Shown piece after piece: positions 1 through 39,377 of a stretch of DNA of 39,377 bases. Origin of the DNA: Acetofilamentum sp. (GTDB lineage Bacteria; CAIWAD01); contig DYSB01000007.1 in the NCBI GenBank assembly GCA_020726405.1, forward strand, positions 1 to 39,377, read 5' to 3'. The translations under genes and the position numbers were made by a program. Positions within the stretch are counted from its first letter, which is position 1, and the number at the start of each line of letters is the position of its first letter. Under the pieces are notes generated by a model. That model did no database searches, was not told where the DNA came from, and saw only the letters and a list, made by a program, of their open reading frames with translations.

Positions 1-222
1 ACCCTTTTGAAACTGGATACTGAGTGAGGACGGCATGACGGGCTCCTTTCGTGAACTCATCACGAAGATCGGCCCGGGGTGGGACACGCCATCTCATTGA
101 CCATGATCAGCAACCATTTCAGACGACCTCGCATGTGGCGATCGTTTCAGGGATCCAAACCGGCGGTTCAAGTACGGTGATCCAATTCAAGATCAGCAGC
201 GGGTGAACCGATGATGGGTGAA

Positions 223-246
223 GGCAACCGGGAGGCAACCGGGAGG
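223..246 (+). promoter_or_regulatory. Duplicated ribosome-binding site of cheA
   Basis: An 11-base unit, GGCAACCGGGA, occurs twice head to tail (223-233 and 234-244) and is followed by GG. This gives two GGGAGG Shine-Dalgarno cores, at 230-235 and 241-246. The second lies four bases before the ATG at 251 and decides that start. An in-frame GTG at 218 would add 11 residues but has no comparable site in front of it. The exact duplication looks like a recent slippage event. Confidence 0.6.
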
Positions 247-250
247 AATC

Positions 251-2578
251 ATGAGCCAGTTCGAGGGGATGGAGGACATTCTTAAGGAATTCCTCGTTGA
301 GAGTTACGAGAACCTGGACCGACTGGATCAGGAATTCGTGATCCTGGAAGAGGATCCAAGCAATCGGGAGACTCTCGCCAGCATCTTCCGGACCATCCAC
401 ACCATCAAGGGGACCAGCGGATTCTTTGGCTTGGGACGGCTGGGAAAGCTGGCGCACGCCGGCGAGAATCTGCTGAGCCTGCTGCGGGACGGCAAGCGTC
501 CCCTGACTCCCGAGGTCACCACGTCCCTGCTCAGTCTGGTGGACGCGGTGCGCCGGTTGTTGCGCAACATCGAGGACACCCAGGCCGAGGGCGAAGCCGA
601 CCACAGCGGGTTGATCGCCGAATTGGCGCGCCTGACCGATGCCAGTGCGGCTGCTGCACCGGAAACGCCGACTTCCGTCGCCATTCCGGTGGTGATGGAA
701 GAGGCCCCGCTGGCTCCCGAAGAACAGGGGCCGGTTCCCAGCATGGGCCAGTTGCTGGTCAGCGAGGGGCTGGTGCGCGAGGAGCAGGTGGAACAAGCCC
801 TGCAGCAGCAGGTGGACGGCGATCCGCGGCATCTGGGAGAAATCCTGGTGGGAAAGGGCTCGCTGCAGCCCGCTGCCGTGAAGAATGTCTTGAACAAGCA
901 GGCCGAGCAGGGCCAGGCCCGGGAAGGCGGGATCGCCGACAGCACGCTGCGCGTGGAGGTGGCCAACCTGGACCGCCTGATGAACCTGGCCGGCGAACTG
1001 GTGCTGGTCCGCAACCAGCTGCTGCAGTTCGCCACCCGCATCGACGACGCGACCTTCAATCCCATCCTGCAACGCCTCAACATCATCACCACCGAGTTGC
1101 AGGAAGGGGTGATGAAGACGCGCATGCAGCCCATCGGCAACCTCTGGAACAAGTTTCCGCGCATCGTGCGCGACTTGGCCATGGCCTGCAACAAGCAGGT
1201 GCGGCTGGAGATGGAAGGCAAGGACACGGAGCTGGACAAGACCCTGCTCGAGGCGATCAAGGATCCGCTGACCCACATCGTGCGCAACTCGGTGGACCAT
1301 GGCGTCGAGGATCCGGCCACCCGCCTGGCCGCCGGCAAGCCGGAGGAAGGTGTGATCCACCTGCGGGCCTTCCATGAAGGCGGCCAGGTGAACATCGAAA
1401 TCCGCGACGACGGCGCGGGCATCGACGCCGGGGCCATCCGCCGCAAGGCCGTGGAACGCCGCTTGGTGACTGCCGAAGCCGCCGAGGAGATGAGCGACCG
1501 CGAAATGATCAACATGATCTTCCTGCCCGGCTTCAGCACGGCCCGCCAGGTGACCAATGTCTCCGGGCGCGGCGTGGGCATGGACGTGGTGAAGACCAAC
1601 ATCCGCCGCATCGGCGGCATCGTGGACATGCAGAGCGAGCCGGGCCAGGGTTCGGTGCTCAAGATCAAGATCCCCCTGACCCTGGCGATCATTCCGGCCC
1701 TGGTGGTGAAGGTCGAGGGCGAGCGCTTCGCCGTGCCGCAGGTCAGCCTGCTGGAGTTGGTGCGGCTGGAGGGCGACCATGCCCGCCAGGGCATCGAGAT
1801 GATCCACGGTGCGCCGGTCTACCGCCTGCGCGGCCGCCTGCTGCCGTTGGTGAATCTGCGCGACCAGCTGGGCTACCCGGCCGCCGACGACGCGGGCAAG
1901 GTCAACATCGTCGTGCTGCAGGCGGATGGCCGGCCCTTCGGTCTGATCGTCGACGAGATCACGGACACCGAGGAGATCGTGGTCAAGCCGCTCTGGAGCC
2001 AGCTCAAGCAGATCCGCATCTTCGCCGGCGCCACCATCATGGGTGACGGCTCCGTGGCCCTGATCCTCGACGTCCTGGGATTGGCCCAGCAGAGTCACGT
2101 GATCGAGGAGAACCGCCAGGATCGCCTGCGCGAGTATGCCAACACGCAGGAGGAGAGCCAGGGCGATCGCGAAACCCTGCTGCTCTTCCGGGTGGGCGAC
2201 AATCACATGGCCGTGCCGCTGGATCAGGTGGACCGCCTGGAGGAGCTGCCCTGGGACCGCGTGGAGCGGACGGGCGACCAGGAGGTCGTGCAGTACCGCG
2301 GGCGGATCCTTCCCCTGGTGCGGCCGGAAACGCACTTGCAGGAACGGCGCAGCGAGCGGCGCGGCGCCGCCGACCAGCCGGCCCAGCTCCAGGTGGTGGT
2401 CTACAGCCACGAGGGAGCCAGCTACGGCCTGGTGGTGGACGGGATCGAGGACATCGCCCACGAAGCGGTCGCCGTGCGCCGGGAGGCGACCCGCGAGGGT
2501 GTGCTGGGCGTGATCGTGGTCAACGAGCGGATCACGGAGATGCTGGATCTGCAGCGATTGGCCCGTCTGGTCGGGTGA
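251..2578 (+). CDS. cheA: Chemotaxis histidine kinase CheA with an MshEN-like domain
   Basis: This cytoplasmic histidine kinase receives receptor signals through CheW and phosphorylates CheY and CheB. From the ATG at 251 the protein is 775 residues. In order there is an HPt domain with the phospho-accepting His50 in HTIKG, and a linker. A region at about 165-219 has two half-repeats of the form LGxxLVxxG...ALxxQ, as in MshEN/GspE N-terminal domains. The dimerisation helices begin near 232. The ATP-binding domain has an N box (His342, Asn346) and a DDGAGID box (386-392). Two CheW-like domains follow, from about 483 and about 643. Most CheA proteins have one CheW domain and a P2 domain where the MshEN-like part sits here. 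The gene heads an eight-gene chemosensory run. Identity is secure; the MshEN assignment rests on the visible repeat pattern. Confidence 0.96.
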   Translation: MSQFEGMEDILKEFLVESYENLDRLDQEFVILEEDPSNRETLASIFRTIHTIKGTSGFFGLGRLGKLAHAGENLLSLLRDGKRPLTPEVTTSLLSLVDAVRRLLRNIEDTQAEGEADHSGLIAELARLTDASAAAAPETPTSVAIPVVMEEAPLAPEEQGPVPSMGQLLVSEGLVREEQVEQALQQQVDGDPRHLGEILVGKGSLQPAAVKNVLNKQAEQGQAREGGIADSTLRVEVANLDRLMNLAGELVLVRNQLLQFATRIDDATFNPILQRLNIITTELQEGVMKTRMQPIGNLWNKFPRIVRDLAMACNKQVRLEMEGKDTELDKTLLEAIKDPLTHIVRNSVDHGVEDPATRLAAGKPEEGVIHLRAFHEGGQVNIEIRDDGAGIDAGAIRRKAVERRLVTAEAAEEMSDREMINMIFLPGFSTARQVTNVSGRGVGMDVVKTNIRRIGGIVDMQSEPGQGSVLKIKIPLTLAIIPALVVKVEGERFAVPQVSLLELVRLEGDHARQGIEMIHGAPVYRLRGRLLPLVNLRDQLGYPAADDAGKVNIVVLQADGRPFGLIVDEITDTEEIVVKPLWSQLKQIRIFAGATIMGDGSVALILDVLGLAQQSHVIEENRQDRLREYANTQEESQGDRETLLLFRVGDNHMAVPLDQVDRLEELPWDRVERTGDQEVVQYRGRILPLVRPETHLQERRSERRGAADQPAQLQVVVYSHEGASYGLVVDGIEDIAHEAVAVRREATREGVLGVIVVNERITEMLDLQRLARLVG

Positions 2579-2619
2579 GGGGCTGACTGGACGGTGGAAG
2601 CAAGGGAGGTTGCACGGAT

Positions 2620-2976
2620 ATGAGAATTCTCGTTGTGGATGACTCGACCACCATGCGGCGCATCATCAGCAACAGTCTGCGCGCGGTGGGCTACGAGGAC
2701 ATCGTGGAGGCGGGGGACGGCCAGCAGGCTCTGGAGACACTGGAAGGCGTGTCCATGATGCTCACGGACTGGAACATGCCCAACATGGACGGGCTGACCC
2801 TGGTCAAGACCGTGCGCGCCAATCCCGCCCTGGCCGGCATGCCCATCATCATGGTGACCTCGGAAGGCGCCCGGGACGAAGTCATGGAGGCCCTGGCCGC
2901 CGGGGTCAACGATTACATCGTGAAGCCGTTCACCAAGGATGTCCTGGCCGAGAAGGTCAAGGGAATGTTGAAGTAA
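2620..2976 (+). CDS. cheY: Single-domain response regulator, CheY type
   Basis: This 118-residue receiver domain has no output domain, so it should act by binding a partner such as a motor switch protein once phosphorylated by CheA. The acidic pair Asp7-Asp8, phospho-acceptor Asp50 (in LTDWNMPNMDG), Thr80 and Lys102 are all in the expected places. A GGGAGG site lies about ten bases before the ATG. It sits 41 bases after cheA and 11 before cheX, which encodes a likely phosphatase for it. A second CheY follows at 3918. Which one drives the output cannot be told from sequence. Confidence 0.95.
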   Translation: MRILVVDDSTTMRRIISNSLRAVGYEDIVEAGDGQQALETLEGVSMMLTDWNMPNMDGLTLVKTVRANPALAGMPIIMVTSEGARDEVMEALAAGVNDYIVKPFTKDVLAEKVKGMLK

Positions 2977-2987
2977 AGGGACCGAGC

Positions 2988-3455
2988 ATGGACGCTAAAT
3001 ACATCAATCCCTTCGTGGTCGCCATGGTGAACTCGCTGGAGACGATGCTTAACATCACTCCCGAGCGGGGCACGCCCTACCTCAAGCGCGAGGGCCAGAC
3101 CCAGGGCGACATCTCCGCGATCATCGGCTTCGCCGGGGCCAGCGTGACGGGTTCCGTTGCCCTCAGTCTGCCCACTCCGGTGGCACTCAAGTTCTACAGC
3201 CTGATGATGGGTGAAAAGGTCTACCGCATCACCAACGATGTCCAGGACACAGTGGGCGAGCTGGCCAACATCATCGCCGGCGGCGCCAAGACCGAGTTGT
3301 CCAAGGAAGGCATCACGTTCAATATTTCCATTCCCACGGTGGTGGTGGGTCCCGGGCACACGATCTCGCATCGGAACGACGTCCCCGTGATGGTCATCCC
3401 CTTCGAGATCGGCAAGCATCGCTTCGTGTTGGAAGTCACCATGAAGCTGGAGTAG
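2988..3455 (+). CDS. cheX: CheX-family chemotaxis phosphatase
   Basis: The 155-residue protein matches the CheC/CheX/FliY phosphatase family, which removes phosphate from CheY. Near the middle it carries one copy of the family motif, an acidic residue followed by N-I-x-x-G-x-x-K (GELANIIAGGAKTEL). A single motif copy and a length near 155 favour CheX over the two-motif CheC. The N-terminal part (NPFVVAMVNSLETMLNI) is also typical of CheX. It lies between cheY and cheW, four bases before cheW. No CheZ or CheD is visible in the window, so this is the likely route of signal termination. Confidence 0.9.
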   Translation: MDAKYINPFVVAMVNSLETMLNITPERGTPYLKREGQTQGDISAIIGFAGASVTGSVALSLPTPVALKFYSLMMGEKVYRITNDVQDTVGELANIIAGGAKTELSKEGITFNISIPTVVVGPGHTISHRNDVPVMVIPFEIGKHRFVLEVTMKLE

Positions 3456-3459
3456 CACC

Positions 3460-3921
3460 ATGGCCGAGCAACAGCAGTACTGCACGTTCTTCCTGAACAG
3501 CCTCTTCCTGGGGGTCGATGTCCGCCTGGTCCAGGAGGTGATCCGCTCCCAACATCTCACCCGCGTGCCCTTGGCCACGCGTGAGATCAGCGGGCTGATC
3601 AACCTGCGCGGCCAGATCGTCACCGCCATCGACCTGCGGCGCCGACTGAACCTGCCGGACCGGCCGGTTGGACAGGCCCCGATGAACGTCGTCGTGCGCA
3701 ACGAGGACAGCATCCACAGCCTGCTGGTGGATCTGGTGGGGGACGTGGTGACCGTGGAGGACAGCACCTTTGAGAAACCACCGGACACCCTGGATCCTGC
3801 CCTGCGCGGGCTGATCACGGGCACCCACAAGCTGCAGGATCGCCTGCTGCTGGTCCTGGACGTCAAGCAAGCCGTCCAGCTGGACCACGCCGGCGCCACG
3901 CTGCGGGATCCCGTCGCATGA
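3460..3921 (+). CDS. cheW: Chemotaxis coupling protein CheW
   Basis: This 153-residue single CheW domain bridges receptors and CheA. The SH3-like fold signature is visible in LGVDVRLVQEVIRS and in the ISGLINLRGQIVTAIDLR segment, which is the best conserved part of the family. The ATG comes four bases after the cheX stop, with GGAG inside the end of cheX serving as ribosome-binding site. The stop overlaps the next gene by four bases (ATGA), so the two are translationally coupled. CheA here already has two CheW-like domains, so this copy is the free adaptor. Confidence 0.94.
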   Translation: MAEQQQYCTFFLNSLFLGVDVRLVQEVIRSQHLTRVPLATREISGLINLRGQIVTAIDLRRRLNLPDRPVGQAPMNVVVRNEDSIHSLLVDLVGDVVTVEDSTFEKPPDTLDPALRGLITGTHKLQDRLLLVLDVKQAVQLDHAGATLRDPVA

Positions 3922-4292
3922 AAGCGCTCATCATCGACGACTCCTCCTCCATGCGCATGTTGTTGGGCCGCATCCTGGACGATTTGGGCGTGCAGCACGC
4001 CCAGGCCGGCGACGGTCGCGAGGCCTTGCAGGTCTTGGAGAACGACGGTCCCTTCGACTTCGCCCTGGTGGACTGGCAGATGCCCGTGATGGACGGCCTC
4101 GAGTTTGTGCGCGCCGTGCGCGAACACCTGCCCCGCGAGGCCATCCAACTGGTGATGGTCACCTCGGTCAACCAGATCGAATCCATCGTGGAGGCCCTGG
4201 GGGCTGGGGCGGACGAGTACATCATGAAGCCCTTCACCAAGGATGCCCTGCAGGAGAAACTGGCCCTCCTAGGGATCGAGCTGGGGCCATGA
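3918..4292 (+). CDS. Second single-domain response regulator, CheY type
   Basis: A 124-residue receiver domain without an output domain. Asp7-Asp8, phospho-acceptor Asp52 (in LVDWQMPVMDG), Thr82 and Lys104 are present, so it should be phosphorylatable. It overlaps cheW by four bases upstream and cheB by four bases downstream, so it is embedded in the operon. It differs clearly from the first CheY at 2620, so this is not a recent tandem duplication. In other systems a second CheY can act as a phosphate sink or address another output; that is inference here. Confidence 0.93.
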   Translation: MKALIIDDSSSMRMLLGRILDDLGVQHAQAGDGREALQVLENDGPFDFALVDWQMPVMDGLEFVRAVREHLPREAIQLVMVTSVNQIESIVEALGAGADEYIMKPFTKDALQEKLALLGIELGP

Positions 4293-5533
4293 GGGGAATC
4301 CGCATCCTGGTCGTGGACGATTCCGCGGTGGTGCGCCGTCTGTTGACGCGGATCATCGAGGAGGAGCCGGGTCTGGAAGTGGCCGGCCAGGCGTCCAACG
4401 GCAGACTGGCCCTGGACATGCTGGATCAGGTCGAGCCGGATCTGGTGACCCTGGACGTGGAAATGCCCGTGATGGACGGCTTGGCCACGCTGGCCGAGCT
4501 GCGCCGGCGCCTGCCCCGCCTGCCCGTGATCATGTTCTCCACGCTCACCAGCCGGGGCGCGGCCACCACCATTGAGGCCCTCAGCGCCGGCGCCAGCGAC
4601 TATCTGACCAAGCCCGAGGGCGCGGCCAACCTGCAGGAGAGCCTGGAACGCCTGCGCGCCGATCTGGTGCCGCGCGTCCGGGCCCTGGCCCGGATCCGGC
4701 CCGCCCAGCCCGTCCACACCGTCAAGGAAACCGCGATGTCCACCTCCCCCCAGCCGCGCCTGACGACGGAACCCTTCCCGCGCACGTCCTCGGCCCTGAC
4801 GCGGGAGGCGCGACCCGGGCTCGGGCGGAGCGCCCCCCGGACTCCGGCGGCGGTCCGGCCGATCCCGCGCATGCCGCAGCCCAGCGTGATTCCGGCGGCG
4901 GGACCGACCCGCCACCTGGCGCGTCCGGCGGAACTGCTGGTGGTGGGTGTCTCCACCGGCGGCCCCAACGCCCTGGCCCGCGTGATGCCCCTGTTTCCCG
5001 CCACCCTTTCCGTTCCCGTGCTCATCGTGCAGCACATGCCCCCGCTGTTCACCCGCATGCTGGCGGATCGCCTGGACCAGCTCAGCCCCCTGACGGTGCG
5101 TGAAGCCCGCAACGGTTCCGCGCTCCTGCCGGGCGAGGCCTGGCTGGCCCAGGGGGACTGGCACATGGAAGTGGCGCGGGAGGGCGGCCGCCTGGTGTTG
5201 CGCGAGCATCAGGGTCCGCAGGTGAATTCCTGCCGGCCGGCCGTGGACGTGCTGTTCGATTCCGCCGTGCGCTGCTGCGGCGGGGCCGTGCTGGCCATGG
5301 TGCTGACGGGGATGGGTCAGGACGGGATGAAGGGCGCGCGCGCCATCCGCGAGGCCGGCGGGCTGGTGCTGGCCCAGGACGAGGAGAGTTCCGTGGTCTG
5401 GGGAATGCCCGGGGCCGTGGCCATGGCCGGCCTGGCCGACGCCGTGCTGCCCCTGGACGGGCTGGTGCCGCACGCCCTGCAGCTGCTGACCAGCATGCGC
5501 CCCTTCGGCGGAAGGAGCAGCGCATGCCGCTGA
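4289..5533 (+). CDS. cheB: Protein-glutamate methylesterase/deamidase CheB
   Basis: CheB demethylates or deamidates receptor glutamates and opposes CheR in adaptation. The 414-residue protein has an N-terminal receiver domain (phospho-acceptor Asp56 in TLDVEMPVMDG). A proline- and arginine-rich linker of about 70 residues follows, at roughly 145-215. The C-terminal esterase domain has the catalytic triad Ser222 (STGGP), His249 (QHMPP) and Asp345 (GMGQDG). It overlaps the preceding CheY gene by four bases and cheR by ten. The linker is longer than in enteric CheB. No unusual residues were seen in the active site. Confidence 0.96.
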   Translation: MRGIRILVVDDSAVVRRLLTRIIEEEPGLEVAGQASNGRLALDMLDQVEPDLVTLDVEMPVMDGLATLAELRRRLPRLPVIMFSTLTSRGAATTIEALSAGASDYLTKPEGAANLQESLERLRADLVPRVRALARIRPAQPVHTVKETAMSTSPQPRLTTEPFPRTSSALTREARPGLGRSAPRTPAAVRPIPRMPQPSVIPAAGPTRHLARPAELLVVGVSTGGPNALARVMPLFPATLSVPVLIVQHMPPLFTRMLADRLDQLSPLTVREARNGSALLPGEAWLAQGDWHMEVAREGGRLVLREHQGPQVNSCRPAVDVLFDSAVRCCGGAVLAMVLTGMGQDGMKGARAIREAGGLVLAQDEESSVVWGMPGAVAMAGLADAVLPLDGLVPHALQLLTSMRPFGGRSSACR

Positions 5534-6354
5534 ACCGGATCGAGTTCGACTACCTGCGCAACCTGGTGCGCGAGCGCTCGGCCATCGTACTGGACGACTC
5601 CAAGGAGTACCTGGTGGAAATGCGCCTGATGAGCCTGGCGCGCTTGGAGGGCTACGACTCCGTGGACGAGCTCTCGCGCAACCTGCGCGGCAAGCCCTAC
5701 GGCGCGCTGCACGCCCAGGTGGTGGACGCCATGACCACCAACGAGACCTCCTTCTTCCGCGACCTGCATCCCTTCGAGACCTTCAAGCGCGAACTGGTGC
5801 CCGAGATCCTCAAGCGCAACGAGGCCAGCCGCACGATCAACATCTGGTGCGCGGCCTGTTCCAGCGGACAGGAACCCTACACGCTGGCCATGCTGCTTCA
5901 CGACGGGTTTCCACAGCTGCGCAGCGGTTGGCGCGTCAACCTGTTGGGCGGCGACCTCTCCCAGGAGATGCTGCGGCGGGCCCGGCAGGGTCTGTTCAGC
6001 CAGCTGGAAGTCAACCGCGGGCTGCCCGCGCCCCTCCTGGTGAAGTACTTTCAGAAAGACGGGGCCTCCTGGCAGGTGAAGGAGGAGGTTCGCGCCATGA
6101 TCCAGTTCCACGAACTGAATCTGGCCGGCGCCTGGCCCCACCTGCCGTCGATGGATTTCGTGTTTCTGCGCAACGTGCTCATCTACTTCGACATCGAGAT
6201 GAAGCGGCAGATCCTGCGCAAGGTGCGCGGCGTGTTGAAGCCCGACGGCCTGCTATTCCTGGGCGGTGCGGAGACCACGCTGAACATCGACGAGAGCTGG
6301 GAGCGCGTCCAATCGGGCAAGACCGTGTACTACCGAATTCGACGGGATGCATGA
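5524..6354 (+). CDS. cheR: Chemotaxis protein methyltransferase CheR
   Basis: CheR methylates receptor glutamates using S-adenosylmethionine. The 276-residue protein has the N-terminal helical domain, then the methyltransferase fold with NIWCAACSSGQEPYTLAML as the SAM-binding loop. MTTNETSFFRD, FVFLRNVLIYFD and FLGGAETTLN are the other family blocks. It has no C-terminal TPR or receptor-tether extension. It overlaps the end of cheB by ten bases and the PilZ gene by four. With CheB next door, this operon has a full methylation-based adaptation pair although no receptor gene is in the window. Confidence 0.96.
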   Translation: MPLNRIEFDYLRNLVRERSAIVLDDSKEYLVEMRLMSLARLEGYDSVDELSRNLRGKPYGALHAQVVDAMTTNETSFFRDLHPFETFKRELVPEILKRNEASRTINIWCAACSSGQEPYTLAMLLHDGFPQLRSGWRVNLLGGDLSQEMLRRARQGLFSQLEVNRGLPAPLLVKYFQKDGASWQVKEEVRAMIQFHELNLAGAWPHLPSMDFVFLRNVLIYFDIEMKRQILRKVRGVLKPDGLLFLGGAETTLNIDESWERVQSGKTVYYRIRRDA

Positions 6355-6737
6355 TGACCACAGAACGCAGAGAGTTCGTGCGTGTGCCCCTGCACGTGGA
6401 CGTGCAGCTCAAGGGCAGCGGGGAACTGGTGCTGGCCACCAGCACTCAGGATCTCAGCTTGCGCGGGGTGCGGATCGATCATGTGGAACAGCTCACGCCC
6501 GGCGAGGAATGCGAGCTGAGTCTCGTGCTGGGCAGCGGCAGCGAGGCCATCCACGTGGAGATCATCGGTCGCGTGGTGCGCATCTCGGCAGAGTCCATGG
6601 GACTGGAGTTCCTGGGAATCCGGGGTGTGGAGTCCTTGGACCATCTGCGCCGGCTGGTGCTCTACAACGCGCCCGACGCCGGGCTGGTGGAGGCGGAGTT
6701 CCGCGAGCATCGCGGACTGAAGAAGCGCGAGGAGTAG
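6351..6737 (+). CDS. PilZ-domain protein, probable c-di-GMP receptor
   Basis: A 128-residue stand-alone PilZ domain. Both cyclic-di-GMP binding motifs are present: RxxxR (Arg7 to Arg11 in RREFVR) and DxSxxG (Asp34, Ser36, Gly39 in DLSLRG). Such proteins change motility or polysaccharide output when they bind c-di-GMP. There are two adjacent ATGs, at 6351 and 6354; the first overlaps the cheR stop and is used here. It closes the chemosensory operon, so the coupled reading is that c-di-GMP status and chemosensory signalling are coordinated. The direct target is unknown. Confidence 0.9.
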   Translation: MMTTERREFVRVPLHVDVQLKGSGELVLATSTQDLSLRGVRIDHVEQLTPGEECELSLVLGSGSEAIHVEIIGRVVRISAESMGLEFLGIRGVESLDHLRRLVLYNAPDAGLVEAEFREHRGLKKREE

Positions 6738-6851
6738 CTTCCGCTCGACACCGACATCGACTGCCGGATCGCCAGGGACGCGGCCGCGGGACCCAGACCC
6801 AGCCGGTCCTTCACTACTTTCGGGCGTCACTTCATCCAGCCTGGAAGAACC

Positions 6852-8840
6852 ATGTCCCTCTCCCTTGACCAGATGCGGCTGGCCGCCGCTTTTGCGCGCG
6901 GCCTGGCGCTGGATTCCATCGCCACCTGCAAGTCGGGCCACCTGGGTCTGCCCCTGGGCGCAGCCGAGATCGGTGCCGCGCTGTTCGGCTCCGTGCTGCG
7001 CGTGGATCCGGAACAGCCGCGCTGGCTGAATCGCGACCGCTTCGTGCTCTCCGCCGGGCACGGCAGCATGTTTCTCTACGCCTGGCTCCATCTGGCCGGC
7101 TTCGAGCTCTCCCTGGAAGACCTGCGGGACTTCCGCAAGCTGGGCAGCCGCACGCCCGGGCATCCGGAATTCGGCCACACGCCGGGAGTGGAGATCACCA
7201 GCGGCCCGCTGGGGCAGGGCGTGGCCAACGCCGTGGGCCTGGCCCTTTCGCGCCACAAGGCCGCGGCGCGCTGGAACACGGCGGCACATTCCCTGCTCGA
7301 CTGGCACGTCTTCTGTCTGGCCGGTGATGGCTGTTTGCAGGAGGGCGTGACCCTCGAGGCCACCGAACTGGCCGGCCACCTGGGCCTCAACCATCTCACG
7401 CTGATCTGGGATGCCAACTCGGTGACCCTGGACGCGCCCGCCGCCGTCACCCAGAGCCAAAACGTGCGAGCCCGCTACGAGGCCTGCGGCTGGAGCGTGG
7501 TGGACGTGGACGGCCACGACCCGGTGGAACTGGTGCGTGTGCTGGCAGCCAGCCGCGAGGCGGAGCGGCCCGTGATGGTGATCGCCCGCACCCAGATCGC
7601 CCGGGGTGTGCCCGAAGTGGCTGGCACGCCCAAGGGCCACGGCGAATCCGGCGCGGCATACCGCGACCAGGCCCGCCAGGGGCTGGGTCTGCCGGCCGCT
7701 GGCTTCCAGGTGCCGGCGGAGCTGCGCGCCGCCTTCCAGGCCCACCGCAGCGACCAGCAGCAGGCGGCCGCCGCCTGGGAGCAGCGCCGCCAGGCCTGGG
7801 CCGCCGCTGAACCGGCCCGTGCGGCAGAGCTGGCGCACGTAGTCGCCGGTGTCACCCCAGCCCTGCCGGCCTGCCCGGACTTCGATCCCGCGGCCAGCCT
7901 GGCCACTCGCAAGGCCGGCGAGATCTGCCTGCAGCATCTGGCGGCGGCGGAGCCGCGGCTGGTCTCGCTCAGCGCGGACTTGTTCGGCTCCAATCTCAAC
8001 TACATCGCCGGCGGCGGCGATATCCTGCCCGGGGAGTTTGCGGGACGCAACTTGCGGGCCGGCATCCGCGAGCACGCCATGGGCGCGCTGCTCAACGGCC
8101 TGGCCTACGACGGCCTGTTCCGGCCCTTGGGCGCCACGTTCCTGGTATTCTCCGACTACCTGCGGCCCAGCCTGCGGCTCTCCGCCCTGGCCGGGCTGCC
8201 GGTGATCTGGTGGTTCACGCACGACTCCGTGGGCGTGGGCGAGGACGGCCCCACCCATCAGCCCGTGGAACAGATTGCCTCCCTGCGCCTGATCCCAGGA
8301 CTGGAACTCTTCCGTCCGGCGGACCCGGAGGAAACGGCCGCCGCGCTGGAGGAGGCCCTGGCCCGCCAGGATGGCCCGACAGTGCTGGCCCTGAGCCGCC
8401 AAGCGCTGCCCATGCTGCCCGGCAGCGTGGCGGAGCGCCGGGCCGGCACCCGTCGCGGCGGCTACGTGGCGCTGCGCGAGGAGTCCGCCCTGGAGCTGAT
8501 CCTGCTGGCCACGGGCAGCGAGGTGCAGTGGGCTCTGGCCGCGGCGCGGATCTTGGCCGCCGAGGGCCGGGGCGTGCGCGTGCTCTCCCTGCCCTGCGTC
8601 GAACGCTTCGCCGCCCAGGACGCCCACTGGCGCGACCACGTACTGCCGCCCGCTTGCCGCCGTCGCCTGGCCGTGGAGGCGGGGTCCGGCGCCGGCTGGC
8701 ATCGCTGGACGGGGCTGGACGGCCGCGTGCTCTCCATCGAACGCTTCGGTCTGAGCGCGCCGGCCGATCAGGTGATGACCACCCTGGGAATGAGCACGGA
8801 GGCCGTGCTGGCCGCCGCCCAGAAATTGCTGGAGAGCTGA
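6852..8840 (+). CDS. tkt: Transketolase
   Basis: Transketolase moves two-carbon units between sugar phosphates in the pentose phosphate pathway, using thiamine diphosphate and a divalent metal. The 662-residue protein is of usual full length. It shows the N-terminal KSGHLGLPLGAAEI block, the GPLGQGVANAVG segment, and the GDGCLQEG motif that begins the cofactor-binding site. The pyrimidine domain follows (REHAMGALLNGLAYDG, then DSVGVGEDGPTHQPVEQ), then the C-terminal domain. Its ATG has GGAAG about five bases upstream and lies 114 bases after the PilZ gene. A TACTTTCG element at 6815-6822 could be a weak -10 box but has no good -35. The stop codon overlaps the start of the next gene by one base. 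Confidence 0.96.
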   Translation: MSLSLDQMRLAAAFARGLALDSIATCKSGHLGLPLGAAEIGAALFGSVLRVDPEQPRWLNRDRFVLSAGHGSMFLYAWLHLAGFELSLEDLRDFRKLGSRTPGHPEFGHTPGVEITSGPLGQGVANAVGLALSRHKAAARWNTAAHSLLDWHVFCLAGDGCLQEGVTLEATELAGHLGLNHLTLIWDANSVTLDAPAAVTQSQNVRARYEACGWSVVDVDGHDPVELVRVLAASREAERPVMVIARTQIARGVPEVAGTPKGHGESGAAYRDQARQGLGLPAAGFQVPAELRAAFQAHRSDQQQAAAAWEQRRQAWAAAEPARAAELAHVVAGVTPALPACPDFDPAASLATRKAGEICLQHLAAAEPRLVSLSADLFGSNLNYIAGGGDILPGEFAGRNLRAGIREHAMGALLNGLAYDGLFRPLGATFLVFSDYLRPSLRLSALAGLPVIWWFTHDSVGVGEDGPTHQPVEQIASLRLIPGLELFRPADPEETAAALEEALARQDGPTVLALSRQALPMLPGSVAERRAGTRRGGYVALREESALELILLATGSEVQWALAAARILAAEGRGVRVLSLPCVERFAAQDAHWRDHVLPPACRRRLAVEAGSGAGWHRWTGLDGRVLSIERFGLSAPADQVMTTLGMSTEAVLAAAQKLLES

Positions 8841-9865
8841 TGCGCCGCTGGTTTGCCTGCTGGGGCCTGCTACTGCTGGTATCCCTGGCCGCGGCCCAGG
8901 ACACCCTGCGCGTCCTCTTCGTGGGCAACAGCCACACCTACACCAATTCGCTGCCCAGCCTGCTGCGTCAGCTGGCCACGGGCGGCGGGCACGTGCTGGA
9001 GACGGGCATGAGCGCGCCCGGCGGCTTCACGCTGCGCCAGCACGTCACCCACACCGCCACCGTGAGCGCCATCCAGCAGGGGGACTGGGATTGGGTGGCC
9101 CTGCAGGAGCAGTCCCAGGTGCCGGTGATTCCCTACTGGCGCGCCACCTGGATGCTCCCCGCCGCCCTCAGCCTGGACAGCCTGATCCGCCTGCACGACG
9201 AGCGCACGCTGCTCTTCATGACCTGGGGCTGGCGGGACGGCGGCCGGCAATGCATCCTGGATTCCTGCGCCGAGTTCCGCGACTTCCAGCACATGCAAGA
9301 CAGCATGTCCAGCAGCTACCGGCGCCTGGCCGTCCTGCTGGACTGCCCTATGGTGCCCGCCGGGGAGGTGTTCAGCCGCGTGCTGGCGGGCGACCCCTTT
9401 GCCGAACTCTGGAACGCGGACGGCTACCACCCCTCGCTGGAGGGCAGCTATCTGGCAGCCTGCGCGTTCTACATCCAGTTGTACGACGAAAGCCCGGTGG
9501 GCCTGCCGCATCCCGTAGAGATTCCCGTCGAGCGTGCCCGCTGGCTGCAGGAGCAGGTGGCCGACGAACTGCGCGGACCCGGGCCGCCCGGCCGAGTCCC
9601 GCGCCTGGATCTGCTGGAGGGTTGGCCCAACCCCTTCAATCCCGCGCTTAGCATCCGCTGCGAACTGGGCGCGCCGGCCCGGGCCCGGCTGGAACTGCAC
9701 AACCTGCTGGGCCAGCGCGTGGCCCTGTTGCAGGATGGTCCCCTGCCCGCGGGCCGACACCTCTTCCATTGGCAAGCGGCTGGCGCGGCCAGCGGCATCT
9801 ACCTACTGCGCCTCAGTCTGGACGATCGCCCGGCCCTGACCCGTAAGCTGACCCTTCAGCGCTGA
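8840..9865 (+). CDS. Secreted SGNH/DUF4886-like hydrolase with C-terminal sorting domain
   Basis: The 341-residue protein has a signal peptide (about residues 1-19, ending SLAAAQ). An SGNH-hydrolase-like domain follows, with Ser31 in VLFVGNSHT and an Asp194-x-x-His197 pair in ADGYHPS, the usual catalytic set for esterases of this fold. This arrangement resembles DUF4886. The last 80 residues begin at WPNPFNP (from 262) and form a beta-rich domain ending GIYLLRLSLD...LTLQR, as in type IX secretion or FlgD-like C-terminal domains. Its ATG overlaps the transketolase stop by one base, although the two products act in different compartments. The substrate is unknown; a deacetylase or esterase acting on polysaccharide is one possibility. 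Confidence 0.82.
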   Translation: MRRWFACWGLLLLVSLAAAQDTLRVLFVGNSHTYTNSLPSLLRQLATGGGHVLETGMSAPGGFTLRQHVTHTATVSAIQQGDWDWVALQEQSQVPVIPYWRATWMLPAALSLDSLIRLHDERTLLFMTWGWRDGGRQCILDSCAEFRDFQHMQDSMSSSYRRLAVLLDCPMVPAGEVFSRVLAGDPFAELWNADGYHPSLEGSYLAACAFYIQLYDESPVGLPHPVEIPVERARWLQEQVADELRGPGPPGRVPRLDLLEGWPNPFNPALSIRCELGAPARARLELHNLLGQRVALLQDGPLPAGRHLFHWQAAGAASGIYLLRLSLDDRPALTRKLTLQR

Positions 9866-9938
9866 CCCACGCCAGTCGGGGTCTAAATGGCATTGGTTCG
9901 CTTTCAGACCATATGGATGAAGCGCGACGATCCTGCGC

Positions 9939-9958
9939 CTTCGTGATTCTTCGTGTTA
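9939..9958 (+). repeat. Short tandem motif, two CTTCGTG units
   Basis: Two 10-base units, CTTCGTGATT and CTTCGTGTTA, lie head to tail just before a run of five A. They sit in the 205-base spacer between the hydrolase and fadL-like genes, immediately upstream of the probable promoter at 9964-9992. Related short tandem units occur at 11772-11795 and 11851-11874. Confidence 0.45.
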
Positions 9959-9963
9959 AAAAG

Positions 9964-9992
9964 TTGGCAGATTTCGCCCTCCTCTCTACCTT
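9964..9992 (+). promoter_or_regulatory. Probable promoter of the fadL-like gene
   Basis: TTGGCA (9964-9969) is separated by exactly 17 bases from TACCTT (9987-9992). This fits a housekeeping sigma -35/-10 pair and also the TAnnTTTG-like -7 box known in the FCB group. It leaves a leader of about 70 bases before the ATG at 10071, which has GGGAGG a few bases upstream. Confidence 0.5.
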
Positions 9993-10070
9993 CTGCCGTT
10001 CATCAATGGGACTGTTCGTCAAGCGAACCATGGGAGCGGGCGCGTTCCGCGCCCTCATCGGGAGGATTGG

Positions 10071-11366
10071 ATGAAGCGCACATTGACTTTGCTTACCCTG
10101 GGCCTGGCCACCAGCGCCATGGCCACCAACGGCATGAACCTCATCGGTTACGGCGCCTGCTCGGCCCTGCTGGCAGGCGGCCGGATGGGCAACGTGAATC
10201 CCACCGCCATGGCGGGCAACCCGGCCCTGCTGGCGGAGATCGACAAACCCATGCTCTGCGGCTCGCTGACCCTGCTGATGCCCAGCCTGACCTACACGGA
10301 CCACGTGCCCATGGACATGGGCATGCCTGGCGAAGGTGCCGTGATGAACGACGCGGTGGAGGGCGAGGCGTCCACCTTCCCGCTGCCCTATCTGGGCTAC
10401 GCGCGGCCCCTGAGCGAGCGGATGGTGGTGGGCGTCTGCGGCTATGCCCAGGGCGGCATGGGGGTGGATTTCCAGGATTTAAACACCGCCTTCGGCACCC
10501 AGGACGACATCTATTCCAACGTGGCCTACATGCGCGTCACGGGCGGCTTTGCTTACAAGGCCAGCGAGCGCAGCGCTGTGGGCCTCTCGGTCTCCGTGGG
10601 TTACGCCATGCTGGACTTCGACTACTTCCCGAACACGGTGATCGACATGAACGGCGACCTGCAGCCGGACTTCAACGGCATGAGCGTCACGGATCTCACC
10701 AGCTTCGGCTACAACGCCCGGCTGGGCTTCAGCAGCCGCGCGCTGGACAACCGCCTGATCTGGGGCGCGTGGTTCGGCACCCAGGCCGCGGTGGACTTCG
10801 ACGGCGGCACGTTGACCTTCGCCCAGGGCATGCCCGACGGCTCAAACGGCTTCGACGCGCGCTTCACGGACTTTTCCTGGCCGGCGGAAATCGGCGCGGG
10901 CTTCGCATTCAAGGTGAACGAGCAGCTGACCGTGCTCAGTGATCTGGTGCATTATGGCTGGCGCAACGCCGTGGACGAACCCGCCCTGAAGACCGATGTG
11001 GCGATGATCAACTCCATGCTGCCGCCCTTCACCATGCACTGGCAGAACCGGACGGCGGTCAGCGTGAGCGGCAAGTACGAGCTGACGCCGGACCTCACGC
11101 TGCTGGCCGGCTTCAACCACGGCGCCAGCCCGGTGCCGAGCAAGGCCCTGAACGCCCTGTTCCCGGCCATCGTGGAGGACCACATCACGCTAGGCGCCAA
11201 GTACCGGCTGGGCGACTGGGCCCTGATGGGCGGCGTGGAGCTGGTCCCCGAGGCCAGCCAGACCAATGCCCAGGCCGATGACGCGACGGACTATTTCGGC
11301 ATGACGAACACGACCATCGACCACAGCCAGCTTAGTCTGCACCTGGGATTCAGCAAGGATTTCTGA
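10071..11366 (+). CDS. FadL/OmpP1-family outer-membrane protein
   Basis: A 431-residue protein with a signal peptide (MKRTLTLLTLGLATSAMA). It then has the family's N-terminal signature NGMNLIGYGACSALLAGG and NVNPTAMAGNPALLA, the region that forms the plug or hatch. The remainder alternates short hydrophobic and polar strands, as expected for a beta-barrel, and ends in an aromatic residue (GFSKDF). Members of this family carry long-chain fatty acids or other hydrophobic compounds across the outer membrane. It stands alone, with its own promoter at 9964-9992 and a hairpin at 11396-11416. The substrate cannot be inferred. Confidence 0.85.
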   Translation: MKRTLTLLTLGLATSAMATNGMNLIGYGACSALLAGGRMGNVNPTAMAGNPALLAEIDKPMLCGSLTLLMPSLTYTDHVPMDMGMPGEGAVMNDAVEGEASTFPLPYLGYARPLSERMVVGVCGYAQGGMGVDFQDLNTAFGTQDDIYSNVAYMRVTGGFAYKASERSAVGLSVSVGYAMLDFDYFPNTVIDMNGDLQPDFNGMSVTDLTSFGYNARLGFSSRALDNRLIWGAWFGTQAAVDFDGGTLTFAQGMPDGSNGFDARFTDFSWPAEIGAGFAFKVNEQLTVLSDLVHYGWRNAVDEPALKTDVAMINSMLPPFTMHWQNRTAVSVSGKYELTPDLTLLAGFNHGASPVPSKALNALFPAIVEDHITLGAKYRLGDWALMGGVELVPEASQTNAQADDATDYFGMTNTTIDHSQLSLHLGFSKDF

Positions 11367-11395
11367 TCCGCTGCAGCAAACCAGCGCTTCGTCAG

Positions 11396-11416
11396 CGGCC
11401 CTCCTCGCGAGGGCCG
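11396..11416 (+). terminator. Hairpin terminator after the fadL-like gene
   Basis: CGGCCCTC (11396-11403) pairs with GAGGGCCG (11409-11416) around a five-base loop, 30 bases after the stop codon. Only TT follows the stem, so intrinsic strength may be modest. Confidence 0.6.
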
Positions 11417-11470
11417 TTGCGCGTTACGGCTGGTTGGGCGCGGCCATTTCGGCGTAGACGCGCTGTGATT

Positions 11471-11501
11471 CCCGCTTTCTTTTCGCGGAAAAGAAAGCGG
11501 G
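11471..11501. repeat. Perfect 14-base inverted repeat
   Basis: CCCGCTTTCTTTTC (11471-11484) is exactly complementary to GAAAAGAAAGCGGG (11488-11501) around a GCG loop, and ACCAAAGAAAAGGC follows. There is no gene end next to it on either strand. It resembles dispersed intergenic repeats that I recall from proteobacterial genomes, a comparison I cannot test here. Confidence 0.75.
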
Positions 11502-11570
11502 ACCAAAGAAAAGGCTCCGGCAGAGCAGGCGCGAGGGCGCGCCTATCACCTCTCCGATCAGTTCCACCTC

Positions 11571-11651
11571 TTCGGCCTCGGCGCGCGCGTATTGACCATC
11601 GGCGCATGGGAATGCGCCGACGGTCAGTGGCGACGCGCTGTCGAGGCCGAA
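11571..11651. repeat. Long interrupted hairpin, about 81 bases
   Basis: The outer stem TTCGGCCTCG (11571-11580) pairs fully with CGAGGCCGAA (11642-11651). Inside it, GCGCGT (11585-11590) pairs with ACGCGC (11633-11638). The inner stem TGACC-A-TCGGCGCAT (11593-11607) pairs with ATGCGCCGA-C-GGTCA (11612-11626), with one A-C mismatch and a GGGA loop. Three co-axial stems of this quality suggest a selected structure, either as DNA cruciform or as RNA. Function is unknown. Confidence 0.7.
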
Positions 11652-11771
11652 ACCAGGGACTCGACCCATCTGTGGATCGCTTCGGCCCTGCCCTGCATTC
11701 CTCGTGTCACGTAATTGGTTCCGCACGGCCGGTCAGGCCTGAAGGCCTTCACCTCGCGTGACACAAATCAT

Positions 11772-11795
11772 CTTCGAGCCTTCGGGTCTTCGTGC
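11772..11795. repeat. Three 8-base tandem units, CTTCG type
   Basis: CTTCGAGC, CTTCGGGT and CTTCGTGC lie head to tail. They share CTTCG and resemble the units at 9939-9958. No gene reads through them. Confidence 0.45.
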
Positions 11796-11850
11796 TCAAG
11801 TGGATTCACGAACGATCCAGCACCCTACCCAGGCCGAGCCCAATAAAAAT

Positions 11851-11874
11851 TCTGCGTCTCTGTGCCTCTGTGTT
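11851..11874. repeat. Three 8-base tandem units, TCTGTG type
   Basis: TCTGCGTC, TCTGTGCC and TCTGTGTT lie head to tail after an A-rich run. The period matches that of the 11772-11795 set although the unit differs. The set sits 24 bases beyond the terminator of the minus-strand operon. Confidence 0.45.
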
Positions 11875-11897
11875 GAGTTTCAGTTTCGACAAATGAA

Positions 11898-11928
11898 ACG
11901 GGGGCAGCCTCTTGGAAGCCGCCCCCGT
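11898..11928 (-). terminator. Terminator of the minus-strand M16 operon
   Basis: ACGGGGGC (11898-11905) pairs with GCCCCCGT (11921-11928), and further pairs in the loop region extend the stem. Read on the minus strand, it follows the M16 stop by 24 bases and is followed by a T-rich tract, as expected for an intrinsic terminator. Confidence 0.7.
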
Positions 11929-11952
11929 GTTGGATCGATGGGTTGGTTCGCG

Positions 11953-13437
11953 TCAGTCCAGGGGGAGCGGCTCCTGGGTCAGGGGATCGTAGAGCGGCAG
12001 GCGAGTCAACGGACCGAAGGTCTCCAGGCTGAGTCCATGGCCGGCATCCGGTGCCTGGACGGCCTGGGCGTCGCCAACCAGCACCCAGATCAGGTTGTCG
12101 GTCTGGAGCATGCGCCGGGCGGCGGCCTGCACGTCGGCCTTGCTCACCCGGGCCACCTGATCGCGCAGCTCCTGGAAGAAGCGCGGGTTGCTCTGGCTGC
12201 GGCCGCTGAGTTCCTCGTCGGCCAGCACGTTGGCGATGGTCGCGGCGCTGGCGAACCAGGTGGGGAAGGCCTGGATCAACTGGTTCTTGGAATTCTCCAG
12301 CGCTTCCTCGTCGATCTCGCCGGCCGCCATCTTGCGGTATTCGTCCACCAACAGGCTCATGGCATACTGGGTGCTTTCCACCTTGGTCTGCAAGCCCGCC
12401 CAGAAGATGCCGGGGCCGAAGGTGCGCTCCTCCAGTTGGCTGCCCACGCTGTAGGCCAGGCCTTCCTGGGTGCGGATGCGGTTGAGCAGCTTGGAGGACA
12501 TTCCCGCGCCGCCCAGCAGCTCGTTCATCAGCCAGGCGGCGTGCCATTGGGGATCGTCCCGATCCAGGCCAGGCAGGATGCAGCGCACGCGGGTCTGGTT
12601 GATTGGTTTATGGATCAAGTACACGCCGGGCTTCACGGCGGCGTAGCCCGCCTCGGGATTGGGGAAGCTGGAGGAACCTTTCTTCCAGCCCTTCATGTGC
12701 TTCTCCAGCAAGGGCAGGATCTGCTTGGGCGTGACATCGCCGCTCACCCGCACCAGCAGGTTGCCCGGGTGCGTCCAACGCGCGTGCCACTCTTTCAGGG
12801 TCTGGGGCGTGAGCGCCTCCACGCTGGCGGCGGTGGCCGGCCGGAAGGTCTGGTCGTCATAGACTAGCCGACGCCACTCCATCCGCTCCAGCCGCTCGGG
12901 ATCATCGTTGCGCTCCTTGAAGGAGGCCAGCCGTTTGTCCTGCCACTCGCGCAGGCGGTCTGCCTGGAAGCGCGGCGTGCGCAGCACTTCGAAGGCCAGC
13001 TCGAGGCCGTGCTCGAGGTCCTTGGTGAGGGTTTGCAGACGCAGGTTGCCGCCGTAAGGGTCATCCGTGCCGCTCTCCAGATAGGCTCCCAGGTAGGCTG
13101 TCTCCTCCTCGATCCAGGCGGCATCGTGGGCCTGGCTGCCGCCGTCGGAGAGTAGGTCGAAGGTCGCGCTGTGCAGGCCCAATAGCCCCGCGGGCTCCTG
13201 GCGGTCATCGGCCAGAATGGTGATGGAGACGTCCACCAGAGGCACTCGGTGATCTTCCACCACGAACACCGTGACGCCATTCTTCAGGACGTGCCGGTGC
13301 GCGGCGGCCTGGGGCGGCTCGTAGCTCAGGGGCGGAAACTGGAGCTGGTCCGGATGGGCGGGCAGGTCGGCGGTCGGGGCCGCGACGCCCAGACGGGCGC
13401 CGAGCAGGGCACTCAGCAACAAGGTGCGGGTGATCAT
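11953..13437 (-). CDS. M16 peptidase-like protein, non-catalytic partner
   Basis: A 494-residue secreted or periplasmic protein with a signal peptide (MITRTLLLSALLGARLGVAA). It has the M16 (pitrilysin) fold: an N-terminal LKNGVTVFVVEDHRVPLVDV block and a C-terminal half with LLGGAGMSSKLLNRIRTQEGLAYSVGS. The zinc motif HxxEH is absent; GLHSATFDLL occupies its place, so this copy should not hydrolyse peptides itself. In two-chain M16 enzymes such a subunit pairs with a catalytic one, which here is the preceding gene. Its ATG overlaps that gene's stop by four bases, supporting a stoichiometric pair. The start at 13437 was chosen for the overlap and the signal peptide. Confidence 0.9.
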   Translation of the reverse strand: MITRTLLLSALLGARLGVAAPTADLPAHPDQLQFPPLSYEPPQAAAHRHVLKNGVTVFVVEDHRVPLVDVSITILADDRQEPAGLLGLHSATFDLLSDGGSQAHDAAWIEEETAYLGAYLESGTDDPYGGNLRLQTLTKDLEHGLELAFEVLRTPRFQADRLREWQDKRLASFKERNDDPERLERMEWRRLVYDDQTFRPATAASVEALTPQTLKEWHARWTHPGNLLVRVSGDVTPKQILPLLEKHMKGWKKGSSSFPNPEAGYAAVKPGVYLIHKPINQTRVRCILPGLDRDDPQWHAAWLMNELLGGAGMSSKLLNRIRTQEGLAYSVGSQLEERTFGPGIFWAGLQTKVESTQYAMSLLVDEYRKMAAGEIDEEALENSKNQLIQAFPTWFASAATIANVLADEELSGRSQSNPRFFQELRDQVARVSKADVQAAARRMLQTDNLIWVLVGDAQAVQAPDAGHGLSLETFGPLTRLPLYDPLTQEPLPLD

Positions 13438-15182
13438 TTCTGGGCTCCTTCCGCCTTCAGGGCTTCCAGCCGCGCATCCACGGACTGCAGGAGGAAGCCC
13501 ACGAAAGCCTTCTCCTGCTCGTCCTCGGGCGTCTGGGAGGCCAGTTGGGCGCGCATGGCCGCCAACTGGGCCGGATCGCCCACCTGCTTGATCTGGGCCA
13601 GGGCCATTCGGGCCGGACCCTGCAACTCCGCGGGCAGGGTCGCCAGCGCGGCCGCCTCCGGGCTGGGTGCCGCGCCATCCTTGCGCACCCACCAGGTCAC
13701 CAGGCGATTCTCGGGCTTCAATAGTCCGCCGGCTACGCGCTTGATGTCCGCGGCCGTCACGTCCTGGATCCGCTTGGCGTAGGCCTCCTGCTCGCGCCAG
13801 TCGCCCATTCCGGCGTTCTCGATCAGCGTGAACGCGGCGCGGATGGGGTTCTGCTGCTCGCGGTAGGCATTGGTCAACCAGCCGTTCTTGACCTTCTGCA
13901 ACTCGCGCTCCGGCACATCCTCCGTGACCAGGCGCAGCACCTCGGCGTCCAGCGCGGCTTCCAGCTCCTGGTTGGAGATGTCACCGGCGGCCTCGGCCTC
14001 CAGCTGGAAGGCACCTTCGAGCTTCTTGCGCTCGTAGTAGGCGTAGGCCTGGACGGCTGTCTTGCTTTCTTGGACCAGCTTGCGTTGCAGGCGGCCGGTG
14101 TCCCCGTTGAGCAGGGAGGCGATCACCTCCAGCGCACCAGAATCCACGTGCTTGAAGCCGCCGCAGTGGTAGCGGAAGTTCACGGTGGGATTGACGTCCG
14201 CGGCGCCCACGTAGCGGCTCTCGCCGATCTGGCGGGGCTCAAGGGTGACCACGGGGGGCGGATCCTGGCGCGCTTCCATCCGTCCGAAATAGCGCCGGGC
14301 CAGCTGGACGGCCTCGTCGGTCTTGAAGTCGCCCACCACGATGCCCGTGACGTTGCCCGGCCCGTACCAGCGGTGGTAGTAGTCCTGGGCCTGGGCCATG
14401 CTCAGCTCGCTGACGTCGCTGGCCCAACCGATGATCGGCCAGTGGTAGGGCGAGGCTTGCCAGAAGATGGAGTTGACGGCTTCCTCGTGCATGCCCGTGG
14501 GCGTGGACTCGGTGCGCATGCGGCGCTCCTCGTAGACCACGTCGCGCTCGGCGTAGAGTTCGCGGAAGACCGGGTTGGTCAGCCGGTCGGACTCCAGCCA
14601 GTACCAGAGCTCCAGCTTGTTGGCCGGCAGCACGTTGAAATAGGCGGTCATGTCGTCGCTGGTGAAGGCGTTGCCGAACAGTTCGCCGTTCTTCTGCATG
14701 ATCTGGTCGAACTCGTTGGGGATCATGTTGTCCCGCTGTTCGACCACCAGCTGCTGAAACTCGGCCTCCAGGCGCTGGCAGAGAGTGTCCGCCTCCTGGG
14801 CCTCCTTCAGACTGGCCGCCCGGCCCTGCCGGACTTGCTCGCGCAGCGTGCGGCTGCGCTGGCGGATCCGCTCCTTCAGTTCCTCCTGACGGGCGATCAG
14901 GTCCAGGTCCTTCTGCAGGTCCTTGGTGCCAATGACCTTGGAGCCTTTGAACATCATGTGTTCCAACAGGTGGGTCAGGCCAGTCTGACCGGGAATCTCA
15001 TTGGAGGATCCCACGTGGGCGACCCAGGCTCCCATGAAGCTGGGCGAGGTGTGGTCCTCGATGAACAGGAAGCGCATGCCGTTGTCCAGCATGACCTCCT
15101 TGACGGGTAACGCGGCCTGAGCGGCTCCCAGGGCGAGCAGTGTCAGCAGCAGGCGCAATCCCGTGCGGGGAAATTGTGGCAC
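13434..15182 (-). CDS. M16 zinc metallopeptidase, catalytic subunit
   Basis: A 582-residue secreted or periplasmic protease that begins with GTG at 15182, preceded by GGAGGG seven bases upstream. A signal peptide (about residues 1-24) leads into the M16 fold. The inverted zinc motif HLLEH is at residues 71-75, and the distal glutamate is expected in AERDVVYEERRM. Between these lies an insertion of about 65 residues rich in Glu, Arg, Gln and Leu (LIARQEELKERIRQRSRTL onward), probably a coiled-coil arm. The C-terminal half shows the normal repeat of the fold. It is translationally coupled to the non-catalytic partner downstream. Substrates are not predictable; imported or periplasmic peptides are likely. 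Confidence 0.93.
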   Translation of the reverse strand: MPQFPRTGLRLLLTLLALGAAQAALPVKEVMLDNGMRFLFIEDHTSPSFMGAWVAHVGSSNEIPGQTGLTHLLEHMMFKGSKVIGTKDLQKDLDLIARQEELKERIRQRSRTLREQVRQGRAASLKEAQEADTLCQRLEAEFQQLVVEQRDNMIPNEFDQIMQKNGELFGNAFTSDDMTAYFNVLPANKLELWYWLESDRLTNPVFRELYAERDVVYEERRMRTESTPTGMHEEAVNSIFWQASPYHWPIIGWASDVSELSMAQAQDYYHRWYGPGNVTGIVVGDFKTDEAVQLARRYFGRMEARQDPPPVVTLEPRQIGESRYVGAADVNPTVNFRYHCGGFKHVDSGALEVIASLLNGDTGRLQRKLVQESKTAVQAYAYYERKKLEGAFQLEAEAAGDISNQELEAALDAEVLRLVTEDVPERELQKVKNGWLTNAYREQQNPIRAAFTLIENAGMGDWREQEAYAKRIQDVTAADIKRVAGGLLKPENRLVTWWVRKDGAAPSPEAAALATLPAELQGPARMALAQIKQVGDPAQLAAMRAQLASQTPEDEQEKAFVGFLLQSVDARLEALKAEGAQK

Positions 15183-15209
15183 AGGGGATCCCTCCGGTTA
15201 TACACGAAC

Positions 15210-15239
15210 CGCCGCCCGGCTGTCTCCAGGCGGGCGGCG
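15210..15239 (-). terminator. GC-rich hairpin between rsmE and the M16 operon genes
   Basis: CGCCGCCCG (15210-15218) pairs with CGGGCGGCG (15231-15239) around a 12-base loop. It lies just after the rsmE stop on the minus strand. No T run follows, so it may slow transcription or protect an RNA end rather than terminate fully; the M16 genes may still be read from upstream. Confidence 0.4.
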
Positions 15240-15247
15240 CACGACAA

Positions 15248-15955
15248 TCAGTTGGTTTTCAAGGCCTGAACGACTCCCGTCAGGGCGACGAGGGCCGTTT
15301 CGGCCCGCACCACGTGCGGGCCCAGACTCACCAGGGCCAAACTGCGTTTCATCACGCGCTCAATCTCTTCGGCGGAGAAGCCGCCCTCGGGGCCAGCCAG
15401 CAGGGCCAGACTCCCCTGCCGCTGGTCCAGAGCCGCACCCAACCCGGGGTCCACCACGGGCAGGGCTGTCACGAACGGCAGCTCTCCATCCAGCAGGGCG
15501 GCCAGAGTCGCCGGCGGGGCCAGCTCGGGACGCCAGGGATTGCCGCTCTGCTCCAGCGCGGCGTCGACGATCCGGCCCAGCCGGGCCAGGTCCGGCGGCC
15601 GCTTCTGGTTGCCGCTGCGCGCGCTGCTGAAGGGCACGATGCGCCAGATTCCCAGCTCCGTCAGTTTTTCCACCGCCCACTCCAGCCGGTCCGGGCGGAT
15701 CAGCGGCAGCCAGGCCTCAAACTTCAGCGCCGGCTCGGCTTCCCGGCGCAGCGCCTGACAGGCCAGTCGCGCCTGGCGGTCCGCCGACTCCAGCCGGGCT
15801 GCGGCCCGACCCCCGCAACCGTCCAGCAACTCCAACTCCTGGCCGGCGGCGGCGCGCAGCACACGCAGCAGATGGTGGCTGGCGGCGGCGTCCAACCGCA
15901 CCTCGCCCCCGGCCGTGGGCAGGGAATCCAGTAGCAGGCGCGGAACCCGGTTCAT
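15248..15955 (-). CDS. rsmE: 16S rRNA (uracil-1498 N3)-methyltransferase RsmE
   Basis: A 235-residue SPOUT-class methyltransferase that methylates U1498 of 16S rRNA in the assembled small subunit. The N-terminal PUA-like domain contains SHHLLRVLRAAAGQELELLDG. The C-terminal trefoil-knot domain has the SAM-binding blocks LLAGPEGGFSAEE and SLGPHVVRAETALVAL, both diagnostic of RsmE. The ATG at 15955 overlaps the rhomboid stop by four bases and gives the normal family length. It is a housekeeping gene placed between two envelope-related genes. Confidence 0.94.
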   Translation of the reverse strand: MNRVPRLLLDSLPTAGGEVRLDAAASHHLLRVLRAAAGQELELLDGCGGRAAARLESADRQARLACQALRREAEPALKFEAWLPLIRPDRLEWAVEKLTELGIWRIVPFSSARSGNQKRPPDLARLGRIVDAALEQSGNPWRPELAPPATLAALLDGELPFVTALPVVDPGLGAALDQRQGSLALLAGPEGGFSAEEIERVMKRSLALVSLGPHVVRAETALVALTGVVQALKTN

Positions 15956-16821
15956 GGACGCAGCGCCTTGCGCGCCTTGAGCCAGCGCGACGCCTCGTCC
16001 AGGAAGGCCCGTTCCCGGGGCTCCAGCGAACCCAGTCCCTGCCGGGAGACTTTGCCCAGCAGGTCGTCCAACCGGCGCTCGATCTGGTCCTCGTCGCTGG
16101 CGTCCGTCAGGCGGAAAGGATCTGAGTCCGGCGCAGCTGGCCGCGTGCCTGCCCGCCGCAGGTGGCGCAGCATGCGGCGCCGGTGCCACCAGAGCCGCCA
16201 GGCCCGGCGGGCCGGACCGAAGTAGAGCAGGGCCAGGCCCGAGAGCATGCCGCCCAGGTGGGCGAAATGCGCCACGCCGTCCTGGCTTTGGACCACGCCG
16301 GAGAAGAGCGCCAAGCCGGCGAAGACCAGGGCCAGCACGCCGGCGCGGACCGGAATCAGTCCTAAAAAGAGCAGGCGGCGCTGGCGGAAGAGCAGGCCGT
16401 AGGCCGCTATCAGTCCGTAAACCACGCCCGAGGCTCCCATCACGCCCGAGGCCTGGCCCGTGCGCCAGGTGTCCAGCACGGCGTGGCTGAGCCCGGCGCC
16501 CACGGCGCAGACCAGCGAGTACAACCAGTACGAGCGCGCGCCCCACAGCCGCTCCAGTTCCGTGCCAAACACCCAGAGTCCCAGCAGGTTGAACAGCAGA
16601 TGCAGGAAGTTCTGGTGCAGGAGCGCATAGCTGAGCAGCTGCCAGAGCCGGCCCTGCAGCAGGGCTTCCTCCGGTCGCAGGACGCCCCAGGCCTCCAGGC
16701 CCAGCGGCGCCTGGAGCAGATAGACCGCCACCAGCAGGATGGCCTGGGCGCGCAGGGCCGGGCCGGGCCGCCCCAGCGGGTCCAGCTCGCGCCAGCCTTC
16801 ATATGTGTGGCTCAGGCTCAT
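15952..16821 (-). CDS. Rhomboid-family intramembrane serine protease
   Basis: A 289-residue membrane protein with about six hydrophobic segments. The rhomboid signatures are visible: [18 protein letters not shown] in the second transmembrane helix, catalytic Ser in GASGVVYGL, and catalytic His in [10 protein letters not shown]. Rhomboids cut other membrane proteins within or near the bilayer. A soluble C-terminal tail of about 85 residues, charged and arginine-rich ([17 protein letters not shown] onward), follows the last helix and is longer than in minimal rhomboids. The ATG at 16821 was chosen; a TTG at 16836 would add five residues. Neither has a strong ribosome-binding site. Confidence 0.9.
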
Positions 16822-16866
16822 GCCCCAAGGTGTCAAACAGGGCGGGGGCCCGCAACGCGCCTCGCC

Positions 16867-16914
16867 GGGATGGCCGCCGGGATGGCCGCCGGGACGGCCG
16901 CCGGGACGGCGCGA
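16867..16914. repeat. 12-base tandem repeat, four units
   Basis: GGGATGGCCGCC occurs twice exactly, followed by GGGACGGCCGCC and a diverging fourth unit. It fills part of the divergent spacer between the rhomboid gene and rpsU and lies just upstream of the probable rpsU promoter. It is a likely slippage-prone microsatellite. Confidence 0.75.
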
Positions 16915-16919
16915 GCTTC

Positions 16920-16948
16920 TTGCGCATGGGTGAAGGAGATGCTACTCT
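16920..16948 (+). promoter_or_regulatory. Candidate promoter of rpsU
   Basis: TTGCGC (16920-16925) and TACTCT (16943-16948) are 17 bases apart, and TGC directly before the second box gives an extended -10. The boxes match the consensus only partly. The leader to the ATG at 16990 would be about 35 bases. Confidence 0.35.
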
Positions 16949-16989
16949 TACGGGTTCCCAAGTCTATTGCGCTGGAAGGAGGTGACGGC

Positions 16990-17199
16990 ATGGCGCACAT
17001 TCGAGTTCGCGAAGGCGAGCCGTTCGATCGGGCTTTCCGCCGGTTCACAAAATCGTGCGAGAAAGCGGGCATCCTGAGCGAACTGAGGCGCAAACAGCGC
17101 TACGACAAGCCCTCCGAGATCCGCAAGCGGATGATGAATGCCGCGAAGCGCAAGCAGCGCAAGCTGATGTCTGAGCAGCGTCGTCAGGGCCTGATCTGA
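16990..17199 (+). CDS. rpsU: 30S ribosomal protein bS21
   Basis: A 69-residue basic protein of the small ribosomal subunit. The family pattern is clear: [20 protein letters not shown], then a helix rich in Arg and Lys ([16 protein letters not shown]). It was located by its AAGGAGGTGA ribosome-binding site (16976-16985), a near-perfect match to the 16S rRNA tail, seven bases from GGAGG to the ATG. It is transcribed alone, divergent from the rhomboid gene and closed by a strong terminator. Such an extended Shine-Dalgarno fits the role of bS21 near the anti-Shine-Dalgarno region of the ribosome. Confidence 0.95.
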
Positions 17200-17243
17200 C
17201 GAACTGTCGCGGGGCCTGAGGGCTCCGCCGGACCTGTTCCTTC

Positions 17244-17281
17244 AGCCCCGCTTCTCCGCACGGCGAAGCGGGGCTTTGTTG
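17244..17281 (+). terminator. Rho-independent terminator after rpsU
   Basis: AGCCCCGCTTC (17244-17254) pairs perfectly with GAAGCGGGGCT (17265-17275) around a 10-base loop, followed by TTTGTTG. This is the most classical terminator in the window along with the one at 32586. Confidence 0.88.
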
Positions 17282-17315
17282 CTATTCGAGAACCCAAGCA
17301 TGGGGGAATGCAGCC

Positions 17316-19091
17316 ATGATGCGCAGCCACACTTGCGGGCAGTTGAGGGCGGAGGATGAGGGCCGCCGGGTCCGGCTGGCCGGCTGGGTCAACCGCGTGC
17401 GCAACTTGGGGGGCTTCTGCTTCCTGGACCTGCGCGACCGCTATGGCATGATCCAGGTGGTCTTCGAGCCCGAGCGTCAGGAGCTGATGGACGCCGCCGG
17501 CCGCCTGCACATGGAAAGCGTGATCCTCGTGGAGGGCGTCGTGCGCCGCCGGCCGGGCTCCATGGCCAACCAGGAGCTGGCCACGGGCGAGATCGAGCTG
17601 CTGGCCGAGTCTTGCAAGCTGCTCTCGCGCGCCGACGTGCTGCCCTTCACCCTGGAGGCGGAGGACACGGCGGGCGAGGATCTGCGCCTTAAGCATCGCT
17701 ACCTGGATTTGCGCCGCCCCACCAAGTCGCGCTACCTGCTGCTGCGCCACCGCATGGCCCAGGCCGTGCGCCGCACGCTGGACGGGCTGGAGTTCCTCGA
17801 GGTCGAGACACCGATCCTGATGAAGTCCACACCCGAGGGCGCGCGCGATTACCTGGTGCCCAGCCGCATCCACGCGGGCTGTTTCTACGCGCTGCCCCAA
17901 AGTCCGCAGACCTACAAGCAACTGCTGATGGTTTCCGGCTTCGACCGCTATTTCCAGATCGTCAAGTGCTTCCGCGACGAGGACCTGCGCAGCGACCGCC
18001 AGCCCGAGTTCACCCAGATCGACATCGAGCTCTCTTTCGGTGATGAGCTGGATGTGCAGGACACGGCCGAGGCCGTGATGGCCGGGCTGTTCCGCGAGAT
18101 CAAGGGCGAGGAGCTGCCCCTGCCGCTGCCCCGCCTGACCTGGCGCGAGGCCATGGACCGCTTCGGCAGCGACAAGCCCGACCTGCGCATCCCGCTGGAG
18201 ATCCGCGAGCTGGGCGCCCTGGCGGCGTCCTCCAACTTCGGCGTGTTCCAGCAGGCGCTGGAGCAGGGCGGCGTGCTGCGCGGGCTGGTCTTCCCTGGTC
18301 TGGCCGAGGAGTTCAGCCGCAAGAAGATCGACGCGCTGCAGGACTACGCGCGTCACCTGGGCGGCCAGGGCGTGGTGGTGGTGCGCTGGACGGCCGAGGG
18401 CCTCTCCAGCCAGATCGGCAAGTTCACGGGCGAAGAATGGCTGAAGAGCGCGGTCGCGGCTGCCGGAGCCACCCAGGGCGACCTGCTGGTGCTGGCGGCG
18501 GGCGAGTACCGCCTGGTCTGCAAACTGCTCGGCAACATGCGCCTGCGCCTGGCCAAGGAACACGGCCTGCTGGACGCCTCGGCGCACAAGCTGCTCTGGG
18601 TGACAGACTTCCCCATGTTCGAATACGACGACGAGGAGCAGCGCTGGATGGCCGCGCACCATCCCTTCACGCAGCCCAACGCCGAGCAGCTGGCCGCCGG
18701 CGTGCCCGAATCCGATCTGCTCAGCCGCGGCTACGACCTGGTGATGGACGGCCAGGAGATCGCCGGCGGCAGTGTGCGCATCCACGAGCGCGAGATGCAG
18801 GCCCGGGTCTTCCGCATGCTGGGCATCTCCGACGAGGAGGCCCAGGAGAAGTTCGGCTTCCTGCTGGAGGCCTTCCGCTACGGCACGCCACCGCATGCCG
18901 GCTGCGCATTCGGCTTCGACCGGTTGGTGATGATCTTCGGCGGCACGGAGAACATCCGCGACGTGATCGCCTTCCCCAAGACCAACCGCGCGGCCTCGCC
19001 CATGGACGGCTGTCCGGGCCGCGTGGACGCGCGCCAGCTGGACGAGCTGCATTTGAAGATCGTGGGTGACAAGCCTGGCGGAGACGCCTGA
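17316..19091 (+). CDS. aspS: Aspartate-tRNA ligase
   Basis: A 591-residue class IIb synthetase that charges tRNA-Asp. The N-terminal anticodon-binding OB fold shows GWVNRVRNLGGFCFLDLRDR. Motif 2 is in FRDEDLRSDRQPEFTQIDIE and motif 3 in FGFDRLVMIFGG. The bacterial GAD insertion lies between them (roughly residues 290-420). The residue after RN in the OB-fold loop is Leu, as in discriminating bacterial enzymes, rather than the His common in non-discriminating ones; this is suggestive only. Translation starts at one of two adjacent ATGs (17316 or 17319). The stop overlaps the phoH start by one base, so aspS leads the following run of genes. Confidence 0.97.
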   Translation: MMRSHTCGQLRAEDEGRRVRLAGWVNRVRNLGGFCFLDLRDRYGMIQVVFEPERQELMDAAGRLHMESVILVEGVVRRRPGSMANQELATGEIELLAESCKLLSRADVLPFTLEAEDTAGEDLRLKHRYLDLRRPTKSRYLLLRHRMAQAVRRTLDGLEFLEVETPILMKSTPEGARDYLVPSRIHAGCFYALPQSPQTYKQLLMVSGFDRYFQIVKCFRDEDLRSDRQPEFTQIDIELSFGDELDVQDTAEAVMAGLFREIKGEELPLPLPRLTWREAMDRFGSDKPDLRIPLEIRELGALAASSNFGVFQQALEQGGVLRGLVFPGLAEEFSRKKIDALQDYARHLGGQGVVVVRWTAEGLSSQIGKFTGEEWLKSAVAAAGATQGDLLVLAAGEYRLVCKLLGNMRLRLAKEHGLLDASAHKLLWVTDFPMFEYDDEEQRWMAAHHPFTQPNAEQLAAGVPESDLLSRGYDLVMDGQEIAGGSVRIHEREMQARVFRMLGISDEEAQEKFGFLLEAFRYGTPPHAGCAFGFDRLVMIFGGTENIRDVIAFPKTNRAASPMDGCPGRVDARQLDELHLKIVGDKPGGDA

Positions 19092-20098
19092 TGCGCGGAG
19101 TGCCGGCCACCACCGGCCGCGCGGCCGCGGACGACGGGCTGACCCTCTCCCTTAAGGGCGTGGAGCCCCAGGCCCTGTTCGGACCCGGGGACGTGTACAT
19201 CCGCAAGATCGAGGAGGTCTTCAGCGCGCGGCTGGCCTTGCGCGCCGGCGACCTGCAGATCGTCTCCAGCCGCAGCGACGCCGGCCGTCTGAAGCACGCC
19301 CTGCTGGAGCTGGTGGCCATCCTCAAGCGCAAGGGCCAGCTGGAGCTGCAGGACGTGGACACGGTGCTGCGCCTCTCACTGGCGGAGGGCGGGCCGGTCC
19401 AGGATCCCGCGGGCAATTCCGTCGTGGTCAACACGCCCACCGGAGCGCTGCGCACCCGCAGCCCGGGGCAGGAGCGGCTGGTCCAGGCCGCCTGGGCGAA
19501 CCTGGTGACGTTCGCCATCGGCCCGGCTGGCACGGGCAAGACCTACCTGGCCGTGGCCATGGCCGTGGCGGCTCTGCTGGAACGCAGCGTGCAGCGCATC
19601 GTGCTGACGCGCCCGGCGGTGGAGGCCGGGGAGAACCTGGGCTTCCTGCCCGGCGACCTGAAGATGAAGGTCGATCCCTACCTGCGCCCGCTCTACGACA
19701 GCCTGTTCGACATGATGGACCCCGAGCGCATGGCCCGGCTGATGGAGCAGCAGATTGTCGAGGTGGCCCCGCTGGCCTTCATGCGCGGCCGCACGCTCAA
19801 CAATTCCTTCATCATCCTGGACGAGGCCCAGAACACCACGCCGGGCCAGATGAAGATGTTCCTCACGCGGCTGGGACAGAACAGCAAGGTGCTCGTGACC
19901 GGCGACGTCACCCAGATCGACCTGGCCGAACCCTCCCAGAGCGGCCTTGTGCAGATCCGCGCCGTGCTGCGCGGGGTGAAGGACGTGGCCTTCGTGGAGC
20001 TTGAAAAGGCCGACGTAGTTCGCCATCGTTTGGTACGCGACATCATTCACGCCTATGAGGAGTATGACGGCCGTGCAACACGACCAACAGGTGACTGA
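19091..20098 (+). CDS. ybeZ: PhoH-family ATPase (PhoL/YbeZ type)
   Basis: A 335-residue cytoplasmic ATPase of the PhoH family, thought to act in RNA metabolism and ribosome maturation. A short N-terminal nucleic-acid-binding-like region precedes the P-loop domain. Walker A is GPAGTGKT at 144-151 and Walker B is FIILDEAQN at 240-248, with RPAVEAGENLGFLPGDLKMK between them, a family hallmark. It is followed by ybeY and a corC-like gene, reproducing the conserved ybeZ-ybeY-ybeX order of many bacteria. Its end overlaps ybeY by 44 bases. A second, longer PhoH protein lies at 22495. Confidence 0.94.
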   Translation: MRGVPATTGRAAADDGLTLSLKGVEPQALFGPGDVYIRKIEEVFSARLALRAGDLQIVSSRSDAGRLKHALLELVAILKRKGQLELQDVDTVLRLSLAEGGPVQDPAGNSVVVNTPTGALRTRSPGQERLVQAAWANLVTFAIGPAGTGKTYLAVAMAVAALLERSVQRIVLTRPAVEAGENLGFLPGDLKMKVDPYLRPLYDSLFDMMDPERMARLMEQQIVEVAPLAFMRGRTLNNSFIILDEAQNTTPGQMKMFLTRLGQNSKVLVTGDVTQIDLAEPSQSGLVQIRAVLRGVKDVAFVELEKADVVRHRLVRDIIHAYEEYDGRATRPTGD

Positions 20099-20624
20099 AG
20101 GCGACGCTTCCTTTTCCTTCCCCCAGCCCGAACTTGAGGACCCCGACGGTCGAAGTCCCAGGCTGCTTGAGATTGAAATCACCCATCCCTCCATCCGGGC
20201 CAATCGGCGCGTGCTGCGCCGGATCGTCCTGCACGCCCTGCGGGAGGAATCCCTCCGGCACCGCGAGCTGACCCTGGCCCTGGTGGACCCGGCGGAGATG
20301 CAGCGGCTCAACCGCGAGTTCCACGGCGCCGACGAGCCCACGGACCACCTGGGCTTCCAGTACGACGCGCCGCCGGGCGAAGTCTCCGGCGACATCTTCG
20401 TCTGTCCGGCCGTCTGCGCCGAGCAGTCCGTCCATTGGCAGGAGACGCCGCGCCGGGAACTGGCGCGCGTGGTCCTGCACGGCGTCCTGCACCTGGCCGG
20501 CTGGCGCGACGACACACCCGCCCGCCGCCGCCGCATGCACGTCCGCGAGGACGAGCTGCTGGGCGGCCTGCAGGCCCTGCGCGAGCCCGCTGCCTGGCTG
20601 GAGGGCCCCGCCCATGTTCGCTGA
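20055..20624 (+). CDS. ybeY: Endoribonuclease YbeY
   Basis: A 189-residue zinc-dependent RNase needed for 16S rRNA 3'-end maturation and ribosome quality control in other bacteria. The fold is recognisable in LTLALVDPAEMQRLNREFHG and TDHLGFQYD. The metal site is HGVLHLAGWRDD, where the third ligand, usually His in a YDH motif, is replaced by Asp. Similar replacements are known in FCB-group proteins, so activity is still likely. An N-terminal extension of about 35 residues precedes the usual start. The ATG at 20055 overlaps phoH; an ATG at 20064 is the alternative. It overlaps the corC-like gene by 11 bases. Confidence 0.92.
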   Translation: MRSMTAVQHDQQVTEGDASFSFPQPELEDPDGRSPRLLEIEITHPSIRANRRVLRRIVLHALREESLRHRELTLALVDPAEMQRLNREFHGADEPTDHLGFQYDAPPGEVSGDIFVCPAVCAEQSVHWQETPRRELARVVLHGVLHLAGWRDDTPARRRRMHVREDELLGGLQALREPAAWLEGPAHVR

Positions 20625-21906
20625 GCTGCTGCTCTTCGTGCTGCTGCTGGTGCTCTCGGCCTTCTTCTCCAGCAGCGAGACCGCCTTCTTCAGTCTGAAC
20701 AAGCTCCAGATGAAGGAGCTGCGCGAGGACGACGAGCTTTCCGGCCGGCGCGCGGCGCGGCTGCTGGCCCGGCCCCAGCGCCTGCTGGTGACCATCCTTG
20801 TGGGCAACACGGTGGTGAACACGGCGGCGGCCACGCTGGCCACGCTCATCGCCACCCGCTGGCCCCAGGTCAGCGGCCTGGCCATGGAAGTGGTCATTCC
20901 CGTCCAGGTGGTCGCGGTGACCCTGGTGCTGCTGCTGGTCTCCGAGGTGACGCCCAAGGCCCTGGCCTTCCGCCACAACGAGGCGCTGGCGCGCAGCGCG
21001 GCCCTGCCGATGCTGGGCGCCCAACTGCTCTTCTGGCCGCTGGTCAAACCCGTGCTGGCCCTGACCCACCGCGTGCGGCACCACCTGCAGGGCTCCAACC
21101 GCCTGCTGTTCACGCCGGACGAACTCAAGGCCCTGATGGAGGTGGGCCAGGAGCAGGGCAGCCTGGAGGAAGACGAGAAGAAGCTCATCCACAGCATCTT
21201 CGAGTTCGGCGAGACCACGGTGCGCGAGGTGATGGTGCCGCGCATCGACATGGTCTGTCTGCCCCACGACGCGGGCTTCGACGAGGCCGTCGACCTGATC
21301 CGCCGCGAGGGCCACAGCCGCATCCCCATGTTTCGCGAACAAGTGGACAACGTGGTGGGCATCCTCTACGCCAAGGACCTGATCCCCTTTCTGCAGCAGG
21401 ACCAGACGCCGCAGTCGCTTGATCAGCTTGCGCGCCTGCCCTACTTTGTTCCGGAGGGCAAGAAGATCGACGAGCTCCTGCGGGAGTTCCAGGCCAACCA
21501 CATCCATATGGCCATCGTGGTGGACGAGTACGGCGGCACGGCCGGGCTGGTCACGCTGGAGGACATCCTCGAGGAGATCGTCGGGGAGATCCAGGACGAG
21601 TTCGACGCCGAGGCACCGCCCTGGCGCCGCACGGCGGATGAGGGCTGGGTCTTCGACTCCGGTATGCTGCTGGAGGACGTCAATGCCCTGTTGGAAGAGG
21701 ATGTGCTGCCCACGGTGGAGGACTACGAGACCCTGGGCGGGTTCATCTACGAGTTGGCCGGAGAAGTGCCCAAGGCGGGATCCCGGTTCGAGCACGTGGG
21801 TTGGAGCTTCACGGTGATGACCATGAAGCGCCATCGCATCGGACTGGTGAAGGCCATGCGCCTGGAGGCGACGGAGCTGCATGAGCGCGACGGGTCTGAG
21901 AAATAA
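20614..21906 (+). CDS. HlyC/CorC-family transporter with CNNM and CBS domains
   Basis: A 430-residue inner-membrane protein. The N-terminal CNNM (DUF21) domain has the opening helix with FFSSSETAFFSL and further hydrophobic segments (roughly residues 1-150). A pair of CBS domains follows (VMVPRIDMVCLPHDA and onward, about 205-330), then a C-terminal CorC/HlyC domain (about 345-425). Members are linked to magnesium or cobalt export, and in Bacteroidota the related GldE acts near gliding genes. The position directly after ybeZ-ybeY is the ybeX site, though classical YbeX lacks the membrane part. It overlaps ybeY by 11 bases and the next gene by 26. Confidence 0.9.
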   Translation: MFAELLLFVLLLVLSAFFSSSETAFFSLNKLQMKELREDDELSGRRAARLLARPQRLLVTILVGNTVVNTAAATLATLIATRWPQVSGLAMEVVIPVQVVAVTLVLLLVSEVTPKALAFRHNEALARSAALPMLGAQLLFWPLVKPVLALTHRVRHHLQGSNRLLFTPDELKALMEVGQEQGSLEEDEKKLIHSIFEFGETTVREVMVPRIDMVCLPHDAGFDEAVDLIRREGHSRIPMFREQVDNVVGILYAKDLIPFLQQDQTPQSLDQLARLPYFVPEGKKIDELLREFQANHIHMAIVVDEYGGTAGLVTLEDILEEIVGEIQDEFDAEAPPWRRTADEGWVFDSGMLLEDVNALLEEDVLPTVEDYETLGGFIYELAGEVPKAGSRFEHVGWSFTVMTMKRHRIGLVKAMRLEATELHERDGSEK

Positions 21907-22486
21907 GCTGGCCTCGTTCTACGCCAGCGCCCATCACAAGTACACTCAGGAGCCGGAGCCGGTCAGCTTCTTCCAGGAGCTGGGGCGCAAGGGTCCGATT
22001 CTTGTGGTGATGCCCCGGGAGGCCACCTGCTTCGAGGCGGCCCGCCATGTGCTGCCCCACCTGCGCCAGTTCACCACCGGCGACGATGGCCCCGCGCGCA
22101 TCCACACGTTTCTGCACGAGACCTACAAGAACTGGATCGACTCACGCCTGATCTCCCAGGCCGTGGCGTGGGGCGACGGGGATCTCAACGCCCTGCACCT
22201 GCCTTCCAACCGCCTGCTGAACCAGGTGGCGGGCCTGCACTGCGACGTGGCCCTGGACCTCAACGTGGACGAGGATCTGGGATCCGCCTACGTGGTGGGC
22301 ATGACCGGCGCGCAGATCCGCATCTCCCTGGGCGCGCGCCAGAACCGGCAGTTCTACAACGTCGAATTGCGCGTGCCCGTCAACCGGGATGACCTGCGCC
22401 AGACCTACCTGGGCCTAACGCGCCAATTGCACAACACCTTCTTCCGCACCAGCGGCGAAGCACCCACGGAGCTCTCCACCCTGTAG
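21881..22486 (+). CDS. Hypothetical protein, possibly DUF6913- or GT9-like
   Basis: A 201-residue soluble protein that I do not recognise with certainty. It has an alpha/beta pattern: a buried strand GPILVVMPREAT, then LHCDVALDLNVDEDLGSAYVVGM, then GAQIRISLGARQNRQFYNVELRVP. This order (strand, LDL-type strand, then 'R-I-x-L-G') resembles small relatives of ADP-heptose-type glycosyltransferases and the DUF6913 proteins of Bacteroidota, but without the full catalytic half. No signal peptide or membrane helix is seen. It overlaps the corC-like gene by 26 bases and precedes PIN-PhoH by eight, so it is part of the same transcript. Confidence 0.75.
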   Translation: MSATGLRNKLASFYASAHHKYTQEPEPVSFFQELGRKGPILVVMPREATCFEAARHVLPHLRQFTTGDDGPARIHTFLHETYKNWIDSRLISQAVAWGDGDLNALHLPSNRLLNQVAGLHCDVALDLNVDEDLGSAYVVGMTGAQIRISLGARQNRQFYNVELRVPVNRDDLRQTYLGLTRQLHNTFFRTSGEAPTELSTL

Positions 22487-22494
22487 GAGAACGC

Positions 22495-23811
22495 ATGAAA
22501 CGCACGGTGATCCTCGACACCAATGTGCTGCTTCACAATCCCCTTTCGTTCCATGCCTTTCCAGGCGCCCATCTGGTGATTCCCATCACCGTGATCTCAG
22601 AGATCGACAAGTTCAAGAAGGGCGTCACGGAGGTCAGCCGCAACGCGCGCGAGGCCAGCCGCCAGATCGACGAGCTGCGTCGCGAGGGCAACCTGACCCA
22701 GGGCGTGAAGATGCCCGAGGGCGGCACCCTGGTGGTGGCGGGCGCGGGGCAGAAGCTGGTTTTTCCCGAGGGGCTCAGCCCGGCCGTGGCCGACGACTGC
22801 ATCCTGGCCATCGCCCTGCAGCACCCGGCCAGCCGGGGTTGGCCCAAACTCTTCGTCACCATGGACGTCAACATGCGCATCAAGGCCGGCGCTTACGGCC
22901 TGGAGGCGACGGGCTACGAGGATCGGCGGGTCCAGACGGACGACCTCTTCCAGGGCTACCACCTGATCCAGGTGCCGGCGGGCTGGGTGGACGAGTTCTT
23001 CGCCACAGGCCACCTGGACATGGAGGAGAACTCGGGTCTGCAGCCCAACGAGGGCGTGGTGCTGCAGGACGCTGAGCGCCCGGAACGCACGGCGCTGGGG
23101 GTCTTCCAGTCCCAGCCCAGCCGCCTGCAGTTGCTGCGCATCGACGAGGCCGGCCTGGGCTTGCGGCCGCGCAACCTGGGCCAGCATTTCGCCCTGCACT
23201 TTCTGCTGGACGAGAAGATCCAACTGGTGACCCTGGCGGGCCGGGCGGGCACGGGCAAGACCCTGCTGGCCCTGGCCGCAGGCCTGCGTCAGGTGCTGGA
23301 CGAGGAGTCCGGCTACCGGCGCATGGTGGTCAGCCGGCCCGTCTTTCCCATGGGCAAGGAGCTGGGCTTCCTGCCGGGCTCGCTGGAGGAGAAACTCAGC
23401 CCCTGGATGACGCCCATCCACGACAACCTGGAGCAGCTGCTGGACTCCCTGGCCGCGGGCAAGAAGGGCCAGCGGACCAGCGAGGCCAAGTTGCGCCAGT
23501 CCGGCGTGCTGGAGGTGGAGCCGCTCTCCTACATCCGCGGCCGCAGTCTGCCCAAGCAGTACTTCATCGTGGACGAGGCCCAGAACCTCACGCCCCACGA
23601 GGTGAAGACCATCATCACCCGCGCCGGGCACGGCACCAAGGTCGTGCTCACCGGGGATCCCGAGCAGATCGACAATCCCTACGTGGACGCCATGTCCAAC
23701 GGCCTGTCCTATGTCATCGACCGCTTCCGCGACCAGAGCATCAGCGCGCACGCCACTTTGAGCAAGGGCGAGCGCAGCCGACTGGCGGGCCTGGCGGCTG
23801 AATTGCTCTGA
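22495..23811 (+). CDS. PIN-PhoH fusion protein (PhoH2/YlaK type)
   Basis: A 438-residue protein with an N-terminal PIN nuclease domain ([11 protein letters not shown] with Asp8, then [19 protein letters not shown] and VTMDVN supplying the acidic site). A C-terminal PhoH ATPase domain follows, with Walker A GRAGTGKT at 249-256 and a [14 protein letters not shown] Walker B. In mycobacteria such PhoH2 proteins unwind and cleave RNA. A combined helicase-RNase role is therefore likely here. It lies eight bases after the hypothetical gene and overlaps the parvulin start by one base. It shares the PhoH module with the 19091 gene but is clearly a different subfamily. Confidence 0.93.
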
Positions 23812-25376
23812 TGCGCGAAAGGTCCAGTCCCGTGAACCGATTCCTCTTCCCGCTGCTGCTCTGGCTGTGGTGTGCCGACAGCCTGCCGGCCGCCCCGATC
23901 TATGTTACACGCTCGCAGGCCCGGGACTACCTGGCCACCCAGGGCGTGCCCGCGGACCAGCAAGTCCAGGACGGCGTGTTGCAAGACTGCCTGGTGGAGA
24001 TCCAGGAGCACACGCTGCTGGCCCTGGCCTGGGAGCGCGACGGCCGGCAATTGAACGCCGAGCAGCTGGGTCAGCTGGCGCAGGCCCGGGCTGAGATCGC
24101 CGTGCAGCTCTGCCGGGAGCGCCGCCTGCGCGTGGCCTCGCTGACGCCTAATCAGCTGCAGGACTACGAGTACCTCTCCCGCGCGCTCTACCGCACCAGC
24201 CACATTTTGGTGGACGAGAAAGCCCGGGCCGACGAGTTGGCGGTCCGCCTGCAGCAGGGCGGGTCCTTCCCGGAACTGGCCCGGCAGTTCTCCAGGGACC
24301 AGGGCTCGGCCAGCCAGGGCGGCGCCCTGGGTCTGGTGAAACTGGGCCAGACCGTGATGGAGTTCGAGGACGCCCTGTTGCGCCTGAAGCCCGGGCAGGT
24401 CAGCCCGCCGGTGGAGACGCCATTCGGCTGGCACTTGATCCGTCTGGACAGTCTGCTGGAGCGGGAGATCGTCTTCACGTCGCAGGAACTCACCGAACAG
24501 CGCGACATCCTGGAGCGGCACGCGCGGCGCCGGGCGGAGCTGGAAGCCCAGCGCCACCTGTGGCGGCAGCATCGCATCGAGCTGTTCCGCGACAAGGCCC
24601 TGGACCACGGCGTGCCCGCCACCGAAATCGTGGCCCGCACGGCGGACACCACCCTTACCCGCGGCCAGTTGGACCAGATGCTGCGCCAGGCCTTCGGCGC
24701 CAAGGAAGGCCTGGCCACAGACGGCCTGGGCTGGGACTTCCTGCGCTTCTGGGTGGAGCAGGACGCCTGGCTGCGCGAGGCGCGGCACGACGGGACCTGG
24801 GCCAGCCAGGAGGTGAACGACCTGGTGGACCTGCGCGAGCGCCTGCTCAAGAGCACGCTCTGCGTGATCGAGGACGTCATGCCGCTCATGAATCCCGGCG
24901 ACGAGGACCTCTGGAACTACTTGAGAACGCATGAACTGGAGTTTCTGGCCGAGCGCGCTTTCGGGGTCTGGACTTTCGAGTTCGCCAGCCGGGCCGAGGC
25001 GGAGGCCGCCCGGGCACTCTCGCGCAAGGAGAAGCTCGATCCGGTCCGCCTGGCGAAGCGGTTGGGGCTGGATCTCCATCCCCAGGAGTTGTCCGCCGAG
25101 ACCGTGCGCGGCCTGCCCGCCGCCCTGCGCAGCGAACTCATCGAGCTGAACACCGACGAGTGGAGCGACATCCTGGACAACGGGCAACCAGACGCGGCCC
25201 GGCGCTGGCTCTTCTACAATCTGGTGGGCCGGCGCATGCCGGACCTGGACGAGAGCGCTCCCTTGCGGCGCGCGTTGGTGGAGAAGGTGCGGACGGCGAT
25301 GATCGACGCCGAACTGGGTCGGCTGGTGGACGAGATGAAGCACCGCACGGGTCTGACGGAAGTCCGCTGGAAGTAG
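23811..25376 (+). CDS. Secreted parvulin-type peptidyl-prolyl isomerase
   Basis: A 521-residue envelope foldase of the PpiC/SurA/PrsA type. A signal peptide (hydrophobic core around residues 12-27, ending LPAA) is followed by a helical chaperone-like region. One rotamase domain lies at about 127-225 (RTSHILVDEKARADELAVRL, then FSRDQGSASQGGALGLVKLG and TPFGWHLIRLDS). A long C-terminal helical region of about 290 residues carries no second rotamase copy. It most likely assists folding of outer-membrane or exported proteins. The start at 23811 overlaps PIN-PhoH by one base; a GTG at 23832 would give a shorter signal peptide. The gene ends the run that begins at aspS. Confidence 0.88.
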   Translation: MRERSSPVNRFLFPLLLWLWCADSLPAAPIYVTRSQARDYLATQGVPADQQVQDGVLQDCLVEIQEHTLLALAWERDGRQLNAEQLGQLAQARAEIAVQLCRERRLRVASLTPNQLQDYEYLSRALYRTSHILVDEKARADELAVRLQQGGSFPELARQFSRDQGSASQGGALGLVKLGQTVMEFEDALLRLKPGQVSPPVETPFGWHLIRLDSLLEREIVFTSQELTEQRDILERHARRRAELEAQRHLWRQHRIELFRDKALDHGVPATEIVARTADTTLTRGQLDQMLRQAFGAKEGLATDGLGWDFLRFWVEQDAWLREARHDGTWASQEVNDLVDLRERLLKSTLCVIEDVMPLMNPGDEDLWNYLRTHELEFLAERAFGVWTFEFASRAEAEAARALSRKEKLDPVRLAKRLGLDLHPQELSAETVRGLPAALRSELIELNTDEWSDILDNGQPDAARRWLFYNLVGRRMPDLDESAPLRRALVEKVRTAMIDAELGRLVDEMKHRTGLTEVRWK

Positions 25377-25507
25377 CCGCCGGTTGGATCTCCGGCGATC
25401 CGGACGAGTTTTCTCGCCCCAAGGGGTTCCTTTTCCCCCGGCCCGCCTTGATCCGGCTTGGCGCGTGTGCAAGATTTCAAGCCGTCATGTTAACTAAATA
25501 ACGACCT

Positions 25508-25519
25508 GGGCGGCCGCCC
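25508..25519. promoter_or_regulatory. 12-base palindrome in the ackA leader
   Basis: GGGCGGCCGCCC is a perfect palindrome ending 17 bases before the ackA start, just ahead of the ribosome-binding site (AAAGGG). It could be an operator or a small leader structure. Chance is hard to exclude at this GC content. Confidence 0.3.
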
Positions 25520-25536
25520 GGGACGAAAGGGCGCAG

Positions 25537-26952
25537 ATGAAGATTCTCGTGCTGAACTGCGGGTCCTCTTCCCTGAAGTTCCAGCTCTTCGACATGCAGG
25601 AGGAGAAGGTCCTGCTCAAGGGTCTGGTGGAGAAAATCGGCTCCTCGCGGGCCATGCTGACCTTCAGCGGCCGGCAACCGGCACCCATCCGGGACGTGCT
25701 GGAGATTGCCAATCATGAGAAGGCCGTGCGCATCGTGATGGACATCCTGACGCACCCGGACCACGGCGTGATCCGCAGCATCTCCGAAGTGGATGCCGTG
25801 GGACACCGCACAGTCCACGGCGGCGAGGAGTTCAGCGACGCCGCCTTGATCACGCCCGAAGTGATCCAGGCCGTGGAGCGTTGCGTGCCCTTCGCACCCC
25901 TGCACAACCCCGCCAACATCATGGGCATCCTGATGGCGCGCAAACTGATGCCCGACCTGCCCCAGGTGGCCGTCTTCGACACGGCCTTCCACAGCCACAT
26001 GCCGCGGATCAGCTACCTCTACGGCCTGCCCTTCGAGATGTACGAGAAGCACGGCATCCGCCGCTACGGGTTCCACGGCACCAGCCACGGCTTCGTGGCC
26101 CAGAAGGCCGCCGAGGTCTTGGGCAAACCGCTGGCCAAACTCAAGCTGATCACCTGCCATCTGGGCAACGGTTCGTCCATTGCGGCCATTGACGGTGGCG
26201 TCTCCGTGGACACGAGCATGGGCTTCACGCCGCTGGAAGGCCTGGTGATGGGCACGCGTTGCGGCGACCTGGATCCCGCGGTGGTGGGCTTCATCCAAGA
26301 GCGTGAGCGGCTCTCGCCCCAGGACGTGGACTCGCTGATGAACAAGCGCAGCGGCCTGCTGGGCATTTCCGGCGTCTCCAACGACATGCGCGAACTGGAA
26401 GAAGAGGCCGGGCGAGGCAATGAGCGCGCCAAGCTGGCCCTGGAGATCTTCTGCCTGCGGGTGCGCAAGTACATCGGAGCCTACGCCGCGGAGCTGGGCG
26501 GGCTGGACGGCGTGGTCTTCACGGGCGGCATCGGCGAGAACGCCGTGGCCATCCGGGGGCGCATCCTGGAACACCTGGAGCATCTGGGCATCAAACTGGA
26601 CCCTGCGGCCAACCAGACGCGCCAAGCGCTGATCAGCAGCGGACGCGTCAAGGTTCTGGTGATCCCCACCAACGAGGAACTGGCCATCGCCCGGGAGACC
26701 CGGGTGGTCGTCCAGGGACTGAGCGCCCGGCCCGAGGCCATGAATTCGGTGGACCTGGAGCGCGAGATCGCCGCGCTGGGCGTGGAGGAGCGGCGGGAAC
26801 TGGTGCTGCTTTGGGCCGAGTCACGCTCCGGCGACCTGGCCACACTGACGGCCCGCTTCAACAACCGCCTCAAGGTCGCCGTCAACCAGCAGGCCGTGCA
26901 TCGGCTGCTGGCCGGCATGGGATTGCTGGAAGCAGAGGAGTGTGCCCGATGA
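25537..26952 (+). CDS. ackA: Acetate kinase with a C-terminal extension
   Basis: Acetate kinase interconverts acetyl phosphate plus ADP with acetate plus ATP. The first 395 residues are a complete enzyme: N-terminal LVLNCGSSSLKFQLF, HRTVHGGEEF, FDTAFHSHMP, GFHGTSHGFV, HLGNGSSIAAI, FTGGIGENA and the terminal VIPTNEELAIARET. About 76 further residues (396-471) follow in frame, predicted helical and rich in Arg, Glu and Leu. The usual family length is near 400, so this tail is an addition. A Met in the tail could suggest a separate gene, but there is no stop before it. No phosphotransacetylase gene is adjacent. Its stop overlaps the next gene by four bases. Confidence 0.94.
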   Translation: MKILVLNCGSSSLKFQLFDMQEEKVLLKGLVEKIGSSRAMLTFSGRQPAPIRDVLEIANHEKAVRIVMDILTHPDHGVIRSISEVDAVGHRTVHGGEEFSDAALITPEVIQAVERCVPFAPLHNPANIMGILMARKLMPDLPQVAVFDTAFHSHMPRISYLYGLPFEMYEKHGIRRYGFHGTSHGFVAQKAAEVLGKPLAKLKLITCHLGNGSSIAAIDGGVSVDTSMGFTPLEGLVMGTRCGDLDPAVVGFIQERERLSPQDVDSLMNKRSGLLGISGVSNDMRELEEEAGRGNERAKLALEIFCLRVRKYIGAYAAELGGLDGVVFTGGIGENAVAIRGRILEHLEHLGIKLDPAANQTRQALISSGRVKVLVIPTNEELAIARETRVVVQGLSARPEAMNSVDLEREIAALGVEERRELVLLWAESRSGDLATLTARFNNRLKVAVNQQAVHRLLAGMGLLEAEECAR

Positions 26953-27464
26953 ACCGCCCGCAGAACCCCGGCACCCCCGGCCTGCCCGAGACCGGCTGGA
27001 TCCTGGCCCGCGTCTGGCTGGGCGCCCTGGAGGAGACGGCCCGCGACTTCCATGGCAACTGGCCCAAGATGTTCCTGGACCGGGCCTACGAACACGCCAC
27101 GGCCAACTGGATCACGCTGATGGAGCAGGAGTACGACTTCGTTTTTCAGCGGCACGGCTCGATGATGGAGGCCCTGCGCGGCTACGTGGACATCGGCCTG
27201 AAGGCGGGCGTGTTCCACGACGCGTCGGATTTCCGCTTGAAGGAGATCAGCCCCAACAAGGTGGAAGTCACCATCTACCGGGACATCTACTCCCAGACTT
27301 ATCGCGAGCTGCGCATTCCCGGCCAGTCCGTGCGCGAGATGACCAACGCGCGGTTGGGCGCCTTCCGCGCCGCGGTGAAACTGCTGGCCGGCATCGAGTG
27401 CGATTACGAGATCACCGCCATCCACTCCGACGGCGTGGTGGAAGGCTTCATCGAGAGGCTGTGA
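26949..27464 (+). CDS. Hypothetical protein coupled to ackA
   Basis: A 171-residue soluble protein that I do not recognise. The N-terminal half is helical, with many aromatic residues (WILARVWLGALEETARDF, then DRAYEHATANWITLMEQEYDF). The C-terminal half is mixed, with strands NKVEVTIYRD and CDYEITAIHSDGVVEGFIERL and a helix between them. The helix-then-strand ending with an isolated Cys recalls small ligand-binding folds such as V4R/HNOB-like domains, but no diagnostic motif is present. It overlaps ackA by four bases (ATGA) and the HEAT-repeat gene by one. This tight coupling suggests that the three products work together. Confidence 0.85.
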   Translation: MNRPQNPGTPGLPETGWILARVWLGALEETARDFHGNWPKMFLDRAYEHATANWITLMEQEYDFVFQRHGSMMEALRGYVDIGLKAGVFHDASDFRLKEISPNKVEVTIYRDIYSQTYRELRIPGQSVREMTNARLGAFRAAVKLLAGIECDYEITAIHSDGVVEGFIERL

Positions 27465-29302
27465 TGAGTCCCATTTCCACAGATCGTGTGCCGGCCGCGC
27501 TGATGCGCTCCCTGCAGTCCGAGGACTGGCGGGAGCGGCGGCGCGCCGTGCTGGGACTTTCCGACGCGGATTCCGGGTCGGCCGCCCCTCTGCTTGAAGC
27601 CACCCTGGGCGATCCCTCCGACGACGTGCGACACGCCGCGGTGGTGGTGATCGGCCGCCTGCAGCTGCGGGGTTTCCACGACGAGGTGTTGAAACCGCGC
27701 ATCCTGGGCTCCCCGGACGCCAACCTGCGCTGGGCGGCGGTGTCCACCCTGGGCCGGCTGGCCGACACGCGCGACATCATTCCTCTGACCCGCATGCTGC
27801 AGGACGAAGACTGGCTGGTGCGCAACGAGGCGCGCAAGGTGCTGGCCGAGGCCGTGGATCGGCTGGGCGAGGACGCCGGCGACGGTGGCGCGGCGGACAC
27901 GCTGATCCACCTGCTCTTCCTGGAGAACGAGACCCTCCGGCCGCTGGTCATCCGCAACCTTTGCCGCCACGGCAGCTGGGCCCTGCCCGCCCTGCGCGAG
28001 GCCTTGAACGAGCCCTCGCCGGCCATGCTGGCGGGCGTGGTGCGCGTGCTGGGCCTGCTGGGGGACCGGCACAGCCTGGTTCGCCTGATCGAGTTGTCCC
28101 GGAGCGAGGACCGCCGCGTGCGCCGCGCCGTGGCGGAGTCCCTGGGCCTGCTGGGCGGACGCGACGCCGCGCGGACCCTGGTGCGCATGCTGGCCGTGCA
28201 GCAGAGCGAGGTCTGCGAAGCCGCCGAACAGTCCCTGTTGCAACTGGGCGCCGAGTCACTGCCGCCCATCCTCGAACTGCTGCAGCACGAGGACTGCACG
28301 CGCCTGCGCGTGCGCTGCATCCACGTGCTGGGACATCTGCGCCTGCCCGAAGCCCTGCCGGCCTTGCGGGCGGGCCTGCGTTCCAGCTATTACCGGGTGC
28401 GCCAGGCCACCATTCAGGCCCTGGTGGCCTATGGTTCGGCCATCACCGATCAGCTGCTGCCGGGACTCAAGGTCGGCGCGCCGGATGTCCACCCCCTACT
28501 GGTCCAGCTGCAGCGCGAGCCCAGCCAGGAAGGCCAGCTCCGCCTGCTGCGCGTGATTGGCGAGACGGGCAACCATGCCGCCGTTCCCTTTATCAAGGAT
28601 CTGCGGGGCGGGGCGACGGGTGAGGACGGCCTGCTGCTGCGGCGCACGGCCAATCAGGCCCTGTTCCAGCTGGGCTGCGCCTCCTGGGAGCGCTACTGCT
28701 TGTTGGCCGTCCTCGGTCAGGTGGCGGGGGTCGAACATGCGGAAGAACTGATTCCGTGTCTGGACCATCCATCGTATTATGTGCGCAACCGCGCCGTGCG
28801 ATCGCTGGCGCGCTTTTCCACGCCCGAAGTCGGCAAGGCCCTGGCCCGCACCGCGGGCAGCGATCCGCGCTATTTCGTGCGCCGGACGGCCTTGCAGGTG
28901 CTGGGCGGCTTGAACGTGGACAAGGGCCTGCTGTACCGGACCGCGCACGCCGCCATGCAAGACAACGCCCCGGGCGTCCGGGTGGAAGCGGCCCACGTGC
29001 TGGGCCGGCTGGTGAACGACAAGGCCGTGCCCGCCCTGATCGAGGGCCTGCTGGACGATGTTTGGAGCGTGCGCGAAGCCTGCGAGACGGCCCTGCGCAA
29101 CTTCCCGACCAAAGCTGTCAAGCCGCTGGTGCGCCTGCTGGACGAAGAGCGCGAGTTCATTCGGCTGCGGGCGGCCCGCCTGCTGGGGGAACTGGGAGAC
29201 CCGGGGGCTGTGCCGGCCCTGCAGCGTCAGTTGAAGAAGGAAACGCCGGGCACTCGTGTCCACGAGGCCCTGCTGAGGAGCGTGCATCGATTGCTGGCCT
29301 AG
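27464..29302 (+). CDS. HEAT-repeat protein
   Basis: A 612-residue protein made almost wholly of HEAT-like repeats, about 15 by eye. Each has the pattern 'L..L....W.VR..A...LG.LGD..A...L...L' (for example EDWLVRNEARKVLAEAV, SYYVRNRAVRSLARF and EFIRLRAARLLGELGDPGAVPAL). Such solenoids are scaffolds for protein or nucleic-acid partners, and some family relatives are phycobilin-lyase-like. No catalytic motif, signal peptide or membrane helix is present, so it should be cytoplasmic. Its ATG overlaps the previous stop by one base. The start was chosen for that coupling. It is not followed by an obvious terminator. Confidence 0.9.
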   Translation: MSPISTDRVPAALMRSLQSEDWRERRRAVLGLSDADSGSAAPLLEATLGDPSDDVRHAAVVVIGRLQLRGFHDEVLKPRILGSPDANLRWAAVSTLGRLADTRDIIPLTRMLQDEDWLVRNEARKVLAEAVDRLGEDAGDGGAADTLIHLLFLENETLRPLVIRNLCRHGSWALPALREALNEPSPAMLAGVVRVLGLLGDRHSLVRLIELSRSEDRRVRRAVAESLGLLGGRDAARTLVRMLAVQQSEVCEAAEQSLLQLGAESLPPILELLQHEDCTRLRVRCIHVLGHLRLPEALPALRAGLRSSYYRVRQATIQALVAYGSAITDQLLPGLKVGAPDVHPLLVQLQREPSQEGQLRLLRVIGETGNHAAVPFIKDLRGGATGEDGLLLRRTANQALFQLGCASWERYCLLAVLGQVAGVEHAEELIPCLDHPSYYVRNRAVRSLARFSTPEVGKALARTAGSDPRYFVRRTALQVLGGLNVDKGLLYRTAHAAMQDNAPGVRVEAAHVLGRLVNDKAVPALIEGLLDDVWSVREACETALRNFPTKAVKPLVRLLDEEREFIRLRAARLLGELGDPGAVPALQRQLKKETPGTRVHEALLRSVHRLLA

Positions 29303-29498
29303 GACCTGAAGTCGAACCATTTGGATTCCGAAAAAGGAAGGAACTGCGAGCGGCTGGCCGTCTGACGGGCGTGGAGTTTGGATCCACATCCGCTGGGCTC
29401 CTAGGAGGTTCCGCCGTCAATTCCTACTTCAAACCGGCTTCGGGACGGCGCTCCCGACGCCGGCGGGGATTATCCGCAAGTGGAAAGGCTGGGTCACC

Positions 29499-32400
29499 AT
29501 GCACGCATTTCGTACTGCCGGACGGCTGAACGGGAGGTCCGCGACTTCACCGGCTGACGGCGCTTACCGAATTCTCCACCCTGCCCCGGCGCGACCACGT
29601 GCCGCGTGGCAGGGTTTCTGGTTGCTGGCGGGCCTGCTCTGGCTGGTCACGGTGGCCGGGGCCCAGACCGTCATGCCCGACACTCTGCGCCCGACCACGG
29701 GCCATGCCTTCCGGCTGTCGGATTTCGACGGGCCCTTCTGGTTCAACCAGCGCTCCGTCGTGCTGCCCGGCGACACTCTGTTCGCCGGCCCGGGTGACTC
29801 GCTGCTCTTCAAGGCCGACACCCTGGGCCTGGGCTCCCTGATGATCCAGGGCACGCTGATCGTCGAGGGCAATCAGGACAGCCTGGTGGTCTTCACGGGC
29901 CAATCCTACAGCCAGTTCAGCTGGCCGGGCATTCTGTTCCGCCAGCTGGCCGGGGACTCCACCACCTCCCTCATCCACTACGCCCACCTGAATGGCGCCA
30001 ACACCACAATCAACACCAACAAGGTGGCGGCCTGGGGCCAGCCCTATTCCCTCGTCGTCCGGCGCAGCTTGTTTACGGACGGCAGTTTTGGCGCCGTGCT
30101 CTTCTCGCCCTCCTCTTCGCGTTTCGAGAACTGCGTGTTTGACGACCAGCGCAACGTGTCGGTCTATGCCTCCAACTGCCGGGCGGAAGTGGTCAACTGC
30201 GTGCTGATGCCCCACGAGGATTTCCCCAGCGCCAAGGCCATCAACTTCTACAATCCGCCGGCGGACCCGGCTTCGGTCGTCCATTACAACCTGTTCTATC
30301 CGGGCGTGGGCGAATGGTGGAGCGAGTTCCTGCTCTCCAACAACACGGGGGACTCGCAGTACACGTATCACCAGCTGGACTCCACCAACCTGGTGGCGGA
30401 CCCGCTCTTCCTGGCGGATCGGCCCTACCACCCGGATCCGGAAACTTCGCCCCTGGTGGATAGCGGCGACCCCACCCTCCTCGACCCGGACGAGACCGTC
30501 TCCGACATCGGCATTTGGTGGGTGCGCGGCATCGAGAGCCCCCTGCGCATTCTGAGCGCGCCCTCCCCTTCCACCTGGGTGAAGGGCTACAACTTCCTGG
30601 CCGTGTTTGACATCCAATCCTACCCGGCGCCCGACTGGAGCCTGGAAGGCGCCCCGGCGGGCATGCAAATCAGCACGCTGGGCCGGAGCTGGGCGGCGCT
30701 GAGCTGGCCGGTCAGCCAGCAGCAGCTGGGCGCCCACCACTTCTGGATCCACGGCCAGAACCTGGCCAACGAGATGGTCTACCACGACAGCCTGGAAGTC
30801 AACTTGCTGTTCCTGGAGAACCACGCGCCGCAGCTCAGCCTGGTCTCCCCTTGCGACGGCGGGGGCTGCCTGGGTCAGCGTGACGTGATCGTGGAAAACC
30901 TATCCACCGGCACGTCCACCGTGGTGCAGTTGCAAGTGGAGGACGAGGACGCCGCCTTGCTGGGGAGCCAGCAGATCTACCGGCTGAATGTCTGGCTCAA
31001 CGGCGTGGCGGAGCCCACGCTCTTCGTCAGTCAGCTCCAGCGCGAGTTCGTCCTGGACACCACGGCTCTGGTGCTGGATCTGCGCTTCTCCGACGGCGTG
31101 GCCTACGACAGCCTGCATTATGAAATCCACCCACGCTTCACGCTGCTCTCCGGCGACGTGTCGGGCGTGATCGGCACGGCCACCGGCCCTGTCTTCCTGA
31201 CCGGACCCCTGCGCGTGCCCGCCGGGCAGAGCCTGCGCGTGGAGGCCGGCAGCCTGCTGGTGGCCGGCGACTCGGACAGCGAGGTTTGGCTGCTGGACGT
31301 GGAGGGTGAGCTGCTGCTGGAAGGCAGCGCGGAGGCCCCGCTCATCTTCCGCTGCCTGGCGACCCAGCGTGCGGGCCTGGATCTGCGGCCGCCCTTCCTG
31401 CGTGTCCAGCAAGGCGGGCAGCTCAGTGGCCTGTCCCACGTGGAGTTCGAGGGCTTTTCCACCGCCGTGCAACTGGAGCACCTCGATCAGACGGAGCCCG
31501 TGCTGATCGACAGCTGCGCGTTCACGCGTGTGCGGCTGGGCATCCTGGCGGTCAACACGCCCGTGGACATCCGCCACAGCGTCTTCCATTCGCCCGCCGA
31601 CAGCCTGCAACTGGGCAGCTCGAGCATCTACCTGGCGGGCTCCGTGGGCAGCGTGATCCAGAACAACCTGTTCATCAATCCAATTGTCGGCGTGACCGCG
31701 GTGGACGCCGACGCCCGGATCTCCAACAACAGTTTCGTCTGGGTGAAGACGCGCAATCAGAACTGGACGCACTCCTGGCCTACCTATAGCCAGCTGGGAT
31801 TCGGGCGCGTCCACGCCTTCAACTCCACGCTGGAGATCCGCAATAACCTGTTCCAGTGGCGCGCCACGCACTTCGGCGACGTTCTCACCACCAATCAGTT
31901 AGAGGCCTACGCCGCCTCTCCCACGCACGCCATCTGGCTGGATGAGGCCAGCCGGGTGCGGGCCGAGTGGAACTGGTACGACTGTCGCAACGCCTGGCTG
32001 AACAGCGCGGAGGGCTATCAGAATCTTTCCTTCCAGACGGCCATCAACGACAGCACGCTCCTGCTCAGCCATATCCGGGCCGGGGCGGACAGCGCAGGCG
32101 TGGATGAGGCCAGCGGCTACCGGCTCTTCGCCGACAGCCCGCTGATCGACGCCGGCGATCCTTCCGGCCTGTGGAACGACGCCTTCGACGCCAGCCGCTG
32201 TGACATCGGCTGGACGGGCGGTCCGCTGGCGCTGGTGAGCGAGTACACGGCGGTCAGCGATCTGCACGGCGAGGAGCCCGGCATCACGCTGCTGCCCGGG
32301 AGCTTCCGCCTGAGGCCGGCCTATCCCAATCCCTTCAACCCCTTCTCGCGGCTGGAAGTGGAACTGGACCGGCCGGGCCTGCTGGACCTGCGGATCTACG

Positions 32401-32561
32401 ACCTGCTGGGTCGCCAGGTAGCCGTGCTGGTCCACGACCGGCTGGAACCGGGCGTCTACGGCCTGCAGGTGGACGGCTCCGGCTGGGCCAGCGGCTTCTA
32501 CGTAGCCCGGGCCCGCTTCCAGGGCGAACAGCAGAGTACGCGCCTGCTGTTGGTGAAGTAG
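29499..32561 (+). CDS. Large secreted protein with beta-helix features and C-terminal sorting domain
   Basis: A 1020-residue exported protein. The N-terminus has about 38 residues with many Arg before a hydrophobic core at 39-56 (ending VAGAQ), a longer signal peptide than usual. Two regions look like right-handed beta-helix: a first at about 100-320 (FENCVFDDQRNVSVYASNCR) and a second at about 600-830 (LIDSCAFTRVRLGI, VIQNNLFINP, ARISNNSFVW). An immunoglobulin-like stretch separates them. From residue 941 the AYPNPFNPFS motif begins a beta domain ending in LLLVK, as in type IX or FlgD-like C-terminal domains. Function may be adhesion or polysaccharide binding; no catalytic residues are clear. 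It is preceded by a 196-base spacer and followed by a strong terminator. Confidence 0.85.
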   Translation: MHAFRTAGRLNGRSATSPADGAYRILHPAPARPRAAWQGFWLLAGLLWLVTVAGAQTVMPDTLRPTTGHAFRLSDFDGPFWFNQRSVVLPGDTLFAGPGDSLLFKADTLGLGSLMIQGTLIVEGNQDSLVVFTGQSYSQFSWPGILFRQLAGDSTTSLIHYAHLNGANTTINTNKVAAWGQPYSLVVRRSLFTDGSFGAVLFSPSSSRFENCVFDDQRNVSVYASNCRAEVVNCVLMPHEDFPSAKAINFYNPPADPASVVHYNLFYPGVGEWWSEFLLSNNTGDSQYTYHQLDSTNLVADPLFLADRPYHPDPETSPLVDSGDPTLLDPDETVSDIGIWWVRGIESPLRILSAPSPSTWVKGYNFLAVFDIQSYPAPDWSLEGAPAGMQISTLGRSWAALSWPVSQQQLGAHHFWIHGQNLANEMVYHDSLEVNLLFLENHAPQLSLVSPCDGGGCLGQRDVIVENLSTGTSTVVQLQVEDEDAALLGSQQIYRLNVWLNGVAEPTLFVSQLQREFVLDTTALVLDLRFSDGVAYDSLHYEIHPRFTLLSGDVSGVIGTATGPVFLTGPLRVPAGQSLRVEAGSLLVAGDSDSEVWLLDVEGELLLEGSAEAPLIFRCLATQRAGLDLRPPFLRVQQGGQLSGLSHVEFEGFSTAVQLEHLDQTEPVLIDSCAFTRVRLGILAVNTPVDIRHSVFHSPADSLQLGSSSIYLAGSVGSVIQNNLFINPIVGVTAVDADARISNNSFVWVKTRNQNWTHSWPTYSQLGFGRVHAFNSTLEIRNNLFQWRATHFGDVLTTNQLEAYAASPTHAIWLDEASRVRAEWNWYDCRNAWLNSAEGYQNLSFQTAINDSTLLLSHIRAGADSAGVDEASGYRLFADSPLIDAGDPSGLWNDAFDASRCDIGWTGGPLALVSEYTAVSDLHGEEPGITLLPGSFRLRPAYPNPFNPFSRLEVELDRPGLLDLRIYDLLGRQVAVLVHDRLEPGVYGLQVDGSGWASGFYVARARFQGEQQSTRLLLVK

Positions 32562-32585
32562 CCGCGCGTCAACCAGCGAGCATGG

Positions 32586-32614
32586 GGCCGGCTCTCGCGG
32601 GAGCCGGCCTTTTT
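32586..32614 (+). terminator. Rho-independent terminator after the large secreted protein
   Basis: GGCCGGCTC (32586-32594) pairs perfectly with GAGCCGGCC (32601-32609) around a six-base loop, followed by five T. It lies 25 bases after the stop codon. Confidence 0.88.
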
Positions 32615-32729
32615 CGTGTTTCCGACAAAGGGGTTGGACAGCCGGCGCAGGCGGTGCGCACTCCGGGTTGCGAGCCGGAACGTAGAGCGTCCGGGCGGGG
32701 TTGGGGGGCCTTCTGGAAGCGGAGGGCAC

Positions 32730-33797
32730 GTGACGGCGGAGGAGTTGGCGGGACTGTGCAGCGAGGAATTCACCCGGGGCCGGCGGCCGCGTCCGGGCCA
32801 GGGTGGACTGCCGCTGGCGGGCCTGGGAGTCGCGGAGTGGCTGGAGCGGGAACTGGATCCCCGTGGTCCCCGGCGGGCCAACTGGGAGGCACTGGCGGAG
32901 GAGCTGGCCCGCGGAACGCTGACGCTGATCCGGCCGGGGGACGCGGACTATCCGCCCCTGCTGGGCGCCATGGCCGCGCCACCGGATCCCCTGTTCTGCA
33001 AGGGCCGCCTCGAGCTGGCGCAGCGCGAGGCCGTGGCCATCGTGGGCACGCGCCGGCCGGACGAGCGCGGTTTGCGCTGGGCCGCCCGGGCCGCGGAGAC
33101 CCTGGTGCGGCTGGGGCTGGTGGTGGTCTCTGGCGGCGCCGCGGGCATCGACGGTCAGGCCCATCGCCGGGCGGGGGCCGCGCAGACCGTGGCCGTGCTG
33201 GGCGCCGGCTTCGACCGGCCCTATCCCGCCGAGCATCGGGAGCTGTTCCGCGAATTGGGGGAGCAGGGGCTGTTGCTGAGCGAGTGGCCGCCCTGGACCG
33301 GCCCGGAGACCTGGCGCTTTCCCCGCCGCAACCGGGTGATCGCCGGGCTCTGCCGGGCCGTGCTGGTGGCCCAGGCGCCCGCCCGCTCGGGCGCGCTCTC
33401 CACGGCCCACCACGCCGTGGAGGAGGGCCGGGAAGTGCTGGTTTGCCCCGGTCCCTGGGACGAGCCCCTCTATGCCGGCTGCCATAAACTGATCCGCCAA
33501 GGGGCGCGCCTGACCGCCACGCTGGACGATCTGCTGGAGGAACTGGCCGGCCTGCCCCTGATCCTGGCGCCTTTGCCGCTGAGTCTGCCGGAACCGTCCG
33601 CCGCCCCGCCCGCCGGAGACGGCGACGCCGAGCTCTGGGAGCTGCTGGAGCGACCCCTCTGCCGGGACGAACTGGGCGCCCGGTTGGGGCTGGCCAGCGG
33701 GCCCCTGGCCGCCCGCCTGCTGGAGGCCGAACTGGCCGGCTGGCTGCGCGCCCTGCCCGGCGACCGCTGGGCTCGTTGCAACTGGCCGGGGGCCTGA
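32730..33797 (+). CDS. dprA: DNA-processing protein DprA
   Basis: DprA binds incoming single-stranded DNA during natural transformation and loads RecA. From the GTG at 32730 it is 355 residues, with GGAGGG three bases upstream. A frame open to 32616 exists but is not family-like. The Rossmann domain shows VAIVGTRRPDERG, VVSGGAAGIDGQAHRRA, AVLGAGFDRPYPAEH and FPRRNRVIAGLCRAVLV, all typical. A C-terminal winged-helix domain (about 300-350) is present, as in many DprA. It is followed 13 bases later by ctpA. Other competence genes are not in the window, so transformation cannot be concluded. Confidence 0.93.
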   Translation: MTAEELAGLCSEEFTRGRRPRPGQGGLPLAGLGVAEWLERELDPRGPRRANWEALAEELARGTLTLIRPGDADYPPLLGAMAAPPDPLFCKGRLELAQREAVAIVGTRRPDERGLRWAARAAETLVRLGLVVVSGGAAGIDGQAHRRAGAAQTVAVLGAGFDRPYPAEHRELFRELGEQGLLLSEWPPWTGPETWRFPRRNRVIAGLCRAVLVAQAPARSGALSTAHHAVEEGREVLVCPGPWDEPLYAGCHKLIRQGARLTATLDDLLEELAGLPLILAPLPLSLPEPSAAPPAGDGDAELWELLERPLCRDELGARLGLASGPLAARLLEAELAGWLRALPGDRWARCNWPGA

Positions 33798-33810
33798 GTA
33801 GATTTCCCGC

Positions 33811-35418
33811 ATGAAAAAAATCGGTTCCCTCCTCTGGCTGGTGCCTGGCCTCCTGTTGTTGGGCATGCTGCTGATCCTGAGTCGCCGTGATCCGCACGCC
33901 TCCGTGCGCAGCCCCATCGAAGGCCTGGGCAAGCTCAACGCCGTGATGGAGATCATCCGCGATTTCTACGTGGAAGAAGCGGAGATGGACCGCATCGTGG
34001 ACGGCGCCATCCGCGGCATGCTGGACGAGCTGGATCCGCACTCCAACTATATCCCGGCCGCCGAGCTGCGTGAGATCAACGAGGAGTTCCAGGGCGAGTT
34101 CGAGGGGATCGGGATCTACTTCCAGATCCGCGACAAGCTGCTCACCGTGGTTTCCGCCATTCCCGGCACGCCCTCCGACCGGCTGGGGTTGAGCCCCGGC
34201 GATGTGATCATCGAGATTGACGGCAAGGCCACCTATGGGATCACCAACGAGGACGTGCAGCGCAAGCTCAAGGGCAAGGGCGGCACCCAGGTGGTGATCA
34301 AGGTGCGCCGAGCCGGCCTGGAGGAGCCCCTGACCTTCCGCATCACGCGGGAGAAGATTCCCATCTACAGCGTGGAGTCCGTCTTCATGCTGAACGGGGA
34401 GGTGGGCTACCTGCGGCTCAACCGCTTCATGGCCACCTCGGCGGACGAGATCCGGGAAGCGATGAAGACCCTGAGCAAACAAGGCATGAAGAAGGTCGTG
34501 CTCGATCTGCGCAACAATTCGGGCGGCTACCTGGAGCAGGCCCAGAAGATCGCCGACCTCTTTCTGCCCGGCGGACTGGTGATCGTCTCCACAGAGGGTC
34601 GCCTGGCGGAATTCGGCAGTGTGCTCAAGTCCACGACCGAGGACGACCTGCCGCCCCTACCGCTGATCGTGCTCATCAACCAGGGGTCGGCCTCGGCCAG
34701 CGAGATCGTGGCGGGCGCCATCCAGGACCACGACCGCGGGCTGATTGCCGGCCAGACCAGCTTCGGCAAGGGTCTGGTCCAGCGCCAACTGGAGATGCGG
34801 GACTCCTCGGCCGTGCGGCTCACCATCGCCCGCTACTACACGCCCAGCCACCGGCTGATCCAGCGGCCCTACGACAAGGGCCTGGCCGTCTACTACGAGG
34901 AGGCCATGGACGAGGAGGATCCCAACCTCTTCGCGGACACCACGGCCGCCAAGCCGGTCTTCCGCACCCGCGCCGGGCGCAAGGTCTACGGCGGCGGCGG
35001 GATCACGCCGGATGTGCGGATCCGCAGCGGGCGCCTGACCCAGTACACCAGCCGGCTGCGCACGCAGCAGTCCTTCTTCGACTTCGCCAACCACGCTGCC
35101 ACCGCCGGACCCCTGCGGCAGCGGGTGGAAGCTCTGGGGCAGGAGGCTTTCCTGCGCGATTGGCAGCCCGACGAGGCATTGTTGGCCGAGTTCGTCCGTT
35201 TCGTGGGCGACAAGGTCGATTTCAACGAGGAACAGTGGCGCCAGGATCTGGTCTGGATCCGCGGCTACCTGAAGCGCGAGATCGCCCGGGTGGTGTTCGG
35301 CCGGGATCCCTCCCTGCGGGTGGACCTGGCCATGGATCCCGCGGTGGCCGAGGCCCTGCTGCTCTTCCCGGAGGCCGAGCGGATCCAGCAGTTGGCCACG
35401 CGGAAAGCCGGACGCTAA
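33811..35418 (+). CDS. ctpA: C-terminal processing protease of family S41 (CtpA/Prc)
   Basis: A 535-residue envelope protease anchored by one N-terminal hydrophobic helix (about residues 6-23). The tail-specific protease order is visible: LDELDPHSNYIP near the start, a PDZ domain (about 95-175, GIGIYFQI and LGLSPGDVIIEIDG), then the catalytic part. In that part Ser295 lies in NQGSASASE and Lys320 in TSFGKG, at the spacing known for the family. A C-terminal domain of about 150 residues follows. Such proteases trim the C-termini of envelope proteins or peptidoglycan enzymes. It lies 13 bases after dprA and is probably cotranscribed. Transcription is likely to end in the GC-rich hairpin around 35422-35450. 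Confidence 0.94.
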   Translation: MKKIGSLLWLVPGLLLLGMLLILSRRDPHASVRSPIEGLGKLNAVMEIIRDFYVEEAEMDRIVDGAIRGMLDELDPHSNYIPAAELREINEEFQGEFEGIGIYFQIRDKLLTVVSAIPGTPSDRLGLSPGDVIIEIDGKATYGITNEDVQRKLKGKGGTQVVIKVRRAGLEEPLTFRITREKIPIYSVESVFMLNGEVGYLRLNRFMATSADEIREAMKTLSKQGMKKVVLDLRNNSGGYLEQAQKIADLFLPGGLVIVSTEGRLAEFGSVLKSTTEDDLPPLPLIVLINQGSASASEIVAGAIQDHDRGLIAGQTSFGKGLVQRQLEMRDSSAVRLTIARYYTPSHRLIQRPYDKGLAVYYEEAMDEEDPNLFADTTAAKPVFRTRAGRKVYGGGGITPDVRIRSGRLTQYTSRLRTQQSFFDFANHAATAGPLRQRVEALGQEAFLRDWQPDEALLAEFVRFVGDKVDFNEEQWRQDLVWIRGYLKREIARVVFGRDPSLRVDLAMDPAVAEALLLFPEAERIQQLATRKAGR

Positions 35419-35451
35419 GCAGCGCGCGGGCCCGCTTGGGCAGTGCGCGCG

Positions 35452-35482
35452 TTGACTTTGGAAAAGGCGTTCAGTAGGTTCG
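35452..35482 (+). promoter_or_regulatory. Promoter of the exbB-exbD-exbD-tonB operon
   Basis: TTGACT (35452-35457) is separated by 17 bases from TAGGTT (35475-35480). The latter continues as TAGGTTCG, close to the TAnnTTTG -7 element of the FCB group. It lies between ctpA and exbB, leaving a leader of about 73 bases before the ATG at 35560. Confidence 0.6.
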
Positions 35483-35559
35483 TGCAGCTTTAACAACCTC
35501 GATGGATCGCAGGCCCACGCCCGATCCAGAGGACAACCCTAGGCGGAGGACGCATTCCC

Positions 35560-36171
35560 ATGCTCAAGTACTATGTCGATGGCGGCGTGTTCATGCACCC
35601 CATTCTGGTCATCACGATCTTCGCCATCATGATGATCGTGGTCAAGTCGGTGCAGCTCCTCAGGGCCTCGCAGAACACCAAGAAGTTCATGGTGCGCATT
35701 CAGGAGGCCCTGAAGGAAGGTGGAGCGGAGAAGGCGGCCGAGATCTGCGCCAGCACCCGCGGCCCCGTAGCCTCCATCATGCATGCCGGCCTGATCCGCG
35801 TGGACCGGGGCGTGGAAGCCGTGGAGAAGGCCATCGTCAACGCCGCCTCGACGGAACTGGCCCTGCTGGAGCGCGGCCTGGTCTGGCTGAGCACGGCCAT
35901 CGGTCTGGCCCCCATGTTCGGGTTCACCGGCACGGTGTCGGGCATGATGAGCGCCTTCGAGGAAATCGCCAAGGCCAACGACATCAGCCCGTCCATCGTG
36001 GCCACGGGTATCGCCGAAGCCCTGCTGACGACGATCTTCGGCCTGATCTCGGCCATGATCGCCCAGTTCTTCTTCGCCATTTTCACGGCCAAGATCCAGG
36101 CCCTGGTGGTGGACATGGAGGAAGCCTCCGTGCAGCTCGTGGAGAGCCTGATCGAGCAGGAACGCAAGTAG
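35560..36171 (+). CDS. exbB: MotA/TolQ/ExbB proton channel protein
   Basis: A 203-residue inner-membrane protein forming the proton channel that energises TonB. Three hydrophobic segments are present: PILVITIFAIMMIVV near the N-terminus, then a pair around GLAPMFGFTGTVSGMMSAF and IAEALLTTIFGLISAMIAQFFFAIF. The last two are the conserved TolQ/ExbB helices. GGCGGAGGA lies ten bases before the ATG. It is followed by two exbD genes and a tonB gene, which favours ExbB over MotA or TolQ. Confidence 0.92.
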   Translation: MLKYYVDGGVFMHPILVITIFAIMMIVVKSVQLLRASQNTKKFMVRIQEALKEGGAEKAAEICASTRGPVASIMHAGLIRVDRGVEAVEKAIVNAASTELALLERGLVWLSTAIGLAPMFGFTGTVSGMMSAFEEIAKANDISPSIVATGIAEALLTTIFGLISAMIAQFFFAIFTAKIQALVVDMEEASVQLVESLIEQERK

Positions 36172-36201
36172 TCCGCTCCGCTCGCCAATTCGAGGTTCAC
36201 C

Positions 36202-36636
36202 ATGGCGTTAAAACGCGGCACCAAGTACGAGGCCGAGATTCCGACGGCGTCTCTGCCCGACATCATTTTCACCCTCATCATCTTCTTCCTGGTGACCACC
36301 ACGATCACCTCGGACAAGGGCGTGTCCCTGACGCTGCCTGAGTTCTCCGAGGGCACGGAGACGGTCAAACTGAAGAAGGACATGGTCCTCAACATCCTCA
36401 TCGCCGAGTCTGGCGACATCATGGTGGACGCGGAGATCCTCGCCAACCGCGGCGAGCTGCTCAACCGCATCCGCACCAGCCTGGAGGAGAAGGGCAAGGA
36501 CGCCGAGGGCAAGTACATCAAGATCGTCTCCATCAAGACCCAGGGCGGGACTCTCTACGACGACTACATGTTCGTCCTGGACCAGGTGAAGGCCGCCGGC
36601 GCCAGCAAGATTTCCATCGCCGAGCCGGAGGAATAG
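36202..36636 (+). CDS. exbD: ExbD/TolR-family protein, first copy
   Basis: A 144-residue protein with one N-terminal transmembrane helix (PTASLPDIIFTLIIFFLVTTT) and a periplasmic domain. The aspartate in PDIIFTLIIFF matches the proton-coupling aspartate of ExbD and TolR. The periplasmic part ends with SKISIAEPEE. It works with ExbB and TonB to transmit the proton motive force. It starts 30 bases after exbB and ends three bases before the second copy. The two copies share the helix pattern but diverge in the periplasmic domain, so they may form a heteromeric stator. Confidence 0.92.
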   Translation: MALKRGTKYEAEIPTASLPDIIFTLIIFFLVTTTITSDKGVSLTLPEFSEGTETVKLKKDMVLNILIAESGDIMVDAEILANRGELLNRIRTSLEEKGKDAEGKYIKIVSIKTQGGTLYDDYMFVLDQVKAAGASKISIAEPEE

Positions 36637-36639
36637 GCC

Positions 36640-37068
36640 ATGCCTCAACTCAAGCGCCCCGCGCCCTACATCACCACCATTCCGTCGGCCTCGCTGCCGG
36701 ACATCATCTTCACCCTGCTGATCTTCTTCATGGTGGTGACCAGCTTCAAGCAGTTCGACGGCCTGCCCGTCATCGTGCCCGAGGCCAAGACCACCGCCAA
36801 GATCGAAGTGGGCAAGCGGGACATCGCCTACGTCTGGATCGACAAGCGTGGGCAGATTGTCCTGGACGATCAGCTCTACAACGAGGAGACCGTGGCCGAC
36901 CTGGTGCCCATCCTCTACGAGCGCCGGACCGCCAATCCCAAAACCGTGATCAGCCTCAAGGCCGATCGCGACTGCCGCATGAAGATCGTCACCGATGTGC
37001 AGCAGCAGTGCCGCAAGGCCTATGCCTTGCGCATCAATTACACGACGCGCTTCAAGGATCAGGGGTGA
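36640..37068 (+). CDS. exbD: ExbD/TolR-family protein, second copy
   Basis: A 142-residue relative of the preceding gene. The transmembrane helix (PSASLPDIIFTLLIFFMVVTS) keeps the same Pro-Asp pair, so the proton-coupling aspartate is retained. The periplasmic domain (VWIDKRGQIVLDDQLYN, then VISLKADRDCRMKIVTDVQQ) is only loosely similar to the first copy. It overlaps nothing but sits within three bases of the previous gene and six bases before tonB. Tandem exbD genes are common in FCB-group TonB operons. Confidence 0.91.
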   Translation: MPQLKRPAPYITTIPSASLPDIIFTLLIFFMVVTSFKQFDGLPVIVPEAKTTAKIEVGKRDIAYVWIDKRGQIVLDDQLYNEETVADLVPILYERRTANPKTVISLKADRDCRMKIVTDVQQQCRKAYALRINYTTRFKDQG

Positions 37069-37073
37069 GTGCC

Positions 37074-37739
37074 ATGTATGCAGAACGCAACCCCGAGATG
37101 GACATCCGGCGCAAACTCCCTGTGTTGACGGAGCTGGGGCTGGCCATCGCCATCACCATCTTTGTCCTGATGTTCATCTTCTCCAAGCAACTCTCCACAG
37201 ATGTCAAGGTGCGCGAATACGTGCCCGAGGAGATCCAGGTGGAGGAGATCGAGCGCACGGTGCAGCAGAAGACCGTGCCCAAGCCCAGCCGTCCCACCTT
37301 CACCATCGCGGCGGAGGATGAGGAGATCTCGGATGACGAAGCCATCGACTTCGCCGACGACGACAACTGGGACATCGCCCCGCCCCCACCCCCGCCCTCG
37401 CCCGCCGGCGCTGGTGATGGTGAGGTCGTGGAGTTCTTCGCTGTGCAGGAGCCACCCGAGCTGATTGGCGGCACAGCAGCTCTCTACAAGGCCGTGAAGT
37501 ACCCCGAGATGGCCCAGCGTGCTTCCGTGGAAGGTCTGGCGCAGATCGTCTTCGTGGTGGGTCCGGACGGCAACCCGCGGGATTTCGTCATCCAGGGCGA
37601 GCGCCCGGAAGGCCTGGGCTTCGGCGACGCGGCCATCGAGGCCTTGCGCAAGATGAAGTTCAAGCCGGGTCGCCAGCGCGACAAGGCCGTGGCCGTGCGC
37701 ATGCAGCAGGTCATCAAGTTCGAGCTGACCGGCAACTGA
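37074..37739 (+). CDS. tonB: TonB energy-transducer protein
   Basis: A 221-residue protein linking the inner-membrane ExbB/D complex to outer-membrane receptors. One transmembrane helix (about residues 20-37, LGLAIAITIFVLMFIF) precedes a periplasmic linker. The linker is acidic (EDEEISDDEAIDFADDD) and then proline-rich (PPPPPPSPAG), unlike the basic-proline linkers of enterics. The C-terminal TonB domain is clear: KYPEMAQRASVEGLAQIVFVVGPDG, then ALRKMKFKPGRQRDKAV. A GTG at 37065 is an alternative start, nine bases upstream. No TonB-dependent receptor is in the window. Confidence 0.92.
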   Translation: MYAERNPEMDIRRKLPVLTELGLAIAITIFVLMFIFSKQLSTDVKVREYVPEEIQVEEIERTVQQKTVPKPSRPTFTIAAEDEEISDDEAIDFADDDNWDIAPPPPPPSPAGAGDGEVVEFFAVQEPPELIGGTAALYKAVKYPEMAQRASVEGLAQIVFVVGPDGNPRDFVIQGERPEGLGFGDAAIEALRKMKFKPGRQRDKAVAVRMQQVIKFELTGN

Positions 37740-37758
37740 GTTGGATTTCCGACCATGC

Positions 37759-37787
37759 AAACGGGTCGCATTGGCGGCCCGTTTTGC
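37759..37787 (+). terminator. Hairpin terminator after tonB
   Basis: AAACGGG (37759-37765) pairs with CCCGTTT (37778-37784) around a 12-base loop, followed by TGC and TTTGG a few bases on. It lies 19 bases after the tonB stop and fits the end of the exbB operon. Confidence 0.6.
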
Positions 37788-37866
37788 GTTTGGTCGCTAA
37801 GGAAAGTGAATAGCGGAGGGCACCCAAGCTCCGCGTTGTCTTTCCTAGTGTAGCGCCCTGCGGTTC

Positions 37867-37892
37867 CGGATTTGCCGAAAACAGGCAATCCG
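37867..37892. repeat. Hairpin in the leader of the subtilisin gene
   Basis: CGGATT-T-GCC pairs with GGC-AATCCG around a short A-rich loop, with one bulged T. It lies 41 bases before the start of the next gene. No clear promoter boxes were found around it. It may be an operator or leader structure. Confidence 0.35.
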
Positions 37893-37933
37893 ACCGGCTG
37901 CCACAACACACAGCGTTACTAGAGAGCCACAAC

Positions 37934-39377
37934 ATGCGCATCGGCCTGCTGATGATCACCTTCCTTGCGACCGGGACCCCCTGGGCGGCCCTGGCTCCCA
38001 CCCTGCACCAGGGCCTGGAGGCGGAGCGGCTGCGGGCGGAACGCAGTGGACCGGCGGGTCTACTCAACCAGCAGGTCGGATTGTTTATGGCCGGCCTGAA
38101 CGAGCGCAACCGGCCTGTCTACTACGAAGCCCACACCCTGGTGGCCGCGCAGAGCATGCGCTTGGACGAGCTCTGGCCCGGCGGCTCGGCGGGTACGCAG
38201 CTGACAGGGGTCGGCATCCAGACCCTGGGGATGTGGGACGCCGGGGCGCCACGGCCCACTCACTTGGAATATGTTGGCCGCGTGCAGCAGCAGGACGACG
38301 CCAGCAGCGTGGCCTCCCACTCCACCGCCGTGGCGGGCATTCTGGTGGCGACGGGATTGGGCGCGGGCGTGCGCGGCATGGCGCCCGCGGCGCAACTCAA
38401 GTGCTGGGACTGGAACGACGACCAGACGGAGATGCAGAACGCGGCCTGGTCCGGACTGCGGATCTCAACCCACAGCTACGGCGCCGCCGTGGGTTGGGGA
38501 CTGGTGGGCTCCACCTGGTACTGGTACGGCGATCCGGCCCTGGACTCCCACGAGGACACGGATTTCGGCTATTACAACTCCACCACGGCCCTGATGGACG
38601 AGCTGGTCTGGCTCGAGCCGCACTACCTGATCGTCCGCTCGGCGGGCAACCACCGGCTGGACATCGGCCCAGGCCCGGGGATCCCGCACTTCGTCTACGA
38701 GAACGGGGGTTGGACGCAGAGCTTCGATCCCCGCGACCCTGACGGTGGTGGCCCGGGTTTCGACACGCTGCCCCCGGAGGCTGTCCTCAAGAATGGCCTG
38801 GTGGTGGGGGCCGTGGAGGATCTGCCACTGGGCTGGACCAATCCGGAGAGTGTGGCCCTCACCAACTTCACGTCCTTTGGACCCAGCGACGACGGGCGGA
38901 TCAAGCCCGATCTGGTCTCCAACGGCACCTCGCTGATCACCACCTCTCGGACGGCAGACACGGACTACACGGCCTTTTCCGGCACCTCGGCGGCGGCGCC
39001 CACTGTGGCAGGCGCGGCGGCCCTGTTGTCCCAGTTGTATTCGCTGGGCCATCCAAGTCCGGCTGGAGTGCTGTTGGCCCCGTTGTCTTCCACCCTGCGC
39101 GGGCTGCTGCTGCACACGGCCGACGAGGTCGGACCCAGCGACGGGCCGGACTATCAGGCCGGCTGGGGCATGGTGAACGCGCGCAACGCGGCGGACCTTC
39201 TGCTGGACGACAACGCCCGCCGGCGGCGGATCCTCCAGAGCCGGCTCTCTTCCAACAGCGAGAAGTGGATCAACGCGCGGACCCTGGGCGGCCCCGTGCG
39301 GGTCACTCTGGCCTGGACCGACTACCCGGCCGTCACGCTGCCGCTTGCCCTGGACAACCCCAGCCCTCGGCTGGTCC
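37934..39377 (+). CDS. Secreted subtilisin-family (S8) protease, cut by the window end
   Basis: The first 481 codons of a secreted serine protease; no stop is reached. A signal peptide (about residues 1-19) precedes a propeptide-like stretch. The S8 triad is complete: Asp102 in LGMWDAG, His129 in ASHSTAVAG and Ser352 in FSGTSAAAP, with oxyanion Asn239 in RSAGN. The usual HGTHVAG is changed to HSTAVAG, so the residue after the catalytic His is Ser. The overall order resembles KP-43-type subtilisins. After the catalytic domain a beta-sandwich (VRVTLAWTDYP) begins, as in that group. A C-terminal sorting domain may lie beyond the edge. An alternative ATG is at 37952. Confidence 0.9.
   Translation, partial: MRIGLLMITFLATGTPWAALAPTLHQGLEAERLRAERSGPAGLLNQQVGLFMAGLNERNRPVYYEAHTLVAAQSMRLDELWPGGSAGTQLTGVGIQTLGMWDAGAPRPTHLEYVGRVQQQDDASSVASHSTAVAGILVATGLGAGVRGMAPAAQLKCWDWNDDQTEMQNAAWSGLRISTHSYGAAVGWGLVGSTWYWYGDPALDSHEDTDFGYYNSTTALMDELVWLEPHYLIVRSAGNHRLDIGPGPGIPHFVYENGGWTQSFDPRDPDGGGPGFDTLPPEAVLKNGLVVGAVEDLPLGWTNPESVALTNFTSFGPSDDGRIKPDLVSNGTSLITTSRTADTDYTAFSGTSAAAPTVAGAAALLSQLYSLGHPSPAGVLLAPLSSTLRGLLLHTADEVGPSDGPDYQAGWGMVNARNAADLLLDDNARRRRILQSRLSSNSEKWINARTLGGPVRVTLAWTDYPAVTLPLALDNPSPRLV

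Follow-up and report, generated by a model that had tools for sequence, protein, structure and literature searches.

Chemotaxis Operon and CheA Layout

The window, which is the whole analysed stretch of 39,377 nucleotides, contains a chemotaxis operon in the order cheA-cheY-cheX-cheW-cheY-cheB-cheR-pilZ with a transketolase gene behind it; this arrangement is kept in both sister species. The operon genes and the parts of the first gene are as follows.

251..2578, forward strand: cheA, 775 aa, ATG at 251; P1 (Hpt), linker, MshEN_N-like domain, P3, P4 and two CheW domains
641..742, forward strand: P1-to-domain linker of CheA (residues 131-164), low-complexity and fast-evolving; genus identity 29%, pLDDT <50 at residues 132-161
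743..904, forward strand: predicted MshEN_N-like domain of CheA (residues 165-218), from NF053729 above cut-off and a four-helix AlphaFold model
743..814, forward strand: half-motif I, SMGQLLVSEGLVREEQVEQALQQQ (residues 165-188), Ser for Arg at position 1, read from sequence
815..832, forward strand: six-residue spacer VDGDPR between the half-motifs
833..904, forward strand: half-motif II, HLGEILVGKGSLQPAAVKNVLNKQ (residues 195-218), His for Arg at position 1, read from sequence
2620..2976, forward strand: cheY1 (PF00072)
2988..3455, forward strand: cheX phosphatase (PF13690)
3460..3921, forward strand: cheW (PF01584)
3918..4292, forward strand: cheY2 (PF00072)
4289..5533, forward strand: cheB (PF01339 and PF00072)
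5524..6354, forward strand: cheR (PF01739)
6348..6737, forward strand: PilZ-domain protein gene (PF07238, 55 bits), with RxxxR (REFVR) and DxSxxG (DLSLRG) read in the translation

Pfam matches the Hpt (P1), H-kinase_dim (P3), HATPase_c (P4), and two CheW domains in CheA, and the phospho-site HTIKG and the ATP-binding boxes are seen directly in its sequence. With the Hpt, dimerisation, HATPase_c, and CheW domains all in place, the protein is a CheA histidine kinase. The first-pass annotation had located an MshEN-like domain between P1 and P3 at residues 165-219 (743-907), and both the position and the coordinates are right.

Identity and Predicted Fold of the Linker Domain

The NCBIfam model NF053729 (c-di-GMP_motif, MshE-related) matches CheA residues 165-217, scoring 41.0 bits when the whole protein is searched and 44.8 bits when the region alone is, above its curated cut-off of 38. 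Pfam gave no match to MshEN/T2SSE_N in CheA, and DUF4388 alone appeared as a sub-threshold fragment, so that the profile search proposed in the first-pass annotation succeeded with NCBIfam and failed with Pfam. The failure is plausibly due to the inclusion of MshEN_C in the Pfam model. This subdomain is absent from CheA, where only ~12 linker residues separate the helical bundle from P3, and the protein thus lacks a full MshEN (T2SSE_N) domain. In a phmmer search against the PDB, PilF 6f8l was found at 4e-8 and MshE 5htl at 8e-5. The two half-motifs share 7 of 24 identities, a score equalled in 1 of 100,000 shuffles.

The AlphaFold model of residues 155-225, built with an alignment of 16 CheA linker domains, has a mean pLDDT of 86 and consists of four helices. 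Its best PDB match is MshE with c-di-GMP (5htl; 0.9 A, TM 0.75 by query length, probability 1.00); next comes PilF GSPII-B with c-di-GMP bound. No P2 structure occurs among the Foldseek matches. The Foldseek E-values are weak, the best being 7e-3, as expected at such a short length. The model of full-length CheA is poor (pLDDT 62, pTM 0.28, shallow alignment) and served only to place the block 162-221 between low-confidence stretches at 132-161 and 221-241.

The structure prediction thus gave the four-helix MshEN_N-type fold and no P2 fold, and the MshEN-type domain and the two half-repeats of the first-pass annotation are borne out, the latter as 24-residue motifs. A chance resemblance, or a P2 domain misread as MshEN, would fit the missing Pfam match to MshEN/T2SSE_N, but the profile match and the fold comparison refute it, with the shuffle test and the retention of the domain in relatives also against it, and it is extremely improbable. 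Judged by sequence and predicted fold, the identity of residues 165-218 as a genuine MshEN_N-type domain is secure.

MshE and PilF: The CheA domain shares with MshEN_N of Vibrio cholerae MshE (5htl) the two 24-residue half-motifs, the four-helix fold at 0.9 A, both Gly-3, both Gln-24, and the hydrophobic pocket positions. In contrast, it has Ser and His for the position-1 Arg, Met for Leu10, Val for Leu25 and Leu54, a spacer of 6 instead of 5 residues, no MshEN_C, and a CheA instead of an ATPase as its host. PilF GSPII-B of Thermus thermophilus (8pfa, 9glg) has the same fold (1.5 A) and likewise lacks the position-1 arginine in both halves. However, its Lys and Leu at this position stack hydrophobically on guanine, whereas the Ser and His of CheA are smaller or polar.

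Relation to P2

Canonical CheA P2 occupies the same slot in the P1-x-P3 order, but it has an unrelated fold, docks CheY, and shows no sequence or fold likeness to the domain described here. No P2 or other CheY-binding domain was detected between P1 and P3 of this CheA by Pfam or by fold comparison. Most of the relatives fetched have neither P2 nor an MshEN-like domain in this region, just a low-complexity or disordered linker, and a same-family orthologue (L080) lacks the MshEN-like domain and has a disordered linker only. A 2023 census of CheA proteins (PMC10782961) reports that P2 is absent from more than half of CheAs. The view that the domain stands in place of P2 is therefore correct as to the absence of P2 and rejected as to replacement; the domain decorates a P2-less CheA and does not substitute for P2.

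Evolution Within the Genus and Beyond

In alignments within the genus, the domain is free of gaps and 54-74% identical, compared with 21-29% for the preceding linker and 83-85% for the core. When the window is compared with its genus relatives, the values are 54-56% for the gapless domain and 29% for the adjoining linker. All three species of the genus exceed the NF053729 cut-off, and the CheA domain of genome G002 scores highest among them, at 52 bits. The dN of the domain is below its dS, with dN/dS of 0.36/0.63 in the comparisons with the window versus 0.19/0.65 between the two sister species.

A quick tree was built from 69 CheA cores; it has several long branches and is unsure in its details. 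On it, the presence of the domain requires at least three changes on well-supported branches and seven in the most parsimonious count. Carriers of the domain in the clade of the window are the genus itself, a Planctomycetota MAG (L003), an Acidobacteria MAG (L011), and genome G250. Their spacers all contain DP, and all but that of G250 contain GDP. GDP is invariant in the five closest aligned CheA linker domains, and all five CheAs match NF053729 with E <= 0.001. An Acidobacteria locus (L015, Sulfotelmatobacter MAG) carries a decayed copy, DAADVLVQQG...PVAELAVEKAA, in which both binding glycines are lost; it is apparently an intermediate from a folded domain to a disordered linker.

Distribution and Spacing of CheA Linker Tandems

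The survey covered 386 genomes across the domain Bacteria, in 188 of which a CheA dimerisation domain scored over the cut-off. Tandems were searched with the domain of the window plus P3 as the query, followed by reading of the linkers. By hand tally, CheA-type proteins with MshEN-like tandems occur in at least 39 of the 188 CheA-bearing genomes, a lower bound because the weak matches were read only in part.

Among 43 CheA tandems, the spacer has one residue in 13, two in 7, three in 4, five in 1, six in 9, seven in 6, and more in 3. Among the 29 top-scoring MshEN hits, mostly of pilus- or secretion-ATPase size, it has five residues in 28 and seven in 1. The difference in five-residue spacers (1/43 versus 28/29) gives a Fisher p of ~1e-17, a value that overstates the strength since related sequences are not independent. 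A further caution is that the 29 comparators were the best matches to a model that itself has a spacer of 5. In a less selected set of 68 ATPase-sized hits, the spacer is five residues in 57 and lies within -1 to +2 of this length in all. R, K, or L occupies position 1 of both halves in 9 of the 43 CheA tandems versus 22 of the 29 comparators. By these sequence features, the CheA linker tandems form a variant class of MshEN-like domains.

A second CheA in a same-family genome (L082, G003:C40; 975 aa) has two tandem MshEN-like modules with four half-motifs at residues ~446-545 and extra Hpt-like regions, and a further locus (L124, G143) has more than two half-motifs.

The pairing of the two domains is not new. 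Wang et al. 2016 (PMC5013675) name CheA, CheX, and REC among the domains with which MshEN is associated; these CheA-MshEN proteins have the same domain pairing as here, and they are not described one by one in the main text. The architecture has accordingly been on record since 2016 as an uncharacterised kind. The 2023 census (PMC10782961) mentions neither MshEN nor c-di-GMP in its main text. In the literature searched, outside which most subscription papers lay, we found no report on the function of an MshEN domain in CheA and none of a CheA binding c-di-GMP.

Candidate c-di-GMP Site

Several features of c-di-GMP-binding motifs are retained. Glycine is present at position 3 (Gly167, Gly197) and glutamine at position 24 (Gln188, Gln218) of both halves, and the hydrophobic positions 2, 17, and 21 are kept as Met166, Val181, and Leu185 in motif I and Leu196, Val211, and Leu215 in motif II. 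In MshE, as described in the main text of the 2016 study (PMC5013675), G11L and G40I abolish ligand-induced stabilisation and mutation of each conserved hydrophobic residue has a more than tenfold effect, whereas changes of Arg9, Asp12, and Gln32 cause a loss of at most fivefold. The same text reports that isolated MshE residues 1-62, a 62-residue domain, bind at 0.35 uM.

Other features depart from the known binders. The degraded RLG motifs noted in the first-pass annotation are real: position 1 is Ser165 and His195, outside both the original Arg and the extended consensus of R, K, or L (PMC11731258), and the domain is thus not filed as a c-di-GMP-binding MshEN. Among the genus's three species, this position reads S/S/A in motif I and H/H/H in motif II. 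Position 17 is Val for Leu in both halves, and Ser is found at position 11 of motif II. The spacer VDGDPR has six residues in place of the five of MshE, and both sister species also have six, ending in GDPR; this length does not exclude membership in the fold, since 11 of the 68 ATPase-sized MshEN hits depart by 1-2 residues. The absence of MshEN_C and the deviation of the CheA linker tandems, as a class, from the binding geometry also count against binding.

In PilF, GSPII-B binds c-di-GMP at 6 nM without the arginine, and GSPII-A fails to bind it even though one of its motifs is nearly perfect (PMC11731258). The caution of the first-pass annotation that binding is not assured was right. Sensing of c-di-GMP by this kinase is possible from its sequence, and binding by the domain at a physiological level, as a prediction, is put at somewhat under an even chance.

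PilZ Gene and Genome Context

The operon does end in a PilZ gene, as had been noted, and its product has intact c-di-GMP motifs (RxxxR, DxSxxG). Its use as evidence for c-di-GMP binding by CheA is rejected, because the PilZ gene and the CheA domain occur independently. In genome G003, pilZ is retained next to a CheA orthologue that has no MshEN-like domain. Conversely, the che neighbourhoods read in the genomes of L003, L011, and G250 showed no recognisable PilZ gene, and the PilZ matches of these genomes appear to lie on other contigs. The independent occurrence also weakens the idea that PilZ docks on the CheA domain by analogy to PilB-PilZ (7lkm in the fold search). A second point against it is the location of the PilB residues mutated to probe binding of PilZ: they lie at 77-132, which we read as ND1, a region missing in CheA (PMC8389850).

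The genome encodes six GGDEF domains, two PilZ domains, and the flagellar export protein FlhA; the GGDEF domains and FlhA make c-di-GMP signalling and flagella likely. No T2SSE-type ATPase (PilB/PilT/GspE) was found in the 92%-complete assembly, and both sister species have such proteins; their absence reflects either an assembly gap or a loss of type IV pili. Elsewhere in the window, 8840-9865 (forward strand) encodes a protein with a DUF4886 match and a C-terminal segment of the NPFNP type that, judged by eye, looks like a secretion sorting domain, and 29499-32561 (forward strand) encodes a 1020-aa protein whose sole Pfam match is a right-handed beta-helix region and which is likely secreted or located at the surface.

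Proposed Role and Alternatives

The best explanation as a whole is a regulatory domain in a P2-less CheA with c-di-GMP as a candidate ligand, and we consider it about evenly balanced between right and wrong. The MshEN_N-type four-helix domain, a member of a recurrent and often lost family of CheA linker domains, is strung like a bead on flexible linkers, with P1 on one side and the P3-P4-P5 core on the other. Most likely, it would modulate the access of P1 to the kinase domain or the passage of phosphate to CheY. The leading candidate ligand, c-di-GMP, would be clamped between the two half-motifs and would alter the shape or contacts of the bead, which would couple the c-di-GMP level to the kinase output. 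The regulatory role is inferred, and a c-di-GMP mechanism in CheA is a fair hypothesis.

A degenerate MshEN_N domain could instead have lost c-di-GMP binding and serve protein docking, for example of CheY1, CheY2, or a CheA partner, as a P2-like scaffold with an unrelated fold. This is a serious alternative, to which we give perhaps one chance in three: the stacking arginines are often gone and the spacer is changed across the CheA class, the GDP of the spacer is kept beyond the genus, and the operon encodes two CheYs and a CheX. Moreover, Xanthomonas PilB and XpsE have MshEN-type domains that do not bind c-di-GMP in proteins that still work (PMC8389850; PMC5013675). However, the binding partners are candidates only, the PilB residues probed for PilZ contact lie in what we read as ND1, which is absent here, and the domain retains its hydrophobic pocket and its two glycines, which pure docking would not obviously require. 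It is unlikely that the domain is a vestigial folded spacer with little effect on signalling, drifting towards an ordinary disordered linker. Such drift would agree with the patchy distribution on the CheA tree, the decayed Sulfotelmatobacter copy, and the higher dN/dS in comparisons with the window, but in each of the genus's three species the domain has remained free of gaps, with a predicted fold and a score over the family cut-off; its dN is below dS, and the neighbouring linker is far more diverged.

Returning to the regulatory reading, it may extend beyond this genus. The CheA linker MshEN-like domains would then be a widespread, functionally distinct class with non-standard spacing that reads c-di-GMP or a related ligand directly, a proposal that we regard as doubtful. 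If it is true, a second messenger would be wired into the phosphorylation step and not into the motor or the receptors. If the domain of this CheA binds c-di-GMP, the chemotaxis kinase would itself be a c-di-GMP effector and would tie chemotaxis directly to the motile-to-sessile switch. Whether or not it binds c-di-GMP, about one-fifth of the sampled CheA-bearing genomes have such a domain.

Follow-up and report, generated by a model that had tools for sequence, protein, structure and literature searches.

A conserved gene module of acetate kinase, a small protein and a HEAT-repeat protein as a candidate acetate kinase control complex

Closest described systems

Acetate kinase (AckA; PF00871, TIGR00016; PDB 1g99 and 1tuu) is a textbook enzyme, and acetyl-phosphate serves as an energy carrier as well as a signal. 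To our knowledge, acetate kinase has no dedicated partner proteins. We analysed a stretch of 39,377 nucleotides from Acetofilamentum sp. (contig DYSB01000007.1, assembly GCA_020726405.1; hereafter the window), in which ackA is followed by the genes of a 171-residue protein, referred to as the small protein, and a HEAT-repeat protein. The AckA of this module possesses the whole kinase domain and the active-site residues of the described enzyme, but differs from it in having an HTH-like extension at its C-terminus and in the two partner genes dedicated to it. In the open-access literature searched, we found no paper describing such a module.

The repeats of the window HEAT protein are of the sequence type of PBS-lyase-type HEAT proteins (CpcE/NblB, PF03130); in contrast to those, the protein is longer and falls under the NCBIfam cut-offs for the lyases. 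Rex senses NADH/NAD+. Like a Rex regulon, all three genomes of the window's genus combine an operator-like site before ackA with a Rex domain gene, whereas within this module the predicted site is restricted to that genus.

ATC_hydrolase (PF14196), V4R (PF02830), HNOB and MetOD1 are grouped as one superfamily in excerpts of PMC5847659. The small protein may be similar to this superfamily in the helix and strand order of its model, in weak sequence matches and in the cysteine set of copies outside the window's genus. On the other hand, it stays below the curated cut-offs, carries its own N-terminal EE-x-ARDFHG signature and, in the window's genus, mostly lacks the cysteines. MsvR is presented in excerpts of PMC3729527 as a methanogen redox regulator with an HTH and a V4R domain. 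Here, too, one system would combine an HTH-like domain with a V4R-like domain that bears cysteines, but the candidate domains are on two proteins, and the HTH-like part is fused to a kinase and near neutral in charge.

Locus layout and conservation across lineages

The features of the locus are collected in Table 1. The ackA stop codon TGA (26950–26952) overlaps the ATG of the small ORF at 26949, and the final base of the small-ORF stop TGA (27462–27464) is the first base of the HEAT start ATG (27464–27466). Both overlaps are exact and retained in 3/3 genus genomes, which upholds the coupling of the three genes proposed in the preliminary description. A GGAGAGGAG-type stretch at the likely ribosome-binding position of the small ORF is also found in G001 and G002. 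Within the genus, dN/dS amounts to 0.16–0.21 for ackA and the small ORF and to 0.25–0.34 for the HEAT gene, and by this measure protein-level selection is clear. Because synteny spans about 20 kb around the trio, the genus copies are weak evidence of linkage by themselves, and we rejected within-genus conservation as proof of it. Other lineages are the real test.

Table 1. Positions of the predicted and observed features in the window
Feature	Coordinates	Strand	Basis
Rex-like operator ATGTTAACTAAATAACGA before ackA	25487..25504	+	3 mismatches to consensus; Rex gene in genomes
ackA (471 aa), acetate kinase carrying a C-terminal tail	25537..26952	+	PF00871 523 bits; TIGR00016 520 bits
AckA tail, residues 389–471; HTH-like part about 26770–26925	26701..26949	+	trio comparison; helical HTH-like model
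GAGGAG, likely ribosome-binding site of small ORF	26935..26940	+	8 bases 5' of ATG
ATGA start/stop overlap, ackA/small ORF	26949..26952	+	sequence; genus comparison
Small protein gene, 171 aa, ATC-hydrolase/V4R-like superfamily candidate	26949..27464	+	23 copies in 466 genomes; weak PF14196; model
TGATG stop/start overlap, small ORF/HEAT gene	27462..27466	+	sequence; genus comparison
HEAT-repeat protein gene, 612 aa	27464..29302	+	HEAT_2 227, HEAT 94, HEAT_PBS 66 bits

Searching 466 distinct genomes revealed 23 full-length copies of the small protein, distributed over four phylum-level groups. The HEAT gene lies 3' of the small gene in 23/23 genomes, and AckA or its tail lies 5' of it in all 22 where the contig reaches. 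The flanks of the trio differ among the four groups, and the order ackA-small-HEAT is the same. The suspicion of an undescribed system is thus borne out by the neighbourhood comparison, and the conserved three-gene module itself is well supported. Pairwise distances of the AckA core, the small protein and the HEAT protein correlate in 17 of the 23 genomes (Pearson 0.89–0.93), values which shared ancestry alone could yield.

The trio could also be an operon of convenience, in which a housekeeping ackA lends its promoter to two unrelated genes. Tight gene overlaps are common in compact genomes, in line with such an arrangement. This explanation, already disfavoured, is highly improbable given that the same trio adjoins in four groups with different flanks, that the AckA tail tracks the small and HEAT genes, and that in the G326 phylum a further AckA-like kinase is present in at least 14 of the 17 genomes with the small protein.

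Several further matches were set aside. The small-protein match of G261 (E 2e-4) was rejected, as its short contig does not hold the trio, and the weak matches of G449 and G440 are paralogues on contig stretches without ackA. A search for more lineages through relatives of G154 covered essentially the same sample and gave no new lineage; AckA was looked for on viral contigs and none was found. The small ORF of G098, with its start at 9980, overlaps the preceding gene by 8 bases.

Features of the three proteins

The window AckA lies above the curated cut-offs of both acetate kinase models (22 bits for PF00871, 293 for TIGR00016). Its best PDB match is the acetate kinase 1g99 (E 7e-143, residues 1–393), to which it aligns gap-free at the active-site positions. 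Residues N7, R91, H123, D148, H180, R241 and E near 381, numbered as in the Methanosarcina acetate kinase, are invariant in the 15 trio AckAs aligned. The protein exceeds the kinase domain by about 75–80 residues, and its Pfam match stops at residue 386 of 471. This C-terminal tail constitutes a fourth part of the module, overlooked in the preliminary description.

The tail goes together with the small and HEAT genes. Each of the four groups has trio AckAs that carry it; it is absent in G396 and in the tail-less AckAs among the matches listed. Within the 82 genomes of a single phylum, and among the matches listed, the small protein is present in 15 of the 16 genomes with a tailed AckA (Fisher 2e-13, a statistic that ignores kinship). 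The loci inspected for partners, a subset of those found, comprised 10 tail-less ackA loci, none of which has a small or HEAT gene nearby, and the tailed G049, in which the tail is retained and both partner genes are lost at the same place beside miaA. Conversely, G396 has both partner genes and an AckA without the tail. In the AckA tree, the tail-less proteins nest within the tailed group; this tree took 16 tail-less AckAs, fewer than found, and labelled G396 as tailed although it has no tail.

The small protein of the window matched nothing in Pfam and nothing of note in NCBIfam or the PDB, and searching the PDB by sequence, with a single sequence or a profile, returned nothing significant. 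We took the NCBIfam pdxJ match (E 0.045) as chance, as well as MIT, DrmE_N and other single Pfam matches among the aligned small proteins. The alignment holds 22 of the 23 members, the partial G424 being left out. Weak matches to PF14196 occur in 11 of these 22, the best with E 0.0015, below the Pfam cut-off, and the window copy has none. For the model (pLDDT 69), VIA gave Bet3 (Z 5.2, rmsd 4.0 over 124) and H-NOX (Z 4.8, rmsd 3.8 over 95), scores that unrelated rows equalled, and Foldseek found no significant match with it. We see in the small protein a weak likeness to the ATC-hydrolase/V4R/H-NOX superfamily. On account of this weak kinship, the description as a novel protein holds at the family level and not beyond.

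The EE-x-ARDFHG signature is invariant, with E28, E29, D33 and H35 in all 22 aligned proteins. Meanwhile, five columns are cysteine in 20/20 small proteins from outside the window's genus. The window's genus keeps one of the five and has lost four, yet the protein is under strong purifying selection there. If the small protein were an ATC-hydrolase-related enzyme held beside AckA by the tail and the HEAT protein, acetyl-phosphate, acetate or ATP could be passed between coupled steps, and the four invariant residues could be catalytic. The weak PF14196 matches are consistent with such an enzyme, but they remain below the curated cut-off and spare the window protein, the cysteines are mostly gone in the window's genus despite the selection, and no pathway gene recurs beside the module across the loci examined. 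We regard coupled catalysis as unlikely.

The tail model (pLDDT 75) is helical and HTH-like, and its VIA rows are mostly HTH DNA-binding proteins (Z up to 6.1, 45–60 aligned), whereas Foldseek gave no significant match with it. Tails of other lineages match HTH_Tnp_Tc3_2 (E 0.015) and HTH_24 (0.05) weakly. These resemblances raise the idea that the AckA tail binds DNA and that the module acts like a split MsvR, in which AckA would supply the HTH and its V4R-like partner the redox sensing; the excerpts of PMC3729527 describe the DNA binding of MsvR as redox-dependent. However, the HTH-like part has a net charge of only -3 to +2 with an often acidic third helix (19 tails aligned; G439 and G396, which lack an intact tail, and G099 and G424, on contigs without ackA, were left out), the fold rows reach a Z of only 5–6, and Pfam gave nothing for the tail of the window AckA. 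Such a moonlighting regulator seems very unlikely to us.

The HEAT protein passes the HEAT repeat models, HEAT_2 at 227 bits against a cut-off of 27.7, and HEAT repeats are the sole PADLOC match. By motif count it has 12 helix-B motifs, mostly 31–33 residues apart with a few gaps. This count fits the earlier estimate of roughly 15 repeats, although it does not prove the number. The sequence likeness to CpcE/NblB-type proteins is compatible with a role in maturation or assembly, by which the small and HEAT proteins would assist the stability or maturation of AckA, or of metalloenzymes encoded nearby, for example hydrogenase and LarA. Hydrogenase-type and LarA-type genes do adjoin the module in some genomes, but they are few, AckA is not known to require a cofactor, and many genomes have a tail-less AckA without the small or HEAT gene. 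This role is quite improbable.

Proposed control of acetate kinase

We compared the region before ackA with the Rex box consensus given in excerpts of PMC5367854. ATGTTAACTAAATAACGA is the sole match in the window to TTGTTAANNNNTTAACAA at up to 3 mismatches, with 0.04 expected. A similar Rex-like site stands about 50 bp 5' of ackA in all three genomes of the genus (G000, G001 and G002), each of which also has a gene scoring above cut-off for the Rex domain PF06971. Before ackA in the other trio lineages the site was not found, and we rejected it as a module-wide feature, since it occurs in the window's genus only.

We tentatively consider it most likely that the module makes a dedicated, probably redox-responsive control complex of acetate kinase. 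The tail would dock AckA onto the HEAT scaffold, the small protein or both. The small protein may use its cysteines and a pocket like that of V4R or ATC hydrolase to sense a ligand, a metal or the redox state, and the complex would thereby gate the reaction acetyl-phosphate + ADP <-> acetate + ATP. In the window's genus, where most cysteines are lost, the response to redox state may come in part from transcriptional control by Rex.

This control complex is favoured by the common gene order, which holds in four groups whose flanks differ, the co-occurrence of tail and small protein, and the tail-less loci without partners. The tail left in G049 after the loss, the nesting of tail-less within tailed AckAs, the correlated distances and the five cysteine columns point the same way, as do the redox or fermentation genes that adjoin the module in G394, G396 and G399 and the Rex-like site of the genus with its Rex gene. 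It is weakened by G396 without a tail, by G049 with the tail alone, by the window copy without four of five cysteines, by the weak superfamily placement, by the Rex-like site in a single genus, and by the lack of an adjoining redox gene at most module loci.

The preliminary description had suggested a metabolic sensor or a phosphotransfer hub. A sensor is compatible with the weak V4R/ATC-hydrolase kinship, the conserved cysteines, the redox or fermentation genes nearby in some genomes and the genus Rex-like operator. In favour of a hub, in which acetyl-phosphate or AckA would hand phosphate to the small and HEAT partners, acetyl-phosphate can phosphorylate response regulators. The hub is nevertheless unsupported, because none of the three window proteins has a receiver, HPt or other phosphorelay domain (Pfam, E up to 1), and no regulator gene recurs beside the module across the loci examined. 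We regard it as extremely improbable.

Returning to the control complex, we hold it possible, with less assurance than the complex itself, that the module represents a new class of control device. In this device, a HEAT solenoid would tether an AckA that carries a docking domain to a V4R-like sensor of redox state or of a ligand, the redox state would set the acetyl-phosphate/acetate step post-translationally, and the window's genus would have traded the cysteine sensor for Rex transcriptional control. Shared by several bacterial lineages that are little known, the module looks like an undescribed, possibly redox-linked control of acetate metabolism. With a docking tail, a scaffold and a protein resembling a sensor, such a module would offer a direct handle on acetyl-phosphate control in uncultured fermenting bacteria. 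The pta gene was not seen beside the module, and is located elsewhere in all seven genomes searched for it.

Linkage of the three genes

The ORF positions and the ATGA and TGATG overlaps of the preliminary description hold for all three genes of the trio. The first gene encodes a full acetate kinase matching PF00871 and TIGR00016, with its active-site residues intact. A Pfam search with the window copy of the small protein, the product of the middle gene, gave no match. Both overlaps are kept in 3/3 genomes of the genus, and dN/dS of 0.16–0.34 across the trio proteins reveals clear selection. The genus is unable to test linkage, because approximately 20 kb around the trio is syntenic there.

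Features of the trio and of related loci (window coordinates unless a contig or locus is named)
Feature	Positions	Remarks
PhoH2-like (PIN + PhoH) gene, then PPIC-type peptidyl-prolyl isomerase gene	22495-25376	one base in common at 23811 (end/start)
Rex-like site	25487-25504	candidate
ackA	25537-26952	acetate kinase; PF00871 523 bits, TIGR00016 520 bits
small-protein gene	26949-27464	171 aa
HEAT-protein gene	27464-29302	612 aa, long HEAT solenoid
beta-helix protein gene	29499-32561	T9SS-type C-terminal sorting tail; TIGR04183 just above cut-off
PTA_PTB match, then partial acetate-kinase-family match	4472-5526 of C37	contig of the window's genome
small-protein paralogue, V4R-like gene, short ORF	5400-6956 of L078	locus of genome G449

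Whether the trio is conserved outside the genus had been left as a check, and it is. Scanning genome contigs with the genus alignment recovered the genus itself and two further copies, in MAGs labelled Gemmatimonadetes by NCBI; both carry the same genes with other flanks, and one contig starts within the ackA tail. Profile searching across 386 genomes brought in G326 and G154, both of which have a complete trio. Full-length small-protein copies number 17 in the G326 phylum (82 genomes), 1/3 in that of G154 and 2/2 in that of G098. Overall, the small protein occurs in 23 of 466 distinct genomes; this sample is weighted towards the G326 phylum, since a match there prompted the search of that phylum. 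The HEAT gene lies 3' of the small gene in 23/23, some HEAT genes being truncated at contig ends. AckA lies 5' in 22/22, counting G099, where just its tail is present, and leaving aside G424, whose contig starts within the small gene. Spacing ranges from overlap to 394 bp between ackA and the small gene, and from overlap to 277 bp between the small and HEAT genes (G439, with a broken ackA frame, excluded). G003, from the window's family and 98% complete, has no match to AckA, the small protein or the HEAT protein.

We propose that the module encodes a dedicated acetate kinase control complex: the conserved linkage, the co-occurrence of the tail and the intact AckA residues are observed, and the binding, the sensing and the redox signal are inferred. 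The AckA tail would act as the docking element, the HEAT protein as the scaffold and the small protein as a putative sensor, with redox as its possible signal. The phosphotransfer hub proposed earlier has no domain evidence in its favour. To our knowledge, no system of this kind has been described, and among the papers listed by literature searches on acetate kinase with HEAT repeats, a C-terminal extension or V4R, none describes such a module.

The C-terminal tail of AckA

The module AckA extends approximately 75 residues past the kinase domain, with W and GL invariant in 15/15 aligned sequences. In the G326 phylum, tailed AckA occurs in 16/82 genomes (one in two pieces), 15 of which carry the small protein. 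Conversely, 15 of the 17 small-protein genomes have the tail; G396 is tail-less and one is truncated at a contig end. The tail and the small protein co-occur (82 genomes, Fisher p = 2e-13, uncorrected for kinship), and neither a small nor a HEAT gene was found near tail-less ackA at the 10 loci inspected.

A phylogeny of 37 AckA cores, weakly supported at depth, places the trio AckAs of the four phylum-level groups together, with eight tail-less ones nested among them; this suggests joint loss of tail, small protein and HEAT. Two locus pairs illustrate this suggested loss. In G431 the trio is followed by miaA; in G049 miaA comes after a tailed ackA, and the small and HEAT genes are missing. 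An FGGY kinase gene adjoins the trio in G435, and in G434 such a gene adjoins a tail-less ackA that has neither partner.

The tail is modelled as a helical, HTH-like domain (pLDDT 75), and VIA returned mostly HTH proteins, as would suit the rival reading of AckA as a DNA-binding protein. The Z values of 5–6 are middling and the charge of the tail is near zero, which favours protein docking over DNA binding.

The small protein and a candidate Rex site

The small-protein model (three sequences, pLDDT 69) consists of helices, two strands, helices and two strands. Foldseek found no significant match to it; interspersed with unrelated proteins, VIA listed Bet3 (Z 5.2, rmsd 4.0 over 124 aligned residues) and H-NOX (Z 4.8, rmsd 3.8 over 95). 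PF14196 ATC_hydrolase matches weakly in 11/22 module small proteins (best E 0.0015), which would suit the rival reading of the small protein as an ATC-hydrolase-like enzyme coupled to AckA; the window's own copy has no PF14196 match. The module profile aligns to a set of five paralogues with hhalign probability 98.7. Two of these match PF14196 weakly, and one adjoins a gene whose V4R match falls slightly short of the cut-off (29.6 vs 31 bits). HNOB, V4R, ATC hydrolase and MetOD1 are described as a group with conserved cysteines in common (PMC5847659). At the G449 locus, where a distant paralogue adjoins a V4R-like gene, the short ORF appears roadblock-like by eye and has no Pfam match.

Five columns of the small protein are Cys in 20/20 copies outside the window's genus, which retains C151 alone; the EE-x-ARDFHG segment is present in 22/22 aligned proteins, this genus included. 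Approximately 50 bp 5' of ackA, 3/3 genomes of the genus carry a candidate Rex site (consensus from PMC5367854), the sole one in the window (0.04 expected). A Rex domain gene was found in G000–G003 and had no match in searches of the cysteine-bearing G098, G154 and G326. This apparent swap, four cysteines lost and a Rex site gained, is only suggestive, as it sets one genus against three lineages.

Neighbouring genes

In G394, the trio is flanked by hydrogenase-type genes (NiFeSe_Hases, Oxidored_q6) and by CCG and Fer4/FAD-domain genes, which look like an Mvh/Hdr set from their Pfam matches; by eye, the flanks in G395 resemble these. LarA-like genes lie 5' of the trio in G396 and G399, and by eye in G401. 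Also by eye, G154 has pgk- and tpiA-like genes 5' and a PEPCK-like gene 3'. The majority of the remaining loci have no redox- or fermentation-type neighbours of these kinds. Set beside the proposed control complex, an operon of convenience or a maturation factor would be rival explanations. Of the 17 G326-phylum genomes with the small protein, at least 14 encode a further AckA-like kinase, consistent with a special role for the module AckA.

The window's genome encodes one complete AckA, and another match to the family, a partial one, sits at the end of a contig; the two C37 matches might together represent a phosphate acyltransferase and an acyl kinase. On the trio contig of G394, a second, tail-less ackA lies, by eye, close to another hydrogenase-like gene and to response-regulator-like genes (L118).

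Upstream of the module in the window, the PhoH2-like and PPIC genes form a tightly coupled pair. Directly after it lies the beta-helix protein gene, which has a homologue at the equivalent position in both genus relatives.
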